From Methylocella tundrae (GTDB lineage: Bacteria > Pseudomonadota > Alphaproteobacteria > Rhizobiales > Beijerinckiaceae): a DNA stretch of 64,000 bases. The notes beneath the pieces were generated by a model, which had not been told where the DNA came from, ran no database searches, and was given only the letters and a program-made list of their open reading frames with translations. Made by a program: the position numbers and the translations under genes. Positions 1-64,000 of the stretch are shown in pieces. Positions within the stretch are counted from its first letter, which is position 1, and the number at the start of each line of letters is the position of its first letter. The stretch is from assembly GCF_038024855.1 (NCBI RefSeq), contig NZ_CP139089.1, forward strand, positions 3,685,501 through 3,749,500. Direction: 5' to 3'.

Positions 1-22
1 TCGTGGGCAGGCATTCCACACG

Positions 23-50
23 CGAGAGGCCGCTTGCGGGCGGCCTCTCG
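23..50 (-). terminator. Hairpin downstream of the DUF6876-like gene
   Basis: A perfect 10-base inverted repeat (CGAGAGGCCG at 23-32 and CGGCCTCTCG at 41-50) with an 8-base loop lies eight bases past the stop codon of the minus-strand gene. No T-run follows it on the minus strand, so it is a terminator-like or mRNA-stabilising hairpin rather than a classical Rho-independent terminator. Confidence 0.45.
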
Positions 51-57
51 CAAGGCG

Positions 58-426
58 TCAATATTCGCTCGGCAGCAGGATGGTTTTGTTGACGAGATAG
101 AAGCTGATCTCCGCGCGCGGAAAATCGGTGAATTCGATCAGCCTGGTGAACACGCTGCCGCCGTCGCCGTCCTCGCAAACGAGCGTGGCACTGTGATCGG
201 GATTCACCGTCAGCCTCCAGAGCTGAAACTCTTCGGCTGCGATGCGTTTGTCGAAGCGCTGCGTCAGCGCGATTTCATCGTTGAGCCAGTAGGCCCCGGC
301 AGTCTCGGCGACATATTTCACGCCGTCGGTATAGAGAATGTCGCGGACCAACGCGTGGCGATACCAATGTTCACTGCCAGTGAACTGGATCAGGTCGGTT
401 TCTGAGAAAGTTTTCGTGTTCGTCAT
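58..426 (-). CDS. DUF6876-like protein, 122 residues
   Basis: This short soluble protein has no signal peptide or membrane segment. Its composition and central GAYWLNDEI stretch resemble the DUF6876 family, small proteins of unknown function common on alphaproteobacterial plasmids and integrated elements; the family assignment is from memory. I chose the ATG at 426 because AAAGGGG lies just upstream on the minus strand; the frame stays open to 477 but without a ribosome site. It lies beside a large serine recombinase and two integrase-related scars, which fits an accessory gene of a mobile element. A hairpin follows its stop codon. No biochemical role can be inferred. Confidence 0.7.
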   Translation of the reverse strand: MTNTKTFSETDLIQFTGSEHWYRHALVRDILYTDGVKYVAETAGAYWLNDEIALTQRFDKRIAAEEFQLWRLTVNPDHSATLVCEDGDGGSVFTRLIEFTDFPRAEISFYLVNKTILLPSEY

Positions 427-1035
427 GGTCGTTCCCCTTTGCCTGGCGGGCCGCGCTATCGCGGCCTCGTGGGGCAACAGGGACCGGACCCATAGGATGA
501 GGGATCAAACGCCGCGCGAAAGCGCGCCGGTCTACGGGGCGGAGCTGCACAAGCGAACGTGCGGAAGCGAGCCGCGTTGATCCCGAGACGGGAACGGTCA
601 CACATCCCCACATGAGAGGCCGTCTGCGCGAACCGCCTGCGGGAGAGACCCGAACGAATAAAGAAAATTGTATCCCTGGAATCCGTACAATGGGCGTCGA
701 CGGTGACAATGACCTGTTCGTGGGCAAGCCTTCTGGCAGGCTCATGGGCACATTGCCCCTATGGGCAAGGTCGGACATCCTTCGCGGCAGGCAGCGGGCG
801 ACGACAGGCGTGCACGGCGCGTCGTCGACGATTTCCCGGCTGACGTTTCTGTTGGCGCGGCCGAACTGGATGCGGTCGAGGCTTTTCTGATGCCGCTGGT
901 GCATGCCATTATGTCAGGCACGCCACCCGCTGCGAACGGCCTCGAAAAACCTGTTGATGCGCCATTGGTGCGCAGCGCGGACTCACAAGGGCCGCAAAAA
1001 TCTGGATTACAGGGACGATAAGCGAGAGCGCACCC
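427..1035. other. Intergenic stretch before the serine recombinase
   Basis: No convincing gene fills this stretch apart from a weak open frame at 761-1021. It contains an inverted repeat ATTGTA (667-672) and TACAAT (686-691), and three copies of TGGGCA between about 719 and 768, two of which flank a GGGCA/TGCCC inverted pair. These could be operator or recombination sites for the adjacent recombinase, but nothing in the sequence decides this. Confidence 0.4.
761..1021 (+). CDS. Possible small hypothetical protein upstream of the recombinase
   Basis: An 86-residue open frame ends 14 bases before the recombinase start. Its middle (VDDFPADVSVGAAELDAVEAFLMPL) has an ordinary protein composition, which is why I list it, but there is no clear ribosome site at its ATG, no recognised domain, and the N-terminal part is arginine-rich like a chance frame in GC-rich DNA. 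Mobile recombinases often have small upstream partners, so it is kept as a low-confidence candidate only. Confidence 0.25.
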   Translation: MGKVGHPSRQAAGDDRRARRVVDDFPADVSVGAAELDAVEAFLMPLVHAIMSGTPPAANGLEKPVDAPLVRSADSQGPQKSGLQGR

Positions 1036-2724
1036 ATGTCCGTGACCATCAAAGCCGAACAAGGGGAACCGGTCACCGGGACGCGCGCCGCGCTGTACCT
1101 GCGGGTTTCAACGGGCCGGCAGGCCGAAGCCGACCTGTCGATTCCGGATCAGCGGCGGCAGGCGCTGGCCTACTGTGCCAGCCGGGGCTGGGATGTCGCC
1201 ATTGAATTCACCGAACCCGGCGCGAGCGGCATGGATGACCGCCGCCCGGAACTGCAGCGCCTTCTTGAAATGGCGACGACGGACGCCCCGCCGTTTGAAG
1301 TCGTAGTCGTGCATTCCTTCAGCCGTTTCGCGCGCGACCATTTCGCGCTCGAATACCATGTCCGCAGCCTGCGCAAGGCGGGCGTCAAACTTGTCAGCAT
1401 CACGCAGGATCTCGGCGACGATCCGATGAGCGTCATGGTGCGTCAGGTCTTCGCCCTATTTGATGAATACCAGTCGAAGGAGAATGCAAAACACACGCTG
1501 CGCGCCATGCAGGAAAACGCACGTCAGGGATTCTGGAACGGATCGAAAGCGCCATACGGCTATGCGGTTGTCGCCGCCGAACAGCGCGGTGCCAAGACAA
1601 AGAAGCGCCTTGCGATCGATCCCATCGAAGCCGAAGTCGTGCGCCTGATGTTTAGGTTGTTTCGTGAAGGGGACGGCACGTCAGGCCCGATGGGTGTGAA
1701 GGCCGTCACCTGCTGGCTCAACGAGCGCGGCTACCGCACGCGCGTCGGCGCGCGCTGGGGTATCGGCCCCTTACATCAGATTCTCATCCGGGAAACATAC
1801 AAGGGTATGCACCACTTCAACCGGAAGGTCTGGAAGACGAAGGAAGCCAAGCCCGAAGCGGACCAGATCCGCGTTGCCGTCGATCCCATCATCGACGAAG
1901 CCACCTTTGACGGTGTTCAGGCCATGCTCAGGGCGAAAAACCCGAAGGTGACACCCCCGCGGGTTGTCACCGGGCCCATCCTTCTGACCGGCCTCGCCAC
2001 CTGCGCCAGCTGCAATGGCGGCATGACGCTTCGGACCGGCAAATCGGGACGCTACCGCTACTACACCTGCGCCACAGCTGCCCAACAGGGCAAGTCGGCA
2101 TGTCCAGGTCGGTCAATCCCGATGGACAAGCTCGACACGCTCGTGACCGAGCGGATAGCAGACCAGCTGCTGACGCCGGAACGCATTGGCCGCCTGCTTG
2201 GCGGCCTCATGGACCGGCAGGCTGCAAAGAGCGATGACCACGCATCGCGCCTGACCCAGCTGAAGGCAAAAATCGCCGATGCACAGAGCCGCTTGGGCCG
2301 CTTCTATGCCGCCATCGAAAGCGGGGTCGCTGATCCAGGTGATCACACGCTCAAAGAGCGGATCACCGCCGTAAAGACCGAGCGCGATCTGGCTCAGATA
2401 GCGTTTGATCGGGCCGTCGCCGAAACCAACCCGCGTGCCCGGATCACGGACGAAAAGATCGCCGCCTTTGTCGAGGTCATGCGCTCAAACGTGCTGACGG
2501 GGGATACGTCGTTCCGCCGCGCCTACATTCGCTCGGTCATCGACCAGGTCGAAGTCGACGACGCGGAAATCCGCATCCACGGGCGACGGTCAGTTCTTGA
2601 GCGGCTGGTGATGGGCGGCGGGGCGGATCCGGCAGGAGTGCCCAGTTTTGTTCGGAAGTGGCGCACCCGACACGATTCGAACGTGTGGCCTCCACCTTCG
2701 GAGGGTGGCGCTCTATCCAGCTGA
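1036..2724 (+). CDS. Large serine recombinase (resolvase/integrase type)
   Basis: This 562-residue protein is a large serine recombinase that would cut and join DNA through a phosphoserine link. The catalytic serine is in YLRVSTGRQ near residue 25. The resolvase domain spans about 15-165 and includes the SFSRFARD arginine motif. A recombinase domain follows at about 190-300 (KAPYGY, then the RETYKG segment). A zinc ribbon starts at CASCNGG near residue 323 and continues with YYTC and a further Cys. A charged coiled-coil region follows at about 400-460, as in phage-type large serine integrases. The start codon follows a GAGAG-containing leader. Oddly, the last 22 or so codons are antisense to tRNA-Arg(CCG), so the C-terminal tail WPPPSEGG is read from tRNA sequence. 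It is probably the integrase of an element whose junction lies at this tRNA. Confidence 0.9.
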   Translation: MSVTIKAEQGEPVTGTRAALYLRVSTGRQAEADLSIPDQRRQALAYCASRGWDVAIEFTEPGASGMDDRRPELQRLLEMATTDAPPFEVVVVHSFSRFARDHFALEYHVRSLRKAGVKLVSITQDLGDDPMSVMVRQVFALFDEYQSKENAKHTLRAMQENARQGFWNGSKAPYGYAVVAAEQRGAKTKKRLAIDPIEAEVVRLMFRLFREGDGTSGPMGVKAVTCWLNERGYRTRVGARWGIGPLHQILIRETYKGMHHFNRKVWKTKEAKPEADQIRVAVDPIIDEATFDGVQAMLRAKNPKVTPPRVVTGPILLTGLATCASCNGGMTLRTGKSGRYRYYTCATAAQQGKSACPGRSIPMDKLDTLVTERIADQLLTPERIGRLLGGLMDRQAAKSDDHASRLTQLKAKIADAQSRLGRFYAAIESGVADPGDHTLKERITAVKTERDLAQIAFDRAVAETNPRARITDEKIAAFVEVMRSNVLTGDTSFRRAYIRSVIDQVEVDDAEIRIHGRRSVLERLVMGGGADPAGVPSFVRKWRTRHDSNVWPPPSEGGALSS

Positions 2725-2735
2725 GCTACGGGTGC
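2659..2735 (-). tRNA. tRNA-Arg(CCG)
   Basis: The minus strand folds as a full 77-base cloverleaf. The acceptor stem pairs GCACCCG with CGGGTGC, followed by discriminator G and an encoded CCA at 2659-2661. The anticodon stem CCACC/GGTGG closes the loop CTCCGAA, giving anticodon CCG, and the T loop reads TTCGAAT. A TTGACC hexamer sits upstream on the minus strand (2770-2775), but the matching -10 is poor. The 3' half overlaps the end of the plus-strand serine recombinase. The anticodon-stem bases differ from the partial copy at 2986-3027, so the functional copy may have been supplied by an incoming element. Confidence 0.95.
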
Positions 2736-2985
2736 ATCTCAATTTCGCCTAGCCCGACCGACCTATGAGGGTCAACGGATTCGGCCTTCACAAACCAATC
2801 CTACATCGCGGCCGCCGGGCGACTACGCCCCACTATCCGCTGTTCCGCCCCCGTTCTCCGAAAACTGCTTACGCGGTGCTTACGCGAAAATTTCTCGGGG
2901 TTTGGCGGCGTCTGCAGGATTACTCAAGCTACTGTTTTCACGAACCTTTCTTCAGTTACTCACTCACGAAACACCCTTGACATCA

Positions 2986-3260
<275 letters not shown>

Positions 3261-3286
3261 ACTCTGGCCTTCGGAGGGCAAGAGTT
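3261..3286 (+). terminator. Hairpin plus T6 run, containing a third attachment-like core
   Basis: ACTCT at 3261-3265 pairs with AGAGT at 3281-3285, and an inner GCC/GGC pair extends the stem with one mismatch. A run of six T follows, so on the plus strand it looks like a Rho-independent terminator. The same bases 3267-3280 (GCCTTCGGAGGGCA) are identical to 2986-2999 in the tRNA-Arg fragment. The site is therefore also a candidate attachment core next to the integrase gene. The two readings are not exclusive. Confidence 0.45.
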
Positions 3287-3294
3287 TTTTGATC

Positions 3295-4603
3295 TCAGGT
3301 CCCCGCGTTTCCCGACGGCGAAGACTTCCCGCGACCGCTCATCGCAGCGAGGATCTGGGTGCCAATCGCGTCAGCTGCGTGATGCAGTGGCGACGCGGCC
3401 AAATGCGCATAGCGGGCTGTGGTCGAGGGTTGCGCATGACCCAGCAACGCCCCGATCACCGGAAGGCTTAAGCCGCCCGCGGCGCCAACGCTAGCGTAGC
3501 TGTGGCGCAAATCATGAAGCCGGACATTCTTGATCGCCGCCGAAGTGCAGATCCGCTCCCACGGTTTGCGGAGGGAGACAATCGGCTTGCCTGAACGCTC
3601 GCCTGGAAACACATCCTCGGACCCAGGCTGCCGGGTCAACGAGAGGAGCAGGTCGATCGCAGGCTGCGAGAGAAAAACTGACTTGGCGCCCGTCTTGCTG
3701 TCCGGCAGCAAGAGCAACCGTCGCTCAAGATCGACGTGTTGCCAGCGAAGAGCCAGAATTTCGCCAACGCGGCAACCGGTCAACAGCAGGAGCCGTAGCG
3801 CCGCGATCGAAGTTGCGCTACTTGCAGCTACCTTATGCCTCCCACCCATTTTTGTCGATGACGCCTTGGCCAAGTCGTAGCCTAATTCGGCTGCAGATAG
3901 AGCGGCGCCGAGACGGGCTAACTCATCGTTGGAGAGGAACCGCTCCACTTTGTGCTCGGCGTATCGCCTGACGCCCCGGCAGGGGTTGCTCCCTTCCGGA
4001 CGGAGTTTCCAATCCTCGGCGAGCGCGAACATTTTTGAAAGAAGCGCCTGCACTCGGTTCGCGACGATCTCGCCGCCGCGGACTATGCGTCTGCCTTGCC
4101 GCTTGGTTTTCTCGTCCTTTGCCGTCGTGTCGTGGGCGACTTCGCGCATTACCCGCGCGACATCGGTCCGCTCGATCGACTTCACCCGCAGCTTGCCTAC
4201 CAGCGGTATCACGTGGTTTTCGAGATTGCGACGATCTTGGGCGATGCCAGACGGCTTCTTGTGGGGGGATTGCATATTCGTCGAGGTACCGCTGGCCGAG
4301 TTCCGCAACGTTTATGTTCTCTGAGCGCTTTTCCCGAGCTGCGGATGGTGTCTCGCCTGCGGCGACCGGGCCGCGCAGCCGCTGCGCTTCAAGCCGCGCT
4401 TGCTCCGGTGTGACATCGATGCCGTGCCGGCCGATTGTGACCCTGTGGTCCCGGCCCGATCGGCCATATTGAAGGATATAGATTCGGCTGCCCTTAGGCG
4501 TGATTTTGCACCCAAAGCCCGGGAGTTCAGTGTCCCACAGGAAGGCATCGCGCTCGCCGGGCTGCAATCCGTCCACCGTTCGCTTGGTGATTTTTGCACG
4601 CAT
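3295..4603 (-). pseudogene. Tyrosine integrase, broken by a one-base frameshift
   Basis: Read on the minus strand, the gene starts at 4603 behind GGGAGG. It opens with an Arm-type DNA-binding domain (MRAKITKRTV, then GFGCKITPKGSR) typical of P4-like integrases. Reading frame is lost in a run of six C (plus-strand G run 4263-4268). With five bases the frame would join YLDEYAIP directly to HKKPSG and continue through a core-binding domain. The catalytic domain then shows CRVGE (first Arg), HDLRHSY (His-x-x-Arg), GHAQPSTTARYAHL with the second His and the nucleophile Tyr, ending at 3295. All catalytic residues survive, so the lesion is recent, a sequencing slip, or phase variation at the homopolymer. 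It sits between tRNA-Arg scars and tRNA-Phe. Confidence 0.85.
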
Positions 4604-4794
4604 GACAAACCTCCCGCTGCGCAAAGATTGCATCACGAAGGCTGTTTTCTAGCAAGGCGTCAGCAAGGCGGCGGGGGAAAGTTGCCGGATACCGGGCCGA
4701 ATGATGGCGTATCTTACGCAACTGATAAGAACGACGCAGAGCGTCCAAGTGCTTGGTTTATCGAGAGATCGGCGGTAATCGGTGACTGGATGGC

Positions 4795-4870
4795 TGGTGC
4801 CCAGGGGCGGAATCGAACCACCGACACTGCGATTTTCAGTCGCATGCTCTACCAACTGAGCTACCTGGGC
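4795..4870 (-). tRNA. tRNA-Phe(GAA)
   Basis: The minus strand gives a complete 76-base cloverleaf. The acceptor stem pairs GCCCAGG with CCTGGGC, followed by discriminator A and an encoded CCA at 4795-4797. The anticodon stem TGCGA/TCGCA closes the loop CTGAAAA, giving anticodon GAA. The T loop reads TTCGATT. It is intact and is not overlapped by the nearby integrase. Confidence 0.96.
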
Positions 4871-4900
4871 GTCGCGCGGCGGGCCGCTGACTAGAGGCGT

Positions 4901-4930
4901 CTTATAGAGGAGCTTTCCTGCCGTTGTCCA
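4901..4930 (-). promoter_or_regulatory. Sigma-70 promoter for tRNA-Phe
   Basis: On the minus strand TGGACA (4930-4925) and TATAAG (4906-4901) are separated by 18 bases, five of six matches each to the -35 and -10 consensus. The predicted start lies about 24 bases before the mature tRNA end. Confidence 0.5.
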
Positions 4931-5040
4931 GCGCCTCGACGCCGGAATTTGCCGGTCTGGCGGCGGGCTGCTCAAGACGGCTGCTGTTCGAGGCGATGAA
5001 CGGCGGAACCCCGCGGGCGCAGCTGGGCGGCTCTGGCTCA

Positions 5041-5077
5041 GGGGCGGCAGGTTCAGGAGGCGCATCTCGTCGCGACT
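5041..5077. repeat. Dispersed intergenic repeat, copy 1
   Basis: GGGGCGG, an interrupted middle, then GGCGCATC and CGTCGCGAC recur at 32987-33025 with a few substitutions and a two-base length difference. Both copies are intergenic. It may be a short dispersed repeat of this genome; only two copies can be seen here. Confidence 0.35.
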
Positions 5078-5134
5078 ACTGGACAAAATACCGGGGCAGA
5101 GATCCAAGACCCCATATGGCTTGCCATCACGAGA

Positions 5135-5390
5135 TCAGACGGCCTTGACGTGGATGCGTGCGCGGAGAAAGCGAGATAGCCCTTGAAATTCCAGCGGTCG
5201 TCCGGAAGCGCCGGCCGCGTTTGCCCGGCGGCGTCCGAGGCGCGAACCGCCAGCTCGCGATTGCCTTTGGGCAGCTCGATGTCAATTTCCCAGAATGTCC
5301 AACTCGATCGCGTCTCCGGGTCATGCTCCAACCCGGCTTGCGCCCGGTTCCTTCCGGCGGCTGGAAACCGCGAAATTCGAGCAACGTTCC
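5135..5390 (-). pseudogene. 3' remnant of a sulfite-oxidase-like molybdenum enzyme
   Basis: The minus strand between about 5390 and 5185 reads as the C-terminal dimerisation domain of a sulfite oxidase or SorA-like molybdopterin enzyme. Recognisable pieces are SSWTFWEIDIELPKG, ELAVRASDAAGQTRP and DDRWNFKGYL. After GYLAF the frame is lost, and the expected end ARIHVKAV-stop appears in another frame, with its stop at 5135-5137. Nothing upstream of about 5390 continues the protein, so the catalytic part is missing. This is a 5'-truncated, frameshifted relic. It sits at the edge of the tRNA/integrase region, so truncation by an insertion or deletion there is plausible. Confidence 0.65.
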
Positions 5391-5460
5391 AGAGCCGGCG
5401 GAATCAAAAAGGCCTCCTCACAAGCCACCGAAATAGGGCGCCGGGGGACGGCGCGTTGAA

Positions 5461-5476
5461 TGTCCGAAATCGGACA
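5461..5476 (+). promoter_or_regulatory. NifA-type upstream activator site
   Basis: TGTCCGAAATCGGACA matches the NifA consensus TGT-N10-ACA exactly and is a perfect 7-base inverted repeat around AA. It lies about 90 bases upstream of a sigma-54 promoter at 5564-5580, the usual distance for a NifA enhancer site. Confidence 0.75.
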
Positions 5477-5563
5477 AAAGCGCTGCGCGATTCCAGACGA
5501 TCAGCGCCGCCGCGTCAATGCAACGCGATTCCCCTTGCGGCGCGCCATGAGGCGGCTCCCTGA

Positions 5564-5580
5564 CTGGCATGCTTCCTGCT
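5564..5580 (+). promoter_or_regulatory. Sigma-54 (-24/-12) promoter
   Basis: CTGGCATGCTTCCTGCT carries GG at 5566-5567 and GC at 5578-5579 with exactly ten bases between, as RpoN promoters require. The flanking TGGCA matches the -24 consensus and CTGCT is close to the TTGCT -12 element. Transcription would start near 5592, 70 bases before the first gene. Confidence 0.72.
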
Positions 5581-5661
5581 GTATTCATCTTGATTTCGGA
5601 ACATCCAGCCGCTCGGCGCAACATTGTCGATTGGCCTGTTGCATTCATGACAAGGGCAAAC

Positions 5662-5970
5662 ATGACCTTCGATCTCAAGCAAGAGTGGTCCGCGGCCGAA
5701 GTCAGCGCGCTGCTTGCGTCCGTCGAGGATGATCGGAGCTGGCGCCTCGAAGTGACGGCGGACGGAATTGTTCAACTGAATGATCTTACCATGGTTCCGG
5801 ACGCGGCCCACGAAGACGCTCTCCATTGCTGTTTCGAGGTCTGGGATCAGGGAACTGATTTCGTGGGCGCCGGAGCCGCGAGCGACAAGAACCTGTGCAA
5901 GACGCTCGAGCGGCGCCTGCGGGAAAATTATCCCGCACTCCAGGGAGCAAAGACTCTTTCGGCGCTCTGA
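5662..5970 (+). CDS. Small protein of unknown function, first gene of the NifA/sigma-54 operon
   Basis: This is a 102-residue soluble protein that I do not recognise. It is acidic, rich in Trp, Cys and Asp (WSAAEVSALL, HCCFEVWDQG), and has no signal peptide, membrane segment or clustered metal-ligand motif. The ATG at 5662 follows AAGGGC; an earlier in-frame ATG at 5647 has weaker support. It begins about 70 bases after the predicted sigma-54 start site, and the NifA-type site is above that, so expression under nitrogen-fixing conditions is the best clue to its role. Four more small genes follow on the same strand. Confidence 0.7.
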   Translation: MTFDLKQEWSAAEVSALLASVEDDRSWRLEVTADGIVQLNDLTMVPDAAHEDALHCCFEVWDQGTDFVGAGAASDKNLCKTLERRLRENYPALQGAKTLSAL

Positions 5971-6045
5971 TGAGCGGAAGTTGATTTCCCGGGATCAGGG
6001 CTCCGATCGGATGGCGCGGACGCTTGAAACGAAGAGGCAAGAGAC

Positions 6046-6495
6046 ATGGCATCAAACGACATCGACGTCTTCGTCATCTGCGAGGCGGCAGCCATCGCGC
6101 CCGGCGCCGCCAAGGCGTTCAGCCTGTCCCGCATCAATGACGCCGGCGACCCCGAGACGTTTCCGATCTTCGTCATCCATACGGCTGCGGATGAATATCT
6201 CGGCTATGTGAATGCCTGTCCGCACAAGGGCGTGCTCCTCAATAAGGGCCCGGGAACCTTCTTTACCCAGGATCGGAAACTTCTCGAATGCGGCCAGCAT
6301 GGGGCCATGTTCGACATCGACACGGGCCTGTGCGTCGACGGACCCTGCAAGGCGCAAAGCCTCGAGCCCGTCGCCCTCGCCGTGATCGACGGGGACATCT
6401 GCCTGTGCGGCGTGAAGCTGGTCGAGGATGACGGAATTCCCAATCCCTTTGAAATGCCGGATGACGGCCCTGTGGTGCTGATCGATTCCGACTGA
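6046..6495 (+). CDS. Rieske-type [2Fe-2S] protein
   Basis: The 149-residue protein carries a Rieske centre: CPHKG near residue 60 and CGQHG near residue 82, giving the two Cys and two His ligands. The rest fits a small soluble Rieske ferredoxin, not a ring-hydroxylase terminal subunit or a membrane-anchored bc1 subunit, since no catalytic domain or N-terminal anchor is present. It would carry single electrons in the cytoplasm. It sits second in a cluster behind a NifA/sigma-54 control region, so a role in electron supply to, or protection of, nitrogenase is an inference. About 75 bases separate it from the preceding gene. Confidence 0.85.
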   Translation: MASNDIDVFVICEAAAIAPGAAKAFSLSRINDAGDPETFPIFVIHTAADEYLGYVNACPHKGVLLNKGPGTFFTQDRKLLECGQHGAMFDIDTGLCVDGPCKAQSLEPVALAVIDGDICLCGVKLVEDDGIPNPFEMPDDGPVVLIDSD

Positions 6496-6660
6496 TTGCT
6501 TTCAAACCGTTGCTTAGCCGTACTCGCCAGGAAAGCATATGCGGCCAGACTGTCGTCGACACAAAGCCGGCGGTTTGATCGCGGCGCTGTCACGCCAATG
6601 TCCTGACAGGCAATAGAGTCATGAGAAGCGCGCATCAAAAGGCGCGACAAGGAGTACATG

Positions 6661-6969
6661 ATGGCGGCGGAAACGCACCATAACCATCGGTTTTTCGTTT
6701 CCTACAGTGGCGTCAAGCTGCCGCTCAACCTGGTCAATCCGATTCCTGAAGAGGGGCTGTCAAACCGCAACACCTTCATTCGCGCCTATTTCGATGAGGC
6801 AGGTTTGTTGATTGGCTTCGACAAAGTGGTCTATGGAGAAGTGGAGCTCGCCCACCGCTATGAATATCACGACAACGGCCTGTTGAGCCGCGCGGAGATC
6901 AACATGCTTGACGAAGACGCTGTGACCCTGCGCTTCGATGCCGCCGGAGTTCAGATTTCTGACGCGTGA
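6661..6969 (+). CDS. DUF6156-like, nif-associated small protein
   Basis: A 102-residue protein whose central part (YSGVKLPLNLV, then RNTFIRAYFD and YGEVELAHRYEYH) resembles small conserved proteins found in Azotobacter-type nif regions, which I recall as DUF6156. No function is established. The second of two adjacent ATG codons (6661) is preferred because AAGGAG is six bases before it, against three for the ATG at 6658. The 160-base gap upstream has no clear second sigma-54 promoter. The start of the next gene is close to, or overlaps, its stop. Confidence 0.75.
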   Translation: MAAETHHNHRFFVSYSGVKLPLNLVNPIPEEGLSNRNTFIRAYFDEAGLLIGFDKVVYGEVELAHRYEYHDNGLLSRAEINMLDEDAVTLRFDAAGVQISDA

Positions 6970-6986
6970 TAATTGGGCCATCGGAT

Positions 6987-7154
6987 ATGACAGTTGCTCA
7001 GCTCCTCGAACAGCTCGCCAAAATGCCGGAGGACGCCGTCGTCCTGATGGAAAATGGCGCGGGGCTGTCGCTCATAAGCGGCCTGGATTTTTTTGAGAGC
7101 CAGGGTCCCGGAGCGCCCGCCGAGGTGGTCCTCCTGCCCAATATGAATGAATAG
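6987..7154 (+). CDS. 55-residue protein of the nif accessory cluster
   Basis: A very short protein beginning MTVAQLLEQLAKMPEDA and ending in a hydrophobic strand VVLLPNMNE. It has the look of a compact helix-strand fold and matches no family I can name with confidence. The ATG at 6987 is used; an in-frame GTG at 6966 overlaps the previous stop as GTGA and would add seven residues, which would indicate translational coupling. Its place between the DUF6156-like gene and the rhodanese-ankyrin gene, with tight spacing, supports membership of the same operon. Confidence 0.65.
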   Translation: MTVAQLLEQLAKMPEDAVVLMENGAGLSLISGLDFFESQGPGAPAEVVLLPNMNE

Positions 7155-7214
7155 ATTTCGGATTGGTTCGCGGGGCCGGGAAGCTCGTTGCGCTGCAAAT
7201 TGAGGAGCAATGTC

Positions 7215-8027
7215 ATGAGAGAGCGTATGCCCTTCCGGCGAATTGGCGTCGAAGACGCGCAGGGTCTCCTCACGCAAGGCGCCCTCGTCCTCGATGTTCG
7301 CGACGCGGACAGCTTTCGCAGAGCCCGCATTGACGGCGCCCATAATGTCTCGACCTTCAACCTTTCAACCGTGATCGAGACCACGCCGAAGAACAAGCCG
7401 GTCCTGATCTATTGCTATCATGGCAACGCCAGCCAGGAATATGCGCGGATCCTCTCCGACTTTGGATTTCTTGATGTCTATAGTCTTGATGGAGGATATG
7501 AGGCCTGGAGCGAAACCCTGCGCGCGTCGCCCGGCGTTCCCCTCGATGATGCGGTGCGGCTCTGGCTCGCTGAAAATGGATTTCCGGCTGGCGGCGTGAA
7601 TGCCGCGATCGACAACGGCTCCACGCCGCTGATGAAGGCAAGCCACAAGGGCCGGTGTGACATCGTGCGCCGGCTGATCGCCGCTGGCGCCCAACTCGGC
7701 CTGAAGAATAACGATGGCAATAACGCGCTCTGGCTTGCATGCGTCGGCGCGCATCTTGATGTCATCGACGCGCTGGTCGAAGCAGGCGTTGATATCAACA
7801 ACCGAAACGACAATGGCGCGACGTCGCTGATGTATGCCTCATCGACGGGAAAGGCGTCCGTCGTCGAGCGCCTTCTTCTGGCCGGCGCCGACATTGCCGT
7901 CGAGACGCTGGACGGCTTCAGCGCGCTCGACATGGCGGCGACGGTCGAATGTCTTACCTTGCTGCGAGCGGCTGCGCGTCTGCGTGACGCCGGCGCCGCG
8001 ACGCTGGCGGCGGGCCATCGCGCGTAG
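7215..8027 (+). CDS. Rhodanese-ankyrin fusion protein
   Basis: The 270-residue protein joins an N-terminal rhodanese domain (about 8-110) to a C-terminal block of ankyrin repeats (about 120-245). The rhodanese active loop reads YCYHGNAS, with Cys where sulfur is carried as persulfide. The repeats are visible as STPLMKASHKGR, NNALWLACVGAH and ATSLMYASSTGK, each followed by a helix and a G(A/V)xI turn. The ATG at 7215 follows GAGGAG, so the in-frame TTG at 7188 is rejected. Rhodaneses encoded in nif clusters are thought to help sulfur transfer for iron-sulfur assembly; ankyrins would dock a partner. It closes the operon; a hairpin lies in the 55-base gap to the convergent kpsT-like gene. Confidence 0.88.
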   Translation: MRERMPFRRIGVEDAQGLLTQGALVLDVRDADSFRRARIDGAHNVSTFNLSTVIETTPKNKPVLIYCYHGNASQEYARILSDFGFLDVYSLDGGYEAWSETLRASPGVPLDDAVRLWLAENGFPAGGVNAAIDNGSTPLMKASHKGRCDIVRRLIAAGAQLGLKNNDGNNALWLACVGAHLDVIDALVEAGVDINNRNDNGATSLMYASSTGKASVVERLLLAGADIAVETLDGFSALDMAATVECLTLLRAAARLRDAGAATLAAGHRA

Positions 8028-8040
8028 CGCGTAATGGTCC
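8012..8040. terminator. Hairpin between convergent genes
   Basis: GGGCCAT (8012-8018) pairs with ATGGTCC (8034-8040) with one G-T pair, and a CGCGC/GCGCG pair extends the stem inward. It sits between the convergent rhodanese-ankyrin and kpsT-like genes. No T-run follows, so terminator function is only suggested. Confidence 0.35.
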
Positions 8041-8081
8041 AAACGACAGGGACGCTGCAGCGGGTTGCGCCGGCTCTCGCT

Positions 8082-8732
8082 TCAGTGAACCTTGCGGTAG
8101 AACTCGATGGCGTCGTCGAGGTCGCCGAAGGCGATCAGCTGGCCGCGGTGAAGCACCAGCCCTCGTTCGCAATAGGCTTTGACGGTGCCGATATCATGCG
8201 ACACCATGATCATGCTGCTGCGGCCGCGCTTTTCGTCAAAGGCCTGGCGCGCCCGCAACGCGAAGCGCGAATCGCCGACGGCGGTGATTTCGTCGACGAG
8301 ATAGCACTCGAAGTCGATCGCCATCGAAAGGCCGAACGCCAGCCGCGCGCCCATGCCGGACGAGTAGGTGCCGACAGGCATGTCGAAATAATTGCCGAGT
8401 TCGGCAAAGTAATCGACGAATTCGATCACGCGCTGCGTGTTGGCGCCATAAATTCGGCTGACGAATTTAACGTTCTCGCGGCCCGTCATCGCTGGATGAA
8501 AGCCGCCGCCAAAACCGAGCGGCCAGGACACTGTGATGTCGCGTTTGACGTGGCCGGAGTTGGGCAGCTCCGTGCCCGCGATCAAGCGCAGAAGCGTCGA
8601 CTTGCCGGCGCCGTTCGGGCCGAAAATGCCGTAGGAGTAGCGCGTGTCGAAGGTGTAGCTCACATTGTCGAGCACAATCTTGCGGTGGTTCTCCGTCTTG
8701 TAGATTTTTGTGACGCCTGCCAGCCGGATCAT
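8082..8732 (-). CDS. kpsT: Capsule polysaccharide ABC exporter, ATP-binding subunit
   Basis: A 216-residue ATPase of the KpsT/Wzt type, which powers export of capsular polysaccharide across the inner membrane. Walker A is GPNGAGKST, the signature is YSSGMGARLA, Walker B is CYLVDEI, followed by the switch histidine in SHDIG. The length matches the short KpsT class without a C-terminal sugar-binding domain. I chose the ATG at 8732 because family members begin MIRL; an upstream ATG at 8750 lacks a ribosome site. It lies next to the kpsE-like gene, close enough for coupling. The permease kpsM is not adjacent, so the transporter is incomplete in this window. Confidence 0.88.
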   Translation of the reverse strand: MIRLAGVTKIYKTENHRKIVLDNVSYTFDTRYSYGIFGPNGAGKSTLLRLIAGTELPNSGHVKRDITVSWPLGFGGGFHPAMTGRENVKFVSRIYGANTQRVIEFVDYFAELGNYFDMPVGTYSSGMGARLAFGLSMAIDFECYLVDEITAVGDSRFALRARQAFDEKRGRSSMIMVSHDIGTVKAYCERGLVLHRGQLIAFGDLDDAIEFYRKVH

Positions 8733-8739
8733 CTGCGCT

Positions 8740-10044
8740 TCATACTCCATATTTGCGTTGCGCCGCGCGCCACGCAGCCATTCCGCCGACATAAAGCAAA
8801 GCCGACGCGGCGAGGCTGAGGAGACTGAAAAGGAATCGGTGCGGATAGGTCGTATCTCGCGCGAGAACCGGATGGACGAACGTCGCGAGATAGACCTTCT
8901 TTCCTTCAGCATTGACGCGCGCTCGCTCGAGGGCGGCCGCGGCCAGGGTATATTGCTTTTCGGCGATCTGGCGTTCGAGCTCCAGTTCGTCGAAGCGGGT
9001 GATCTTGCCGGACAGCGTTTCGCCTTGCGATCCGTCCTGCGACGTCACTTTTTCCTCAAGGCTGGCGATCTGCTCGCCGATAATGTCGAGGCGCGCCCGC
9101 ATGATCTGCACCTGCGGCGCATTGGCGTTGACATTGCCGCGTTCGGCGCCCGTTATATCCTGCTCGAGATGAATTTTCTCAAGCCGCAGCTCCGACACTA
9201 GTTTGGCGATCCCCTCCGCTGTGCGGCGCGGATCGAGGGTCGCCTGCGTGTTGCGAAGATCCCGCAGCGCCACGCGCGCCGCGCTGAGGCGCCCCTCCGC
9301 GCGCGCCAGTTCGCTCTCGGCCTGGTCGACAGCGTCTTTAAGAGCGCGAGTGGAAAGCCCGTTGACCAGACGTTCGCTCAAATCGACTGTCGCATTGGCG
9401 ATCTTGAGCGTTTCGTCCGGCGTGAAGGCGCTGATCTTGACGGTCACAATGCCGGATGGCGCTTCGACCGAGACCTTCATGTGAGAGAGCCAATATTTGA
9501 CAAAGTCTTCGATCGAATCATCGGCGTTGAAGCGAGAAAGCCAATCAATCGAATGGCTGGAATAAAGAGCGCGAAGATCGATGTCCTGTTCGAGCGCCTC
9601 GACGATGGCTTGGCTTTTCAGATAATTGACGACGATCAGGGAATCCTGGACCTGCGTGAAGGAGGCAAGGCCGGTCAGCGCGGAGATGGCGTCGGTTGAG
9701 ACGCGCTCGCCTCCCCTCACCGCAAAACGCGCCTCGGACGTGTATTCGCTGGACGCGATCAGCGAGAAATAGGCGACGGAGGAGACCGCGGGCGCGACGA
9801 ACAGAACGAAAAATCCGATGAGCGCGCTGCGCGACCGGCGCACCTGAGCGAAGCTATGGTAGCCGATTCGCGCGCCAACGGCCCAAGACGGCCGGGCGAC
9901 CCGTCTGCCTTTGGCAAGACGAAGGCTTCGCGCTGCGCGCCGCCATTCCTCCGAAGCGCTCGCCGCCTTCTCGAGAGCGGTGGCATGCGCCTTTGCGAGC
10001 GCGCCGGCCTTGATGTCGGCGGCGTCGGGATCCGCGGCGCTCAA
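8740..10044 (-). CDS. kpsE: Capsule export inner-membrane protein, KpsE family
   Basis: A 434-residue polysaccharide co-polymerase/export protein of the KpsE family, expected to bridge the inner-membrane ABC exporter and the outer-membrane channel. One membrane helix lies near residues 75-100 (SALIGFFVLFVAPAVSS) and a second near the C-terminus (FLFSLLSLAASALLYVGG). Between them is a long periplasmic part rich in heptad-like helices (about 240-340, with AEGRLSAARVALRDL). A family-typical SEARFAVRGG follows the first helix. The N-terminal 70 residues form an alanine-rich cytoplasmic extension. It is transcribed with kpsT. No kpsM, kpsD or glycosyltransferase genes flank it here. Confidence 0.82.
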   Translation of the reverse strand: MSAADPDAADIKAGALAKAHATALEKAASASEEWRRAARSLRLAKGRRVARPSWAVGARIGYHSFAQVRRSRSALIGFFVLFVAPAVSSVAYFSLIASSEYTSEARFAVRGGERVSTDAISALTGLASFTQVQDSLIVVNYLKSQAIVEALEQDIDLRALYSSHSIDWLSRFNADDSIEDFVKYWLSHMKVSVEAPSGIVTVKISAFTPDETLKIANATVDLSERLVNGLSTRALKDAVDQAESELARAEGRLSAARVALRDLRNTQATLDPRRTAEGIAKLVSELRLEKIHLEQDITGAERGNVNANAPQVQIMRARLDIIGEQIASLEEKVTSQDGSQGETLSGKITRFDELELERQIAEKQYTLAAAALERARVNAEGKKVYLATFVHPVLARDTTYPHRFLFSLLSLAASALLYVGGMAAWRAAQRKYGV

Positions 10045-10276
10045 CTTAAGCTTGCTCCATACGGTATTGGTTTCGCTTTCTGCGATGTCCTGGACGTTAT
10101 CCTGCCGCGAATTCCCCGCACGACATCGGACGTCGCTAGCAGATCAATTTGTCCAAACAGCGTCGACGGATACAGGAAAACGAAGCGCCAAGCCAGCGTC
10201 AAGCCCCCCGAAAGCCGGCGAGGACGGCCGGGATTCCGGCGCGCGCATCAAGTTGATGAGCAATGCGAGCAAAAGC

Positions 10277-10699
10277 CTAAAATTTATATTTGACGCCAAC
10301 CTCGGCGCCGGAGCCGAGAGACTGGCCGTTCACGGTCTCGTTATAGCGCTCGATCACGCCCGATGTGCTCACGCCGCCATAAATTGGCTCATTGTTCGCC
10401 TTCCAGTTCATATCCACGCTGAACGGATCGTCTCGCCCGGCGAATGCCTTTTTCGATAGGCTGGGCTCTGCCGGATCGGCAGGACGAGACGGACCGGCGA
10501 CAGCGGCCGCGGGCGTCGCTGCTTTGTCTTTTGACGCAACTCTTTTGGCTAAATGAGGTTTCTTGATAACCGGCCTTGGCCGGGAAGGCGCAAAAGCCGC
10601 GTCGATTTCCGGCGGCGGCTGGATCAAATCGCGGGCGAGAGCGGGCTCAAGCGACAGCGCCGCCATGATCAGCCCGGCGAACAATCCTCCTTTGGCCAC
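10277..10699 (-). CDS. Small exported protein ending in an aromatic residue
   Basis: This 140-residue protein of unknown function begins with a clear Sec signal peptide (VAKGGLFAGLIMAALS, cleavage after ALA) and has a Pro/Ala/Lys-rich low-complexity middle. The C-terminal part (PIYGGVSTSGV, then SGAEVGVKYKF) ends in Phe like outer-membrane beta strands, but it is too short to form a barrel alone. I chose GTG 10699 because GAGGAG lies six bases upstream; an ATG at 10714 overlaps that ribosome site. It lies about 230 bases from the start of kpsE on the same strand. Confidence 0.65.
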   Translation of the reverse strand: MAKGGLFAGLIMAALSLEPALARDLIQPPPEIDAAFAPSRPRPVIKKPHLAKRVASKDKAATPAAAVAGPSRPADPAEPSLSKKAFAGRDDPFSVDMNWKANNEPIYGGVSTSGVIERYNETVNGQSLGSGAEVGVKYKF

Positions 10700-10871
10700 C
10701 GCGCGCTCCTCCATCACAATGCGGCTGGCAGGGTGCAAGCGAATTGCAGCACCATCTTGACCGGCGCCATCTCCGCGGCGATGTGATCCGGCTGGGGGCA
10801 GCGCCGTGCGCGCCTTGGAAAAATGCGATATGCGAGGGGAGACGCCCGAGAACCCCACGCGGAGAAAGCAT

Positions 10872-11201
10872 ATGTACATCGCGATGAATCGCTTCAAAGT
10901 TCTTAAAGACGAGCAAAAGGCCTTCGAAAATGTATGGCTGACGCGTGATTCGCGTCTCGACGAGGTGAAAGGCTTCATCGAATTTCATCTGCTGCGCGGT
11001 CCGGAGCGCGAAGACCATGTGCTCTATTCGTCGCACACGATCTGGGCGAGCCAGGAGGATTTTCTCGCCTGGACAAAATCCGAACAGTTTCGCGCGGCGC
11101 ATCAGAACGCTGGCGAACGCAAGCCGCTCACACTGGGCCATCCCGAATTCGAGGGGTTCGAGGTGATCCAGACGGTCGAAAACCCGAAATTGCGCGGCTG
11201 A
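10872..11201 (+). CDS. Heme-degrading monooxygenase, HmuQ/IsdG type
   Basis: A 109-residue antibiotic-biosynthesis-monooxygenase (ABM) fold protein close to rhizobial HmuQ and to IsdG. Such enzymes open the heme ring to release iron, using a ruffled heme bound by a distal Asn and a proximal His. The Asn is in MNRF at residues 5-8 and the His in AAHQNAG near 77; the conserved Trp of SSHTIW lies between. The ATG at 10872 follows GGAG by eight bases; the longer upstream frame is ignored. It is a single gene between an exported-protein gene and nnrS, with no heme transporter adjacent. The TonB-dependent receptor at the end of the window is the only other iron-uptake gene. Confidence 0.82.
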   Translation: MYIAMNRFKVLKDEQKAFENVWLTRDSRLDEVKGFIEFHLLRGPEREDHVLYSSHTIWASQEDFLAWTKSEQFRAAHQNAGERKPLTLGHPEFEGFEVIQTVENPKLRG

Positions 11202-11263
11202 TCAAAGGGCGGCGCCGGCGCCCGTTGGCGCGCCGAACGCCGCTTTCGTGTTCGTGTTGGCGC

Positions 11264-11303
11264 ATGATGCCGAAAAGTTGGAGACTTTTCGGACCCGCAT
11301 CAT
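11264..11303. repeat. Interrupted palindrome
   Basis: CCGAAAAGT (11270-11278) and ACTTTTCGG (11284-11292) form a perfect 9-base stem with loop TGGAG. An outer pair ATGATG (11264-11269) and CATCAT (11298-11303) extends the symmetry. Similar palindromes are scattered in intergenic regions of many Hyphomicrobiales, to my knowledge. It lies between the heme-oxygenase-like gene and the 3' end of nnrS and could act as a bidirectional terminator. Confidence 0.6.
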
Positions 11304-11424
11304 TCGTTAAAACAAAAGCTTAACTACAGACGATCCAATTCGGTCGGTTTCGGTGCGGACACACCGAACTCTGATCTGGTCAGCGCTTCGACAGGTTGAT
11401 GCCCTGTTAGCAAGCGCTCCGTCG

Positions 11425-12615
11425 TTACCGCGCGTCGCGCGCGCCGATCAGCATCGGCCCGTAGCTCAGAACGAACCCTCCGAAGGCGGCGATCCAGAAG
11501 CATGCCGAGATGATGAGAAGCGGCATGGTCCAGCCCGCGTGGAGGGCGGCGGCGACGCGTGTGATCGCGGCGAGGCTGACAAGGATATATATCAGGCGTG
11601 TGGCGCTATCCGCCGCCAGATCGCGTCCGGTGTGGCCGCGCGTGGCGCGCGTCATCACCGCCAGAATCATTGTGCCGATCGCCCCCGCCGTGAGGGCGTG
11701 AATGGCGGCGCTTTGCGGCAGATCGGCATCGAGCATGGAAAGACCCAGCAAGGCGGCGCCGAGAACCAGCCACGCATAGCCGATATGGAGAATGATGAGC
11801 AGCGGCTCCGCAGCCGTCGCGCCGCCGCGCCAGCGCAGCAGACGCCAGAAGTTGAGCGCCGCGCCGAGCAGAAGCACAAGGCCGATCGCGCCGAAAGTCG
11901 GAAAGAACGCCCAGCCGAACAGGCCCGCATGCAGGACGCCGAGGGAGGCCCGGTCGATGCTCTTGGAGACGGCGGGGAGATTGGCGCCCGGGCGCTTGGC
12001 CAGCCAGTTGCGGGTAAAGCTCGGCACGATCCGGCCCGCCACCACTGAAACCAGCACGATCACGGCGGCAAGTCCGAGACGCCATCCGAGCCCTGTTGGG
12101 ACGGCGACGCCGGCAGCCTCAAGGTGCATCAAGAGATTGGCGACGCCGAGAACGGTCACCGGCGCGACCATCGGCAGATTGCGCCAGTTATGGCCGGCGA
12201 CGATCTCGCGAGCGGCGACCCCAACCAGAAGCGCCGGGAAGGACAGATCCGCGGCGATGGCGAGCCACGCCGGAACGAGCGATGAAACCAGACAGGCGAT
12301 GCGGCCGAGCAGCCACAGCGCGGCCAGCAGCGCCAGCGGCGCGCCGCTGACGGGAAGCCGCCGGGTCCAGTTCGGGATGGCGGTGAGCAGGAAGCCTGCG
12401 ATGGCCGCCATCACGAAGCCGAAGAGCATTTCATGAATGTGCCAGTTGAGCGGATCGAAGCGGCTCGGCGGCGCGGATCCCGTGACAAGCATGACGATCC
12501 AGAGCGCGAGCGCTCCCGCCGACCAGAGGCCGGCCGCCAGAAAGAATGGCCGGAAGCCCTGCGTCAGAAGGGCCGGCGTCGCGCGATTCACCGGGTCTTT
12601 TGCGGCGACGTTCAT
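11425..12615 (-). CDS. nnrS: NnrS family membrane protein
   Basis: A 396-residue protein with about twelve hydrophobic segments, of the NnrS family of heme- and copper-containing membrane proteins linked to relief of nitric-oxide stress. The N-terminal LLTQGFRPFFLAAG segment and NWHIHEMLFGF with its paired His are family hallmarks; further His occur in LMHLEAAG and near HALTAGAIG. It is transcribed 58 bases behind the Crp/Fnr-type regulator on the same strand, a usual pairing in denitrifiers. Its role is probably to protect cells when N-oxides are respired by the nearby nos system; the exact reaction is not known for the family. Confidence 0.9.
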   Translation of the reverse strand: MNVAAKDPVNRATPALLTQGFRPFFLAAGLWSAGALALWIVMLVTGSAPPSRFDPLNWHIHEMLFGFVMAAIAGFLLTAIPNWTRRLPVSGAPLALLAALWLLGRIACLVSSLVPAWLAIAADLSFPALLVGVAAREIVAGHNWRNLPMVAPVTVLGVANLLMHLEAAGVAVPTGLGWRLGLAAVIVLVSVVAGRIVPSFTRNWLAKRPGANLPAVSKSIDRASLGVLHAGLFGWAFFPTFGAIGLVLLLGAALNFWRLLRWRGGATAAEPLLIILHIGYAWLVLGAALLGLSMLDADLPQSAAIHALTAGAIGTMILAVMTRATRGHTGRDLAADSATRLIYILVSLAAITRVAAALHAGWTMPLLIISACFWIAAFGGFVLSYGPMLIGARDAR

Positions 12616-12673
12616 GGCGCGTCTAGAGGTGCGATTTTGAACAGCTGCCAGAAGCAGTTCTGCCGGCTCATCG

Positions 12674-13474
12674 TCAGGCCTTCCTGTCTTGAAAAGGCTT
12701 GATCGGCTCAGGACCGTCGATGAGCGGATCGAGCGGGAAGCGGGCGCGGGCCGCGGCCGCGTCTTCGATGTGCAGGACGTCGCCGCGGATGAGCATTCCG
12801 AACTTCGCCATCCCGGCCAGGGCGCGCGAGAACGTCTCGCGCGTCATGCCGAGCTGCGAGGCGATGAGGCGCTTCTCGAGCGGCAGCCGGACGATGTCTG
12901 TATGAGATTGTCCGAATAGCGCGACGAGATAGCAGCCGACCCGCTCTTCCGCGGAGCGCAGCTTCAGGTTTTTCTGCATGCGCACCTGGCGCCGGAACTG
13001 CGCGGCTTGCCGGCCCAGAATCGCGCGGCAGAAGGCGTGATCCGACGCGATGGCCTCCCGGAACGCTTCCGCCCGGATCAGAAGAAGGTGGGCTTCCTCA
13101 TAGACGCGCGCCCGCATCAGATAGGGCTGATCGCCGATGACGGCGGCGGGAATGACGAGATCTACCGGCAGCAGCAGTTCGATAAGGGTCTCGACCTGAT
13201 TGCGTATGCCTAAAAGCTCGATGCTGCCGGCGAGGAGGAACTGCGCAAAGACCGGCGTCTCCGCTTGCTCGAGCAGCACGCTTCCGGCTGGCACGCGATG
13301 CAGCAGAGCCTCCGCCGCCAGTGCATCCAGCGTTTCAGGTTGAACCTCATGCAGCCAGGCAATCTCCTGGAGCGCCTCACGCGCGGAAGACCAAGACGCC
13401 GGATCTGGAGCATTTACGGGCGCGACAGCCGGGGCTGCGCCGTGCGGTCGATCGGATGGCAGATCCATTTCCAT
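12674..13474 (-). CDS. Crp/Fnr-family regulator, DNR/NNR-like
   Basis: The 266-residue regulator has a cyclic-nucleotide-type effector domain (about 50-165) and a winged helix-turn-helix near 200-240 (IASQLGMTRETFSRAL). The recognition helix carries the E and SR residues typical of readers of TTGAT-N4-ATCAA boxes. The N-terminal cysteine cluster of Fnr is absent, so it should not sense oxygen through an iron-sulfur cluster; NO sensing through heme, as in DNR or NNR, is the likely mode. Its own upstream region holds an exact Fnr box and a CRP-like palindrome. nnrS follows in the same direction, and nosRZDFYLX lies on the other side, so it probably controls the N-oxide block. Confidence 0.85.
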   Translation of the reverse strand: MEMDLPSDRPHGAAPAVAPVNAPDPASWSSAREALQEIAWLHEVQPETLDALAAEALLHRVPAGSVLLEQAETPVFAQFLLAGSIELLGIRNQVETLIELLLPVDLVIPAAVIGDQPYLMRARVYEEAHLLLIRAEAFREAIASDHAFCRAILGRQAAQFRRQVRMQKNLKLRSAEERVGCYLVALFGQSHTDIVRLPLEKRLIASQLGMTRETFSRALAGMAKFGMLIRGDVLHIEDAAAARARFPLDPLIDGPEPIKPFQDRKA

Positions 13475-13517
13475 TCGACTGTCTTCCTTCCCCTGCCGGG
13501 GCCAGAATGCGCTCTAA

Positions 13518-13533
13518 TGTGATGTATCTCACG
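13518..13533. promoter_or_regulatory. CRP-like palindrome
   Basis: TGTGATGTATCTCACG fits TGTGA-N6-TCACA with one mismatch, and the flanking AA/TT extends the symmetry. It lies about 44 bases upstream of the Crp/Fnr-type regulator's start codon. At that distance a bound protein could activate or autorepress. Confidence 0.55.
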
Positions 13534-13562
13534 TTAATATCGCGATTAAATCATTTAGTGCA

Positions 13563-13576
13563 TTGATCCAAATCAA
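13563..13576. promoter_or_regulatory. Exact Fnr/DNR box
   Basis: TTGATCCAAATCAA is a perfect TTGAT-N4-ATCAA site. It lies 89 bases upstream of the Crp/Fnr-family gene and could also face a divergent transcript towards 13577. Autoregulation or control by a global Fnr/FixK protein is the simplest reading. Confidence 0.75.
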
Positions 13577-14010
13577 TGTCATCATGCATCGGGATCTGCA
13601 GGATCGTCCAGCGGCCGCCATCCCTGTCTTGCGCAGGACCGGACATCACAGAGAAAACCATGAGTTGCTTGGTCGCCACCAAACAGCAAGCGTATGTGCG
13701 CAAACATGAGAGGGTCCTCTTCGCATTGAGGCGCTGGGGCGGCCGCCCGCTGACGCCGCGGACGACAGCGGTGGCGCTGGCCGAGCACGACGAACGCGGC
13801 GCATATCTGCGAGCCTCTGAGACGCCAGCCACCGACTTCGGCGCGCCAAGGAGAAGCTGTGCGTGCGCGACGCCGCGCAGGTGGCGCTCGGGCGTCCGAA
13901 AAGTCGCCTATGACCTCCGGTCGCGCGCGTCCGCGATGAGAACAACGTCCAGCCCCAGGGCGTCGCCGGTCGGCTGGCGGCCGGCCGACGCCGGAGGTCT
14001 CCAAATGGCG
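13577..14010. other. Unassigned stretch between the regulator and the ferritin-like gene
   Basis: No gene is convincing here. The plus strand has a frame from 13660 starting MSCLVATKQQAYV, but it runs on as an antisense frame through the ferritin-like gene. Short coding-like pieces appear in other frames, such as KEKLCVRDAAQVALG near 13850-13915 on the plus strand. They are interrupted by stops. The stretch may be a decayed gene that once used the Fnr box. Confidence 0.35.
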
Positions 14011-14883
14011 TCAGTCGGATCTGGCGCCGAGCAGCGTATTGCTCCGCGCGCCCCCGGCCAGGGCGAGGCGGCCAACTATCTCACCGGCGAGACGCTGCGC
14101 CTCCGCCACGACCCGCTCGTCGTCCGCCCGCTCAACGATCATGGCGTACCGGTCGAAGCTTTCCTCGAGCAATCGCAGCCCGTCCGCGGCGCTGCGCAGC
14201 TTCGGTACGGTCGCGGCGCCGGCATTGTCGCCGCTCTCCTGTTCGGCAAGGCGCCGGAAAATTGCCGCATCCGCACTCTCGCCGGCCTCGTCGAGGGCCT
14301 TGGCGAGCGCCGCGTGGGCTGCCGAAGCCTCACTATCCCAACGCCTTGCGAGAATACGCAGGGCGTCCACGCTCGCCACATGTTCGATGAAGACCGGGCG
14401 GTCGGCATGGAAGGCGCGGCGCCGGCAGTGACGCAGCAGGGCGGCATGCTCCAACTCGTCGCGCGCCAGTTCCTCGGCCAGCGCGCGGAGGTCGGGATGT
14501 TCAGCCTCGGCGGCGACGTAGGTGTAGAAGGCGAAGGCGCGCTCCTCGTTGCGCACGGCGAAGGCAAGCGCTTGATAGGCGCTGAGCGAGGCGCCGCTCG
14601 CTTCTTCCTCGTCGTAACCGGTCGGCACTTCCCAGCGCGCGCAAGCGGGGTCGGGCGCGTGACCCAGCATCGTTCTGCCCCGATCTGCGACATGGGTTGC
14701 ATGGCGCTCCTCGATCCCGGCGAGAAAATCGAACCGCGCAGCCATCTCGGTGTCGCCCTGCCGCCCCATGCGCGCCGAAAGGGCGCGGTAGCGCGTCGCG
14801 GCCTCCTGCTCCAAAGCCTCAGCCACCGCCAGGAGTTCATCGACCGACTTTACCGGCGCGGGCAGCTGTCCCGTTCTGCTCAT
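14011..14883 (-). CDS. Ferritin-like (rubrerythrin-type) di-iron protein
   Basis: A 290-residue, almost all-helical protein with two ferritin-like halves. Di-iron ligand motifs are visible as EALEQEA with a following Tyr, GIEERHATH, NEERAFAFY and RDELEHAALL in the first half. The second half is less conserved. It has no signal peptide and no rubredoxin centre. Such proteins handle peroxide or iron, or act as oxygenases; the precise reaction cannot be read from sequence. The ATG at 14883 has GGGGGA upstream. It sits divergently next to nosR with about 170 bases between, so a link to N-oxide or oxidative stress is an inference from position. Confidence 0.7.
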   Translation of the reverse strand: MSRTGQLPAPVKSVDELLAVAEALEQEAATRYRALSARMGRQGDTEMAARFDFLAGIEERHATHVADRGRTMLGHAPDPACARWEVPTGYDEEEASGASLSAYQALAFAVRNEERAFAFYTYVAAEAEHPDLRALAEELARDELEHAALLRHCRRRAFHADRPVFIEHVASVDALRILARRWDSEASAAHAALAKALDEAGESADAAIFRRLAEQESGDNAGAATVPKLRSAADGLRLLEESFDRYAMIVERADDERVVAEAQRLAGEIVGRLALAGGARSNTLLGARSD

Positions 14884-15055
14884 CTTCCATCCCCCGAAAC
14901 CGATCCGCCATGCCATTATCGGCGCATCCTAAGCTAGTTCAAAATACGCGCTCTGTTTGTGTCATAATACGGAGCACGGAACATTATAATGGTAGAGTGG
15001 CCGTTAACCGGGTCGCCAGCGTCAAGTTTATGTTTTCTCGCACGGGGAATATGCT

Positions 15056-17257
15056 TTGCTAATACCAGCAATCCGTTCGTGCATGGTGCTGTTGTTGCTT
15101 TCGATAGCGGCTGCGATCGGACCATGCCGCGCCGCCGACAGCCGCCTGACAGAGTTCATGAGCAAGGTGCCAGCAGGCGAACTAGTGCCCGGCGCGGATC
15201 ACTATGCCTTGCCGCAGGGAAATCCGCCGGTCGCGAAGGTGCTGGCGGGCGAGCGGCTGGTCGGCTACGCATTCGTCAATGCGGACTGGGTGAACTCTAC
15301 CGGCTATTCAGGCCAGCCGATCCAGATCCTGGTGGGGCTGACGGTAGACGGCAAGATCGCCGGCGCCCGGTTGATGGCTCATCACGAGCCAATCGTGCTG
15401 ATCGGCATTCCGCCAGAGCGCATCGCCGCCTTCATTCAAGGCTATGTTGGACGTGACGTGCTGCGCCTCGCCACGGGGGGCCCATCCGAGCGTCCGCCCG
15501 TGGATATCGTAAGCGGCGCGACCGTGACGGTGACCGTGATCGCCGAGAGCATGATCCGCTCCGGCATCAAGGTGGCGCGCGCGGAGGGCGTGGGAGGACC
15601 CGCGCAGGCCCCGGCGGCGGCGTTGCGTGAGATCGATCCGTCTCACGAGGCGCCGGCGGACTGGACCGGGCTCCTCGGCGACGGATCGGTGCGGCGGCTG
15701 TCGCTCACGGTCGGCGATGTGAATGCCGCGTTCGGCCGCGCTGGGAAGCAGCACGCGGAGGATAATCCCGAGTCCCCTGATCCGAATGACAGTTTCATCG
15801 ACATGTATTTTGCCCCCGTATCGGTGCCCGCGATCGGGCGGCGCCTGCTGGGGGATGTCCGCTACGCGGACCTGCAACGAAGCCTCAAGCCCGGCCAGCA
15901 GGCGATCCTTATCGCCAGCAACGGCGCTTATTCCTTCAAGGGAACTGGATATGTCCGCGGCGGCATCTTCGACCGGATCGAGGTGGTGCAGGGCGATTCC
16001 AGCATCCATTTCCACGACCGCACACATCAGCGGCTCGGAGAAATCAAAGCGGCGGGGGCGCCGGAGTTCCGCGACATTGACCTGTTTGGCGTGCCCGAGG
16101 GCAGCACGCTGGACGTGACGCAGCCGTGGCGGCTGCAACTCCTTGTGCAGCGCGCCTTCGGCGCTCGCGACAAATCGTTCCTCACCTTCGACGTGAATTA
16201 CGAACTGCCGCAGGCCTATCTGAAACCCGCGCAGGCGTCAGCGGCGGTTGCCGCCGCGGCGGCGGCGCCGTCGATCGCCCCCGAACCATCCGAACCGCCG
16301 ATGTGGCATATCATGTGGCGCGCCAAGATGGTTCAGATCGGGATTCTGCTGGGCGCCCTCGGGCTGCTCACGCTGATCTTCTTCTTCCAGGACTGGCTGG
16401 TGCGCCGGCCGATCTTCTACGATCGGCTACGCCTAGGTTTCATGGTGTTCACCCTGGTCTGGATCGGCTGGTACGCGCAGGCCCAGTTGTCCGTGGTTAA
16501 TGTGCTCGCCTTCCTCAGCGCCCTGCGCACGGATTTCCGCTGGGACTACTTTCTGATGGCGCCGCTGATTTTCATCCTGTGGTTTGCAACCGCCGCTTCG
16601 CTGTTGTTCTGGAATCGCGGCGCCTATTGCGGCTGGCTGTGTCCATTTGGCGCCTTGCAGGAACTGGCCAACCGCGCCGCCAGACTGTTGAAAATACCGC
16701 AACTCAAAATTTCCTTCGGTGTTCACCAGCGCCTGACCGCGCTCAAATACATCGTTTTTCTCGTGCTATTTGGCATCTCGCTCAGCGCCCTTGGCACGGC
16801 CGAGCAGGCCGCCGAGGTCGAGCCGTTCAAAACCGCGATCATTTTGCGTTTTGCGCGTGGCTGGCCGTTCGTGCTGTATGCGGGCGCTATCATCGCGGCG
16901 AGCCTGTTCGTGGAACGCGCGTTCTGCCGCTATGTCTGTCCGCTCGGGGCCGCGATGGCGATCCCGGCGCGGCTGCGGCTCTTCGACTGGCTGCGCCGCT
17001 ACCGCGAATGCGGCAATCCCTGTCAGCGCTGCGGCAACGAATGTCCGGTGCAGGCGATTCATCCTGAAGGGCATATCAACCCGAACGAGTGCATCCAATG
17101 CCTGCATTGTCAGATGCTCTACCACCATGATCAGAAATGCCCGGTGATGATCCAGCGCCGACTGAAGCGCGAGCGGTACGCGCCCGCCTCGCCGATCGAT
17201 CTTCCCCCGCGACCGAAGATTTCGGCGCGAGCACCAGACGAGAGCGCGGCCCCATGA
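15056..17257 (+). CDS. nosR: NosR, electron donor/maturation protein for N2O reductase
   Basis: The 733-residue protein is a full NosR. A signal segment is followed by a periplasmic FMN-binding domain with the covalent-FMN motif SGATVT near residue 160. About five membrane helices follow (for example [19 protein letters not shown]). Two CxxxCP motifs, CGWLCP and CRYVCP, face the cytoplasm, and a C-terminal double [4Fe-4S] region carries [13 protein letters not shown] and CIQCLHC. It supplies electrons to NosZ and supports its copper-site assembly in the periplasm. I chose the TTG at 15056, which has GGGGA eight bases before it; the later ATG at 15083 has none. It heads the nosRZDFYLX operon. 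Confidence 0.95.
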
Positions 17258-17324
17258 CCGCGTCTTGGCCGCATCCCCAGCAACCCAGCCCCGCAGTGCG
17301 GAGCCGCGCATCAGGAGAGACACC

Positions 17325-19289
17325 ATGATTGACGAAACCGACGACGGTTTACGCGGTAAGAACGCCGAGCCAAATGGCAAGGGTGAGGCGACAGACGGAC
17401 TCAGCCGCCGTGGCGTCCTCGGCGCCACAGCGACCGTGGCCGGACTGGCTGGTCTGGCTGGCGGCGGCGCATCGGTCGCCGCGATGCGCGAGGCGCTCGC
17501 ACAGAGCCGCTCGACGGTGGCCAGCACCGAGGTCAAGCCCGGCGACCTCGATGAATATTACGCTTTCAACAGCAGCGGCCAGACCGGCGAGGTGCGCATT
17601 CAAGTCCTCCCATCCGGTCGCGAGTTGATGCGCATCCCGGTCTTCAACCGCGACAGCGCCACGGGCTGGGGCCTCACCAATGAGAGCAAGAAGATCCTCA
17701 CCGAAGGGTTGCTGCCCGAGACCCGCAAATTCCTGGAAAGCCGGGGCGGCGTGTGGCAGAACGGCGATCTGCACCATCCGCACATGTCGTTCACCGACGG
17801 CACCTATGATGGGCGCTTCATTTTCGTGAATGATAAAGCCAACTGCCGGATCGCACGCATCCGCTGCGACGTGATGAAGACCGACAAGATCATCGAGATT
17901 CCAAACGCCTCAGACATTCATGGCTTGCGCCCGCAGAAATATCCGCGAACCGGCTATGTATTCGCCAACAGCGAGCACGTGATCCCTATTCCTAACGATG
18001 GTCATGTGCTGGACGACCCGAAGAACAACTACTGGTCGGTCTATACGGCGGTCGACGGCGACACGATGAAGGTGGCGTGGCAGGTGCTGGTCGACGGCAA
18101 CCTCGACAACACCGACTGCGACTACCAGGGCAAGTACGCATTCTCGACCTGTTACAATCCGAACAAGGGCACCACGCTAGCGGAAATGACGGATCACGAG
18201 CAGGCCTGGGTGACGATCTTCAATATCAAGCGGATCGAGGAGGCGGTGAAGAGCGGCGACTACAAGGAGATGAGCGGCGTGCCTGTGGTCGATGGCCGGC
18301 ACGGATCGAAATACACCCGTTACATCCCTATCCCAAACTCTCCGCATGGCGTCAATACCGCACCGGATGGCATTCATGTCGTTATCAACGGGAAGCTATC
18401 ACCCACGGTCAGCGTCATGGACGTACGCAAGCTGGACGATCTGTTCGACGACAAGATCAAGCCCCGCGACGTGATCGTCGCCGAACCAGAAGTCGGCCTC
18501 GGCCCTCTGCATACCGCGTTCGATGGCCGCGGCAACGCCTTCACCACTACCTTCATCGATAGCCAGATGGTGATGTGGAACATCGATAAGGCCAAGCGCG
18601 CCTTTGCGGGGGAGAAGGTAGACCCGATCCTGCAGAAGATCGATGTTCACTACCAGCCTGGTCACAACCACACGTCGATGGGCGAGACCAAGGAAGCCGA
18701 TGGCAAATGGCTCGTATCGCTCAATAAATTCTCCAAGGACCGATTCTTGCCTGTCGGGCCCCTGCATCCAGAGAATGATCAGCTGATCGACATCTCTACT
18801 GGCAAGATGATCCTGGTGCATGACGGTCCAGCCTTCGCCGAACCGCATGATGTGCTCATCGTACATCGGTCCAAGGTGAACCCCATCGCGATCTGGAAAC
18901 GCGACGATCCGATGTGGGAGGATGCGCGCAAGCAGGCCGAGAAGGACGGCGTCAACCTGGAAGAAGCGGCCAACGTCATTCGCGACGGCAATAAGGTAAG
19001 GGTGTATATGCACTCCAACGCTCCAACTTACAGCCTCGACCAGTTTGAGGTGAATGAGGGCGACGAGGTCACCGTCGTCGTCACCAATATGGACGACGTC
19101 GAGGATGTGACGCACGGCTTTACCATCGTGCGCTATGGGGTGATGATGGAGATCTCGCCGATGCAGACGGCTTCGGTCACCTTCATTGCTGACCGGCCCG
19201 GCGTGCACTGGTGGTATTGCCAGTGGTTCTGCCACGCCTTGCACATGGAAATGTCAGGGCGGATGATCGTGCATCGGAAGACGGCCTGA
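17325..19289 (+). CDS. nosZ: Nitrous-oxide reductase, clade I
   Basis: NosZ reduces N2O to N2 in the periplasm with a CuZ [4Cu:2S] site and a CuA electron-entry site. The 654-residue protein starts with a twin-arginine signal ([10 protein letters not shown]), which marks clade I. CuZ histidines are seen in [21 protein letters not shown] and GHNHTSMG across the seven-bladed propeller. The C-terminal cupredoxin domain carries the CuA ligands in [16 protein letters not shown] (two Cys, His, Met). AGGAGA precedes the chosen ATG. All known ligands appear present, so the enzyme should be active. It sits directly behind nosR and two bases ahead of nosD. Confidence 0.97.
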
Positions 19290-19291
19290 CC

Positions 19292-20554
19292 ATGCGCTCG
19301 GCCCGCGCGCTGCTTATGTTTCTGCTGGCGACCATGGTCTGCGAGCCAGCGCGCGCGGCTATGCTCGACGTGGCGGCAGGGGACGGGCTGGGCGAGGCGA
19401 TCGCCCGCGCCGCCCCCGGCGACACATTGCTGCTCGCGCCGGGCGTCCATCGCGGAAGCGTCGTGATCGCCATTCCGAATCTGACCCTGCAAGGAGCGGC
19501 TGGCGCTGTCATTGAGGGCGGCCGGACGGGCAGCACGATCACGGTCAGGGCGCCCGGCAACGTCCTGCGCGGGCTGATTATTCGCGGCTCCGGTCTCAGT
19601 TTGATCGGCAAGGACTCGGCGGTGTTTCTCGATGCCGGCGCTGACCGCGCCGTGATCGAGGACAACGTCTTCGAGGACAATCTGATCGCGATTTATCTGG
19701 ACGGCCCGCGCGATGCAATGGTGCGGCGCAACCGCATCCAGGGCCTGCGCACGCTGCGCATTAGCGAGCGCGGCCCGGCGATCTCGCTGTGGCGCACCCC
19801 CGGCTCGCAGATCGTGGACAATGACATCCGCTCGGGCCGCGATGGCGTGTTCTCGGTGACCAGCAGCCACAATCTTGTGCGAGGCAATAGCTTCCACGAC
19901 CTGCGGTTCGCGGTGCACTTCATGTATACCAACGATAGCGAGGTTGACGACAACTTCTCGGCCGGCAACGGCGTCGGGTACGTACTGATGTACTCTGATC
20001 GGCTGCGCGTTCACGACAATGTCTCCGAAGATGATCGTGATCACGGCCTGCTGTTCAACTATGCCAATGACTCGCGCATCGAGGATAATGTCGTGCGTGG
20101 CGGCAAGAAGTGCGTGTTCATTTACAATGCGAACAAGAACCGCTTCGCGGGCAACTGGTTCGAGGGCTGCGAGGTCGGCATCCATTTCACCGCCGGCTCC
20201 GAACGCAACGAGATTACCGGCAACTCCTTCGTCCACAACCGCATCCAGGTGATGTATGTCGGCACGCGTCGCCTTGACTGGTCTGTGCAGGGGCGCGGCA
20301 ACTACTACAGTGACAACCCCGCCTTCGATCTCAACGGCGACGGGATCGCCGACACCGCCTACAGGCCAAACGATCTTATGGATCAGATTTTGTGGCGCGC
20401 GCCGGCCGCCAAGCTGCTGCTGAACAGCCCCGCCGTACAAGTCGTGCGCTGGGCGCAGTCGCAATTTCCGGCGATCCATCCTGGCGGTGTCGTTGACACT
20501 GCGCCGCTGATGGCGCCGCCGCGTCCGTCGGCTTTGGCGCGGCTGGCTCAGTGA
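19292..20554 (+). CDS. nosD: NosD, periplasmic copper/sulfur-site maturation protein
   Basis: A 420-residue exported protein made of right-handed beta-helix (CASH/NosD) repeats, seen as repeating short strands such as VIEDNVF, MVRRNRI, IVDNDI, LVRGNSF and RIEDNVV. A Sec signal peptide ends after PARA. NosD works with the NosFY ABC transporter to build the CuZ site of NosZ. The ATG at 19292 is two bases past the nosZ stop, and the long upstream frame lies inside nosZ. Its own stop overlaps the start of nosF. Confidence 0.95.
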   Translation: MRSARALLMFLLATMVCEPARAAMLDVAAGDGLGEAIARAAPGDTLLLAPGVHRGSVVIAIPNLTLQGAAGAVIEGGRTGSTITVRAPGNVLRGLIIRGSGLSLIGKDSAVFLDAGADRAVIEDNVFEDNLIAIYLDGPRDAMVRRNRIQGLRTLRISERGPAISLWRTPGSQIVDNDIRSGRDGVFSVTSSHNLVRGNSFHDLRFAVHFMYTNDSEVDDNFSAGNGVGYVLMYSDRLRVHDNVSEDDRDHGLLFNYANDSRIEDNVVRGGKKCVFIYNANKNRFAGNWFEGCEVGIHFTAGSERNEITGNSFVHNRIQVMYVGTRRLDWSVQGRGNYYSDNPAFDLNGDGIADTAYRPNDLMDQILWRAPAAKLLLNSPAVQVVRWAQSQFPAIHPGGVVDTAPLMAPPRPSALARLAQ

Positions 20555-21459
20555 TGGATGCCGCTGTCGTCATTCGCGGCGTCAGCCACCGCTACGGCCA
20601 GCGTGAGGCGGTGCGCAATGTTGACCTGACCTTGCGAGCCGGTGAATGCGTCGGCCTCGTCGGCCATAACGGCGCCGGCAAGAGCACCTTGATCAAGATC
20701 ATGCTCGGGCTGGTGCGCCCGAGCGCTGGCAGCGTGCAAGTCCTGGGCGAGGACCCCTCGGCTGGCTCGGGCGGGCGCGCCCGGCGCGAGCTTGGCTATC
20801 TGCCCGAGAACGTCGCCCTGCAACCATCGATGACCGGCGCCGAAACGCTTGCGTTCTATGCGCGGCTGAAGCGCCAGCCGGTCGCCGGCAATGCGGCGCT
20901 GCTCGAACGCGTGGGCATCGAGGCTGTGGCGCATCGCCGCGTCGGCGCCTATTCCAAAGGCATGCGCCAGCGCCTCGGTCTGGCCCAGGCCCTTCTCGGC
21001 AGGCCGCGCGCGCTGCTGTTGGATGAACCAACCACGGGACTCGACCCGGCGCTACGCCAGAGCTTCTATGATATCCTCCGCGATCTCAGGCGCGATGGCG
21101 CCATGGTGCTTTTGTCCTCCCATGCGCTCGCCGAACTGGAGGGGCAGGTCGACCGGGTTGTGGTGATGAATCAGGGCCGCAAGGTCGCTGATGGCGGCAT
21201 CGGCGATCTGCGCCGCCTCGCCGCCATCCGGCCACGCATCCGGCTGCGCCTGCCGTGCACGCCGCCCGCAGCGGCGAACCGAGCGGCGGATGCCTGGGCT
21301 GGCTGGTCTCCTGTATCCGACGGCGTGCTCGAACTGTCCTGCGAGGAAAACGAGGTCGCATCCGTGCTGCGCGGGCTGCCTGAGACAGCGCGTGAGATCG
21401 AGATTATCAGGCCGTCGCTCGACGACCTATATGCCGCGTTCCAGAGCGGAGCCGCATGA
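20554..21459 (+). CDS. nosF: NosF, ATPase of the NosDFY maturation transporter
   Basis: A 301-residue ABC ATPase with Walker A GHNGAGKST, signature YSKGMRQRLGLAQ, Walker B ALLLDEP and switch His in SSHALAE. It powers the NosY permease, thought to export a sulfur species or drive copper-site assembly of NosZ. The ATG at 20554 shares its first base with the nosD stop codon (TGATG), and its own end overlaps nosY as ATGA, so nosD, nosF and nosY are translationally coupled. Confidence 0.95.
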   Translation: MDAAVVIRGVSHRYGQREAVRNVDLTLRAGECVGLVGHNGAGKSTLIKIMLGLVRPSAGSVQVLGEDPSAGSGGRARRELGYLPENVALQPSMTGAETLAFYARLKRQPVAGNAALLERVGIEAVAHRRVGAYSKGMRQRLGLAQALLGRPRALLLDEPTTGLDPALRQSFYDILRDLRRDGAMVLLSSHALAELEGQVDRVVVMNQGRKVADGGIGDLRRLAAIRPRIRLRLPCTPPAAANRAADAWAGWSPVSDGVLELSCEENEVASVLRGLPETAREIEIIRPSLDDLYAAFQSGAA

Positions 21460-22283
21460 GACAGGTGCTCATCATCGCGGGCAAGGAGTGGCGCGACGGC
21501 ATGCGCAACCGATGGGTGCTCGCCACCACCGTGCTGCTGGCCGCGTTGGCGCTTACGCTTGCCTTCCTCGGCGCGGCGCCAACCGGCACGGTAAGGGTCG
21601 GCGCGCTTGCCGTCACGATCGTCAGCCTGTCCAGCCTCACTATCTTTCTAGTGCCGCTGATCGCCCTGCTGTTATCGTACGACGCGATCGTCGGCGAGGT
21701 GGATCGTGGCACGATGGCGCTGCTGCTCGCTTATCCGGTGGCGCGCTGGCAGGTCATGCTGGGGAAGTTCGCTGGCCACCTTGGCATCCTGAGCTTCGCC
21801 ACCGTGACCGGCTATGGAATCGCTGGGCTAGCGCTACAATGGGCCGGCAACGCCGATCCCGGCGCATGGGGCGCGTTCGTGGTCATGGTCGCGTCTTCGG
21901 TGCTGCTTGGCGGCGTGTTCATCGCGATTGGCTATCTGGTGAGTACGCTCGTGCGCGATCATGGCACGGCCGGCGGCATCGCCATTGGCGTCTGGCTTAT
22001 CTTTGTGTTGCTCTACGATATGGCGCTTCTCGGCGTGCTGGTGGCTGATCAGGGCCGCGCTGTGACGTCCAAGGTGTTGAACGTGCTTTTGCTGCTCAAC
22101 CCGGCCGACGCTTACCGGCTGCTCAATCTGACAAGCACTACCGATGTCAGCGGCTTCGCTGGCGTCGCCGGCCTCGGCGCCAGCACAGGGCTCGGTCCTG
22201 CTGCCCTGCTCGGCGCGCTCGTCGCCTGGACGGTCGTGCCGCTGGCCGTCGCGATCGCCCTTTTCTCGCGGAGGCAGGTGTGA
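21456..22283 (+). CDS. nosY: NosY, permease of the NosDFY transporter
   Basis: A 275-residue ABC-2 type membrane protein with about six helices (for example TVLLAALALTLAFLGAA and SSLTIFLVPLIALLLS). The conserved YDAIVGEVDRGTM loop is typical of NosY. It pairs with NosF and NosD. Its start overlaps the end of nosF (ATGA), and its end overlaps the GTG of nosL (GTGA). Confidence 0.94.
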   Translation: MRQVLIIAGKEWRDGMRNRWVLATTVLLAALALTLAFLGAAPTGTVRVGALAVTIVSLSSLTIFLVPLIALLLSYDAIVGEVDRGTMALLLAYPVARWQVMLGKFAGHLGILSFATVTGYGIAGLALQWAGNADPGAWGAFVVMVASSVLLGGVFIAIGYLVSTLVRDHGTAGGIAIGVWLIFVLLYDMALLGVLVADQGRAVTSKVLNVLLLLNPADAYRLLNLTSTTDVSGFAGVAGLGASTGLGPAALLGALVAWTVVPLAVAIALFSRRQV

Positions 22284-22783
22284 GGCATATATTTATCGTG
22301 CTTGCTCTGTTGTCCCTGACCGCCTGCAAGGAGGACAAGGCCGCCGACTTGCCGCTCCCGCGCGAGGTGACGGACGCCTCAGTCGCCCAATTTTGTGGTA
22401 TGGCGCTGCGCGAGCACGCCGGACCCAAAGCCCAGATTTTCGTCCGTGGCGTGGCCGATCCGTACTGGTTCTCAACCGTCCGCGACGCCTTCGCCTTCGC
22501 CATGCTTCCTGAAATGCCGAAGTCGATTTCGGCAATTTATGTCAACGACATGGCGCGGGCAAAGGACTGGGACCAGCCGGAGCCTGGCATGTGGGTGGAG
22601 GCGCATCAGGCGTCCTATGTGATCGGCAGCCGCCGCCTCGGCGGCATGGGCGCCGACGAGACGATCCCCTTCGGCGATGAAGCCGCAGCACACCGCTTCG
22701 CCCAGGCTAATGGGGGCCGGGTCGTGCGCTTCGCCGACGTGCCGAGCGACTACATACTTCCCGCAACTCAAGGACGCCCGTGA
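22280..22783 (+). CDS. nosL: NosL, periplasmic copper-chaperone lipoprotein
   Basis: A 167-residue lipoprotein: the N-terminus has a hydrophobic segment ending in LSLTAC, whose Cys would be lipidated. NosL binds Cu(I) and hands it to the NosZ assembly machinery. The QFCGM motif near residue 40 carries the Cys and Met expected of the metal site. The GTG start at 22280 overlaps the nosY stop. Its own stop overlaps the nosX start. Confidence 0.93.
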   Translation: MRHIFIVLALLSLTACKEDKAADLPLPREVTDASVAQFCGMALREHAGPKAQIFVRGVADPYWFSTVRDAFAFAMLPEMPKSISAIYVNDMARAKDWDQPEPGMWVEAHQASYVIGSRRLGGMGADETIPFGDEAAAHRFAQANGGRVVRFADVPSDYILPATQGRP

Positions 22784-23772
22784 TGGGAACCACCCGCCGT
22801 AGATTTATCGCCATTACCGCCGCCGCCGGCGGCCTTCCATTGCTGCCCTGTGCGCGCTCGGCGCAGGCCGCTCCGCTTCTGCGTGTTTGGACCGGGTCCG
22901 CCCTTGGCGCCGACGCCACCTTGCAGATTCATCACCCCGATCCCGCGACCGCGGACCGTCTGATCGCGGCGAGCCTCGCGGAGGTGGAACGCCTGGAGCG
23001 TATTTTGAGCCTGTATCGGGCGGACAGCGCACTGTGCCGCCTCAATCGTGACGGTGTGCTCGTAGATCCTCCCTTCGATCTTGTGCGTGTGCTCTCTGAG
23101 AGCCAACGCTACGGCGCGATCAGCGGCGGCGCCTTTGATGTGACGGTGCAGCCGCTGTGGGATCTCTACGCCAAACATTTCTCTCGGCCCGACGCCGCGC
23201 CCGGCGGCCCTGCGTCCGACGCCATCGCCGCGACCATCGCCCGTGTTGACGAGGGGGCTTTGGAGGTCGATCCGGCGCGGCTGCGGCTCGCGCGGCCGGG
23301 GATGGGCATAACGCTGAACGGCATTGGTCAGGGCTACGTGACCGACCGGGTGGTGGAGCTGCTGCGCGGCGGCGGAGTGGAGCACGCGCTGGTGGACATG
23401 GGCGAGACCCGGGCGCTCGGCGCTCATCCCGACGGCGGTTCCTGGTCGGTTGGACTGGAAGACCCGCGCGCGCCCGGAAAGATCGTCGAACGCATCCCGC
23501 TTGCCGATCGCGCGGTCGCAACCTCAGGCGGCTACGGCGCCGTGTTCGACGCGGCAGGCAACTTCAACCACATCTTCGAACCCTGGAGCGGCCGAACCAG
23601 CTGGCGCTGGCTGTCGGTCTCGATCGAGGCCGACACGGCGACCGAGGCGGATGCGCTCTCCACTGCCTTTACGGTGATGCCGCCGGAAGCAACGGCGCCT
23701 GTGGTGCGCGCGCTCGGCCTCGTCGCTCATTTCGTGCGCCCCGACGGCTCGCGGTTGGTGCAGCGGGCATAA
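22783..23772 (+). CDS. nosX: NosX, ApbE-type FAD:protein FMN transferase
   Basis: The 329-residue exported protein belongs to the ApbE family and is the NosX of clade I nos operons; it attaches FMN covalently to NosR in the periplasm. A twin-arginine leader is present (TTRRRFIAITAA). Family motifs include SGGAFDVTVQPLW, LNGIGQGYVTDRV and DMGETRALG, and the divalent-metal region TEADALSTAF lies near the C-terminus. The ATG at 22783 overlaps the nosL stop; an adjacent GTG at 22780 is possible. It is the last nos gene, and no clear terminator follows. Confidence 0.94.
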   Translation: MGTTRRRFIAITAAAGGLPLLPCARSAQAAPLLRVWTGSALGADATLQIHHPDPATADRLIAASLAEVERLERILSLYRADSALCRLNRDGVLVDPPFDLVRVLSESQRYGAISGGAFDVTVQPLWDLYAKHFSRPDAAPGGPASDAIAATIARVDEGALEVDPARLRLARPGMGITLNGIGQGYVTDRVVELLRGGGVEHALVDMGETRALGAHPDGGSWSVGLEDPRAPGKIVERIPLADRAVATSGGYGAVFDAAGNFNHIFEPWSGRTSWRWLSVSIEADTATEADALSTAFTVMPPEATAPVVRALGLVAHFVRPDGSRLVQRA

Positions 23773-23927
23773 TTGTATCTTCGCCAAGAATGGACGGTGG
23801 AACGTACGTGTCCTGTCACGGCGCGGTAGCAAACTCGATCACGCTTCGCGCGCTTGCGACAAGTCAGAGAACGAAGGAATGACGCCAAGCGTCACGCAGG
23901 ATGAGGATCTTGTGCATGCTCATAGTT

Positions 23928-25010
23928 TCATTCTAACCCACGCGGGGTTATTCCAAATTGCTTTGTGTCAAACCAGCGCCGCTTCAGCCAAAGGGCGACC
24001 GAGACCAGCGAGATCAGAACCGGCACTTCCACCAGCGGGCCGATGACGGTGGCGAAGGCGACGGGCGAGGCGAGTCCGAACGTCGCGATGGCGACCGCGA
24101 TGGCGAGCTCGAAATTGTTGCTTGCCGCCGTGAAGGCGATCGCCGTGGTGCGGGGATAGTCCGCCTCGATCAGCTTGCCCATGCAGAAGCTGATCACGAA
24201 CATGATGACAAAGTACAGCGCGAGCGGGATTGCGACGCGAAGCACGTCGAAGGGCAGTTGCAGTACCATGCCGCCCTTGAGGCTGAACATGGCGAGGACG
24301 GTAAAAAGCAGCGCGACGAGCGTGATGGGACTGATCTTCGGCAGGAACTGCTTTTCGTACCAAATGACTCCCTTGCGCCTGGTCAGGATGAGCCGGGTCA
24401 GGAAGCCGGCGGCGAAGGGGACGCCGAGATAAATCAGCACCGCTTCGGCTATCGTCCAGAAGCCGACGTCGATGACGCTGCCCCCAAGACCGACGAGGGG
24501 TGGAAGCACGGTCAGGAAGAACCACGCGTAAACGCTGAAAAAGATGATCTGGAAGATCGAGTTGAGAGCGACCAGCCCCGCCACATACTGATTGTCGCCG
24601 CCGGCGAGCTGGTTCCAAACGATCACCATGGCGATGCAGCGGGCAAGCCCGATCAGAATGAGCCCCGTCATGTATTCGGGATAGTCTCGCAGGAACAGCA
24701 CCGCGAGCGCGAACATCAGGACGGGCCCAATTAGCCAGTTCTGTACAAGTGAGAGGGTCAGAACCCGCCAGTCCTTGAAAACCTCGGGCAGCTCCTCGTA
24801 GCGGACTCTCGCAAGCGGCGGATACATCATCAGGATCAGGCCGATGGCGATAGGTACGTTGGTGCTGCCGAATGAGAGGCTATTGAGAAAGCTCGGCAAG
24901 CCCGCGAAAAGCGATCCGAGGGCGATCCCGCCGGCCATGGCGGCGAAAATCCAGACCGTCAGGTAACGATCGAGGAATGACAGTCTTTTTGATGGGATCT
25001 GAGCCGCCAT
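23928..25010 (-). CDS. acr3: Arsenite efflux permease, Acr3 family
   Basis: A 360-residue inner-membrane protein with about ten helices, of the Acr3 arsenite exporter family. The key conserved Cys is in GLARCIAMV near residue 125, followed by VWNQLAGGD, and the conserved late motif [13 protein letters not shown] contains the conserved Glu. It expels As(III). No arsR, arsC or arsH gene adjoins it, which is unusual. A 5-base inverted repeat lies upstream at 25043-25056 and could be an operator. It is the last gene in a long minus-strand run that begins with the GltD-like gene, separated from its neighbour by 84 bases. Confidence 0.93.
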
Positions 25011-25042
25011 CGCGGGATCCTTTCTTGTATCTCTTTGATCGA

Positions 25043-25056
25043 ATATCGTCGGATAT
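25043..25056. promoter_or_regulatory. Possible ArsR-type operator before acr3
   Basis: ATATC (25043-25047) and GATAT (25052-25056) form a perfect inverted repeat around GTCG in an AT-rich patch 32 bases upstream of acr3. ArsR-family proteins bind short palindromes of this kind, but no arsR gene is in the window. Confidence 0.35.
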
Positions 25057-25094
25057 CAATTTTATATTATAGCATGGCGACGGATATCGCTCGC

Positions 25095-26075
25095 TTAGGC
25101 TTTGACCAGCAGGCGGGTCAGATAGAATGGCTCGACGGGGCCGATTTCGACGCCGGCTCCCACGGGACCAGCGGCGGCCTGAAAGCGCGGATCGAGATGG
25201 GAGTTTTCATGGTCCCAGACGGATTCCCACACACCGTGCATGAGATAGGCGCGTAGGTCGCCATCCGGCAAGGCATTGCGAAGGATCTCGGTCGACAGCG
25301 CCTTACGGTAGAGGCGATTGGACTTGCTGCCCGGCTGACCGACGCCATTGGGATCATCACTCGGCTGGTGGGTCTCCTGCGCTACCTTGAGGAGCGGGAG
25401 AACCAGTTTTTCCCATTCAATGTGTCCGGCATCCGCGACCATGACGTGGTTCTCGACCGTCAAAGTGTTGCTCTCGGGGGCTTCGACCGGATGACGCAAG
25501 AAGTCCGCCATTTCCGCGGCTGTTGTGTAAATGCCTGCACGGTTGCCGGCGGCGATGGTTTGAAACACACCGCGATAGACGCTCATGGGCTGGGGGGATT
25601 TGGCGAAGCCGGTCGGCGTCTGCTTTACGGCATGGAGAAAGGGTAGAACCGTGCGGTCGAATTCCTCGTTGATCTGCGATGCTTGAAGTTGCGCGTAAGC
25701 AGCGAAGCGCACGAAGAGCGAATAGAAATACGGCTGAGAGTGATCTCTGACGCCGTCGAGATAGGCTTCCGCGAGAACTCCCTTGTAAGCTTCAGGATAG
25801 TTCTTCACCATGGTTGAGTCGCCGCTCATCTGCTTGAGCATCAGGCTCAAAAAGCCCGGCGCTTGGCGCCATGCCGAGGCGCAATCCGTCAAAGCCGCCA
25901 TGGCTGCTTCATGTTCCGGATCGGCAACGCGAAACTCGAAATAGAGCGTCACCGGCCCTTCCGGCACGGCCGGCGCAGCCGACGCTGTTGACTGAGCCGC
26001 CGCTGGCAGGAAGCCGCCGGCGCTCAGTCCCGCTGCGGCGGCTAACGTCTTCGAGAAAAATTGCCGCCGACGCAT
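25095..26075 (-). CDS. Tat-exported protein of unknown function
   Basis: A 326-residue protein with a twin-arginine signal ([20 protein letters not shown], cleavage near AAAQ). The mature part begins with [18 protein letters not shown], which resembles the first strand and helix of an ABM-like ferredoxin fold, but no catalytic motif is recognised. Tat export suggests a folded or cofactor-bearing protein in the periplasm. Several His (for example [22 protein letters not shown]) could bind metal or heme; this is inference. It lies 90 bases behind the dihydroorotate-dehydrogenase-like gene and ahead of acr3 on the same strand. Confidence 0.6.
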
Positions 26076-26165
26076 TTGACCTACTCCTTGAAGTCAGACA
26101 GATGTTCCAACTGCGCAGCCGATCGCGGCCGCTCCGCAAACGCAGTCCTTGCATCAGCGCGTAAA

Positions 26166-27161
26166 TCAATGCTGGCTGTATCCTTCCAGAATTTCGATAT
26201 AATTGGCGCGCTCCAGGGCCTGCGGGTCCTTCAGCTTGCGCTGGCTCATGAGGCCTCTGACATGGTCCAGTGAATTGAACTCCCGTGACGCGAGCCATTT
26301 TTCCAGCCCGGCGAGCAATGTCGCCATATGGCCGGGGCCGTGCCGCAGCAGCGCCGAAGTCGCCATCACAACATCGGCCCCGGCCAGAAGATATTTTATG
26401 ACCTCGTTGGAGCTGGCGACGCCCGTGCTGGCGGCAAGAGAGAGCTTCACACGGCCCGCGAGGACGGCGAGCCAAAGGAGAGGGAGGCGGATCTCGCTCG
26501 GCTCACTGAGCCTGAGGTCGGTCATCACTTGCAATCGCGTCAGATCGAGATCTGGCTGATAGAAGCGGTTGAACAGCACCAGGGCGTCGGCGCCCGCGTC
26601 CTGCAACGCCAACGCCATATTGCCGATTGAACTAAAATAAGGACTGAGTTTGACGGCTATCGGGATCGACACCGTCGCCCGCACCGCGGCAAGGATGTCG
26701 ATATAGCGTTGCTCGACCTCACGCCCCGTTTGCGTGAGATCGGCGGGAATGAAATAGATATTGAGTTCGAGCCCCTTCGCGCCGGCCTCCTCGATCAGCT
26801 TGGCGTAGGAGATCCAGCCCTCATTCGTGACGCCATTCAGGCTGGCGATGACCGGAACATCGACCGCCTCGCTCGCGCGGCGAATGAGGCACAGATAGTG
26901 ATGCGGGCCGTGTTTGGCCTCAACCAACGCTGGAAACTGGCTGGTCGCCTCTGGCCAACTATCCTCGTTGGCGCTGGTCAGACGATCGTAACGGGCGACC
27001 TCGGCCTCGATCTCTTCCTGAAACAGCGAAGGCAGCACGAGGGCGGCCGCGCCTGCGTCCTCAAGCAGCCGGAGGCCGTCAAGTTCGCGGGTCAACGGCG
27101 AAGCGGACGCCACCAATGGATTTTTGAGATGAAGTCCCATATAGCGCGTCGTCAAATCCAT
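26166..27161 (-). CDS. Dihydroorotate-dehydrogenase-like flavoprotein
   Basis: A 331-residue FMN-binding TIM-barrel of the PyrD/PreA superfamily. Motifs include the N-terminal MGLHLKNPLVASASPLT, the NGVTNEGWI loop and the phosphate-binding SLAASTGVASSNEV. The family is often encoded beside single-chain pyruvate:ferredoxin oxidoreductase, and its true substrate there is not established; ordinary pyrimidine synthesis is unlikely because the pyr-specific context is missing. A strong GGAGGAGAGG ribosome site precedes the ATG, 14 bases after the nifJ stop, so it is co-transcribed with nifJ. Confidence 0.85.
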   Translation of the reverse strand: MDLTTRYMGLHLKNPLVASASPLTRELDGLRLLEDAGAAALVLPSLFQEEIEAEVARYDRLTSANEDSWPEATSQFPALVEAKHGPHHYLCLIRRASEAVDVPVIASLNGVTNEGWISYAKLIEEAGAKGLELNIYFIPADLTQTGREVEQRYIDILAAVRATVSIPIAVKLSPYFSSIGNMALALQDAGADALVLFNRFYQPDLDLTRLQVMTDLRLSEPSEIRLPLLWLAVLAGRVKLSLAASTGVASSNEVIKYLLAGADVVMATSALLRHGPGHMATLLAGLEKWLASREFNSLDHVRGLMSQRKLKDPQALERANYIEILEGYSQH

Positions 27162-27175
27162 CGGCCTCTCCTCCG

Positions 27176-30100
27176 TTAAGACGCCGGTTTCACGACGACG
27201 CCGACGCCGGGCACGAACCGGCTGCCGTCTCGCGCGGCAATATCCTCATATTGCTGATATTTGTCGATCACCGCGGCCTGGGCGTCGAGAAGCAGCGCCG
27301 CCGCTTCATCCGGAAGCGTCCGGGCGAGAGACGAGTAGCGGATCTCATTATAGGCATAATCCTTGAACGCGATCGTCGGGCGCGGAGAATCAAGCTGGAA
27401 TGGGTTTTTGCCGGCCGTCCGCATGGCGGGGTTGAAGCGGAGCAAGGGCCAATAGCCGCTGGCCACTGCAAGGTCCTGCTGCTTCATGCCAAAGCGCATG
27501 TCTATGCCATGCGCGATACACTGGCTGTAAGCGAGGATGAGCGAGGGCCCATCGTAAGCCTCGGCTTCCCGGAACGCATCCAGCGTCTGTTGTGGATTGG
27601 CGCCCATGGCGACTTGCGCCACATAGACATTGCCGTAGGCGATCGCCTGCAGCGCGAGATCTTTGCGCGCCACACGCTTGCCCGCCGCGGCGAATTTCGC
27701 GACCGCGCCGAGCGGCGTCGCTTTCGAGGCCTGGCCGCCGGTATTGGAATAGACCTCTGTGTCAAGCACCAGCACATTGACGTTGCGCCCGCTCGCCAGC
27801 ACGTGATCGAGGCCGCCATAGCCTATGTCGTAGGCCCAGCCATCGCCGCCGACAATCCAGATGCTGCGCCGCACGAGATGGTCGACCACCGACAAAAGAT
27901 CTTGCGCGGCCTCGCCCTCGAGTTTTAGCAATCGCGTCTTGAGTTCGGCGACGCGGATGCGCTGGGCGCGGATTTCATATTCATGGATTTGCGGCGCGCT
28001 TAGTATATCCGCGGCGAGATCTTCACCCACCGTCTGGGCGAGCTCTGTCAGCAGGGTCCGGGCGATTTCGAGATGCTTGTCGGCGGCCAGCCGAAAGCCG
28101 AGCCCAAACTCCGCATTGTCCTCGAACAGCGAATTCGACCAGGCTGGCCCGCGCCCCTCGTGGTTCTTGGTCCAGGGCGTCACCGGGAGATTGCCGCCAT
28201 AGATCGATGAGCAGCCGGTGGCGTTGGCGATCTGCGCCCTGTCGCCGAATAATTGCGAGAGCAGCTTGAGATAAGGCGTCTCGCCGCATCCGCCACAGGC
28301 GCCGGAAAACTCGAACAAAGGTTCGAGAAATTGCACGCCTCTAACATTGGCGAAATCGACGCGGGCGCGATCATTGACCGGCAATGTCTCAAAGAACGCG
28401 ATGTTGGCGCGTTCCGTTGCGACCAATGGCTCCTTGGTCGCGAGGTTGATTGCCTTGACGCCCGGTTCGCGCGGGCTGATTGCCGGGCAGGCTTCAATGC
28501 AAAGACCGCAGCCGGTGCAGTCCTCCACATAGAATTGCAGGGTGAAGCGCGCTTCAGGGTAGCCGCGCGCATTGATCGGCGCCGACTTGAAGCTGGATGG
28601 CGCCCCCGCGAGCGCCGCCTCATTGTAATATTTGGCGCGAATGACGCTGTGCGGGCAGACGAAGCTGCATTGTCCGCATTGGATGCAAAGATCAGTCTCC
28701 CAGACTGGTACGGCCTCGGCGATATTGCGCTTCTCATAGGCGCTCGTCCCGGAAGGAAAGGCGCCGTCCGGCGGCATCAGGCTCACTGGAATATCGTCTC
28801 CGCGCCCAACCAGCATCCGGGCGGTGAAGCGCCGCACGAACTCGGGGGCGGAGGCCGCAACGATGGGGGGCCGGTCTTTCGGATTGGTTGCGAAAAGCGG
28901 CGTTGTGACCTCGAAAAGGCGCTCCAATGTCTCATCGACCGCGGCAAAATTCTTGGCTACGACCGCTTCGCCCTTGCTTCCGTAGCTGTGCCGGATGGAT
29001 TCCTTGATATGCTTGATCGCCGTCTCGCGCGGCAAGACGCCGGATATAGCGAAGAAACATGTCTGCAGAATAGTGTTGGTGCGAGCGCCAAGGCCGACGT
29101 CGCGGGCGACCTTTGAGGCGTCGATGACAAAGAAGCGCAATCGTTTGTCGATGATCTGCTGCTGCACCGAGCGGGGCAGCGCATCCCAGCTGTTGTTTTG
29201 CCCATAGGGGCTGTTGAGGAGAAAGACGCCGCCCGGCGCCGCAACGCGCAGCACGTCCTGCCGTTCGAGAAAGCTGAACTGATGGCAGGCGACGAAGCTT
29301 GCGGAGACGATGAGATAGGGCGCCTTGATCGGGTTTGGGCCGAACCGCAGATGCGAAACCGTCTGTGCGCCGGATTTGTGGGAATCATAGACGAAATAGC
29401 CCTGCGCGTAGCGCCCCGCATCCTCGGCGATGATCTTCACGCTGTTTTTATTCGCGCCCACAGTGCCATCGGCGCCAAGGCCGTAAAAGACCGCGCGGGT
29501 GGTGTTGTCCGGCTCGATCGAAAAGCCTGGGTCCACCGCGAGATTGCTGTGGGAGAGGTCGTCATCAATGCCGAGGGTGAAGCTGTTGCGTCCTGCGAAC
29601 TTGTTTTGCGCATCACGCTTGGCGAGTTGATCAAGCGCGGACTTCACCATCGCCGGTGTAAAGTCTTTTGACGAGATGCCATAGCGGCCACCGATGACGC
29701 GCGGCATCGACGATCGCTGGCCGTCTCCAACGCCCTGCGCGAGCGTGGCGATGACGTCGAGGTAGAGCGGTTCGCCTGTGGCGCCGGGCTCTTTGGTCTG
29801 TTCCAGAACCGCGATCGCGCCGACCGACGGCGGCAGCGCGGCAAGGAAATGCTCCGCTGAAAAGGGGCGATAGAGCCGCACCTGGAGCGCGCCGACTTTC
29901 TCGCCGCGCGCGACCAGCGCCTTGACCGTCTCCCGGGCCGTCTCGGCGCCGGAGCCCATCAGGATAAGGACACGTTCGGCGTCGGGCGCGCCTTCATACT
30001 CAAAGAGGCCGTAGCGCCGTCCGGTAACGGCCGCAAAGCGCGCCATAGCGTCTTCGACGATCTTCGGCGTCCTGGCGTAGAACGGGCTGACCGCCTCGCG

Positions 30101-30781
30101 CGCCTGGAAATAGGTGTCGGGGTTTTGCGATGTGCCGCGAATGAATGGGTTCTCGGGGTTGAGCGCGCGGGCCCGATGGGCGCGCACGAGATCGTTGGAG
30201 ATCATGGCGCGGATGTCATCGTCGCCGACAAGCTCAAGCGTATTGAGTTCATGCGAGGTGCGAAAGCCGTCGAAGAAATGCAGGAAAGGGACCCGCGCTT
30301 CAAGGGTCGCGGCCTCGGCTATGAGCGCCGTGTCATGAGCCTCCTGCACATTGGCGGAAGAGATCAGCGCGAATCCTGTGGTGCGAACGGTCATCACGTC
30401 GGAGTGGTCTCCGAAGATCGACAGAGCTGAGGTCGCAAGAGAGCGCGCGGCGACATGAAACACGGTGGATGTCAGCTCGCCGGCGATCTTCAGCATATTG
30501 GGCAACATCAGAAGCAGGCCTTGCGAGGCCGTGAAGGTCGTCGTCATGGCGCCCGACTGAAGCGCGCCGTGGACAGCGCCAGCGGCTCCTCCCTCGCTCT
30601 GCATCTCCTGCACCACAGGAACGGCGCCCCAGATGTTCTTGCGCCCTTCCGCCGCCCACTGGTCAGCGAGTTCCGCCATGGTCGATGAGGGGGTGATCGG
30701 GTAAATGGCGCATACTTCATTGATGCGATAGGCGATATGCGCCACCGCGGTATTGCCGTCCATTGTCGTTCTCGCGCCCAT
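27176..30781 (-). CDS. nifJ: Pyruvate:ferredoxin (flavodoxin) oxidoreductase, single chain
   Basis: This 1201-residue enzyme oxidises pyruvate and CoA to acetyl-CoA and CO2 and reduces ferredoxin or flavodoxin. The N-terminal domain has the YPITPSS motif. Two [4Fe-4S] sites lie in the middle, CIQCGQCSFVCP and CTGCGLCIEACP. The proximal cluster is in GACGGCGETPY plus a later ATGCSSIYGG Cys. Thiamine diphosphate binds at GGDGWAYDIGYGG and VYSNTGGQ. The length matches the homodimeric NifJ class. It is flanked by a GltD-like flavoprotein gene 35 bases upstream and a DHODH-like gene 14 bases downstream. In a diazotroph it would supply low-potential electrons to nitrogenase, and it could also serve fermentation. 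Confidence 0.96.
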   Translation of the reverse strand: MGARTTMDGNTAVAHIAYRINEVCAIYPITPSSTMAELADQWAAEGRKNIWGAVPVVQEMQSEGGAAGAVHGALQSGAMTTTFTASQGLLLMLPNMLKIAGELTSTVFHVAARSLATSALSIFGDHSDVMTVRTTGFALISSANVQEAHDTALIAEAATLEARVPFLHFFDGFRTSHELNTLELVGDDDIRAMISNDLVRAHRARALNPENPFIRGTSQNPDTYFQAREAVSPFYARTPKIVEDAMARFAAVTGRRYGLFEYEGAPDAERVLILMGSGAETARETVKALVARGEKVGALQVRLYRPFSAEHFLAALPPSVGAIAVLEQTKEPGATGEPLYLDVIATLAQGVGDGQRSSMPRVIGGRYGISSKDFTPAMVKSALDQLAKRDAQNKFAGRNSFTLGIDDDLSHSNLAVDPGFSIEPDNTTRAVFYGLGADGTVGANKNSVKIIAEDAGRYAQGYFVYDSHKSGAQTVSHLRFGPNPIKAPYLIVSASFVACHQFSFLERQDVLRVAAPGGVFLLNSPYGQNNSWDALPRSVQQQIIDKRLRFFVIDASKVARDVGLGARTNTILQTCFFAISGVLPRETAIKHIKESIRHSYGSKGEAVVAKNFAAVDETLERLFEVTTPLFATNPKDRPPIVAASAPEFVRRFTARMLVGRGDDIPVSLMPPDGAFPSGTSAYEKRNIAEAVPVWETDLCIQCGQCSFVCPHSVIRAKYYNEAALAGAPSSFKSAPINARGYPEARFTLQFYVEDCTGCGLCIEACPAISPREPGVKAINLATKEPLVATERANIAFFETLPVNDRARVDFANVRGVQFLEPLFEFSGACGGCGETPYLKLLSQLFGDRAQIANATGCSSIYGGNLPVTPWTKNHEGRGPAWSNSLFEDNAEFGLGFRLAADKHLEIARTLLTELAQTVGEDLAADILSAPQIHEYEIRAQRIRVAELKTRLLKLEGEAAQDLLSVVDHLVRRSIWIVGGDGWAYDIGYGGLDHVLASGRNVNVLVLDTEVYSNTGGQASKATPLGAVAKFAAAGKRVARKDLALQAIAYGNVYVAQVAMGANPQQTLDAFREAEAYDGPSLILAYSQCIAHGIDMRFGMKQQDLAVASGYWPLLRFNPAMRTAGKNPFQLDSPRPTIAFKDYAYNEIRYSSLARTLPDEAAALLLDAQAAVIDKYQQYEDIAARDGSRFVPGVGVVVKPAS

Positions 30782-30816
30782 CAGGCTTCTGGCTCCAGCA
30801 ATTTAGATTGATTTCC

Positions 30817-32448
30817 TCAGCCGCGTTCGGGGACCATTTCCATAGCGTGGCACGGACATTGTTCAACGCAAACCGCGCAGCCGGTGCATAGAGCATAGTC
30901 GATCGCATAGCGTTGTCCGGGACCCAGCTTGGCGATGGCGTCTTCCGGGCAGGCGGCAAAGCAATTGTCGCATTCAAAGCAATTGCCGCAGGAGAGGCAC
31001 CGCTTGGCCTCGTGCAGCGATTCAGCCTCGCTGAGGCCGCTGACGACCTCGTCGAAACCCGCGCCCCGCGCTGACGCCGGCAATTCCTGCTGCGTCGAAG
31101 GAATGGCGTCGGCATAGATTGGTAGATTCAATGCGCCAAACTCGATGATGGGATGCTTGGCGGGATGTGCGCAGTCGGCTCCTCTCAGCCAGGCGTCGAT
31201 GTGGCGGGCGGCCTTCTTGCCATGGCCCGTCGCCACCGTGACGGAACGCTCGCCCGGCGCCATGTCGCCGCCCGCGAAGACGCCCGGCCGGCCGGTCATC
31301 ATGTTTGGCGCGACGACAACGGTTCCATCCGCTCCAAAGACAATCTCGGGGATCTTCCTGAGAAAGCCGCTGTCGGCGTCCTGGCCGAGCGCCAGCACCA
31401 CGGAGTCGGCGTGCAACGTCTCGAACTGTCCAGTCGGCTGGGCGCGGCCCGCCTCGTCGATGCGCATCACTTCAACGGTGAGAGCGGCCCCATCAATGGC
31501 CTTGATTGAAGTCAGCCATTTGATCTTCACGCCTTCCGCCAAGGCTTCGTCTGCCTCGAACTCGCGCGCCGGCATGTGCGCTCTGTCGCGGCGGTAGACG
31601 ATCAACGCTTCCTCGGCGCCGAGCCGTCGCGCCGTGCGGGCGGCGTCCATGGCGGTATTTCCGCCGCCGTAGACCACCACGCGCCGGCCGAGGCGCGGCG
31701 CGGCGCCGGACTCCATATCGCGCAGCATGGAGACGGCGTCCAGCACCTTGACGGCGTCGCGCGCTGGAATGTCTACATGTTTTGAAAGCTGGGCGCCGAT
31801 GGCGATGAAGATGGCGTCGAACCGGCCCGCCTGCTGCTCGGCCAACACATCATCTACACGATGATTGAGGACGATCTTGACGCCCATCTGCTCGATCCGT
31901 CCGATCTCCTTCATCAGATCCTCGCGCGGCAGACGATAGGCAGGGATGCCGAAGTGCAGCATGCCGCCCGGCAACGGTCCCGCCTCGTGGATCTCTACCT
32001 CATGGCCGAGCCGCGTAAGGTGATAGGCTGCAGACAGGCCGCTCGGGCCGGCGCCGATCACCAGTACGCGCTTGCCGGTGGCGGCCTTGTCGCTCGGCAT
32101 CGCCCAGCCTTGTTCCGCGGCAAGATCGCCGAGGAAACGCTCTACCGAATGAATGTTCACCGCGGAGTCGAGATCCTTGCGATTGCAGTTCGTCTCGCAA
32201 GGATGGTAGCAGACCCGCCCGTGCACCGCCGGCAAAGGGTTGTCGCGGATCAGCGCTTCCCAGGCCGCCTGGAACTTGCCTGCCTGCGCCAACGCCAGCC
32301 AGGCCTGGATATTCTCGCCAGCGGGGCAGGCCGCGTTGCACGGGGGCAGCATGTCGACATAGATCGGGCGCTGGCGACGCACCGGGCCCGTCCCTCTCTC
32401 TCGCGTCAAGTCGACGGTCGGCGTCATGTCGCGGGCAAAGGCTGTCAC
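30817..32448 (-). CDS. GltD-like FAD/NAD(P) iron-sulfur oxidoreductase with C-terminal ferredoxin domain
   Basis: A 543-residue flavoprotein related to the small subunit of glutamate synthase. An N-terminal Fe-S segment (CNAACPAGENIQ, then CYHPCETNCNR) is followed by an FAD-binding GAGPSGLSAAYHL, a NAD(P)-binding GGGNTAMDAARTA and the C-terminal FAD motif near FAGGDMAPG. Unlike GltD it ends in a dicluster ferredoxin domain, CLSCGNCFECDNCFAACP and CTGCAVCVEQCP. No glutamate synthase large subunit is adjacent, so it is more likely an NAD(P)H:ferredoxin-type partner of the PFOR encoded just downstream. The GTG start at 32448 has GGAGAGG before it. An Fnr/FixK-type box lies about 510 bases upstream. 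Confidence 0.88.
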   Translation of the reverse strand: MTAFARDMTPTVDLTRERGTGPVRRQRPIYVDMLPPCNAACPAGENIQAWLALAQAGKFQAAWEALIRDNPLPAVHGRVCYHPCETNCNRKDLDSAVNIHSVERFLGDLAAEQGWAMPSDKAATGKRVLVIGAGPSGLSAAYHLTRLGHEVEIHEAGPLPGGMLHFGIPAYRLPREDLMKEIGRIEQMGVKIVLNHRVDDVLAEQQAGRFDAIFIAIGAQLSKHVDIPARDAVKVLDAVSMLRDMESGAAPRLGRRVVVYGGGNTAMDAARTARRLGAEEALIVYRRDRAHMPAREFEADEALAEGVKIKWLTSIKAIDGAALTVEVMRIDEAGRAQPTGQFETLHADSVVLALGQDADSGFLRKIPEIVFGADGTVVVAPNMMTGRPGVFAGGDMAPGERSVTVATGHGKKAARHIDAWLRGADCAHPAKHPIIEFGALNLPIYADAIPSTQQELPASARGAGFDEVVSGLSEAESLHEAKRCLSCGNCFECDNCFAACPEDAIAKLGPGQRYAIDYALCTGCAVCVEQCPCHAMEMVPERG

Positions 32449-32524
32449 GGGACCTCTCCAGATAATTGGGCGGCCGAATAGTTGGGCGGCGGAGGCGAAC
32501 TCCGCGATCGAGCGCAGCCGCCTT

Positions 32525-32570
32525 CATCTCCGGGACGAAGAGGACTGCATCTCCGGGACGAAGAGGACTG
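32525..32570. repeat. Two tandem copies of a 23-base unit
   Basis: Bases 32525-32547 are repeated exactly at 32548-32570; each begins CATCTCCGGG and ends GAGGACTG. They lie about 80 bases upstream of the GltD-like gene. The perfect identity suggests recent duplication. Confidence 0.9.
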
Positions 32571-32957
32571 CGGACCGGGCGCCCCACTATAGGCGGCCGA
32601 TCTTCAGCGCCGCTCCCCACCCGAAAAGAGCCGCGCCGCCGCAACCATCATGATCCCTGCGGGCAAAACATATTTGGCGCCGCTGGCGAGGCGGCGCCGA
32701 TCGCTGACAGCCTAACGCCGATTGCCAACTCTGGCTTCATGTCTTCCGGCGCAAAGCGAAATCCGTATTGCTCAAAATAGAAGATAGAGAAACTGGCCGA
32801 TGGGTGTTTGAAAATGCTTCAACTAAACGTCGCAGACCGCTTCTACTTACGCCCACGCCGGAGCGGGGAATTCCAAGGCCTTTCCAGTCGATTTCAAACC
32901 GCGCGCATGCGCTGCATGAAATCAATGTTTATATGCCATAACCCCTATGCTGACGCC

Positions 32958-32971
32958 TTGACTCAGATCAA
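32958..32971 (-). promoter_or_regulatory. Fnr/FixK-type box upstream of the PFOR gene cluster
   Basis: TTGACTCAGATCAA fits TTGAY-N4-RTCAA, the FixK/FnrL consensus. If it activates from about position -41 on the minus strand, transcription would begin near 32925, giving a leader of almost 500 bases before the GltD-like gene. Oxygen-limited expression of PFOR genes is biologically sensible, but the distance weakens the case. Confidence 0.45.
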
Positions 32972-32986
32972 TGGGGTGGCGGCATT

Positions 32987-33025
32987 GGGGCGGTGCAGGC
33001 AGCGGGGGCGCATCGCGTCGCGACC
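32987..33025. repeat. Dispersed intergenic repeat, copy 2
   Basis: This sequence matches 5041-5077: both begin GGGGCGG and share GGCGCATC-N-CGTCGCGAC, with a few substitutions and a two-base indel between. Both copies are intergenic and adjoin gene ends. Confidence 0.35.
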
Positions 33026-33105
33026 TCGCCCGGGCGGAAAACTTCAGGCAAATGATCTCGCGCACATGGCGCATCGCAACTCTCTCCGCTGGCATCATTG
33101 CCGCT

Positions 33106-34011
33106 TCATCCTTCCGTTTGAGCGACGAAAGCCGCGATCCTTTGAATGGAAGGAGCGTCGATGAGGAGGGGCGGATGACCCTGGCCCTCGACGATATAGG
33201 TCTCGCAATTCGGGTGGCGGCGCGCCATTTCCGCCAGCGTCGCGGGCGAGAGAAGGTCGGAATTGCCGCCGCGGATCGCCAGCAGCGGAACCGCGCGCAG
33301 GCCATCGAACTGCGCCCAGAGCGCGGGCGCAGGCTGTTCCAGATCGATGCTTTCGATCGTCTTCATCAGCTTTTGATCATAGCGCCCGCCGAAACGTCCC
33401 GTTTCATCGGCGAAGGTCAGTTTGGCGTAGAGCGCCCAGTCGGCCTCGCGGAGGCCCTTGAAGTGTTCGCTCATCAATCGCTTCAGCAGATCGACGGCGT
33501 CGGCCTCCGACTTTGGCGGCGGCAGCTTGCCGACATAGCTGCGAATGCGCGCGAGTCCCTGCGGCTCCAGAACCGGGCCGATGTCATTGAGGACGGCGCC
33601 GGCTATGATGGACGGCCGCGTCGCGGACAGCAGCATGACATGGAGGCCGCCGCGCGATGTTCCGACGAGAACCGCGCGTTCGACGCCGGCTGCGGTCAGC
33701 ACAGACAGTATGTCGTCGTTCTCGACGGGCAGGCTGTAGTTTTTCCAGTCCCGATCATAGCCGGAGAGGCCGCGGCCGCGATAATCGAGCGCCAGAACGC
33801 GCCGCCGCCTGTTTCCGGCAAGGCCGCCGGCGAGAGCGCTCGCAAGCGGGCCGAAATCGGCCGCGCTGCGCGTCAGTCCCGGCAGGCACACGACTGGCAG
33901 GCCGGGGTCGAGCGGCGAACCATAGTCGCGAAAGTGAAGCCTTAGTCCATCGGACGCGGAGATAAAGCAGCTCTCAAAGGAGGGCTCGGCAAGGGGCTCG
34001 GCAAGGGGCAT
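33106..34011 (-). CDS. Alpha/beta-hydrolase
   Basis: A 301-residue cytoplasmic hydrolase. The oxyanion-side motif CLPGLTRSAADF, the nucleophile elbow GTSRGG (Ser near residue 120), an acid candidate Asp in RGGNSDLL and the catalytic His in GQGHPPLL are all present. The Arg of the elbow and RGRGLSG match the esterase/epoxide-hydrolase-like branch. The substrate cannot be predicted. The protein opens with a duplicated PLAEPLAEP encoded by a small direct repeat. It is not coupled to either neighbour. Confidence 0.85.
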   Translation of the reverse strand: MPLAEPLAEPSFESCFISASDGLRLHFRDYGSPLDPGLPVVCLPGLTRSAADFGPLASALAGGLAGNRRRRVLALDYRGRGLSGYDRDWKNYSLPVENDDILSVLTAAGVERAVLVGTSRGGLHVMLLSATRPSIIAGAVLNDIGPVLEPQGLARIRSYVGKLPPPKSEADAVDLLKRLMSEHFKGLREADWALYAKLTFADETGRFGGRYDQKLMKTIESIDLEQPAPALWAQFDGLRAVPLLAIRGGNSDLLSPATLAEMARRHPNCETYIVEGQGHPPLLIDAPSIQRIAAFVAQTEG

Positions 34012-34145
34012 GAAACATCCACGCGTCTGGTTGCGGCGCCATCTGCGCGCGCGGCGGTAGCAATGGGAAAGTGCGCAGTTAAATCATTTTTTTACCTTAA
34101 AATGATCGAACCGGAACTGATCCAGATTAGGCCTGTTAGTGAGGC

Positions 34146-34544
34146 ATGGAAAAGCCCGGCAATCAACAGTGCTTCGCTCTCGTCGTTGAAGATGAACCGC
34201 TCGTGCGCATGCTCGGCGTCGATGTTCTGGAGAGCGCCGGCTTTGTCGTGATTGAGGCCTGCAATGCCGATGAGGCCTTGGCCGTGCTGACGCGGCGGTC
34301 CGATATCAGCGTCGTCTTTACCGACGTCGACATGCCGGGCTCACTCGATGGCCTCGACCTTGCCTGGCGCATTCATGAATGCTGGCCCGGAATAGGCGTG
34401 GTTCTGACCTCCGGCCGCTATACGATCGAGCCCCGATTGATGCCGCGCGAGGACGCTTTCGTGCCAAAGCCCTATGCCGTCTCTTCCTTGCTGGCGCAGA
34501 TCGAAAGGGTGGTGGCGCGGGCCTCGGCCGAGCGAGATCGCTGA
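34146..34544 (+). CDS. Single-domain response regulator (CheY-like receiver)
   Basis: A 132-residue receiver domain with no output domain. The acidic pair is in VVEDEP, the phosphorylatable Asp is in VFTDVDMPG near residue 62, the Thr/Ser switch is in VLTSGR, and the conserved Lys is in VPKPY. It would relay phosphate in a multi-component pathway; no histidine kinase is adjacent. Its stop lies next to the convergent transglycosylase gene. Confidence 0.88.
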   Translation: MEKPGNQQCFALVVEDEPLVRMLGVDVLESAGFVVIEACNADEALAVLTRRSDISVVFTDVDMPGSLDGLDLAWRIHECWPGIGVVLTSGRYTIEPRLMPREDAFVPKPYAVSSLLAQIERVVARASAERDR

Positions 34545-34545
34545 T

Positions 34546-36783
34546 TTAGGGATTTGCTTCGGCTTCGGCCTTTTGCATGGGCGCGGCGGTGAAGCGGATG
34601 CGATAGATGTTGAGATTCTCCATGACGCGCTGGACATAATTCCGCGTCTCGGTGAACGGAATGCGCTCCACCCAATCGATTGCATCGACGCCCGGCTTGC
34701 GCGGATCGCCATAAGCGTCGAGCCATTGCTTCACTCGCCTGCCGCCGGCGTTATAGGACGCGAAGGCGAGGATGTAGGAGCCGCGGCTCTCGGCGAGGAG
34801 TTGGCCGAGATGGGCGGCGGCGAGCTGCGCATTGAAGGCGGCGTCGGCGATGAGCCTGTTCTCGTCGAATGCGACGCCAGCGCGCTGGGCCGTGGTTCGC
34901 GCGGTCGCGGCGATCATCTGCATCAAGCCCTTGGCGCCGGCGCTCGAAACCGCGCTCGTATCGAACGCGCTCTCCTGGCGCGCAATCGAATAGACGACGG
35001 AAGGGTCGGCCGAATTCGGCAAAGGCTGAAACGCCGGAACGCCATAGGTCGGAAAGGCGAGCTCATCGAGAGCAATGCCGCGCTGGCTCGCAATCTTGCC
35101 GACAGTGAGCGAGACATGCGCGTCCTGCTGCCGCGCGACGACTTTCGCGAGCGCGGCGACTTGCGCGGGGTCCTCGAGGTGGCGGGCCGCCTCAAGGACG
35201 AGCGGATAGGCGAGGGCTTTCTCGCCGACGGCGTAGAGAAGTTCGATCACCTTGACGGATGGGTCGCGCGCCTCGCCCGCCGCCTCGGTCGCCGGCATAC
35301 GGATCGGAGCCGCGCTCAGCCCGAGTTTTTCGCGCGAGAGTTGCCCGTAATAGGTTGCGGGATGCGTTGCCGCCTGCTCATAAAAGGCTTTCGCCGTCCC
35401 GGCCGCGTCCGGGTTCGCGGAGGCCTCGGCGGCGCGGCCACGCCAGTAGGCCGCCCGCGCCCTGGACATTGGCGTCGCGGCAAGCTTGATCAGCGTGTCG
35501 AAATGCGCTGCGGCGCGGGCAGGGTCGTTGAGGAAGCGCAGCGCGATCCAGCCGGCGTGGAACTCGGCCTCGATCTGCATCTCCCGCGTCATCGCGGAAT
35601 GTTCCGCACATATTTTGTACGCGGTTTTCGCATCGCCCCCGTCGAGGAGCTTTCGCGCCAGGAGACGGCGCTCGACCCACCATTCATCGCCATTGATCAG
35701 GACGATCGGGTCGCGCGGCGCCGCCAGCATGAGGGCGACGGCTTCGCTGATTTTGTCCGCACGCCGCAGTTTTTGAATCATCGCGAATTTATAGCCCGCG
35801 TCCGCGCGCAAGGGGGCAGGCACTGCGGCGAGGAGTTTGTCGCTCGGCGCCTCCGCGATGACAGCCGCGCGCGCGCGGGCAAGGGCGACGACATCCGGCC
35901 CCGCGAGGACCGCGGCGCGCATCGCATTTGCCGTCTGCTCCTTGTAGAGCAGGCGTTCGGCGCGATATTTGTGATCGGCCTTTTCGAGATAGGAGCCAAA
36001 ATCGGCTCTGATCTTTGCTTCGAGCGCGGCGTTGAGATCGGCCTCGCGCCAGACGCCGCGCACGAGGGCGGCGGCCTCAGCGCTCTTGCCATCGTCTTTC
36101 AGCGCGCGCGCGAGTGCGAGCTTGCCCGCCGGCGTCTGAGGCTCGGATGTCGAGAAATAGGATTTGATCAGAGCCGATTTCTTGCGGTCGCCGAACAAGG
36201 CCTCTTCGCTGAGTTTGCGCAGCCAGCCCTGCGCTGGCCAGGAGGGATGCGCCGCGATGAAGGCCTGCATACGGTCGAAGCCCGATTCGCGGGAAAATGT
36301 CCGCAGCGCAATCCATTCGAGCGCCGTTTGAACGATCGGGTCCGTAGCGGCCTTCGCGGCGGCGTCGCCGCCCGCCAGATCGCCGGATTTATAGAAGGAG
36401 ATCGCTTCCTTGAACCCGGCGAGGTCGCGTCCGAGTTCATGGGCTGCCGTGGTCAGATTGACCGGCGGTGCTTCGGGGCGGGCGCCAATGTCGGCGTCAT
36501 CCTCGTCGGGCGCCTCTTCGCGCAGAAATGGCACGGCGGGCGGCGCGAATCGCGGCTCGGGGGCAAGGAGCGCGCGGATTGGCTCCGGCCAGTCGGAAGG
36601 GGAGAAGCCAAGACCCTTCTGCTTGACATAGGCCCCGCTGAGGCCGAGCGCGAGGGCGCCGATCCCGATCGCCAGCCTCGCGCCATTGAGCCTTGGACCG
36701 GAAAGGCTCGAACCGATGAGCCGGACGCGGGGCGGGCTGAAGAGATATGACCTCGTGAGCATGCCTCGGTCAATCCTGGTCAT
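34546..36783 (-). CDS. slt: Soluble-type lytic transglycosylase (Slt70-like)
   Basis: A 745-residue periplasmic murein hydrolase that cleaves the MurNAc-GlcNAc bond to leave anhydro-muropeptides. It begins with a membrane/signal segment (LAIGIGALALGLSGAYV). A long alpha-superhelical U-domain follows (about 90-560). The C-terminal SLT domain carries the catalytic Glu in SIARQESAFD, GAKGLMQMI and ASYNAGGRRV. I chose the ATG at 36783 with GGAG five bases upstream; a longer start at 36825 lacks this. The end lies two bases from the convergent receiver gene. Confidence 0.92.
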   Translation of the reverse strand: MTRIDRGMLTRSYLFSPPRVRLIGSSLSGPRLNGARLAIGIGALALGLSGAYVKQKGLGFSPSDWPEPIRALLAPEPRFAPPAVPFLREEAPDEDDADIGARPEAPPVNLTTAAHELGRDLAGFKEAISFYKSGDLAGGDAAAKAATDPIVQTALEWIALRTFSRESGFDRMQAFIAAHPSWPAQGWLRKLSEEALFGDRKKSALIKSYFSTSEPQTPAGKLALARALKDDGKSAEAAALVRGVWREADLNAALEAKIRADFGSYLEKADHKYRAERLLYKEQTANAMRAAVLAGPDVVALARARAAVIAEAPSDKLLAAVPAPLRADAGYKFAMIQKLRRADKISEAVALMLAAPRDPIVLINGDEWWVERRLLARKLLDGGDAKTAYKICAEHSAMTREMQIEAEFHAGWIALRFLNDPARAAAHFDTLIKLAATPMSRARAAYWRGRAAEASANPDAAGTAKAFYEQAATHPATYYGQLSREKLGLSAAPIRMPATEAAGEARDPSVKVIELLYAVGEKALAYPLVLEAARHLEDPAQVAALAKVVARQQDAHVSLTVGKIASQRGIALDELAFPTYGVPAFQPLPNSADPSVVYSIARQESAFDTSAVSSAGAKGLMQMIAATARTTAQRAGVAFDENRLIADAAFNAQLAAAHLGQLLAESRGSYILAFASYNAGGRRVKQWLDAYGDPRKPGVDAIDWVERIPFTETRNYVQRVMENLNIYRIRFTAAPMQKAEAEANP

Positions 36784-36988
36784 CAATGCTCCAAACGATG
36801 AGTCTGAACCCTTCCTTATTAACAAAGGACGAATTATCGCAGTCAGCGCAGAGGGTTTGTCGTCAGGCGGGCCTTTTCGAAAGGCTCATTGACGTCTATG
36901 TGTCTGGTCCGCGCAGCTCAAACAGCGCCAGAAACTCAGCCTGTAAAATGCGGCCTTGATCGGGCGGATTGGTGAAAGGTTAGCGATA

Positions 36989-37885
36989 ATGACGAAAAAG
37001 GCGGCATTTAGGGGATCCATCACCGCTCTCGTCACGCCTTTCAAGGATGGCGCCTTTGATGAAGCGACCTATCGGGCGTTGGTCGATTGGCAGATCGAGA
37101 GCGGCACGCATGGCTTGTCGCCCGCGGGCACGACCGGGGAAAGCCCGACTTTGTCGCACGCCGAACATCGCGACGTCATTGCGACCTGCATCAAGGAGGC
37201 GAGGGGCCGCGTGCCGGTGATCGCCGGGACGGGCTCGAACAATACGCATGAGGCGATCGAGCTGTCGCGTTTTGCCGAGAAGGCGGGCGCCGATGGCCTG
37301 CTCATCGTCGCGCCCTATTACAACAAGCCCTCACAGGAGGGGCTTTATCAGCATTACAAGGCGATCAACGACGCCGTCGGCATCCCGATCATCCTGTACA
37401 ATATCCCGCCGCGCTCCGTGGTCGACATCTCGGTCGAAACGATGAAGCGGCTGTTCGAGCTGAAAAACATCGCCGGCGTCAAGGATGCGACGGGCAATCT
37501 CGCCCGCACGGCGCAGCAAAGGGAGGCGCTTGGACCTGATTTCATCCAGCTGTCCGGCGAGGATCTGACTGCGGTCGCGGTGATGGCGCTCGGTGGCCAC
37601 GGTTGCATCTCGGTGACGTCGAACATTGCGCCGAAGTTCTGCGCCGACATGCAGGACGCCTGCCTCAGCAATGATTTCGCCCGCGCGCTGAAGCTGAACG
37701 ATCGGCTGAGCCCCTTGCATCAGGCTCTTTTCATCGAGCCAAATCCGGCTGGGCCGAAATATGCGCTGGCGGCGCTTGGCAAGATCACGGAAGAGGTTCG
37801 CGCGCCTATGTTAAAGGCGAGCGAGAAAGCGCATGCGCCGATCAACGCCGCCCTCATCCATGCCGGGCTGCTTGTCGATGCCTGA
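36989..37885 (+). CDS. dapA: 4-hydroxy-tetrahydrodipicolinate synthase
   Basis: DapA condenses pyruvate with aspartate semialdehyde, the first step of the lysine/diaminopimelate branch. The 298-residue TIM barrel shows SITALVTPF, the GTTGES loop, [12 protein letters not shown] with the catalytic Tyr, and GVKDATGN with the Schiff-base Lys. An AAAGG site precedes ATG 36989, so the longer frame is rejected. smpB follows after 28 bases, an order common in Hyphomicrobiales. Confidence 0.97.
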
Positions 37886-37913
37886 GCTTTCCTTGATGCG
37901 TGAGGCGCTTTGA

Positions 37914-38390
37914 GTGGCCCCAAAAAAAGAGAGTCTTTTCAAGATAGCCGCGGACAATCGACGGGCGCGGTATAATTATGAGATAGGGGAAACCTTCGAG
38001 GCGGGCATCATGCTGACGGGCACCGAAGTCAAATCGCTGCGCACGGGCAAGGCGACCATCGCGGAAAGCTACGCCTCGATCGGCCGCTCCGGCGAACTCT
38101 TTCTCATCAATGCGAACATCCCGGAATATCTGCAGGCCAACCGGTTCAACCATGAGCCGAAGCGGCCGCGCAAACTGCTTCTGCACGCGCGCGAACTCGC
38201 CAAGCTGGCGCAGGGGACCGAGCGCGAAGGCATGACGATCGTGCCGCTGAAGATCTATTTCAACGACAAAGGCCGGGCGAAGATCGAGATCGCCCTCGCG
38301 CGCGGAAAACAGTTGCATGACAAGCGCGAGACCGAGAAGAAACGCGACTGGAGCCGCGAGAAGAGCCGTCTCATGCGGGAGAAGGGCTGA
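37914..38390 (+). CDS. smpB: SsrA-binding protein SmpB
   Basis: SmpB binds tmRNA and brings it to stalled ribosomes for trans-translation. The 158-residue protein shows [20 protein letters not shown], the NANIPEY segment and the basic C-terminal tail ([11 protein letters not shown]) that enters the decoding centre. It starts with GTG at 37914. No tmRNA gene is visible in the window. Confidence 0.97.
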
Positions 38391-38437
38391 TGCTTGCGAC
38401 CGCGTTTTTCAGTCCCGATTTAATTGCGGGCTAATCC

Positions 38438-39553
38438 ATGTCTCACAATAGTTTCGGCCATCTTTTCCGCGTCACCACCTTTGGCGAGAGCCACGGGCCG
38501 GCGATCGGCTGCGTTGTCGACGGCTGTCCGCCGCGCATCGAACTGGCCGAGGAGGATATTCAGGTCTTCCTCGAGCGCCGACGCCCGGGCCAGAGCCGCT
38601 TCACGACGCAGCGGCAGGAGGCCGACAAGGTCAAAATTCTCTCCGGCGTATTCGACGATCCGCAGACGGGGCGGCAGGTTACGACCGGAACGCCGATCGC
38701 GCTTTTGATTGAAAACACGGACCAGCGCTCGAAAGATTACGACGCCATCAAGACTGTTTATCGGCCAGGCCATGCCGACTACGCCTATGACGCCAAATAT
38801 GGCGTCCGCGACTATCGCGGCGGCGGCCGCTCTTCTGCGCGGGAGACGGCGACGCGGGTCGCGGCCGGCGCCGTGGCGCGCAAGATCATCCCCGGCGTCC
38901 TCATTCGCGGCGCGCTGGTGCAGATGGGTCCGCACAAAATCGACCGGGCGAACTGGGACTGGGACGAATGCGCGAAGAATCCGTTTTTTTGTCCCGACGC
39001 CAAAGCCGCGGCCTTCTTTGAATCCTATCTCGACGGCGTTCGCAAAGCCGGCTCCTCGATCGGGGCCGTCATCGAGATCGTAGCCGAGAATGCGCCGGCA
39101 GGGTGGGGCGCTCCGATTTATGGCAAGCTCGACGCGGAGCTCGCGAGCGCCTTGATGTCCATCAATGCGGTCAAAGGCGTCGAAATCGGCGAGGGTTTCG
39201 CCAGCGCTGAACTGACCGGCGAAGAAAACGCCGATGAAATGCGCTTTGGAAACGACGGCAGGCCGCTTTTCCTGTCGAATCATGCCGGAGGGGTTCTGGG
39301 GGGCATTTCCACTGGACAGCCGATCGTCGCGCGCTTTGCCGTGAAGCCGACATCCTCGATCTTGCAGCCGCGCCGCACCATCGATCGCAGCGGGACCGAG
39401 GCGGAGATCGTGACCAAGGGGCGCCACGACCCTTGCGTCGGCATCCGGGCCGTGCCGGTCGGCGAGGCGATGGTCGCCTGTGTCCTCGCAGACCAGTTTT
39501 TGCGCCATCGCGGGCAGGTCGGCGAAAGCCCGGCGTGGCCATCGCGGCCATGA
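38438..39553 (+). CDS. aroC: Chorismate synthase
   Basis: AroC converts EPSP to chorismate with reduced FMN, the last common step of aromatic amino-acid synthesis. The 371-residue protein has all family signatures: [10 protein letters not shown] near the start, [22 protein letters not shown] and, near the C-terminus, [18 protein letters not shown]. It is complete and lies 47 bases after smpB on the same strand. Confidence 0.98.
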
Positions 39554-39637
39554 ATTTATTTATTCTAAACCTTGATGCGGAAAGAAGTTTAGCCTAACTA
39601 AACGCGCAGGCAGGCTCGTAAAGGCGTTGGCTTCGGC

Positions 39638-40927
39638 ATGAAGCTCGGTGATTGGCTGAAGCACAACAATGTCAGCAAAGCGGAGTTCGCGCGCAGGACC
39701 GGGCTGTCCAAAGCTTCGATTTCACAGCTCTGCAACCAGGGCGACGCCTGGGTATCGCGCGAGACGGCCGAGCATCTCTTGCGTGAAACCGGGGGCGCGG
39801 TGACGCCGAATGATTTTCTGAAGATCGCCGAATTGAAGGAGATTGCGGCCATGGGTCAGTCCGTCTCGCAGGCCATCGAAGCCATTGCGCGCGGCGAAAT
39901 CGTCATCGTCACGGATGACGACGACCGCGAGAACGAAGGCGACCTTATCTGCGCCGCCGCGCTCTGCACGCCGGAGAAAATGGCCTTCATCATCCGCCAT
40001 TGCTGCGGCATCGTCTGCACGCCGATCACGCTGCGTGACGCCAAGCGCCTTAGCCTTCAGCCGATGGTGGCGATGAATGATGCGCCGCATGGGACCGCTT
40101 TCACCGTCTCGGTCGATGTCAAGCACGGGCTGACGACGGGAATATCCGCCGAACAGCGCAGCAATACGGTTCGCGCGCTCGCCAACGGCAACATGGGCGC
40201 GGCGGATTTCGTGCGCCCGGGCCATGTGTTTCCGCTGATCGCCAAGGAAGGCGGCGTGCTGATGCGCTCCGGCCATACCGAAGCCGCGGTCGATCTCGTA
40301 CGCCTCGCCGGGCTGCCGCCGGTCGGCGTGATTTGTGAACTTGCCAATGACGACGGAACGGTGATGGCGGGGCAGCAGATCGAGGCTTTCGCACAAGAGC
40401 ACGGTCTCAAACGGATCTCGGTCGCGGATTTGATCGCCTATCGGCAGGCGCGCGAAAAAATCGTCGAGCGGGTCAATACCTTCCACGTCGAGGGCCCGAG
40501 CGGCCCCTTGACCGGCTACGCCTATATGACGCCCTTCGATCAGGTCCAGCATTTCGCCTTCGTGCAGGGCGAGATTGGCGACGGCCGCGATATGCCGACG
40601 CGTCTGCACAGGGTCGACATCATCGCGGACGTCATTACCGGCGGCGACAGCATTAAGCGTACTTTCGCCGCCTTCAAAAAGAACGGGCGTGGCGTCTTTA
40701 TCTATTTGCGCGACGGCGCGGCGGGCGTCCCCGTGACGATCGCCGACGAGCAGCCGGCCGATTCCGAGGCGCAGCGGACAAAGGCCTGGCGCGAAGTCGG
40801 TCTTGGCGCTCAGATTCTGCGCGATCTCGGCGTTTCGTCGATCCGGCTGCGCACCTCGCGGCCGATGACTTATGTCGGCCTCTCCGGATTCGGCATCGAG
40901 ATCGTCGCCAGCGAAGGCGTTGAATAA
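39638..40927 (+). CDS. ribB: HTH-RibB-RibA-like fusion (RibBX-like riboflavin enzyme)
   Basis: The 429-residue protein makes 3,4-dihydroxy-2-butanone 4-phosphate from ribulose 5-phosphate for riboflavin. The RibB domain spans about 75-275, with DDDDRENEGDL, the HCCGIVC segment, and GHTEAAVDL. A RibA-like domain follows (about 280-425) but lacks the zinc-binding cysteines of GTP cyclohydrolase II; PTRLHRVDI stands where they should be, so it is probably not catalytic (RibX-like). Unusually, about 70 N-terminal residues form a Cro/YdaS-like helix-turn-helix (EFARRTGLSKASISQLC). A second possible start exists at ATG 39851, which would remove the HTH; the open, in-frame upstream sequence favours the fusion. 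Confidence 0.88.
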   Translation: MKLGDWLKHNNVSKAEFARRTGLSKASISQLCNQGDAWVSRETAEHLLRETGGAVTPNDFLKIAELKEIAAMGQSVSQAIEAIARGEIVIVTDDDDRENEGDLICAAALCTPEKMAFIIRHCCGIVCTPITLRDAKRLSLQPMVAMNDAPHGTAFTVSVDVKHGLTTGISAEQRSNTVRALANGNMGAADFVRPGHVFPLIAKEGGVLMRSGHTEAAVDLVRLAGLPPVGVICELANDDGTVMAGQQIEAFAQEHGLKRISVADLIAYRQAREKIVERVNTFHVEGPSGPLTGYAYMTPFDQVQHFAFVQGEIGDGRDMPTRLHRVDIIADVITGGDSIKRTFAAFKKNGRGVFIYLRDGAAGVPVTIADEQPADSEAQRTKAWREVGLGAQILRDLGVSSIRLRTSRPMTYVGLSGFGIEIVASEGVE

Positions 40928-40965
40928 AGCCGAGGTTGAGCGGCGCCGCCCGAGATCATCGTGCG

Positions 40966-41895
40966 TTAGGCGCCCATCAGCGTCTGCACATGCGCGGAGG
41001 CGCAACGGGCGAGCGCTTCGAGATCATAGCCGCCTTCGAGGACCGACACGATGCGGCCGTTGGCGCGGCGCTCGGCAATGTCCATGAGCCGGTTCGTGAT
41101 CCAGGAGAAATCCGCGACCTCGAGATGAAGTCCGCCGACCGGATCGAAGCGATGGCCGTCGAATCCGGCCGAAATGACGATGAGATCCGGCGCGAAGGCC
41201 TCGACCCGCGGCAGAATCCGCGTCTCCATCGCCTCCCGGAACATTTTGCTGCCAGCGTCCTCTGGCAAAGGCGCGTTGACGATCGTGTCGCAGGCGCCGC
41301 ATTCACCGAGCGCGCCGGTGCCGGGATAAAGCGGCATTTGATGCGTCGAAGCATAAAGAACCGATGGGTCGGACCAGAAAATCTGCTGCGTTCCATTGCC
41401 GTGGTGGACGTCGAAATCGACGATCGCCACGCGTTCGGCGCCATGCGCAGTCTGCGCTCGCCGCGCCGCGATCGCGGCGAGATTGAAAATGCAAAACCCC
41501 ATCGGCCGGGCTGTCTCGGCATGGTGGCCAGGCGGGCGCATCGCGACGAAGGCGTTTTTTGAAAGGCCGCGCATCACGTCGTCGACCGCCGCCACCGTCC
41601 CGCCGACCGAATGCGACAAGGCCTCCCAGGTGCCGGGGCTGATCACGACATCCTCGGCGATGTCGACCAGCCCCTCTGTCGGCATCGCCGCCCTGATCCG
41701 TTCGATATATTCGGCGGGATGAACGCGAAGCAGGGCGTCGTAATCGAGTTCGGGCGCTAGATCGCGATGCAGCATTTGAAAGATCTCGCTTTCAAATGTG
41801 CGCTCTATGACGCGAATGCGGTCCGCGCGTTCGGGATGGCCAGGACCTGTGTCATGGTCGAGACACGACGGATGACTCATAAAAAGCGTCGTCAC
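40966..41895 (-). CDS. Histone-deacetylase-family amidohydrolase
   Basis: A 309-residue zinc amidohydrolase of the class II HDAC/acetylpolyamine superfamily. Zinc and catalytic motifs are PGHHAETARPMGFC (paired His), VDFDVHHGNGTQ (Asp-x-His) and SAGFDGHRFDP (Asp). Bacterial members remove acetyl groups from polyamines or small amides; the substrate is unknown here. It stands alone, convergent with ribB. Confidence 0.92.
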   Translation of the reverse strand: MTTLFMSHPSCLDHDTGPGHPERADRIRVIERTFESEIFQMLHRDLAPELDYDALLRVHPAEYIERIRAAMPTEGLVDIAEDVVISPGTWEALSHSVGGTVAAVDDVMRGLSKNAFVAMRPPGHHAETARPMGFCIFNLAAIAARRAQTAHGAERVAIVDFDVHHGNGTQQIFWSDPSVLYASTHQMPLYPGTGALGECGACDTIVNAPLPEDAGSKMFREAMETRILPRVEAFAPDLIVISAGFDGHRFDPVGGLHLEVADFSWITNRLMDIAERRANGRIVSVLEGGYDLEALARCASAHVQTLMGA

Positions 41896-42061
41896 GGAGG
41901 CGGCTCGCTCCAGTGCGGGTTACGCTGCGGATGCTCGCGAAACAGGGCGCGAAATCTCCCATATTGCCTTCGGCGCGCTCTGTCCATTGAAACTCGGCGA
42001 GGAATGAAGCCCGGCGATGAAAGCGACCCGTCTGCGGCGTCCGGCCGCCGCAAAAGGCGGT

Positions 42062-42979
42062 TCAGGAATCGCCGTTGGGCGCCGCCGCGCTGATCGCGAC
42101 TTCGACGAGTTCCGGCGGCCGCATGAAACGCACCGGGACGTGCGATGTGCCGAGGCCGCCGGAAATGATCAGATTGCGATTTTGCTCTATGATATGACCG
42201 TAAACCAGATTGCTGAAGGCGCGCGCATATCGCGCCTGGACATGCGGGAGATTGACCTGGCCGCCATGCGTGTGTCCGCATAAGGTGAGGTCGACCCGCG
42301 CCGGCATGCGCCGAAATACGAAGGGCTCATGCGCGAGCATGATCACCGGGGCGGAATCGGTGATCAAAGCCAGCGTTCCAGGCAAATCATCGACGCCGCC
42401 GCCAAACGGCCGGTCCTTCGGTCCCGCGAGTTGATCGCCAAGGCCTGCGAGCCAAAACGGCTGACCGTCTTTGGTCAGGCGGACCGCGTCATTTTCAAGC
42501 ACCCTGATATTGGCCGCCCTCAAGGCGTTGCGCACGCCGGCCGCGTCGTCGCCCGGCATGTTGGGCAGCGGTCCATGCAGCCAATCATGATTGCCGAGAA
42601 CGGCGTAGACCCCGAGCGGAGCCTTGAGCACCGAAAGCGCCTCGCCCCATTCGTCGGGCATGACGGCTTCGGTCAAAATCGTATGGCCGCCGCTGAAATC
42701 GCCGAGCAGGAAGACAATGTCAGGCTGCAGCGCATTGGACAGTTCGGCAATCGAGCGGACGCGGGCGGCCGGCATCCAGGGATCGCAAGCGTGAATATCG
42801 GCCAGCACCACGGCCCTCAGCTTCAGCGCCGAAGGCCAATTGGGCGGCGTCACCTCATAGGGGGTCACCTTGAGTCGAAGGCCCGGCTCGAACGCGAAAG
42901 CGTAGGAGCCAAAGCCAGCGGTCGCCCAAGCTGCACCGCCGACGGTCTGGAGGAAAAGCCGGCGGCTGAGATGAGTCAT
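42062..42979 (-). CDS. Tat-exported metallophosphoesterase (YkuE-like)
   Basis: A 305-residue calcineurin-like phosphoesterase with metal-ligand motifs VLADIHACDP, LLGDFSGGH, LGNHDWLHG and CGHTHGGQ. A twin-arginine signal (LSRRLFLQTVGGA) directs it to the periplasm or membrane face. It is of the YkuE/YaeI type, some of which act on lipid A precursors or phospholipids; the substrate is unproven. The ATG at 42979 places the Tat motif at the N-terminus. Confidence 0.88.
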   Translation of the reverse strand: MTHLSRRLFLQTVGGAAWATAGFGSYAFAFEPGLRLKVTPYEVTPPNWPSALKLRAVVLADIHACDPWMPAARVRSIAELSNALQPDIVFLLGDFSGGHTILTEAVMPDEWGEALSVLKAPLGVYAVLGNHDWLHGPLPNMPGDDAAGVRNALRAANIRVLENDAVRLTKDGQPFWLAGLGDQLAGPKDRPFGGGVDDLPGTLALITDSAPVIMLAHEPFVFRRMPARVDLTLCGHTHGGQVNLPHVQARYARAFSNLVYGHIIEQNRNLIISGGLGTSHVPVRFMRPPELVEVAISAAAPNGDS

Positions 42980-43071
42980 ATAAAATCTATACCGCACATG
43001 GCCCATAGAGCCAACCCGGAGGCAGAGCCGGCGCTTTCCATTCCGGCGGTACGCGCGTCGCCGCCTTGCTT

Positions 43072-43263
43072 TTACGCGGCTTTCTCTTCGCGCAGCACGG
43101 CCGGATTCTTGGCTGACTCGATCTCCTTCGCCTTGGGGCGCTTGTTGGATTCAAGGGCCGCGGCGACCGCGGAAATCCCGATTTCGCGATAAAGCCTCGA
43201 GAGGAGGTCGCGTGCGCCGCTTTGAGGGGCCGGGGCCGGTTGAGGATTATCCTGGTGGGTCAT
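43072..43263 (-). CDS. Small conserved hypothetical protein
   Basis: A 63-residue soluble protein with an N-terminal Pro/Gln-rich stretch, then ARDLLSRLYREIGISAVAAALE and a charged tail. The helical core looks conserved among Hyphomicrobiales to my recollection, but no function is known. ATG 43263 has a GAAGAG-like site; a TTG 51 bases earlier is less likely. It is transcribed in the same direction as the metallophosphoesterase gene 92 bases away. Confidence 0.6.
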   Translation of the reverse strand: MTHQDNPQPAPAPQSGARDLLSRLYREIGISAVAAALESNKRPKAKEIESAKNPAVLREEKAA

Positions 43264-43922
43264 CGACTTTGCTCTTCTGATGCGAGGAGAATGAAGTTTC
43301 CCGAGATCGATCAAAAGATCATGAAACGGGAAAGTTAACGCCCTCTAACGCTTTCGACGGGACGGGGAAAACCGATCGCCGTTTGCTGATGAAAACCGCT
43401 TTTCCACGGCTGCGCTGTGCGATTACGCTCCTCGCTCAACGCTGAATCTCGTCTCGAGTCTGTATATATCGGTCGCCGGGCCGATTTTTTAAGGCCGGGA
43501 ACGAAGCCGAAGCCCGCAAGTTCTGCGGTTTGGCAGGCCTGATCCGCGCATCCCGGCATATTCAATCAGCCGAGCTTCGGTTTGAATGCGACGAGGTTAG
43601 GCTTTGGGCGCTTGCGCGACGGTTAACAAGGTTTTCGCACTTCGTCCCGAATTTGGGCGCAAAATGCTGGAAATGGTTACGAAAAGCCAAGCAAACGAAG
43701 ATCCCGGCCTTAAATTAAGACGTGATCACGGTCAGTTGAGATGTGTATCAAGAATTGTCTTGGAGCGACGAACAAATGACGTCTTCATGGCGAGGCCTTG
43801 CTAGTGTCGCGTTCGCGCCGCATAAGCACGCCCATATGACCCCCGCGGCGCCTTCTTATTGATCCGCGAGGCGGGTCAGAAGCGAGGATCGCCAGGGACC
43901 AGAAGTTTTGGATCAGGGACTT
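43264..43922. other. Intergenic stretch of about 650 bases
   Basis: Short frames occur on both strands, but none has a ribosome site or recognisable domain. It separates the divergent small hypothetical gene and the flippase-like gene, so it must contain their promoters. I find no clear consensus elements, repeats or RNA genes here. Confidence 0.4.
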
Positions 43923-45029
43923 ATGCATAACAACGTCCGGCCTCAATCCGACGGCGGGGGGGCGGCTGGCTCGCCGCGAGAGATGGCTCCGCTCTTTTAT
44001 GAAGCTCCGCTGGAGGACGCCCATGCGCGGAGCGTGCGCAGCGTGGCGGCGCATCACCGCTCCTTCGGAAAAAAGCTGGCCGCCGGCTTCAGCGTTGCGA
44101 TTGCGGCCTTCTCGATTTACGTCCTCATTCGCACCCTTTCCGGCGTCAATCTCGCCGATTTGCAGCGGGCGATCGCGGCGACGGGCAATGATCAGATCGC
44201 CTGGGCGGCCTTGCTGGCTGGCGTGTCCTTCCTCGCCTTGACCGGATATGACGCGCTGGCGCTGCGCCAATTGCGCGTTCGCGTGCCTTATAAAACGACG
44301 GCGCTCGCTTCTTTCACCAGCTATGCAATTTCCTTCGTGCTCGGCTTTCCTTTGATCACCGCGGGTACGGTCCGCTACTGGATTTATTCCCAGGTGGGGC
44401 TTGCGGCGAGCAAGGTCGCGAGCCTCACGATCATCGCCGGAGTGACATTCTGGATCGGCATGATTCTCGTGATCGGCGCGGGGCTCGCCTTCCGGTCGGA
44501 GGCGATCAGCGCAATCAATCATCTCACCCCTGCGTTGAATATGCTGATCGGCGCGGGGCTGATCGGCGGCATCCTTTGCTATCTCACATGGGTGACGGTC
44601 CGTCGCCGCACTGTCCGGATCCAGGGTTTCCGGCTGGAGCTGCCGGGCCTTGCATTGTCGCTCGGCCAGATCGTCCTTGGCGTCGTCGACCAGTGCGCCG
44701 CCGCCGGGGTGCTTTATGTGCTGCTGCCTCAGCAGCTCCACATCGATTTCTTCACTTTCGCCGCAACCTATGTGTTTGGCTGCATTCTCGGCGTCGCCAG
44801 CAATGCGCCGGGCGGCATTGGCGTGTTCGAGGCGACCATGCTGAAGGCCTTGCCTGGAATTGCGCAGGAGCCCTTGCTGGCTTCTTTGCTGCTGTTTCGC
44901 GCCATCTATTATATCGCGCCCTTCATTCTCGCCCTGGCTCTTCTTGGCGCGCATGAGGCCTTCCGGCGCTGGAAAAGCCTGCGCGAAGCAATGGACCGCA
45001 CTGAAGCGCAGGTGGACGATCTCGGCTGA
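43923..45029 (+). CDS. Integral membrane protein, LPG-synthase TM / UPF0104 family
   Basis: A 368-residue protein with about eight membrane helices, of the lysylphosphatidylglycerol-synthase transmembrane (flippase-like) family. Typical segments are SFTSYAISFVLGFPLITAG, YWIYSQVGL and SNAPGGIGVFEATML. The aminoacyl-transferase domain of full MprF is absent, so it may translocate a lipid rather than modify one. It has a cytoplasmic N-terminal extension. The ATG at 43923 follows AGGGA; an upstream TTG is rejected. Confidence 0.82.
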   Translation: MHNNVRPQSDGGGAAGSPREMAPLFYEAPLEDAHARSVRSVAAHHRSFGKKLAAGFSVAIAAFSIYVLIRTLSGVNLADLQRAIAATGNDQIAWAALLAGVSFLALTGYDALALRQLRVRVPYKTTALASFTSYAISFVLGFPLITAGTVRYWIYSQVGLAASKVASLTIIAGVTFWIGMILVIGAGLAFRSEAISAINHLTPALNMLIGAGLIGGILCYLTWVTVRRRTVRIQGFRLELPGLALSLGQIVLGVVDQCAAAGVLYVLLPQQLHIDFFTFAATYVFGCILGVASNAPGGIGVFEATMLKALPGIAQEPLLASLLLFRAIYYIAPFILALALLGAHEAFRRWKSLREAMDRTEAQVDDLG

Positions 45030-45310
45030 CCGGAAGGGCGTCGCCGGCGCAGCCTGGCGAAGAGGAGGCTCCCCGCACGTCTTGCGTTGAGGGCGCCTTG
45101 GCGGCGGAGCGCGGATGGCAAGCTGATTGATTCAGCGGCGCCTCTCGCAAGGGACGCGGGCGACTGTCAAAAAAGAGTTTTAATCATCTGTTTCAATTTA
45201 CATTCGATTCGCGCTCCGTTACAGGCCGCGCGTCTCGCAACCAAGGCTGAATGAAGCTTGACCGGATTTCTCGCGCAAGGCGCTGAACGCGCCGCCAATG
45301 ACAGAGGGTC

Positions 45311-46384
45311 ATGAAAACTCTCGCCGCCGTCAGGAGCTTGCCGGCCCGGGACCGCCTGATGGCGGCGCGGCTCATCGACGCTTTGCCGGAAGGCGTGATC
45401 GTCATTGATGCGAGCGATCGCGTCGTCGCCGTCAATGCCCCGGCGCTGGCCCTTTTCCCGGCGCTGCGGCCTGATCTTTTGCTGGCGCGGGGGCTGCGCG
45501 CGCCGGATGTTCTCGACGCCGTCATGCGCGCGCGCGCCTCTGGCCGGCCGGAACGCGCCACGTGGCTCGATCGCGTGCCGGTCGAACGGTTCTTTGAACT
45601 CAACGTCGCTCCGATGGAGGGCCCCCCCGGTTCGGCGACGATGATCCTGACCTTGCGCGACCTCAGCGAGGCGCGGCGGGTCGAGCGCATGCGAGTCGAT
45701 TTCGTCGCCAACGCAAGCCATGAGCTGCGCACGCCGCTCGCTTCGCTGCTCGGCTTCGTCGAAACACTGCAAGGCCCGGCGCGTCACGACGAACAGGCGC
45801 GGGTGAAATTTCTAGGCATCATGCGGGAGCAGGCGAGGCGCATGACGCGCCTTGTCGATGATTTGCTGTCGCTGTCCCGCATCGAACAGAATCTGCATCT
45901 GCTGCCGCAGTCGCCGGTCGATCTTGTCACAATTCTTCGTCACATCGCTGACACACTCGCGCCGATGGCGCTGGAAAATAACACCGTCCTCCATGTCGAC
46001 GCGCCGGCCTCGGTGATCGTCCCCGGCGATCGCGACGAATTGTTGCGCGTTGTCGAAAATCTCGTCGAAAACGCGATCAAATATGGCGCGAGCGATCCTG
46101 GCTGCGAGGATCGAGACGTCGAGATCACGCTGCTTTCCCAGGAGCGTCACTGCGTGTTCAGCGTCCGCGATCACGGTCCTGGCATCGCGCCGGAACATTT
46201 GCCGCGCCTGACCGAGCGCTTCTATCGGGTGGACGCCGGCCAAAGCCGAGCTAAAGGGGGGACTGGGCTTGGCCTTGCCATCGTCAAGCATATCGTCGCG
46301 CGCCATCGCGGCCGTCTCGGCATTGAATCACTGCCTGAGCAGGGTTCGACATTCAGCGTGACCCTTCCGCTCTACGCGAGCTGA
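45311..46384 (+). CDS. phoR: PhoR sensor histidine kinase without membrane segments
   Basis: This 357-residue kinase senses phosphate status together with the Pst transporter and PhoU, and phosphorylates PhoB. A PAS-like domain (about 20-120; EGVIVIDASDRVVAVN) precedes the HisKA domain with the phospho-His in NASHELRTPLASL, then the N box VENLVENAIKYG, G1 VRDHGPGI and G2 GTGLGLAIVKH. Most PhoR proteins have N-terminal membrane helices; here none is present, and an in-frame stop at 45299-45301 excludes a longer start. It lies directly upstream of the Pho box and pstS. Confidence 0.9.
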   Translation: MKTLAAVRSLPARDRLMAARLIDALPEGVIVIDASDRVVAVNAPALALFPALRPDLLLARGLRAPDVLDAVMRARASGRPERATWLDRVPVERFFELNVAPMEGPPGSATMILTLRDLSEARRVERMRVDFVANASHELRTPLASLLGFVETLQGPARHDEQARVKFLGIMREQARRMTRLVDDLLSLSRIEQNLHLLPQSPVDLVTILRHIADTLAPMALENNTVLHVDAPASVIVPGDRDELLRVVENLVENAIKYGASDPGCEDRDVEITLLSQERHCVFSVRDHGPGIAPEHLPRLTERFYRVDAGQSRAKGGTGLGLAIVKHIVARHRGRLGIESLPEQGSTFSVTLPLYAS

Positions 46385-46397
46385 ATTTAAGCGGCCA

Positions 46398-46426
46398 CTG
46401 TCATGAAAGTGTCATGTAAGCTTCAT
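46398..46426 (+). promoter_or_regulatory. Pho box (PhoB binding site)
   Basis: Three 7-base direct repeats, CTGTCAT (46398), GTGTCAT (46409) and GCTTCAT (46420), are spaced exactly 11 bases apart with A-containing linkers. This is the tandem PhoB half-site arrangement. The box starts 13 bases past the phoR stop and lies about 150 bases before pstS, so it should drive pstSCAB-phoU-phoB under phosphate limitation. Confidence 0.9.
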
Positions 46427-46578
46427 ACGGAGCTCTTGAAGACCACTTAGTTTCGGCTGGTGGGCTGATTTGGAAACCCTGCCTTCGGCCTTCCACGGAG
46501 CGATGACGTGCGGGATTGGCGATTTACAGTTCGGCGTCCTGGCGCTCTCCATACATTCAGCCAACGAAGAGGCATTCG

Positions 46579-47622
46579 ATGAATTTCTCGTTCCTGCGAA
46601 CGGCGCTCGCGACCGTCGCGATAGGGCTCGCCGGCGGTGCGGCCGACGCGGCGGATATCTCCGGCGCCGGCGCCACATTTCCGTATCCGATTTATGCCAA
46701 ATGGGCGGATACCTATAAGAAGGAAACCGGTCTCGGACTGAACTATCAATCGATCGGTTCGGGCGGCGGGATCAAGCAGATCAAAGCCAAGACCGTGACG
46801 TTTGGCGCATCTGACATGCCGCTCAAGCCTGAGGAGCTCCAGGAAGCGGGCCTTGTGCAGTTTCCGACCGTGACTGGCGGTGATGTGCCGGTGGTCAGCC
46901 TCGACGGAATCAAGCCCGGTGAATTGCTGCTCGACGGCCCGACGCTCGCCAGGATTTTCCTCGGCGAGATCAAGACCTGGGATGACCCGGCGATCCAGAA
47001 GTTGAACCCAAAAGTGAAATTGCCGTCAATGGCGATCGTGGTCGTTCATCGTTCCGATGGGTCTGGAACGACATTCATCTGGACCGATTATCTCTCGAAG
47101 GTGAGCGCTGACTGGAAGTCCAAGGTCGGAGCCAGTACTGCTGTCGAATGGCCCGCGGGCATCGGCGCCAAGGGCAATGAAGGCGTCGCCAATAACGTCA
47201 TTCAGACGAGAGGCGCAATCGGCTACGTGGAATACGCCTACGCCAAACAGAACAAGATGACATTCGTCAATATGATCAACAAGGACGGCAAGTCCGTGGC
47301 CCCCGAGGCCGAGAGCTTCAAGGCCGCCGCCGCGAACGCCGACTGGGCTAATGCGCCGGGATTTTACCAGATCCTGACAGACCAGCCGGGCGCGCAGTCC
47401 TGGCCGATCGCGGGCGCCACTTTTATCCTGATGCACAAAGCGCCCCAGGACGACGCCGCCGCCGCTGCGGCTCTGAAGTTCTTTAGCTGGGCCTATGAGA
47501 AGGGCGATAAGGCCGCCGAGGAACTTGATTACGTACCGCTGCCTGACTCGGTTGTGGCTCTGATCAAGAAGGAATGGGCTACCGAAATCAAGGGCGCCGA
47601 CGGCAAGCCGCTTCTGAACTGA
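46579..47622 (+). CDS. pstS: Phosphate-binding protein PstS
   Basis: The 347-residue periplasmic binding protein captures phosphate for the PstCAB transporter. A Sec signal ([19 protein letters not shown]) ends near ADAAD. Binding-loop motifs are [32 protein letters not shown] and [16 protein letters not shown]. The ATG at 46579 follows AGAGG. It is the first gene behind the Pho box. Confidence 0.97.
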
Positions 47623-47687
47623 GACTTGCGGGAAGAGCGATTTCATCGACCTTCTTTGATCTGCTCGCATGGCGGGCGCCGTGACGA

Positions 47688-48740
47688 ATGACCCGGCGCC
47701 CCGGACGGTTCTTGGTGGAAACGAGAGTGAAAGACCTCAAGGAGAAGGCCGTGGTGGACCTCGCAGTCGACGGCGCCGTGTCCGGCAGGGCGCTGAGCCG
47801 GATCAGAATTCTAAACTGGCTGAAGCTCAAAGACCGAGGCTTCCGGCTGCTAACGCTCAGCGCCGCGCTCGCGGTTCTGCTCATTCTCGGCGGCGTCATC
47901 GGCTCCCTGATCGTCGGCTCCATTCCCGCCCTCAAGGCGTTTGGATTCGGCTTTCTCGGCACGCAGACATGGAACCCCGTGACGGAAAAATTCGGCGCGC
48001 TCGCGCCGATCTACGGCACGCTGGTGACGTCGGCGATCGCCATGATTTTCGCGGTGCCAATCGGCCTTGGCGTTGCAATCTTTCTGACCGAACTCTGCCC
48101 GCAGCCGCTGCGCCGCCCGATCGGCATTGCAATCGAGCTTCTGGCAGGAATCCCGTCGATCATCTACGGCATCTGGGGCCTTTTCGTCTTTGCGCCCTTT
48201 CTGCAAAGGCACATTCAGCCGGCGCTGATCGACACATTCGCGAACGTGCCCGTCCTCTCGTCGCTTTTCGCGGGGCCGCCCTATGGCATCGGCATTCTGA
48301 CAGCCGGCTTCATCCTCGCCATCATGGTGCTTCCCTTCGTCACTTCCATTTCGCGCGATGTGTTTGAAACCGTGCCCGTGGTGCTCAAGGAGGCGGCCTA
48401 TGGCTGCGGCTGCACGACCTGGGAAGTCATCCGGTCGATCGTTCTTCCCTACACGCGCATCGGCGTCATTGGCGGGGTCATGTTGGGCCTTGGCCGCGCG
48501 CTCGGCGAAACGATGGCCGTCACATTCGTCATTGGCAACGCGCATCGCATCTCGGGCTCGCTGCTTGCCCCCGGCACCACGATTTCGGCGAGCATCGCCA
48601 ATGAGTTCACCGAAGCGGTCGGAGACCTTTACACCTCCGCTTTGATCGCCCTCGGCCTCATCCTCTTCATCATCACGTTCTTCATTCTCGCGATCGCGCG
48701 CTACATGCTGATGCGGATTGAACGTCAGGCGGGGACTTGA
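47688..48740 (+). CDS. pstC: Phosphate ABC permease PstC
   Basis: A 350-residue permease with about six helices. Family features are the LGTQTWNPVTEKFGA segment and the EAAYGCGCTTWEVIRSI coupling loop. It pairs with PstA to form the phosphate channel. The N-terminus has a roughly 50-residue cytoplasmic extension; the ATG at 47688 has no strong ribosome site and an in-frame GTG at 47742 is an alternative. Confidence 0.95.
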   Translation: MTRRPGRFLVETRVKDLKEKAVVDLAVDGAVSGRALSRIRILNWLKLKDRGFRLLTLSAALAVLLILGGVIGSLIVGSIPALKAFGFGFLGTQTWNPVTEKFGALAPIYGTLVTSAIAMIFAVPIGLGVAIFLTELCPQPLRRPIGIAIELLAGIPSIIYGIWGLFVFAPFLQRHIQPALIDTFANVPVLSSLFAGPPYGIGILTAGFILAIMVLPFVTSISRDVFETVPVVLKEAAYGCGCTTWEVIRSIVLPYTRIGVIGGVMLGLGRALGETMAVTFVIGNAHRISGSLLAPGTTISASIANEFTEAVGDLYTSALIALGLILFIITFFILAIARYMLMRIERQAGT

Positions 48741-48743
48741 TTC

Positions 48744-49583
48744 ATGTCGCTTTACGGCCGGCGTCGGCGCACCAACAATATCTATCTGGGACTGTGCTAT
48801 GCCTCGACCGTGTTCGGGCTTGGATGGCTGGTCATTATTCTTCTCGAACTCTTCATTCAGGGCTTTGGCGGTCTGTCCCCGGCTGTCTTCACGCAGATGA
48901 CGCCGCCGCCGGGATCGGCCGGCGGCCTTCTGAACGCTATCGCGGGCAGCCTCGTCATCACCTTTCTTGGCGTCGCCATCGGCACGCCGCTCGGCCTCCT
49001 CGCCGGCACCTATATGGCCGAGTATGGGCGTCATACCAAGCTGACCTTTGTGGTGCGCTTCATCAATGACATTCTGCTCAGCGCGCCGTCCATCGTCATC
49101 GGCCTTTTCATATATGAGATCATGGTGGCGCGCGTCGGTCATTTCTCCGCCTACGCCGGAGCCTTTGCACTGGCGGTGATCGTGGTTCCCGTCGTCGTGC
49201 GCACGACCGAGGATATGCTGCTGCTCGTGCCCAATCCATTGCGGGAGGCGGCCAGCGCGCTTGGATTGCCGCGCTCCATCGTCATCAGCAAAGTGTCCTA
49301 TCGCGCGGCGCGCGCCGGCCTCATCACAGGCGTCCTTCTGGCGGTCGCCCGCGTCAGCGGGGAAACGGCGCCATTACTCTTCACCGCCCTCAACAATCAG
49401 TTCTTCAGCACCGATCTGAACGCGCCAATGTCGACCCTTCCGGTGGTCATCTTCCAGTTTGCGCTCAGCCCCTACAAGGAGTGGCAGCAGCTCGCCTGGG
49501 CCGGCGCTCTCATCATCACCCTTGCTGTGCTCGCCCTTTCCATCATCGCGCGCGTGCTCGGCGCCCAAAGGACCGCGAAATGA
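48744..49583 (+). CDS. pstA: Phosphate ABC permease PstA
   Basis: A 279-residue permease, partner of PstC, with six predicted helices. Motifs are [35 protein letters not shown] (coupling loop) and [15 protein letters not shown]. It starts three bases after pstC, and its stop overlaps the pstB start as ATGA. Confidence 0.96.
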
Positions 49584-50362
49584 CTGCGACGAACAACATC
49601 GCCAATCTGCCGCAGAAGGTCAGCGTTCGCGACCTCGATTTTTTCTACGGCGAGACTCACGCTTTGAAGAGCGTCAGCCTGCCGCTTTACACCAACAGAG
49701 TGACCTCTTTCATTGGACCGTCCGGCTGCGGAAAATCGACGCTGCTTCGCGTGCTGAACCGCATGTATGATCTCTATCCGAAGCAGAGGGCCGAGGGCGA
49801 AGTGCTGCTCGATGGCGAGAATATCCTGAAGCCGGATCAGGACCTCAATCTTCTGCGCTCCCGCGTCGGCATGGTGTTTCAAAAGCCGACGCCGTTTCCG
49901 ATGTCGATCTATGACAACATCGCTTTCGGCATCAAGCTCTATGAGAAAGTCAGCAAATCCGAGCTCGACGGCAGGGTTGAGGCGGCCTTGAAAGGCGCCG
50001 CGATCTGGACGGAGGTCAAGGATAAGCTGAAGGCCTCGGGCCTGTCGCTCTCCGGCGGCCAGCAGCAGCGGCTCTGCATCGCCCGCACCGTCGCCATTCA
50101 TCCAGAAGTGATCCTCCTGGACGAGCCTTGCTCGGCTCTCGATCCAATTTCGACGGCCAAGATCGAGGAGCTGATGGACGAGCTGAAGGAAAACTACACT
50201 CTTGCGATCGTCACGCATAATATGCAGCAGGCGGCGCGCTGCTCTGACTACACGGCCTTCATGTATCTTGGCGAGCTTATTGAATTCGGGGTGACATCGC
50301 ACGTGTTTACCTCGCCCGAGAAAAAGCAGACGCAGAACTATATCACCGGCCGGTTCGGCTGA
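49580..50362 (+). CDS. pstB: Phosphate ABC ATPase PstB
   Basis: A 260-residue ATPase with Walker [10 protein letters not shown], the signature [10 protein letters not shown], Walker B VILLDEP and switch His in THNMQQAAR. The PstB-typical [14 protein letters not shown] is present. It energises PstSCA phosphate uptake. The start at 49580 is coupled to pstA; longer frames read into pstA are rejected. Confidence 0.97.
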
Positions 50363-50391
50363 TTGCTCGCCAGGGCTTCGAGGAACACGAC

Positions 50392-51105
50392 ATGTCCGAT
50401 CATATTGTGAGAGCTTACGACGCGGAACTTGAGGGCCTCGGCCAAAAGATCGCGGAAATGGGCGGTATCGCTGAAAAAATGCTGTCCGACGCGATGGACG
50501 CCCTCGCCGATTTCGACACGCAGCTTGCGCATGCGACAATCGCCAGCGATCCGCGCCTCGACACGCTGCAACGCGAGATCGAGGAGCAGGCGATCTTAAC
50601 GATCGCGCGGCGCCAGCCTCTCGCCGTTGACCTGCGCGAGATCATCGCGACCATCAGAATATCGAACGATCTCGAACGCGTTGGCGATCTCGCCAAGAAT
50701 ATCGCCAAACGCGCCATCAAGGTCGCCGCCGACGTGCGTATTCCGCGCGCCATCGTCGGCCTCAAGTCGATGCACGATTCCGCCGCGATCCTGTTGAAGG
50801 ACGTGCTCGACGCCTATTCGCAGCGCGACGCCGCGCGCGCGCGCGAAGTCTGGACCTATGACGCCGATCTCGACTCTCTTGAAGACTCGGTCTTTCGCGA
50901 CCTGCTGACCTTCATGATGGAGGATCCGCGCAATATTTCATTCTGCGCGCATCTTTTGTTCTGTTCAAAAAACATCGAGCGCATAGGCGATCACGCCACC
51001 AATATCGCCGAGACGGTGGTCTATCTCGTGACCGGCGAAACCATGCCGGCCGATCGTCCGAAGGGCCGCAGTGTTCTTTCCGAATTGCCGACCGCAGCGG
51101 GTTGA
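50392..51105 (+). CDS. phoU: Phosphate-signalling regulator PhoU
   Basis: A 237-residue all-helical protein with two PhoU repeats. The metal-binding type motifs ERVGDLAKNIAKR and ERIGDHATNIAE are spaced as usual. It links Pst activity to PhoR and keeps the regulon off when phosphate is plentiful. It lies 29 bases after pstB and ends near the phoB start. Confidence 0.96.
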   Translation: MSDHIVRAYDAELEGLGQKIAEMGGIAEKMLSDAMDALADFDTQLAHATIASDPRLDTLQREIEEQAILTIARRQPLAVDLREIIATIRISNDLERVGDLAKNIAKRAIKVAADVRIPRAIVGLKSMHDSAAILLKDVLDAYSQRDAARAREVWTYDADLDSLEDSVFRDLLTFMMEDPRNISFCAHLLFCSKNIERIGDHATNIAETVVYLVTGETMPADRPKGRSVLSELPTAAG

Positions 51106-51110
51106 AATCC

Positions 51111-51872
51111 ATGAGCGAAATTCAGACTTCCGTTGAAACCCGGACCGGCGCGGGACGCGGCCTCTCCGCGACGCCAGCTCCCCGCATTCTCGTTGTCGAG
51201 GACGAAGCCGCTTTGAGCCTGCTCCTCGCCTACAACCTCGAGGCGGAGGGTTTTGTCGTCGATCGCGTCGAGCGCGGCGACGAGGCCGAAATCAGGCTGA
51301 GTGAAGTCATCCCCGATCTCATCATTCTCGACTGGATGCTGCCAGGCGTCTCCGGCCTCGAGATCTGCCGCCGGCTTCGCGCGCGCGAGGTCACCCGCAC
51401 GCTTCCGGTCATCATGCTGACGGCGCGCGGCGAGGAAAGCGAGCGCGTGCGCGGCCTTTCGATCGGCGCCGACGACTATGTGGTCAAGCCGTTTTCAGTG
51501 CCCGAACTCATGGCGCGCGTTCGCGCTCTGCTGCGGCGGGCGCGGCCGGACCGCGTCGCCGGCGTCCTTTCGGCGGGGGATCTTGAACTCGATCGGCAGA
51601 ACTGGCGCGTTCATCGCGGCTCGCGCGACGTCCACCTCGGACCGACGGAGTTTCGCCTGCTTGAACATTTGATGGAAAAGCCCGGCCGGGTTTTTTCGCG
51701 CGCGCAATTGCTGGATAGCGTCTGGGGCCTTTCGGCGGAAATCGACGAGCGCACGGTCGACGTGCATGTCGGGCGTTTGCGTAAAGCTCTGTCGAACACG
51801 GGTGAAAGGGATCCGATCCGCACCGTGCGGGGAGCCGGCTATTCCTTCGATGAGACGTTCAGCAAGGCATAG
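51111..51872 (+). CDS. phoB: Phosphate regulon response regulator PhoB
   Basis: The 253-residue OmpR-type regulator has a receiver domain with acidic pair VVEDEAA, phospho-Asp in IILDWMLPG, and Lys in VVKPFSVPE. A winged-helix domain follows (about 155-250) with RTVDVHVGRLRKAL. It carries a roughly 25-residue extension before the receiver. It binds Pho boxes such as 46398-46426, completing the feedback loop. ATG 51111 is used; a TTG overlapping the phoU stop is possible. Confidence 0.95.
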   Translation: MSEIQTSVETRTGAGRGLSATPAPRILVVEDEAALSLLLAYNLEAEGFVVDRVERGDEAEIRLSEVIPDLIILDWMLPGVSGLEICRRLRAREVTRTLPVIMLTARGEESERVRGLSIGADDYVVKPFSVPELMARVRALLRRARPDRVAGVLSAGDLELDRQNWRVHRGSRDVHLGPTEFRLLEHLMEKPGRVFSRAQLLDSVWGLSAEIDERTVDVHVGRLRKALSNTGERDPIRTVRGAGYSFDETFSKA

Positions 51873-52150
51873 CCACGATCTGGAACGCGCGCCGGTTTTT
51901 CGGTTTTCAGACAAGATCATGCGGCGGTTGCAGCGCGCATGATCGCCAAAAAGAAGCGCCGGGAGCTGGCCAAAAGGCAAGCTGGCGGAACGGGCTCTTT
52001 TTCACATTGGACTGCGATCGGCGGAGGATGGGCCTCGCCGCTCCTGCGGGCAAAGCCAGATTATCGGCGTGCAAAAGACCGGCTGCGCCGCGACGGGGCG
52101 CGCGGAGCCGCAGGTGGCCTTGCGCTTAAAACCAGCGGAGCGCTGCGCCT
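51873..52150. other. Intergenic stretch between convergent phoB and gcrA
   Basis: No gene or clear terminator is seen. The short frames present are arginine-rich chance frames. Confidence 0.4.
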
Positions 52151-52756
52151 TCAGCTTGACTTCTGCGGGCGCTGGCGGCGTCGATCCTGCTGCGGCTGAT
52201 AGGCGATAGCGGCGTGGCATCCGCAATAGGGGCCTTCGCCCGGCGTCTTGCGCGCGCCGCAAAAGCGAAAGTCCGCCTGTGTCGGATCGCCGATCGGCCA
52301 CCTGCACATGGACTCGCGCAATTCCAGCATCGTTACCGGCTCAGCGATCGGAACGACGACGTCGCGGTTTGGCGCGGGCGCCGGCGTTGCAAAAGCCACG
52401 GGCTGAACGGCCAAGGCCGTATTGCCGCGAATGAAGCTTGTGTTCGGCGAGATCTGGGCCTGCGCGAGATGGCCTGAAACGCCGTGTCCGTGGCCGCCCT
52501 GCGTTGGCCCGCCCCGGCTTTGCGCCGGATGCGGCGCCGGCCGGCCGGCGTGCGGGCGCACGGGCGGTTTCGACGCCTGTTGCGTGGCGGGCGGGGCGTC
52601 AGCCTTGGTCCGGCCCGAAAGCCCGAGCCGGTACACCTTGCCGATGACGGCGTTGCGGGTCAGTCCATTTGCGAGTTCGCTCGCGATCTTGCTGGCGCTC
52701 ATGCCTTGGAGCCAGAGCTTTTGCAGCAACTCGATGCGTTCATCGGTCCAGGACAT
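52151..52756 (-). CDS. gcrA: GcrA cell-cycle regulator
   Basis: GcrA is an alphaproteobacterial sigma-70 cofactor that activates promoters carrying methylated GANTC sites. The N-terminal SWTDERIELLQKLW, then GLTRNAVIGKVYRLGLSGR, is the family's DNA-binding signature. A Pro/Ala/Gly-rich linker (about 50-120) leads to the C-terminal CRWPIGDP motif with nearby Cys and His (FCGARKTPGEGPYCGCHAA) that binds RNA polymerase sigma-70. ATG 52756 follows AGGAGACC. This gene supports placement of the genome in Alphaproteobacteria. Confidence 0.95.
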   Translation of the reverse strand: MSWTDERIELLQKLWLQGMSASKIASELANGLTRNAVIGKVYRLGLSGRTKADAPPATQQASKPPVRPHAGRPAPHPAQSRGGPTQGGHGHGVSGHLAQAQISPNTSFIRGNTALAVQPVAFATPAPAPNRDVVVPIAEPVTMLELRESMCRWPIGDPTQADFRFCGARKTPGEGPYCGCHAAIAYQPQQDRRRQRPQKSS

Positions 52757-53245
52757 CACGGTCTCCTAGATTTGAGGCGATCTGAAATTCGAAGGTCTGA
52801 CAATGCATTTGAAGCGAGCGCTCATCGAAAGAATCCGTAACAACAAGTTCGATCTTGGGAGCATTTCCCAATGGCGTCGTCATCGCTGCGACCTGAGACC
52901 GGCGCCAGTCGGCCTTACACTGCTCGAACGAAGTTCGAGGCCGCTTGCCCGCCGCACGACATGTCGTAGCTCCTATGCCGAACGCTACACTAGGTGTTGA
53001 ATCTCACGCAAGCTTCGCGACAGTCCTCAAAACGTTTTCAACAGATGTTCCGCTGGACGCGTAGAAGAACCCGGGATTGGGCGCTGATCCATCGGCGCCG
53101 GAGATCGGCGGCGCGTCAGGTTTATTCCTCATCCGAGGCGCGTCGAACTCTGCGTCCCGCCGCGCCGCCAAAAGTGGTGGAGGCGGCTTGCGCCGGGCTG
53201 GCCCGGCGGATGCGCGAAGGCTTGCGCCGTGAGCGCCCATTCGAT
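52757..53245. other. Intergenic stretch between divergent gcrA and argD
   Basis: No convincing gene or RNA was found. Short frames on both strands lack ribosome sites and are arginine-rich. The argD promoter and leader hairpin lie just to the right, at 53246-53306. Confidence 0.4.
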
Positions 53246-53273
53246 TTGACAGACCGGAGGGAATGCCTAGATT
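53246..53273 (+). promoter_or_regulatory. Sigma-70 promoter for argD-argF-hslO
   Basis: TTGACA at 53246-53251 is a perfect -35; TAGATT at 53268-53273 follows after 16 bases as a -10. A start near 53280 would give a leader of about 80 bases to argD. Confidence 0.55.
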
Positions 53274-53287
53274 AAAAGGAGCAGTTT

Positions 53288-53306
53288 TGCCGCCCGCTGG
53301 GCGGCA
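53288..53306 (+). promoter_or_regulatory. Leader hairpin before argD
   Basis: TGCCGCCC and GGGCGGCA form a perfect 8-base stem with a 3-base loop, followed by TTTGATTTTG. It would lie within the first 30 bases of the argD transcript, so it is either a 5' stabilising hairpin or a weak terminator for upstream transcripts. Confidence 0.5.
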
Positions 53307-53360
53307 TTTGATTTTGAAGGTCGCAATCGAACCTTCGAGCCTGTAACCCGGAGCGAAACC

Positions 53361-54566
53361 GTGACTTCGTCGCTGCTTCCCACCTATGCCCGCGCTGATC
53401 TTGCCTTCGACCATGGAAATGGCGTTTGGCTGACCGCGACGACGGGTGAGCGATATCTCGATTTCGGCGCCGGCATCGCGGTGGCCTCGCTCGGCTATTC
53501 GCATCCCCATCTTGTCGAAGCCTTGGTCAAACAGGGCGGCAAGCTTTGGCATACCTCGAACCTCTTTCAGATTCCTGAGGCCGAACGTCTCGCCGCGCGC
53601 CTCACCGAGGCGACGTTCGCCGATTATGTGTTCTTCACCAATTCGGGCGCTGAAGCGGTCGAGGGCGCGATCAAGACCGCGCGCAAATATCAGTCGGCCT
53701 GCGGCCATCCGGACAAATATCGCATCATCACCTTCAAGGGCGCGTTCCACGGGCGGACCATCGCGACGGTCTCGGCCGGCGGAAACCCAAAGTACATGGA
53801 GGGCTTCGGCCCGAAGCTCGAGGGCTTCGACAATGTCGAGTTTGGCGATCTCGAAGCGGCGAAGGCCGCCATCGGTCCGCACACCGGCGCCATATTGGTC
53901 GAGCCGATCCAGGGCGAGGCAGGCATTCGCGTCGGCTCGGCCGAGTTTTTACGCGGCCTGCGCGCGTTTTGCGACGAGCACGGCCTCCTTCTCGTCCTCG
54001 ATGAGGTGCAGACCGGCATCGGCCGGACCGGCAAATTCTTCGCTTGCGAACATTCGGGGATCAAGCCGGACATCATGGCGGTCGCCAAGGGTATCGGCGG
54101 CGGATTTCCGCTTGGCGCCTTCCTCGCGACGCGCGAGGCCGCCAAAGGCATGGTCGTCGGCACGCATGGGACGACCTATGGCGGCAATCCGCTCGCAACC
54201 AGCGTCGGCAATGCTGTTCTCGACGTCGTTTTGAAGCCAGGCTTCCTTGCTGATGTGGCGTCGCTCGGCGCGACGCTGAAGCGAGGCCTCGTCGGCCTGC
54301 AAAATGCGCATCCCGGGGTCATCGCCGAGATTCGCGGCGAGGGTCTGATGCTCGGAATCGCCTTGCGCGTCCCCGTCGCCGATTTCGTCGCCGCCGCGCG
54401 GGCCGAAAAGATTGTGGTCATCCCCGCCGGCGACAATGTCGCCCGCGTGCTGCCGCCCTTGATCATTACCGAGGAAGAGATCGCCGAAGGGCTGAGCCGT
54501 CTCGACGCCGCGTGCAGGCATTTCGAAAGCAGCCAAGCTGCCGCCCTGAGCGAGGCTGAGGGATGA
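53361..54566 (+). CDS. argD: Acetylornithine aminotransferase
   Basis: ArgD transaminates N-acetylglutamate semialdehyde in arginine synthesis and may also serve lysine synthesis. The 401-residue class III aminotransferase shows [18 protein letters not shown], the [11 protein letters not shown] loop, [12 protein letters not shown] and the PLP lysine in [17 protein letters not shown] 53361 has GGAG upstream. Its stop overlaps the argF start. Confidence 0.96.
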
Positions 54567-55552
54567 GCCGCTCCAACCCCGACGACAGGGTCGCGATCCG
54601 GCATTTTCTCGATCTTTCGGAAATCCCGGCGTCCGATCTTCGCACTATTCTCGACGTCTCCGCCGCCATCAAATCCACGCGGCGTAAAGGGCGGCGCGCA
54701 GCGGAGCAGCCGCTCGCGGGCAAGGTCCTCGCGATGATCTTCGACAAGCCGTCGACGCGCACGCGCGTGTCGTTCGATCTCGCCATGCGCGAACTCGGCG
54801 GCGAGACGATCATGCTCACCGGCAAGGAAATGCAGCTCGGCCGCGGCGAGACGATCGCAGATACGGCGCGCGTCCTGTCGCGTTTTGTCGACGCAATCGT
54901 CATCCGCATCCTCGAACATGACGACATGATCGAGCTCGCTCGCTACGCCGGCGTGCCGGTGGTGAATGGGCTGACGAAGCGGTCCCATCCCTGTCAGGTC
55001 ATGGCCGACGTCATGACCTTCGAGGAGCACAAGGGGCCGATCAAAGGCCGCACGATCGCCTGGTCGGGCGACGCCAATAATGTTCTCGCCAGCTGGGTTC
55101 ACGCCGCCGAGCGCTTCGACTTTTCGCTGAACGTCGCGACGCCGGCGGAGCTGGAGTTGCCGCGTGACCTCATCGACTGGGCGCGTCGTTCCGGCGCGCG
55201 CCTCAACGTCACGCGCGATCCCTTCGAGGCGGTCGACGGGGCGGACGCGGTCGTCTCCGATTGCTGGGTGTCGATGGGGGACAAGGACGAGGCGTTCAGG
55301 CACAATCTGCTGGCGCCCTATCAGGTCAACGCCAAACTCATGGCCGCCGCCGCGAGCGACGCGATCTTCATGCACTGCCTTCCGGCCCATCGCGGCGAGG
55401 AGGTTACGGACGAGGTCATCGACGGGCCGCAATCGGTCGTGTTCGATGAAGCCGAAAACCGGCTGCACGCGCAAAAAGGGATTCTCGCCTGGTGCCTTGA
55501 AGATATGATGCTGCTGCAGGACGGGAAGACGCCGGGAGGGGCGAGAGCATGA
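54563..55552 (+). CDS. argF: Ornithine carbamoyltransferase
   Basis: ArgF makes citrulline from ornithine and carbamoyl phosphate. The 329-residue protein carries the carbamoyl-phosphate loop [22 protein letters not shown] and the ornithine-site [12 protein letters not shown]. It overlaps argD (ATGA) and hslO (ATGA), so the three genes are translationally coupled. Confidence 0.97.
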
Positions 55553-56541
55553 TCGACCGGCCGCAGTCTGCCGGTCCGGCGTCGCGTCCTGTATCGGATT
55601 TCGGACTCGACGACTCGGTGCTTCCATTCGCCGTCGAGCAACTCGACGTGCGGGGCCGCGTCGTGCGGCTCGGGGCGAGCGTCGATCAGATTCTAGGCCG
55701 GCACGCCTACCCGGCGCCTGTGGCGCGATTGCTCGGCGAGGCGCTGGCCTTGACCATCCTGCTCGGCTCGTCGCTGAAGATCGACGGCCGCTTCCAGCTG
55801 CAGACGCGCAGTGACGGCGTCGTCGATATGCTGGTCGTGGATTTTGACGCTCCGGGGCGCCTGCGCGCCTTCGCGCGCTTTGACGCGGCAGGACTTGCCG
55901 ACGAGGCCAAGGGACAAGATCTTCGACAGGATCTCCTCGGCCGCGGCCATCTCGCTTTCACCGTCGATCAGGGCCATGAAGCGGCGCGTTATCAGGGCAT
56001 TGTCGCGCTGACCGGGCAGGGCTTGGAGGAGGCCGCGCACCAGTATTTTCGCCAGTCGGAACAAATTCCGACCTATGTCCGGCTCGCCGTCGCGCAGAGC
56101 GTGACCGCTCAGGGCGTCAGCTGGCGGGCGGGCGGACTCATGGTGCAGTTTCTGCCGAGCGTCAGCGAGCGGCGCCGGCCGATCGACCTCCATCCGGGCG
56201 ATGCGCCGGAGGGGACGTCTCTCGAAGCGCCGGCGGAAGACGACGCCTGGACCGAGGCGAAAGCGCTCGTCGCAACCATCGAGGATCACGAACTCGTCGA
56301 TCCGACCCTGTCCAGCGAGCGGCTGCTCTATCGTTTGTTTCACGAGCCGGGGGTCAAGGTTTTCGACCCGCAAATGGTGCGTGACGCCTGCCGCTGCTCG
56401 GATGACGGCGTCAAGGCCATGCTGCGCGGATTTTCCGCGGAAGACCGCGACGAAATGGTCGGCGACGATGGGCTGATCGGCGTCACCTGCGAATTCTGCT
56501 CGACCTTTCGCGTCTTCGATCCGAAGGACTTCGACGCGTAG
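55549..56541 (+). CDS. hslO: Redox-regulated chaperone Hsp33
   Basis: Hsp33 is a holdase activated by oxidation. The 330-residue protein has the N-terminal beta core ([27 protein letters not shown]) and a C-terminal zinc redox switch with CRCSDDGV followed by CEFCSTF (CxC and CxxC). It is coupled to argF and converges on the 1579-residue helicase gene, with only seven bases between stop codons. Confidence 0.95.
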
Positions 56542-56548
56542 AAAGAGT

Positions 56549-59500
56549 TCATTTCTGCCGGCGGTCGCCCGTTGAATGTGAGGCCTGCCTTGCAAAGGAA
56601 AGGACGCGATCCCGGATTTCGGTTTTGGCGCGCGGCAGTCCCAACAGGCGCGCGACGGCGGCGACGAGATCGGCCTCGCCGGTTTGCGGGGCCTCTGATC
56701 GGGCGAGATCGATCGCCGCTTTTATCTCGATCGGCGCGATCATTTCGAGGCTCTGCAGGCGAGCCGGGGCGCTGCTTCTGCACCTGACCGGCGGCGCTTT
56801 TTTTTGCCGTTTTGTGAACCAGAATTCTTCCTGCCGGCAGAACTCCGGGGCGTTCGTCGCCAAAGCGTCGAGCGCCTGCGTGATCGCAGCGATGGCGTTG
56901 GCGCTTTGCCTGCCGCGGCCGAAGAAGGACGCGACGCGTCTGATGATCTCGTGCTGGTGAATGGGCCCTTCCTGTTCGATCACCGATCGCGTCAGCTCGG
57001 CGAGACGGCGGGCGTCAATTTCATCGATCCTCTCCCCGCGCGGAACTTCGCATTTCGCCAGCTCGTAAACGGGGGGCGCATTGGGGGGGCCATCCTGTGG
57101 CTGTTCGCGACCGCGGTCATTTGGAGGGGCGGCGACGGCGGGCGCCGGCTTTTGTATTTCGCCGCGCGCCGCTTCGAGCGCCGCTTTCAATTTGCGCAGC
57201 TGTTCGTCCCGGCGATAGAACCAGTCGGTGCTCCAGATCCGATGGATCCGCCAGCCGAGCCCTTCGAGCACCTCCTGGCGAAGGCGGTCGCGCTCGCGCG
57301 CCCAAAGAGCGGAATGGTAGGTCGCGCCGTCGCATTCAACCGCGAGCATGAAGCGGCCGGGATGTTTGGGATCGCGCACGGCAAGGTCGATCTTGAAACC
57401 GGCCGAGCCGATCTGCGTTTCGACACTATAGCCAAGGCTTTCGATCGCCGCCGCGACATTGGCCTCGAAGGGCGAGTCGAAATCGGCGCCGCTTGGCTTC
57501 GCCTCTTCGAGCACGCCGGTTTCCGCGAACTGCAGAAAGCGCTTAAGCACGCGCGGGCCAGCGCCTGTCGCGCGCTCGAGATTGATGTCGCCCGAGCCGA
57601 AGGATGCGAAAATCTCGCAGCGCACCCGAGCGCGCGTGAAAAGGACATTGAGCCGGCGCTCGCCCCCCTCGCTCGAGATCGGGCCGAAAGCCATGCGGTC
57701 GAGCGGTTTGCCCGGCTCGCGCGGACCATAGCCGATGGAGATCAGGATCACGTCGCGTTCGTCGCCTTGCACATTCTCCAGATTTTTGACGAAAGCGTCC
57801 TCGCGTCCGCGTTCGCGCAGAAAAGCGTCGAGGAGGGGATCGCTTCGCCGTTTGCCGTCGAGGCAATCGCCGATGAGATCACGTTGCGCGGTCGAGAAAG
57901 TGACGATTCCAAGGGACAGGTCGGGGCAGATACGGGCATGTTCGGCCGCGGCCGCGGCGATCGCTTCGGCTTCGATCAGATTGGTGCGCAAGCCGCCGCG
58001 ATCATAGGCGCCGGCGACGCGGCGCATGAGCAATCCCTTGTCCTTACGCTCCGTCGAGGGCGCCGGAGGCATGACAAGGCGCTTGTAGAATTCAGCGTTG
58101 GAGACCTCGATCAGGGAAGGATGGCGCGAGCGGTAATGCCAGCGCAGCATCTGGCTTTCGAGGCCGCGCGCCTCGCACAGGGAGAGGATGCTTTCAAGGT
58201 CGCTGACCGGCGCGACGCCGGCTCCAAGGCGCCCCTTCGTCTCGTCCTCGTCCATCGGATCGACCTCATCGGCGATCATGCGATCAAAGAACTGCGTCGG
58301 CGGCAGTTGCTTCTTGTCGCCGACGACGACGATTTGCCGGCACCGGGCTATCAAGCCGAGGGCGTCGCCGGGCCGAACCTGGCTCGCCTCATCGATGATG
58401 AGAAGATCGAAATGAACGGCGCCCGGCGGCAGATATTGCGCGGCTGACAGCGGGCTCATGAGAAACACCGGCTTGATCTGCTGGATGGTTTCTCCCGCCA
58501 CCTTCATCAGCTTGCGGAGCGGCATATGATTGCGCTTGCGGCCGATTTCGCCGCGAATGACGCCCATCGCGCCGAGCGCCCCGCGCGGGATGGCGGCCTG
58601 ATGGCGCGCGCGCACGCTCATGGCGGCTGCGCGCCGCCGCCTGATCTCGAGGGTCTTGAAAACGGCGATCAGCGCATTGTGCCGTTCGCCGTCGAAAGCG
58701 GCGAGCTGTGGATCGGCCTCGATCGCCCGCTTCCAGGAGGCTTCGGCAAAAGCGGCCTCGATCGTCGCTTGCGCCCTTGCCGGCTGCAGCGCGCCTGAGG
58801 CGAGGGCGTCGGCGATGGAGACGGGGCCGATCGCGCGCAGCAGACGGTCGGCCTTGGCGAGACGCGCCCATTCTTCGAAGCGGGCGGGATGAACCGCCCA
58901 TTGTCCGGCGCGCTCGGCAAGCCGCTCGAGATCGATGGCGCCTGCGGCCTTGACGTGGAAGATCGCCGCGACATTGAGGTCAAGCGCCTGAATGGCTCCG
59001 GCGAGCGACTGACCCAGCGCCTTGAGGCTGCTCTCGAAGTCATCGGCAAAAGTCGAGGCGACGCCCTGGCGCGCAAGATCAATGATGCGCTCAAAGTCGA
59101 GATCGGCGCCGAACGCCGCGAGGCTTTTGAGCGTTTGCGCTGCCTTATGCAGAACGGCGAAGTCGGTTTCCTTTCCTTGCCAGGCTTCGCCAAGGAGTTC
59201 GTCGAGGAAACGCGATTCCGCCGCGAGCGACAGCGAGAGCTCCTGCCCTCTCAGCAGGGCGTCGAGCAGCGCGAGGCGTTCGGCGGCACGCCGCGGCAAG
59301 GGGGCGGTCGCAAGACCGCGCAGCAGACGTTCGGCCTCACGATAGGAGCGAAGAAATCGCGCCGGCCAGAACGTTGCCCCTTTGGCGAGGGCGGGGCGCA
59401 GCCGCGCGAGCGGCGCCTGCCAGACGGCGGGGAGGAAGGCGCGCCCATACCGCGTCCGCCGCCGGCGCCATTCAATGCCTTTCGCGGCGGCGTCGATGAC

Positions 59501-61288
59501 CCTTTGCAGCGAGGGTGTTCCAGCGATGGCGGCGGCGATCGGGACGCCCTCGCGCGGCAGCTCGGCGACGATCCTCAGCATAGCGACCAAAGTCTTGACG
59601 CTGGAAAGCGTCGGGCTTTGCTGGAAGCCGAGATAGCGTGAAATTCCGGCCGCGGTCGCAGCCAGCGCCGTGGCGGATTCCGCAAGGCGTCTGAATTGCG
59701 GAACGAGACGCTGGAAATCAGCCGGCTGCAACGCGATCTCGCCGACGCCGAAATAGACATGGCGGTTGAGCTGTCCCGCGCTCGCGGTCAGTTTGGCGAG
59801 CCGCTCGACCCTTCGCGCCTTCTCTTCATAGTCTTCGCGCGTCCAACGAGTCGCGGCTTCGACGAGGCCGAGATCGGGCGTTATCTGGCGAACAGTCGCA
59901 GCGATTTGAATCGAGAGCGCCTGATAGGGCGTCATTCCCGTTTCTCCGATCGGCGCGTGCAGACGGCTTGCGACGTGATTCAACGCGTCGCGCGCAAGGG
60001 CCAGTTCGTCGGCTGAGCTTTCGTCTTCGAGATCGAAGTCCGCCGATGATTGCAGCGTGCGGTCGAGCCGGTCGGCGACGAGCCGCTTGTTGGCTGTATG
60101 GCTATGCAGTTCGAGGCAAAGATTTTCGAGGCCGGCTTCGCGCAGGCGGTCGTGCACGACATTCAGCGCGGCCATTTTTTCAGCGACGAAAAGCACCGAC
60201 TTCCCCGCATGCGCGGCGCTCGCGATGATGTTGGTGATGGTTTGCGATTTGCCGGTGCCAGGCGGGCCTTGCACAATGAGATTGCGTCCCGCGCGCGCGC
60301 TATCGATAACCCTGGTTTGCGATGAATCGGCGTCGACCACATGGATAAGGTCGCTCGGTTGCAAAATCGCGTCGAGCTTGGCGTCATCCGGCAGAAGCGG
60401 CGGCTCGCTGGCGAGGCCATCGCGCAGGAGCCCGCGCACGAGAGGGTGTTCAACCAGCGCATTGCCGGGCCAGTTGGCGGGATCGAGATCGCGGACGATG
60501 AGGAGTTTGGAAGAGGAGTAAAAGCCGAGTTCGACTCCGTCGGCGTCGACCGACCACCGGCGTTTTGAGGCGATCGCCGTGGCGACGGCGCTGAAATAAG
60601 CGCCCGGGAGCCAGTTGTCGCTGTCAGGAATGTCCGGCAGGCTGATGCCAAAATCGCCGCGCAGGCGCTCCTTCAGCGCCTGATTTGAGGTGATGTCCTC
60701 GTCGCGGAAGGCGAGGTCGAATGTCGATCGCTTGAGGTCGCGCACGAGGCTGACCGGCAGCAGGATCAACGGCGCTTGACGTAGCGTGTCGGACCTCTCG
60801 TCCTCATACCAGCGCAGGAATCCGAGTGCGAGGAAAAGTATGTTAACGCCGCGCTCCTCCTCAGCCGTCTTGGCGTCGCGCTGGATCGCGTGAAGGCGCC
60901 TTTGCAGCAGATCAGGCGCAAGCATCGTCTGCAAACCGTTGCGATTCGCATGGCTTGGCTTTGGCGCCGCATCGGGCTCCCGGTCGGCGAGACGCGCGAC
61001 CCGTTCCCCCGGTAGATCCTGCGCCGCTTCGTCGGAGCCGTTCGCAGCCAGAAACCGAAGTAATTTCCCTTCGCGAACGAGATTTACGAAAATGGCGTCG
61101 GGCTTGGCGCTGGCGATCGGCAAGCACCGCGTACGCTTAGTGCCGCGCGGCGTATGGATCAGGCGATTGCGGGTTCCGGTTTCGATAAGTTTGAGGCGGG
61201 CGTCCTCGAGAAGCTTTTCGATATGGCCTTCAATCGCCGCGGTTCTGTGTTGTTTACGCGCCGCTGTGATCGAAGTAACCGCGCCCAT
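56549..61288 (-). CDS. DUF4011-helicase-endonuclease protein, Hhe-like
   Basis: This 1579-residue protein joins an N-terminal DUF4011 domain (about 25-300; LKLIETGTRNRLIHT) to a split SF1 helicase. Walker A is QGPPGTGKSQT near residue 340; Walker B LLIIDEASQV and GDKKQLPP lie near 960-990, then HYRSRHPSLIEVSN and the late motif NVQGDERDVILISIG. A PD-(D/E)xK nuclease of the Vsr/MTES_1575 type follows (about 1285-1385), with IDLAV and AVECDG as its acidic and core residues, then a DUF3320-like winged helix (about 1420-1500). This order matches single-gene Hhe proteins reported to block phages. All motifs look intact. No second defence gene is adjacent, and it converges on hslO. Confidence 0.9.
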   Translation of the reverse strand: MGAVTSITAARKQHRTAAIEGHIEKLLEDARLKLIETGTRNRLIHTPRGTKRTRCLPIASAKPDAIFVNLVREGKLLRFLAANGSDEAAQDLPGERVARLADREPDAAPKPSHANRNGLQTMLAPDLLQRRLHAIQRDAKTAEEERGVNILFLALGFLRWYEDERSDTLRQAPLILLPVSLVRDLKRSTFDLAFRDEDITSNQALKERLRGDFGISLPDIPDSDNWLPGAYFSAVATAIASKRRWSVDADGVELGFYSSSKLLIVRDLDPANWPGNALVEHPLVRGLLRDGLASEPPLLPDDAKLDAILQPSDLIHVVDADSSQTRVIDSARAGRNLIVQGPPGTGKSQTITNIIASAAHAGKSVLFVAEKMAALNVVHDRLREAGLENLCLELHSHTANKRLVADRLDRTLQSSADFDLEDESSADELALARDALNHVASRLHAPIGETGMTPYQALSIQIAATVRQITPDLGLVEAATRWTREDYEEKARRVERLAKLTASAGQLNRHVYFGVGEIALQPADFQRLVPQFRRLAESATALAATAAGISRYLGFQQSPTLSSVKTLVAMLRIVAELPREGVPIAAAIAGTPSLQRVIDAAAKGIEWRRRRTRYGRAFLPAVWQAPLARLRPALAKGATFWPARFLRSYREAERLLRGLATAPLPRRAAERLALLDALLRGQELSLSLAAESRFLDELLGEAWQGKETDFAVLHKAAQTLKSLAAFGADLDFERIIDLARQGVASTFADDFESSLKALGQSLAGAIQALDLNVAAIFHVKAAGAIDLERLAERAGQWAVHPARFEEWARLAKADRLLRAIGPVSIADALASGALQPARAQATIEAAFAEASWKRAIEADPQLAAFDGERHNALIAVFKTLEIRRRRAAAMSVRARHQAAIPRGALGAMGVIRGEIGRKRNHMPLRKLMKVAGETIQQIKPVFLMSPLSAAQYLPPGAVHFDLLIIDEASQVRPGDALGLIARCRQIVVVGDKKQLPPTQFFDRMIADEVDPMDEDETKGRLGAGVAPVSDLESILSLCEARGLESQMLRWHYRSRHPSLIEVSNAEFYKRLVMPPAPSTERKDKGLLMRRVAGAYDRGGLRTNLIEAEAIAAAAAEHARICPDLSLGIVTFSTAQRDLIGDCLDGKRRSDPLLDAFLRERGREDAFVKNLENVQGDERDVILISIGYGPREPGKPLDRMAFGPISSEGGERRLNVLFTRARVRCEIFASFGSGDINLERATGAGPRVLKRFLQFAETGVLEEAKPSGADFDSPFEANVAAAIESLGYSVETQIGSAGFKIDLAVRDPKHPGRFMLAVECDGATYHSALWARERDRLRQEVLEGLGWRIHRIWSTDWFYRRDEQLRKLKAALEAARGEIQKPAPAVAAPPNDRGREQPQDGPPNAPPVYELAKCEVPRGERIDEIDARRLAELTRSVIEQEGPIHQHEIIRRVASFFGRGRQSANAIAAITQALDALATNAPEFCRQEEFWFTKRQKKAPPVRCRSSAPARLQSLEMIAPIEIKAAIDLARSEAPQTGEADLVAAVARLLGLPRAKTEIRDRVLSFARQASHSTGDRRQK

Positions 61289-61372
61289 TGAGATGCCTTC
61301 GCCTCGCTGCGATGACCTTTAAAAAACCCTTATTGCAACGATTACGGTTGATATGTTTTAACGTAAAGACAG

Positions 61373-61400
61373 TTATCATTTATCACTCGCAACATGATAA
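61373..61400. promoter_or_regulatory. Inverted repeat in an AT-rich divergent promoter region
   Basis: TTATCAT (61373-61379) and ATGATAA (61394-61400) are a perfect 7-base inverted repeat separated by 14 bases, in an AT-rich patch between the divergent helicase and stress-protein genes. It may be an operator; the binding protein is unknown. Confidence 0.35.
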
Positions 61401-61518
61401 ACGCGGTATTACCGGGCAAATCTATCCCGCGGTCGCCGCCCGGCGAGATGATTTCAGATGCAAAAAAGCGCATGATCGAAGCGGCGGCCGAAGCCTCTGG
61501 CCGCACGGGAGGCGCCTC

Positions 61519-62352
61519 TTGAAATCAATCCTGATCCCGGTCGAGGACCATGCTCACATGGAGGCGGTGATGGAGACAGCGCTGCTTCTGGCGCACGCGT
61601 TTAACAGTTACATGGAAGGGATCGCGGTCGGCCCTGACATCGCCGAATTCGTCGCCGCCGACTTCGCCCTGAGTGGCATTGTTCTCGACGATCGGACGCG
61701 CCGCGATTTCGTCGATCACAGCCGCAGGATGCTCGAGAGTTTCATGGCGCGCCGCCATGTCGAGCGCCCGCGGGACGAGGGGGATCGCCCGACCTTCGGC
61801 TGGACCGGCGACGCGCTTGTGTCCGATTCCGGGGTTGGCGAATATGGCCGTATCTTCGACGTCATTACGGTCGGGCGGCCGGGGCAGGGACCGCGATCGC
61901 CGCGCAAATCGACCTTGGAGGCGGTGCTGTTCGAGAGCGGGCGGCCAGTTCTGATCGCGCCGCCCGAGCCCCCTCAAACGCTGGGCGAGCGGATCGCGAT
62001 CGCCTGGAACGGCACCACGGACACAGCTCGCAGCATCGCCTTCGCCATGCCATTGATCACCCGCGCCCAGGACGTCGTGATTCTGACGGTGCCGGGTCCG
62101 GCGCTGCCGGGGCCAAGCGACGAACAATTGGCGAAAAGTCTTCGCCGGCATGGCGCGCAGGCGCGCGTCGGCATCGTCGGCGAGGCCGAGAATTCACCGG
62201 CCGCCGCGCTTCTTGAGGCGGCGGCGGCGCTCGGCGCCGATCTTCTCATCAAAGGCGGCTACACGCGCAGCAGGCTGCGTCAGCTCATTTTCGGCAAAGT
62301 GACGAGCGAAATACTGGCGGAGGCCAATCTGCCGGTTTTTATGGCGCATTAA
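61519..62352 (+). CDS. Universal stress protein, double UspA-type
   Basis: A 277-residue protein of two UspA-like halves. The first begins MKSILIPVEDHAH; the second begins near residue 158 with IAIAWNGTTDTARS and ends in GADLLIKGGYTRSRLRQLIFG, close to the ATP-binding Usp motif. It is cytoplasmic and usually induced by stress. The TTG at 61519 has GGAGG six bases upstream, so I use it instead of the longer 354-residue frame whose first part is not protein-like. Confidence 0.85.
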   Translation: MKSILIPVEDHAHMEAVMETALLLAHAFNSYMEGIAVGPDIAEFVAADFALSGIVLDDRTRRDFVDHSRRMLESFMARRHVERPRDEGDRPTFGWTGDALVSDSGVGEYGRIFDVITVGRPGQGPRSPRKSTLEAVLFESGRPVLIAPPEPPQTLGERIAIAWNGTTDTARSIAFAMPLITRAQDVVILTVPGPALPGPSDEQLAKSLRRHGAQARVGIVGEAENSPAAALLEAAAALGADLLIKGGYTRSRLRQLIFGKVTSEILAEANLPVFMAH

Positions 62353-62362
62353 AGGAAGGCGG

Positions 62363-62395
62363 CGCGGGATCGAGCCGAAAGCGCTTTTTCCCGCG
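62363..62395. terminator. Weak hairpin between convergent genes
   Basis: CGCGGGA (62363-62369) and TCCCGCG (62389-62395) form a 7-base stem with a 19-base loop containing T5. It lies between the convergent stress-protein and receptor genes. Confidence 0.3.
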
Positions 62396-62400
62396 GCGCT

Positions 62401-64000
62401 TCAGAAGGTCATTTTGGCGGTGAGGACGGCCGATCGCCCCGGCCCCGGCGTCGCCGAGCCGTAGCCTGAAATCGTCTCGAAGTTTTTCGTGTCGGCGATA
62501 TTGTAAATGTTCGCCTGCACCGAGAAATGTTCGTCGATTTTATATGATCCGAACAGGTCGAAGCGCCAGTAACCCGGGACCCACCCGGTGTTGGCGGAAT
62601 TGGTGTAGCGCGAGTCGACGAAATAGGCGCTGGCGCCGGCGGTTAACGCGGCGGTGATGGCGTAGCTGCTTGTCACTGTAAAGGTGTTGCGCGGCACGTT
62701 GGGAAGCTTATTGCCGGGAGGCGAGATGAAGGCGCCGGCGGCTGTCGTTCCGCTGGCGAGCACCCTGCCGTCCATATAGGTGTAGCCGCCGAAAATGCTC
62801 CAGGCGTCGGTGATCTTGCCGGCGACGCCGATCTCGCCGCCCTGAACCCGCGTTTTGCCGATCTGCGCATAAAGGCCCGCCGCGGCGTTGACGGTTTCGA
62901 CGGCGTTTTCCTGCGTCACCTGAAACAGAGCGCCTGTCAGGCTAAGGCGGCTTTCGAGCAAGTCGATCTTGGCGCCAAGCTCCATGTTTTGATTGGTGGT
63001 CGGTTGCAGGTTCTGCTGGCCGCCCGAGAGGGTCAAAAACTCGCTCGAAGGGTCGAAGGACGTTCCATAGACGTAATAGATGCTGGCGTTCGGGACCGGA
63101 TGGAACACGCCGCCGGCGCGCCAGCTCAGAAAATTCGTGTCACTGTTTATGTTGTAGGGGGTCGCCGCATTGACTTGCGAGATGAAGACCTTGCTGCCGG
63201 TGTTCACCGTCCCGTAATTCTGCCAGATTTTGAAATCGTCGAAACGCAGGCCTCCGAGAACTTCAAAATATGGACCGATCTTGACCTGATCATTCGCGTA
63301 GACGCCGATCGTTCGACCGAGGGAGTATTGATCTGTGCTGGTCGGATTGGGGTAGCCGGGATTGACCGGGTAGGGATTGGGTTCGCCGATGTTGACGCGA
63401 TCGCCGCCGATGATGTTGGTGCGATATTGATCCCGCGTCTCCTGCGACAGTTCGAGGCCGGCGAGGATCGTATGGCGCAGGAAGCCTGTATCGAAATGCC
63501 CGACGAGATCGCTTTGATTGGTGAGCAGCGAATTTTGTGTGTGGTTCTGAAAATCATTCGTATTTTGATAGTAAAGACTGTCGAGCGGGAAATTGAACAA
63601 TTGGGCGCTGGTCAGCGCGCTGCCGCCGACGGCGGTTGCATATGGAACGCCGGTGTTGGTTTGCACGCCGCGGATGCGGACGAAGCGGTCGACGTAGGAA
63701 TAGCGCGTGACGTTGCTGCCCTGCCAATCGGCGTTGAAGTCATGTTCGATGCGGGCGGTGACGATGTTGACGCTGACTTTTTCGGCGTCGGAAAAGCCGC
63801 TGCTCAATCGGCCATAATAAGTGTTGGCGGCGACCGGCGCCGGCTTGCCGTAGGGCGTGCCGAAATAGGCCGCCGGCAGAAGGGGAATGCCGTAATCGGG
63901 GATATTGTCGTCCCGCTGATAGACGTAGCTGAGCGTGACCCGCGTGTCCTGGGTCATGTTCATCGTGATCGAAGGCGCGACGCCGATGCGCTTCGTATTG
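62401..64000 (-). CDS. TonB-dependent siderophore receptor (3' part, runs off the window)
   Basis: This is the C-terminal beta-barrel of an outer-membrane TonB-dependent receptor of the ferrichrome/pyoverdine type. Alternating aromatic beta strands are visible throughout (TRVTLSYVYQRDD, ASIYYVYGTSFDPSSEF, AWSIFGGYTYMDGR). The last residues AVLTAKMTF end in Phe, as BAM substrates do. The frame continues past an internal Met at 63963 to the window end (TKRIGVAPSIT before it), so the plug domain and start lie outside. It would import a ferric siderophore with TonB-ExbBD, none of which is in the window. Confidence 0.93.
   Translation of the reverse strand, partial: NTKRIGVAPSITMNMTQDTRVTLSYVYQRDDNIPDYGIPLLPAAYFGTPYGKPAPVAANTYYGRLSSGFSDAEKVSVNIVTARIEHDFNADWQGSNVTRYSYVDRFVRIRGVQTNTGVPYATAVGGSALTSAQLFNFPLDSLYYQNTNDFQNHTQNSLLTNQSDLVGHFDTGFLRHTILAGLELSQETRDQYRTNIIGGDRVNIGEPNPYPVNPGYPNPTSTDQYSLGRTIGVYANDQVKIGPYFEVLGGLRFDDFKIWQNYGTVNTGSKVFISQVNAATPYNINSDTNFLSWRAGGVFHPVPNASIYYVYGTSFDPSSEFLTLSGGQQNLQPTTNQNMELGAKIDLLESRLSLTGALFQVTQENAVETVNAAAGLYAQIGKTRVQGGEIGVAGKITDAWSIFGGYTYMDGRVLASGTTAAGAFISPPGNKLPNVPRNTFTVTSSYAITAALTAGASAYFVDSRYTNSANTGWVPGYWRFDLFGSYKIDEHFSVQANIYNIADTKNFETISGYGSATPGPGRSAVLTAKMTF

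Follow-up and report, generated by a model that had tools for sequence, protein, structure and literature searches.

The five-gene locus and its products

Five genes on the forward strand occupy positions 5662-8027 of a 64-kb stretch of Methylocella tundrae DNA, referred to here as the window. In agreement with a first-pass annotation of the same DNA, they follow a putative sigma-54 promoter in the order g1, Rieske protein, DUF6156 protein, p55, and rhodanese-ankyrin fusion (Table 1). Alignment of 16 sequences places the start of g1 at 5662, and the start at 5569 in the list of open reading frames is too early. A single five-gene operon is predicted; the gap between the Rieske and DUF6156 genes measures 162 bp, and three terminator-like sites were observed between 4870 and 8200 versus 3.1 in shuffled sequences. 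The operon genes are single-copy in the genome and have no second copy in the main nif cluster. nifA, nifB, nifH, nifD, nifK, and nifT score above curated cut-offs at C3:2075-2108 kb of the same genome, so that 1.6 Mb separate the operon from nifHDK and nifA. nifA (C3:2077342-2079093, reverse strand) reaches 727 bits against a TIGR01817 cut-off of 528.85, and a nearby truncated haemoglobin gene has its own NifA-type and -24/-12 sites. The earlier statement that the window contains no nifHDK was correct, as searches with the main-cluster nif queries detected nothing homologous within its 64 kb, a result that covers all queries but the faulty nifE and nifX.

Table 1. Genes and predicted control elements of the M. 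tundrae locus (window positions).
Feature	Position	Strand	Description
Upstream NifA-type site TGTCCGAAATCGGACA	5461-5476	+	exact TGT-N10-ACA; perfect palindrome, 7-base arms
Predicted sigma-54 -24/-12 promoter TGGCATGCTTCCTGCT	5565-5580	+	GG 5566-5567, N10, GC 5578-5579; score 10/12
Second NifA-type site TGTTGCATTCATGACA	5637-5652	+	TGT-N4-T-N5-ACA; downstream of promoter, beside g1 ribosome-binding site
g1	5662-5970	+	102 aa; nothing in Pfam/NCBIfam at E ≤ 1; 207 homologues at E ≤ 1e-3
Rieske [2Fe-2S] protein	6046-6495	+	149 aa; Pfam PF00355, E 7e-9
DUF6156 protein	6658-6969	+	103 aa; PF19653, E 4e-44, 149 bits vs gathering cut-off 27
p55	6987-7154	+	55 aa, conserved; no Pfam/NCBIfam match above cut-off
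Rhodanese-ankyrin fusion	7215-8027	+	GlpE-like; PF00581 E 3.5e-18, plus Ank

The Rieske ligands, C58-x-H60 and C82-x2-H85, are invariant in an alignment of five sequences (own included), in which C12, C96, C101, C119, and C121 are also conserved. The protein shares its domain and cluster ligands with the ferredoxin components of Rieske dioxygenases (PDB 2i7f, 1vck). Unlike these ferredoxins, it is longer, carries the extra conserved cysteines, and falls far under every NCBIfam cut-off, and the five-gene set includes no dioxygenase gene. The rhodanese domain matches the single-domain rhodanese GlpE (PDB 1gmx, E 2e-14) with an NCBIfam GlpE score of 83 bits where the cut-off is 102; its loop reads CYHGNAS, with an active-site C67 that is invariant in 14 sequences, and the M. 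tundrae protein adds a C-terminal ankyrin domain. p55 has the same length in six relatives, at 64-78% identity. The first-pass annotation had named the right family for the third gene but had called it merely DUF6156-like; at the bit score given in Table 1 it is a true PF19653 member.

Alignments drew on 20 of the 120 DUF6156 proteins listed, on 16 of 120 for g1, and on 14 of 120 for rhodanese-ankyrin, each number including the M. tundrae protein. The DUF6156 model (pLDDT 84) matched no solved structure at E up to 0.001, and the top matches of this predicted fold, all above that cut-off, were mostly beta-sheets of teneurin/Rhs and OspA. The g1 model was poor (pLDDT 65) and gave no usable structure match, and sequence profiles of DUF6156 and g1 searched against the PDB returned nothing convincing. 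DUF6156 relatives were looked for in plasmids and viral contigs and none was found. A scan by exact peptide patterns makes only part of the family visible.

Promoter and NifA-type sites

The exact TGT-N10-ACA site and the GG-N10-GC promoter previously reported ahead of the genes were both recovered, at the usual distance of 88 bp from the end of the site to the promoter. Taken singly, either motif is poor evidence, since TGT-N10-ACA occurs six times in the window versus 3.5 expected and the -24/-12 pattern once versus 0.29 expected. The 64 kb contain a single pair with a gap of 40-200 bp and a score of at least 10 on a home-made -24/-12 scale with a maximum of 12. First-order Markov simulations gave a mean of 0.04, with any pair in 4 of the 100 runs; with the threshold lowered to 9, the mean rises to 0.29 and 22 of the 100 runs have a pair. 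Comparison with relatives offers stronger support. A predicted -24/-12 site scoring at least 9 lies 94-111 bp upstream of g1 at all eight loci where g1 comes first (L009, of the same species, excluded), versus 165 of 1621 called genes with one within 200 bp, a baseline of crude gene calls that includes the target loci. Such a site is found at 23 of 28 related loci, in genomes that are not independent of one another, and the putative promoter is conserved across them.

The first-pass annotation did not contain the element at 5637-5652. NifA recognizes the consensus TGT-N4-T-N5-ACA, and an exact copy is located downstream of the promoter at 6 of the 8 g1-first loci, whereas 23 of the 1621 called genes have any site of this kind within 75 bp; of the remaining two loci, L018 departs by a single mismatch and L020 lacks a good copy. 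Among 23 related promoters (window and L009 included), ten have the exact site on their 3' side. Three further loci (L021, L043, and L026) joined the baseline comparison post hoc, when their sites had already been seen, and the unpicked figures are those of 6/8 and 10/23. No site follows the promoter at the Rieske-first loci L028, L032, L038, L049, L051, L053, L058, and L063. The upstream palindrome is found only in the window and L009 among 28 related loci, both M. tundrae, and any site upstream of the promoter is present at 4 of 23 related promoters, two of them M. tundrae. L013, L014, L055, L021, L043, and L026 have no second exact site within 1200 bp upstream of the gene, and L012 has a single other one, at -1040. 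At L055, L021, L043, and L026 the site begins 41-92 bp upstream of the gene, clear of the ribosome-binding site. Unexpectedly, the conserved NifA-type site is the one 3' of the promoter. Other enhancer-binding proteins, such as FleQ, are able to act from downstream sites.

It is possible, if unlikely, that this element serves translation, either as part of the ribosome-binding-site context or by forming a leader hairpin, and that only the upstream palindrome counts as a NifA site. The right half of the element abuts the ribosome-binding site, a short hairpin could form in some relatives, and an exact site is lacking on the 3' side of 13 of the 23 related promoters; yet the TGT-N4-T-N5-ACA pattern is retained while the arms differ, and the copies in the window, L012, and L014 pair poorly, as judged by eye only. 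The six loci at which the downstream site is the sole exact one, and the four at which it lies far from the ribosome-binding site, also argue for a NifA site.

Association with nitrogenase genes

In a family sample of 199 genomes, nifH scored over its cut-off in 32 of 35 carriers of DUF6156, 31 of 34 carriers of rhodanese-ankyrin, and 22 of 25 carriers of g1 (Fisher p = 4e-26, 7e-25, and 2e-15, uncorrected for kinship), and all four genes were absent from 156 genomes. Distant matches, at about 49-56% identity, make up 22 of the 25 for g1. The expected co-occurrence with nif is therefore borne out. The same three genomes account for the nifH-less carriers of all three genes: one has a full nifD (G170), one has nifD-like pieces (G085), and one matches neither nifH nor nifD (G077). 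Among the 40 nifH-positive family genomes, DUF6156 is present in 32 and absent from 8, and rhodanese-ankyrin is absent from 9 at the threshold used. The genomes of 35 named DUF6156 loci comprise 28 with nifH over the cut-off, 6 with fragments or sub-threshold matches, and one, a MAG, with none. In the class sample, DUF6156 occurs in 1 of 9 nifH-positive genomes, that of the window itself, and because this fraction is so small the gene set is accessory to nitrogen fixation, not core nif. The first-pass annotation had held that homologues scattered in non-diazotrophs without nif linkage would count against its proposal. DUF6156 was found in none of the 261 nifH-less class genomes, and only G077 lacks both nifH and nifD, but nif-cluster neighbours lie within ~5 kb at only 9 of the 34 other family DUF6156 loci; 25 have none, and neither does the window.

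The g1-Rieske-DUF6156-p55 block is located inside the nif cluster in Afipia, Bradyrhizobium, Azorhizobium, and a genome of the same genus (G220), mostly followed by truncated haemoglobin. The order in G220 is nifZ-DUF6129-DegT-fdx-u2087-g1-Rieske-DUF6156-p55-globin, ~37 kb from nifH. At L010, L012, L013, L018, and L020 the block lies 0.8-3.1 kb behind nif genes, and at L042 and L039 nifA directly precedes DUF6156, with nifL also ahead at L042. The 35 named DUF6156 loci include 14 with nifB, 19 with a Rieske homologue, 16 with p55, and 21 with a truncated-haemoglobin homologue; the absence of nifE and nifX from the locus tables is uninformative, as their queries were cut in the wrong frame. Of the 34 family genomes that carry rhodanese-ankyrin, 13 have it no more than 10 kb from nifH; some of the matches span the ankyrin half only. 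Where the gene adjoins nifH, a receiver-domain gene precedes it, often together with a gene for a SagB-type oxidoreductase. The NifA/sigma-54 pair is mostly absent before dispersed DUF6156 and rhodanese-ankyrin copies.

Since the block and the rhodanese-ankyrin gene lie in or near nif in relatives, the operon has the appearance of nif-cluster components that have moved. We consider it probable that this is an accessory NifA/sigma-54 nif operon set apart in M. tundrae, most likely moved, and composed from two sources. One would be the g1-Rieske-DUF6156-p55 block, found in several relatives between nifB...fdx genes and truncated haemoglobin, and the other the rhodanese-ankyrin gene, found in others beside nifH. 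NifA on TGT-N10-ACA sites would activate sigma-54 RNA polymerase at 5565-5580; the downstream site appears to be the older, and the palindrome at 5461-5476 would be an addition found in M. tundrae alone. NifA control of the operon is well supported by these sequence comparisons. NifA binding, expression, and all of the biochemistry are what we infer from them, as is the direction of the move, because two genomes of the same genus (G111 and G207) also carry DUF6156 more than 1.5 Mb from nifH. The nif support module of the first-pass annotation thus stands, on comparative evidence, in its NifA/sigma-54-type control and its link with nitrogen fixation; its independent satellite gives way to what look like moved nif-cluster parts.

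Related arrangements are known from other species. The nif cluster of photosynthetic Bradyrhizobium carries glbO, sufBCDX, and fixABCX (PMC11973431), and the nif clusters of Bradyrhizobium L012 and L013 likewise contain the block, with a truncated haemoglobin gene, presumably glbO, behind it; in M. tundrae, by contrast, the block is far from nifH and adjoins the rhodanese-ankyrin gene. The passages of PMC11973431 considered here name glbO and do not name Rieske, DUF6156, g1, or p55. In its predicted control the operon resembles the alphaproteobacterial NifA regulon of Tsoy et al. 2016, in which, in the parts considered, NifA and RpoN operons include new electron-transfer and microoxic-adaptation members (PMC4999443). 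Its main text, supplements aside, does not mention Rieske, rhodanese, ankyrin, or hemoglobin. By the rule given there, a NifA site is accepted only with a predicted RpoN site downstream, and promoters with a NifA site after them would therefore be dropped. Methanotroph strain 3S-1 is described, in the portion considered, as carrying nitrogenase-related operons, every one of which has a possible NifA motif and a -24/-12 promoter (PMC12727197), as does the M. tundrae operon; Rieske, rhodanese, and ankyrin are unmentioned in its main text. One table in PMC5748707 has a Rieske and a rhodanese gene with locus tags far apart. A literature search, with supplements and most subscription journals outside its scope, found no paper on DUF6156, none joining rhodanese and ankyrin (with or without Rieske) with nitrogen fixation or nif, and no description of the operon.

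Possible function and alternative readings

Tentatively, the most likely function is to keep nitrogenase and Fe-S proteins functional in the presence of O2 in this aerobic methanotroph. The Rieske protein may pass electrons to truncated haemoglobin for O2 or NO removal, the rhodanese may provide sulfane sulfur for cluster repair, and DUF6156, g1, and p55 would be partner proteins. Somewhat less likely is a role centred on sulfur and Fe-S supply, in which rhodanese would deliver sulfane sulfur, the Rieske and small proteins would be carriers or scaffolds for assembly or repair of nitrogenase Fe-S clusters, and the globin would be secondary. This role is consistent with the retained rhodanese cysteine, the presence of GlpE among solved relatives, the five extra conserved cysteines of the Rieske protein, and the position of the block behind fdx and nifZ in relatives. 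Moreover, in G111 and G075 the rhodanese gene adjoins the Rieske gene away from nif (L097, L098), its frame there broken by TGA. In other relatives, however, the rhodanese gene is outside the block, near nifH, and nine nifH-positive family genomes lack it, as counted above. A more far-reaching reading is that NifA activates the g1 operon from the conserved leader site 3' of the sigma-54 promoter, and that the operon encodes a new redox couple of Rieske protein, as reductant, and NifA-controlled truncated haemoglobin, partnered by DUF6156, g1, and p55, which aids N2 fixation by aerobic diazotrophs in O2; that all of this holds together is doubtful.

The operon might also have been cargo of a tRNA-associated integrase island to its left, with no special tie to nif. 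A tRNA-Phe gene and a tyrosine integrase (two overlapping frames) lie within ~2 kb of the operon, with a serine recombinase and tRNA-Arg farther left. For a second M. tundrae genome, the match to the window (97.6%) runs from 4795 (the tRNA-Phe end) to 16957 (the end of the compared locus), whereas that genome's 8.1 kb to the left of 4795 match nothing in the window. The island is missing there and the matching DNA is shared, and therefore the operon belongs to the shared chromosome. Given this, together with direct nif synteny in relatives, the island reading is very improbable and was rejected. Chance motifs ahead of an ordinary operon, a reading to which the commonness of TGT-N10-ACA and of -24/-12 sites lends something, are less probable still, given the rarity of the pair at the score reached and the conservation of the promoter in nif-linked orthologous operons.

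The operon links nitrogen fixation with DUF6156 and with two small protein families that lack names, and it touches the question of how nitrogenase is protected in aerobic methanotrophs, which use O2 on methane. If the conserved NifA site indeed follows the promoter, regulons predicted by an upstream-only rule would miss operons. Such a site would then depart from the usual position of enhancers in nitrogen fixation, a departure retained in several lineages.

Association with nitrogen fixation

Re-scanning confirmed the upstream NifA-type site, the -24/-12 sequence and the five forward genes to 8027 that the first-pass annotation had placed, and the operon it described is real. At the score reached, 0.04 occurrences of the motif pair are expected per 64 kb; one point lower, the figure is 0.29. 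Alignment of 16 homologues places the g1 start at 5662, later than an in-frame ATG upstream. The best homologues come from Methylocella, including one named M. tundrae, and no description of the operon was found in the searchable literature.

Features of the operon control region and of its left flank (window positions)
Feature	Position	Strand	Remark
Serine recombinase	1036-2724		beside repeat and tRNA-Arg
41-bp direct repeat	2695-2735 and 2987-3027		at tRNA-Arg gene (region 2659-3027)
Tyrosine integrase, two overlapping frames	3295-4308 and 3923-4636	minus	near tRNA-Phe (region 3295-4870)
NifA-type site TGTCCGAAATCGGACA	5461-5476		motif scan
-24/-12 sequence TGGCATGCTTCCTGCT	5565-5580		motif scan
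Second exact TGT-N10-ACA site TGTTGCATTCATGACA	5637-5652		motif scan; between promoter and g1; conserved in part of relatives

The suggested tie to nitrogen fixation is well supported at the genome level by co-occurrence with nifH. In the family sample (199 genomes), nifH exceeded its cut-off in 40 genomes and DUF6156 occurred in 35, with both present in 32; among the three other DUF6156 carriers, G170 has a full nifD, G085 has nifD-like pieces and G077 has neither. Physical linkage was more mixed in this sample: of 34 further DUF6156 loci retrieved, nif-cluster genes lie no more than about 5 kb away in 9 (L044, L046, L051, L053, L054, L055, L058, L062 and L063) and not in the other 25. Across 35 named DUF6156 genomes, nifH was over the cut-off in 28, present as fragments or sub-threshold matches in 6, and absent from one MAG. 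The class sample (270 genomes) contains nifH in 9 genomes, and DUF6156 and g1 only in M. tundrae itself. This is an accessory trait of some diazotrophs, and neither gene was seen in the nifH-less genomes of the class sample.

The M. tundrae genome (4.42 Mb in three contigs, with the window at C3:3685501-3749500) has a single nifH above the cut-off, located at C3:2089285 in a nif-fix cluster spanning C3:2075-2108 kb. In this cluster nifA, nifB, nifT, nifD and nifK exceed NCBIfam cut-offs, and NifZ, LRV_FeS, DUF6129, DegT, a 2Fe-2S ferredoxin, a SIR2-like protein and a truncated haemoglobin exceed Pfam cut-offs; the remaining gene names were assigned by eye. The SIR2-like domain protein (G000:C3:2087342-2088238) adjoins nifB in relatives, and the truncated haemoglobin, near nifA, has its own TGT-N10-ACA and -24/-12 sites. 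Among the operon genes tested, DUF6156, g1 and rhodanese-ankyrin are single-copy, and no second copy of the operon DNA was found in the main nif cluster.

Gene order and separation from the nif cluster

A DUF6156 alignment scan yielded 35 loci from named genomes, onto which the five operon proteins and the main-cluster proteins were mapped. The order in relatives is nifT-SIR2-nifB-...-LRV-nifZ-DUF6129-DegT-fdx-u2087 (the last a main-cluster gene), then g1-Rieske-DUF6156-p55. It is complete in Afipia (L010), two Bradyrhizobium (L012, L013) and a Rhizobiales MAG (L018), where 0.8-1.3 kb with divergent genes lie between u2087 and g1, and its right half is present in Azorhizobium doebereinerae (L020, gap 3.1 kb) and a Methylocapsa MAG (L014). 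In Roseibium, Rhodoblastus and others the order is Rieske-DUF6156-globin, and g1 has no match. DUF6156 lies directly 3' of nifA in Thiobacillus (L042:8036-10270), with nifL ahead of it, and in a Hydrogenophilales MAG (L039:8188-10028). Fourteen of the 35 loci, some of them short contigs and one (L009) from the same species as the window, show no nif-cluster gene beyond the five operon proteins, globin and weak matches. Many relatives (L055:4118-4765, L013 and others) carry a GST-like gene oriented divergently to the g1 or Rieske operon; it has no match in the window or in the 100 kb surrounding the main nif cluster.

Rhodanese-ankyrin has a second home: in 13 of 34 family-sample carriers it lies no more than 10 kb from nifH. 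In G220 (L119:2082-7570) and Bradyrhizobium (L013:13821-18914) the row of genes divergent from nifH runs receiver-domain protein, SagB-type oxidoreductase, rhodanese-ankyrin; the -24/-12-like site of the L119 row shares its NifA-type sites with nifH. The M. tundrae operon thus unites genes that occupy two nif-linked places in relatives.

Linkage is mixed even within the genus: G220 and G233 are among the nine with nif-cluster neighbours, while DUF6156 lies more than 1.5 Mb from nifH in G111 and G207. G111 and G075, also of this genus, have DUF6156-p55-globin apart from nif (L047, L048) and Rieske adjoining rhodanese-ankyrin at another place, also away from nif (L097, L098; rhodanese-ankyrin is broken by a TGA in both). 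Thus, pieces of the set parted from nif more than once. The simplest interpretation, though no more than that, is that the operon parts began within the nif cluster.

A second M. tundrae genome matches the window between 4795, where the tRNA-Phe gene ends, and 16957, the limit of the fetched locus; it has no match at the same place to sequence left of 4795. The integrase-bearing left flank is therefore absent from this locus there, and the operon lies in common chromosome. The 41-bp repeat looks like an attachment-site duplication.

Promoter and downstream site

In 23 of the 28 related loci, the first gene has a -24/-12 site scoring at least 9 (maximum 12) no more than 330 bp away; examples are CGGCACACTTCATGCA (Afipia, Bradyrhizobium), CGGCATGCTTCATGCA (Azorhizobium) and CGGCACGTTTAATGCA (G220). 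Where g1 comes first, such a site is found within 200 bp in 8/8 loci, compared with 165/1621 called genes. Stand-alone DUF6156 genes of one genus (L056, L065, L066, L070) have TGT-N10-ACA 119-136 bp before the gene and no good -24/-12 site.

An exact TGT-N10-ACA follows the promoter in 10 of the 23 (window, L009, L010, L012, L013, L014, L055, L021, L043 and L026) and precedes it by at least 25 bp in four (87-88 bp in the window and L009, 30 bp in L063, 483 bp in L048). Six of the eight g1-first loci have an exact downstream site, 25 bp before g1 or, in L055, 41 bp; among 1621 called genes, 23 have any such site no more than 75 bp away (binomial 2e-10, assuming an independence that related genomes do not have). 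By contrast, the nine nifH promoters in the fetched family-sample loci each have their sites upstream. Among 22 distant g1 copies outside the block, 18 carry a -24/-12-like site no more than 450 bp away, with an exact TGT-N10-ACA behind it in 11, seven of them from a single genus, and ahead of it in none. We read the downstream TGT-N10-ACA as a putative NifA site, retained through part of the operon's radiation.

Seven distant loci (L078, L079, L080, L082, L083, L104, L105) have a small conserved gene between the -24/-12-like site and g1, and a long palindrome around TGTCGG-N4-CCGACA (TGTCTG in L083) between that gene and g1. This single-genus palindrome could also be a hairpin.

Possible role of the operon

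The Rieske protein keeps its cluster ligands and has five further conserved cysteines, and the rhodanese retains its catalytic cysteine (both by alignment); the DUF6156 model has a beta-rich fold with no convincing relative among solved structures. The commonest partner of the operon genes in relatives is a truncated haemoglobin, a homologue of which is present in 21 of the 35 DUF6156 loci, often directly behind p55 or DUF6156. We tentatively favour a role in removing O2 or NO, for which the Rieske protein would donate electrons, together with sulfur supply, although this assignment is rather less likely to be right than wrong. With good confidence, the set can be regarded as an accessory NifA/sigma-54 nif operon standing apart from its cluster, and the downstream NifA-type site is its one unexpected feature.
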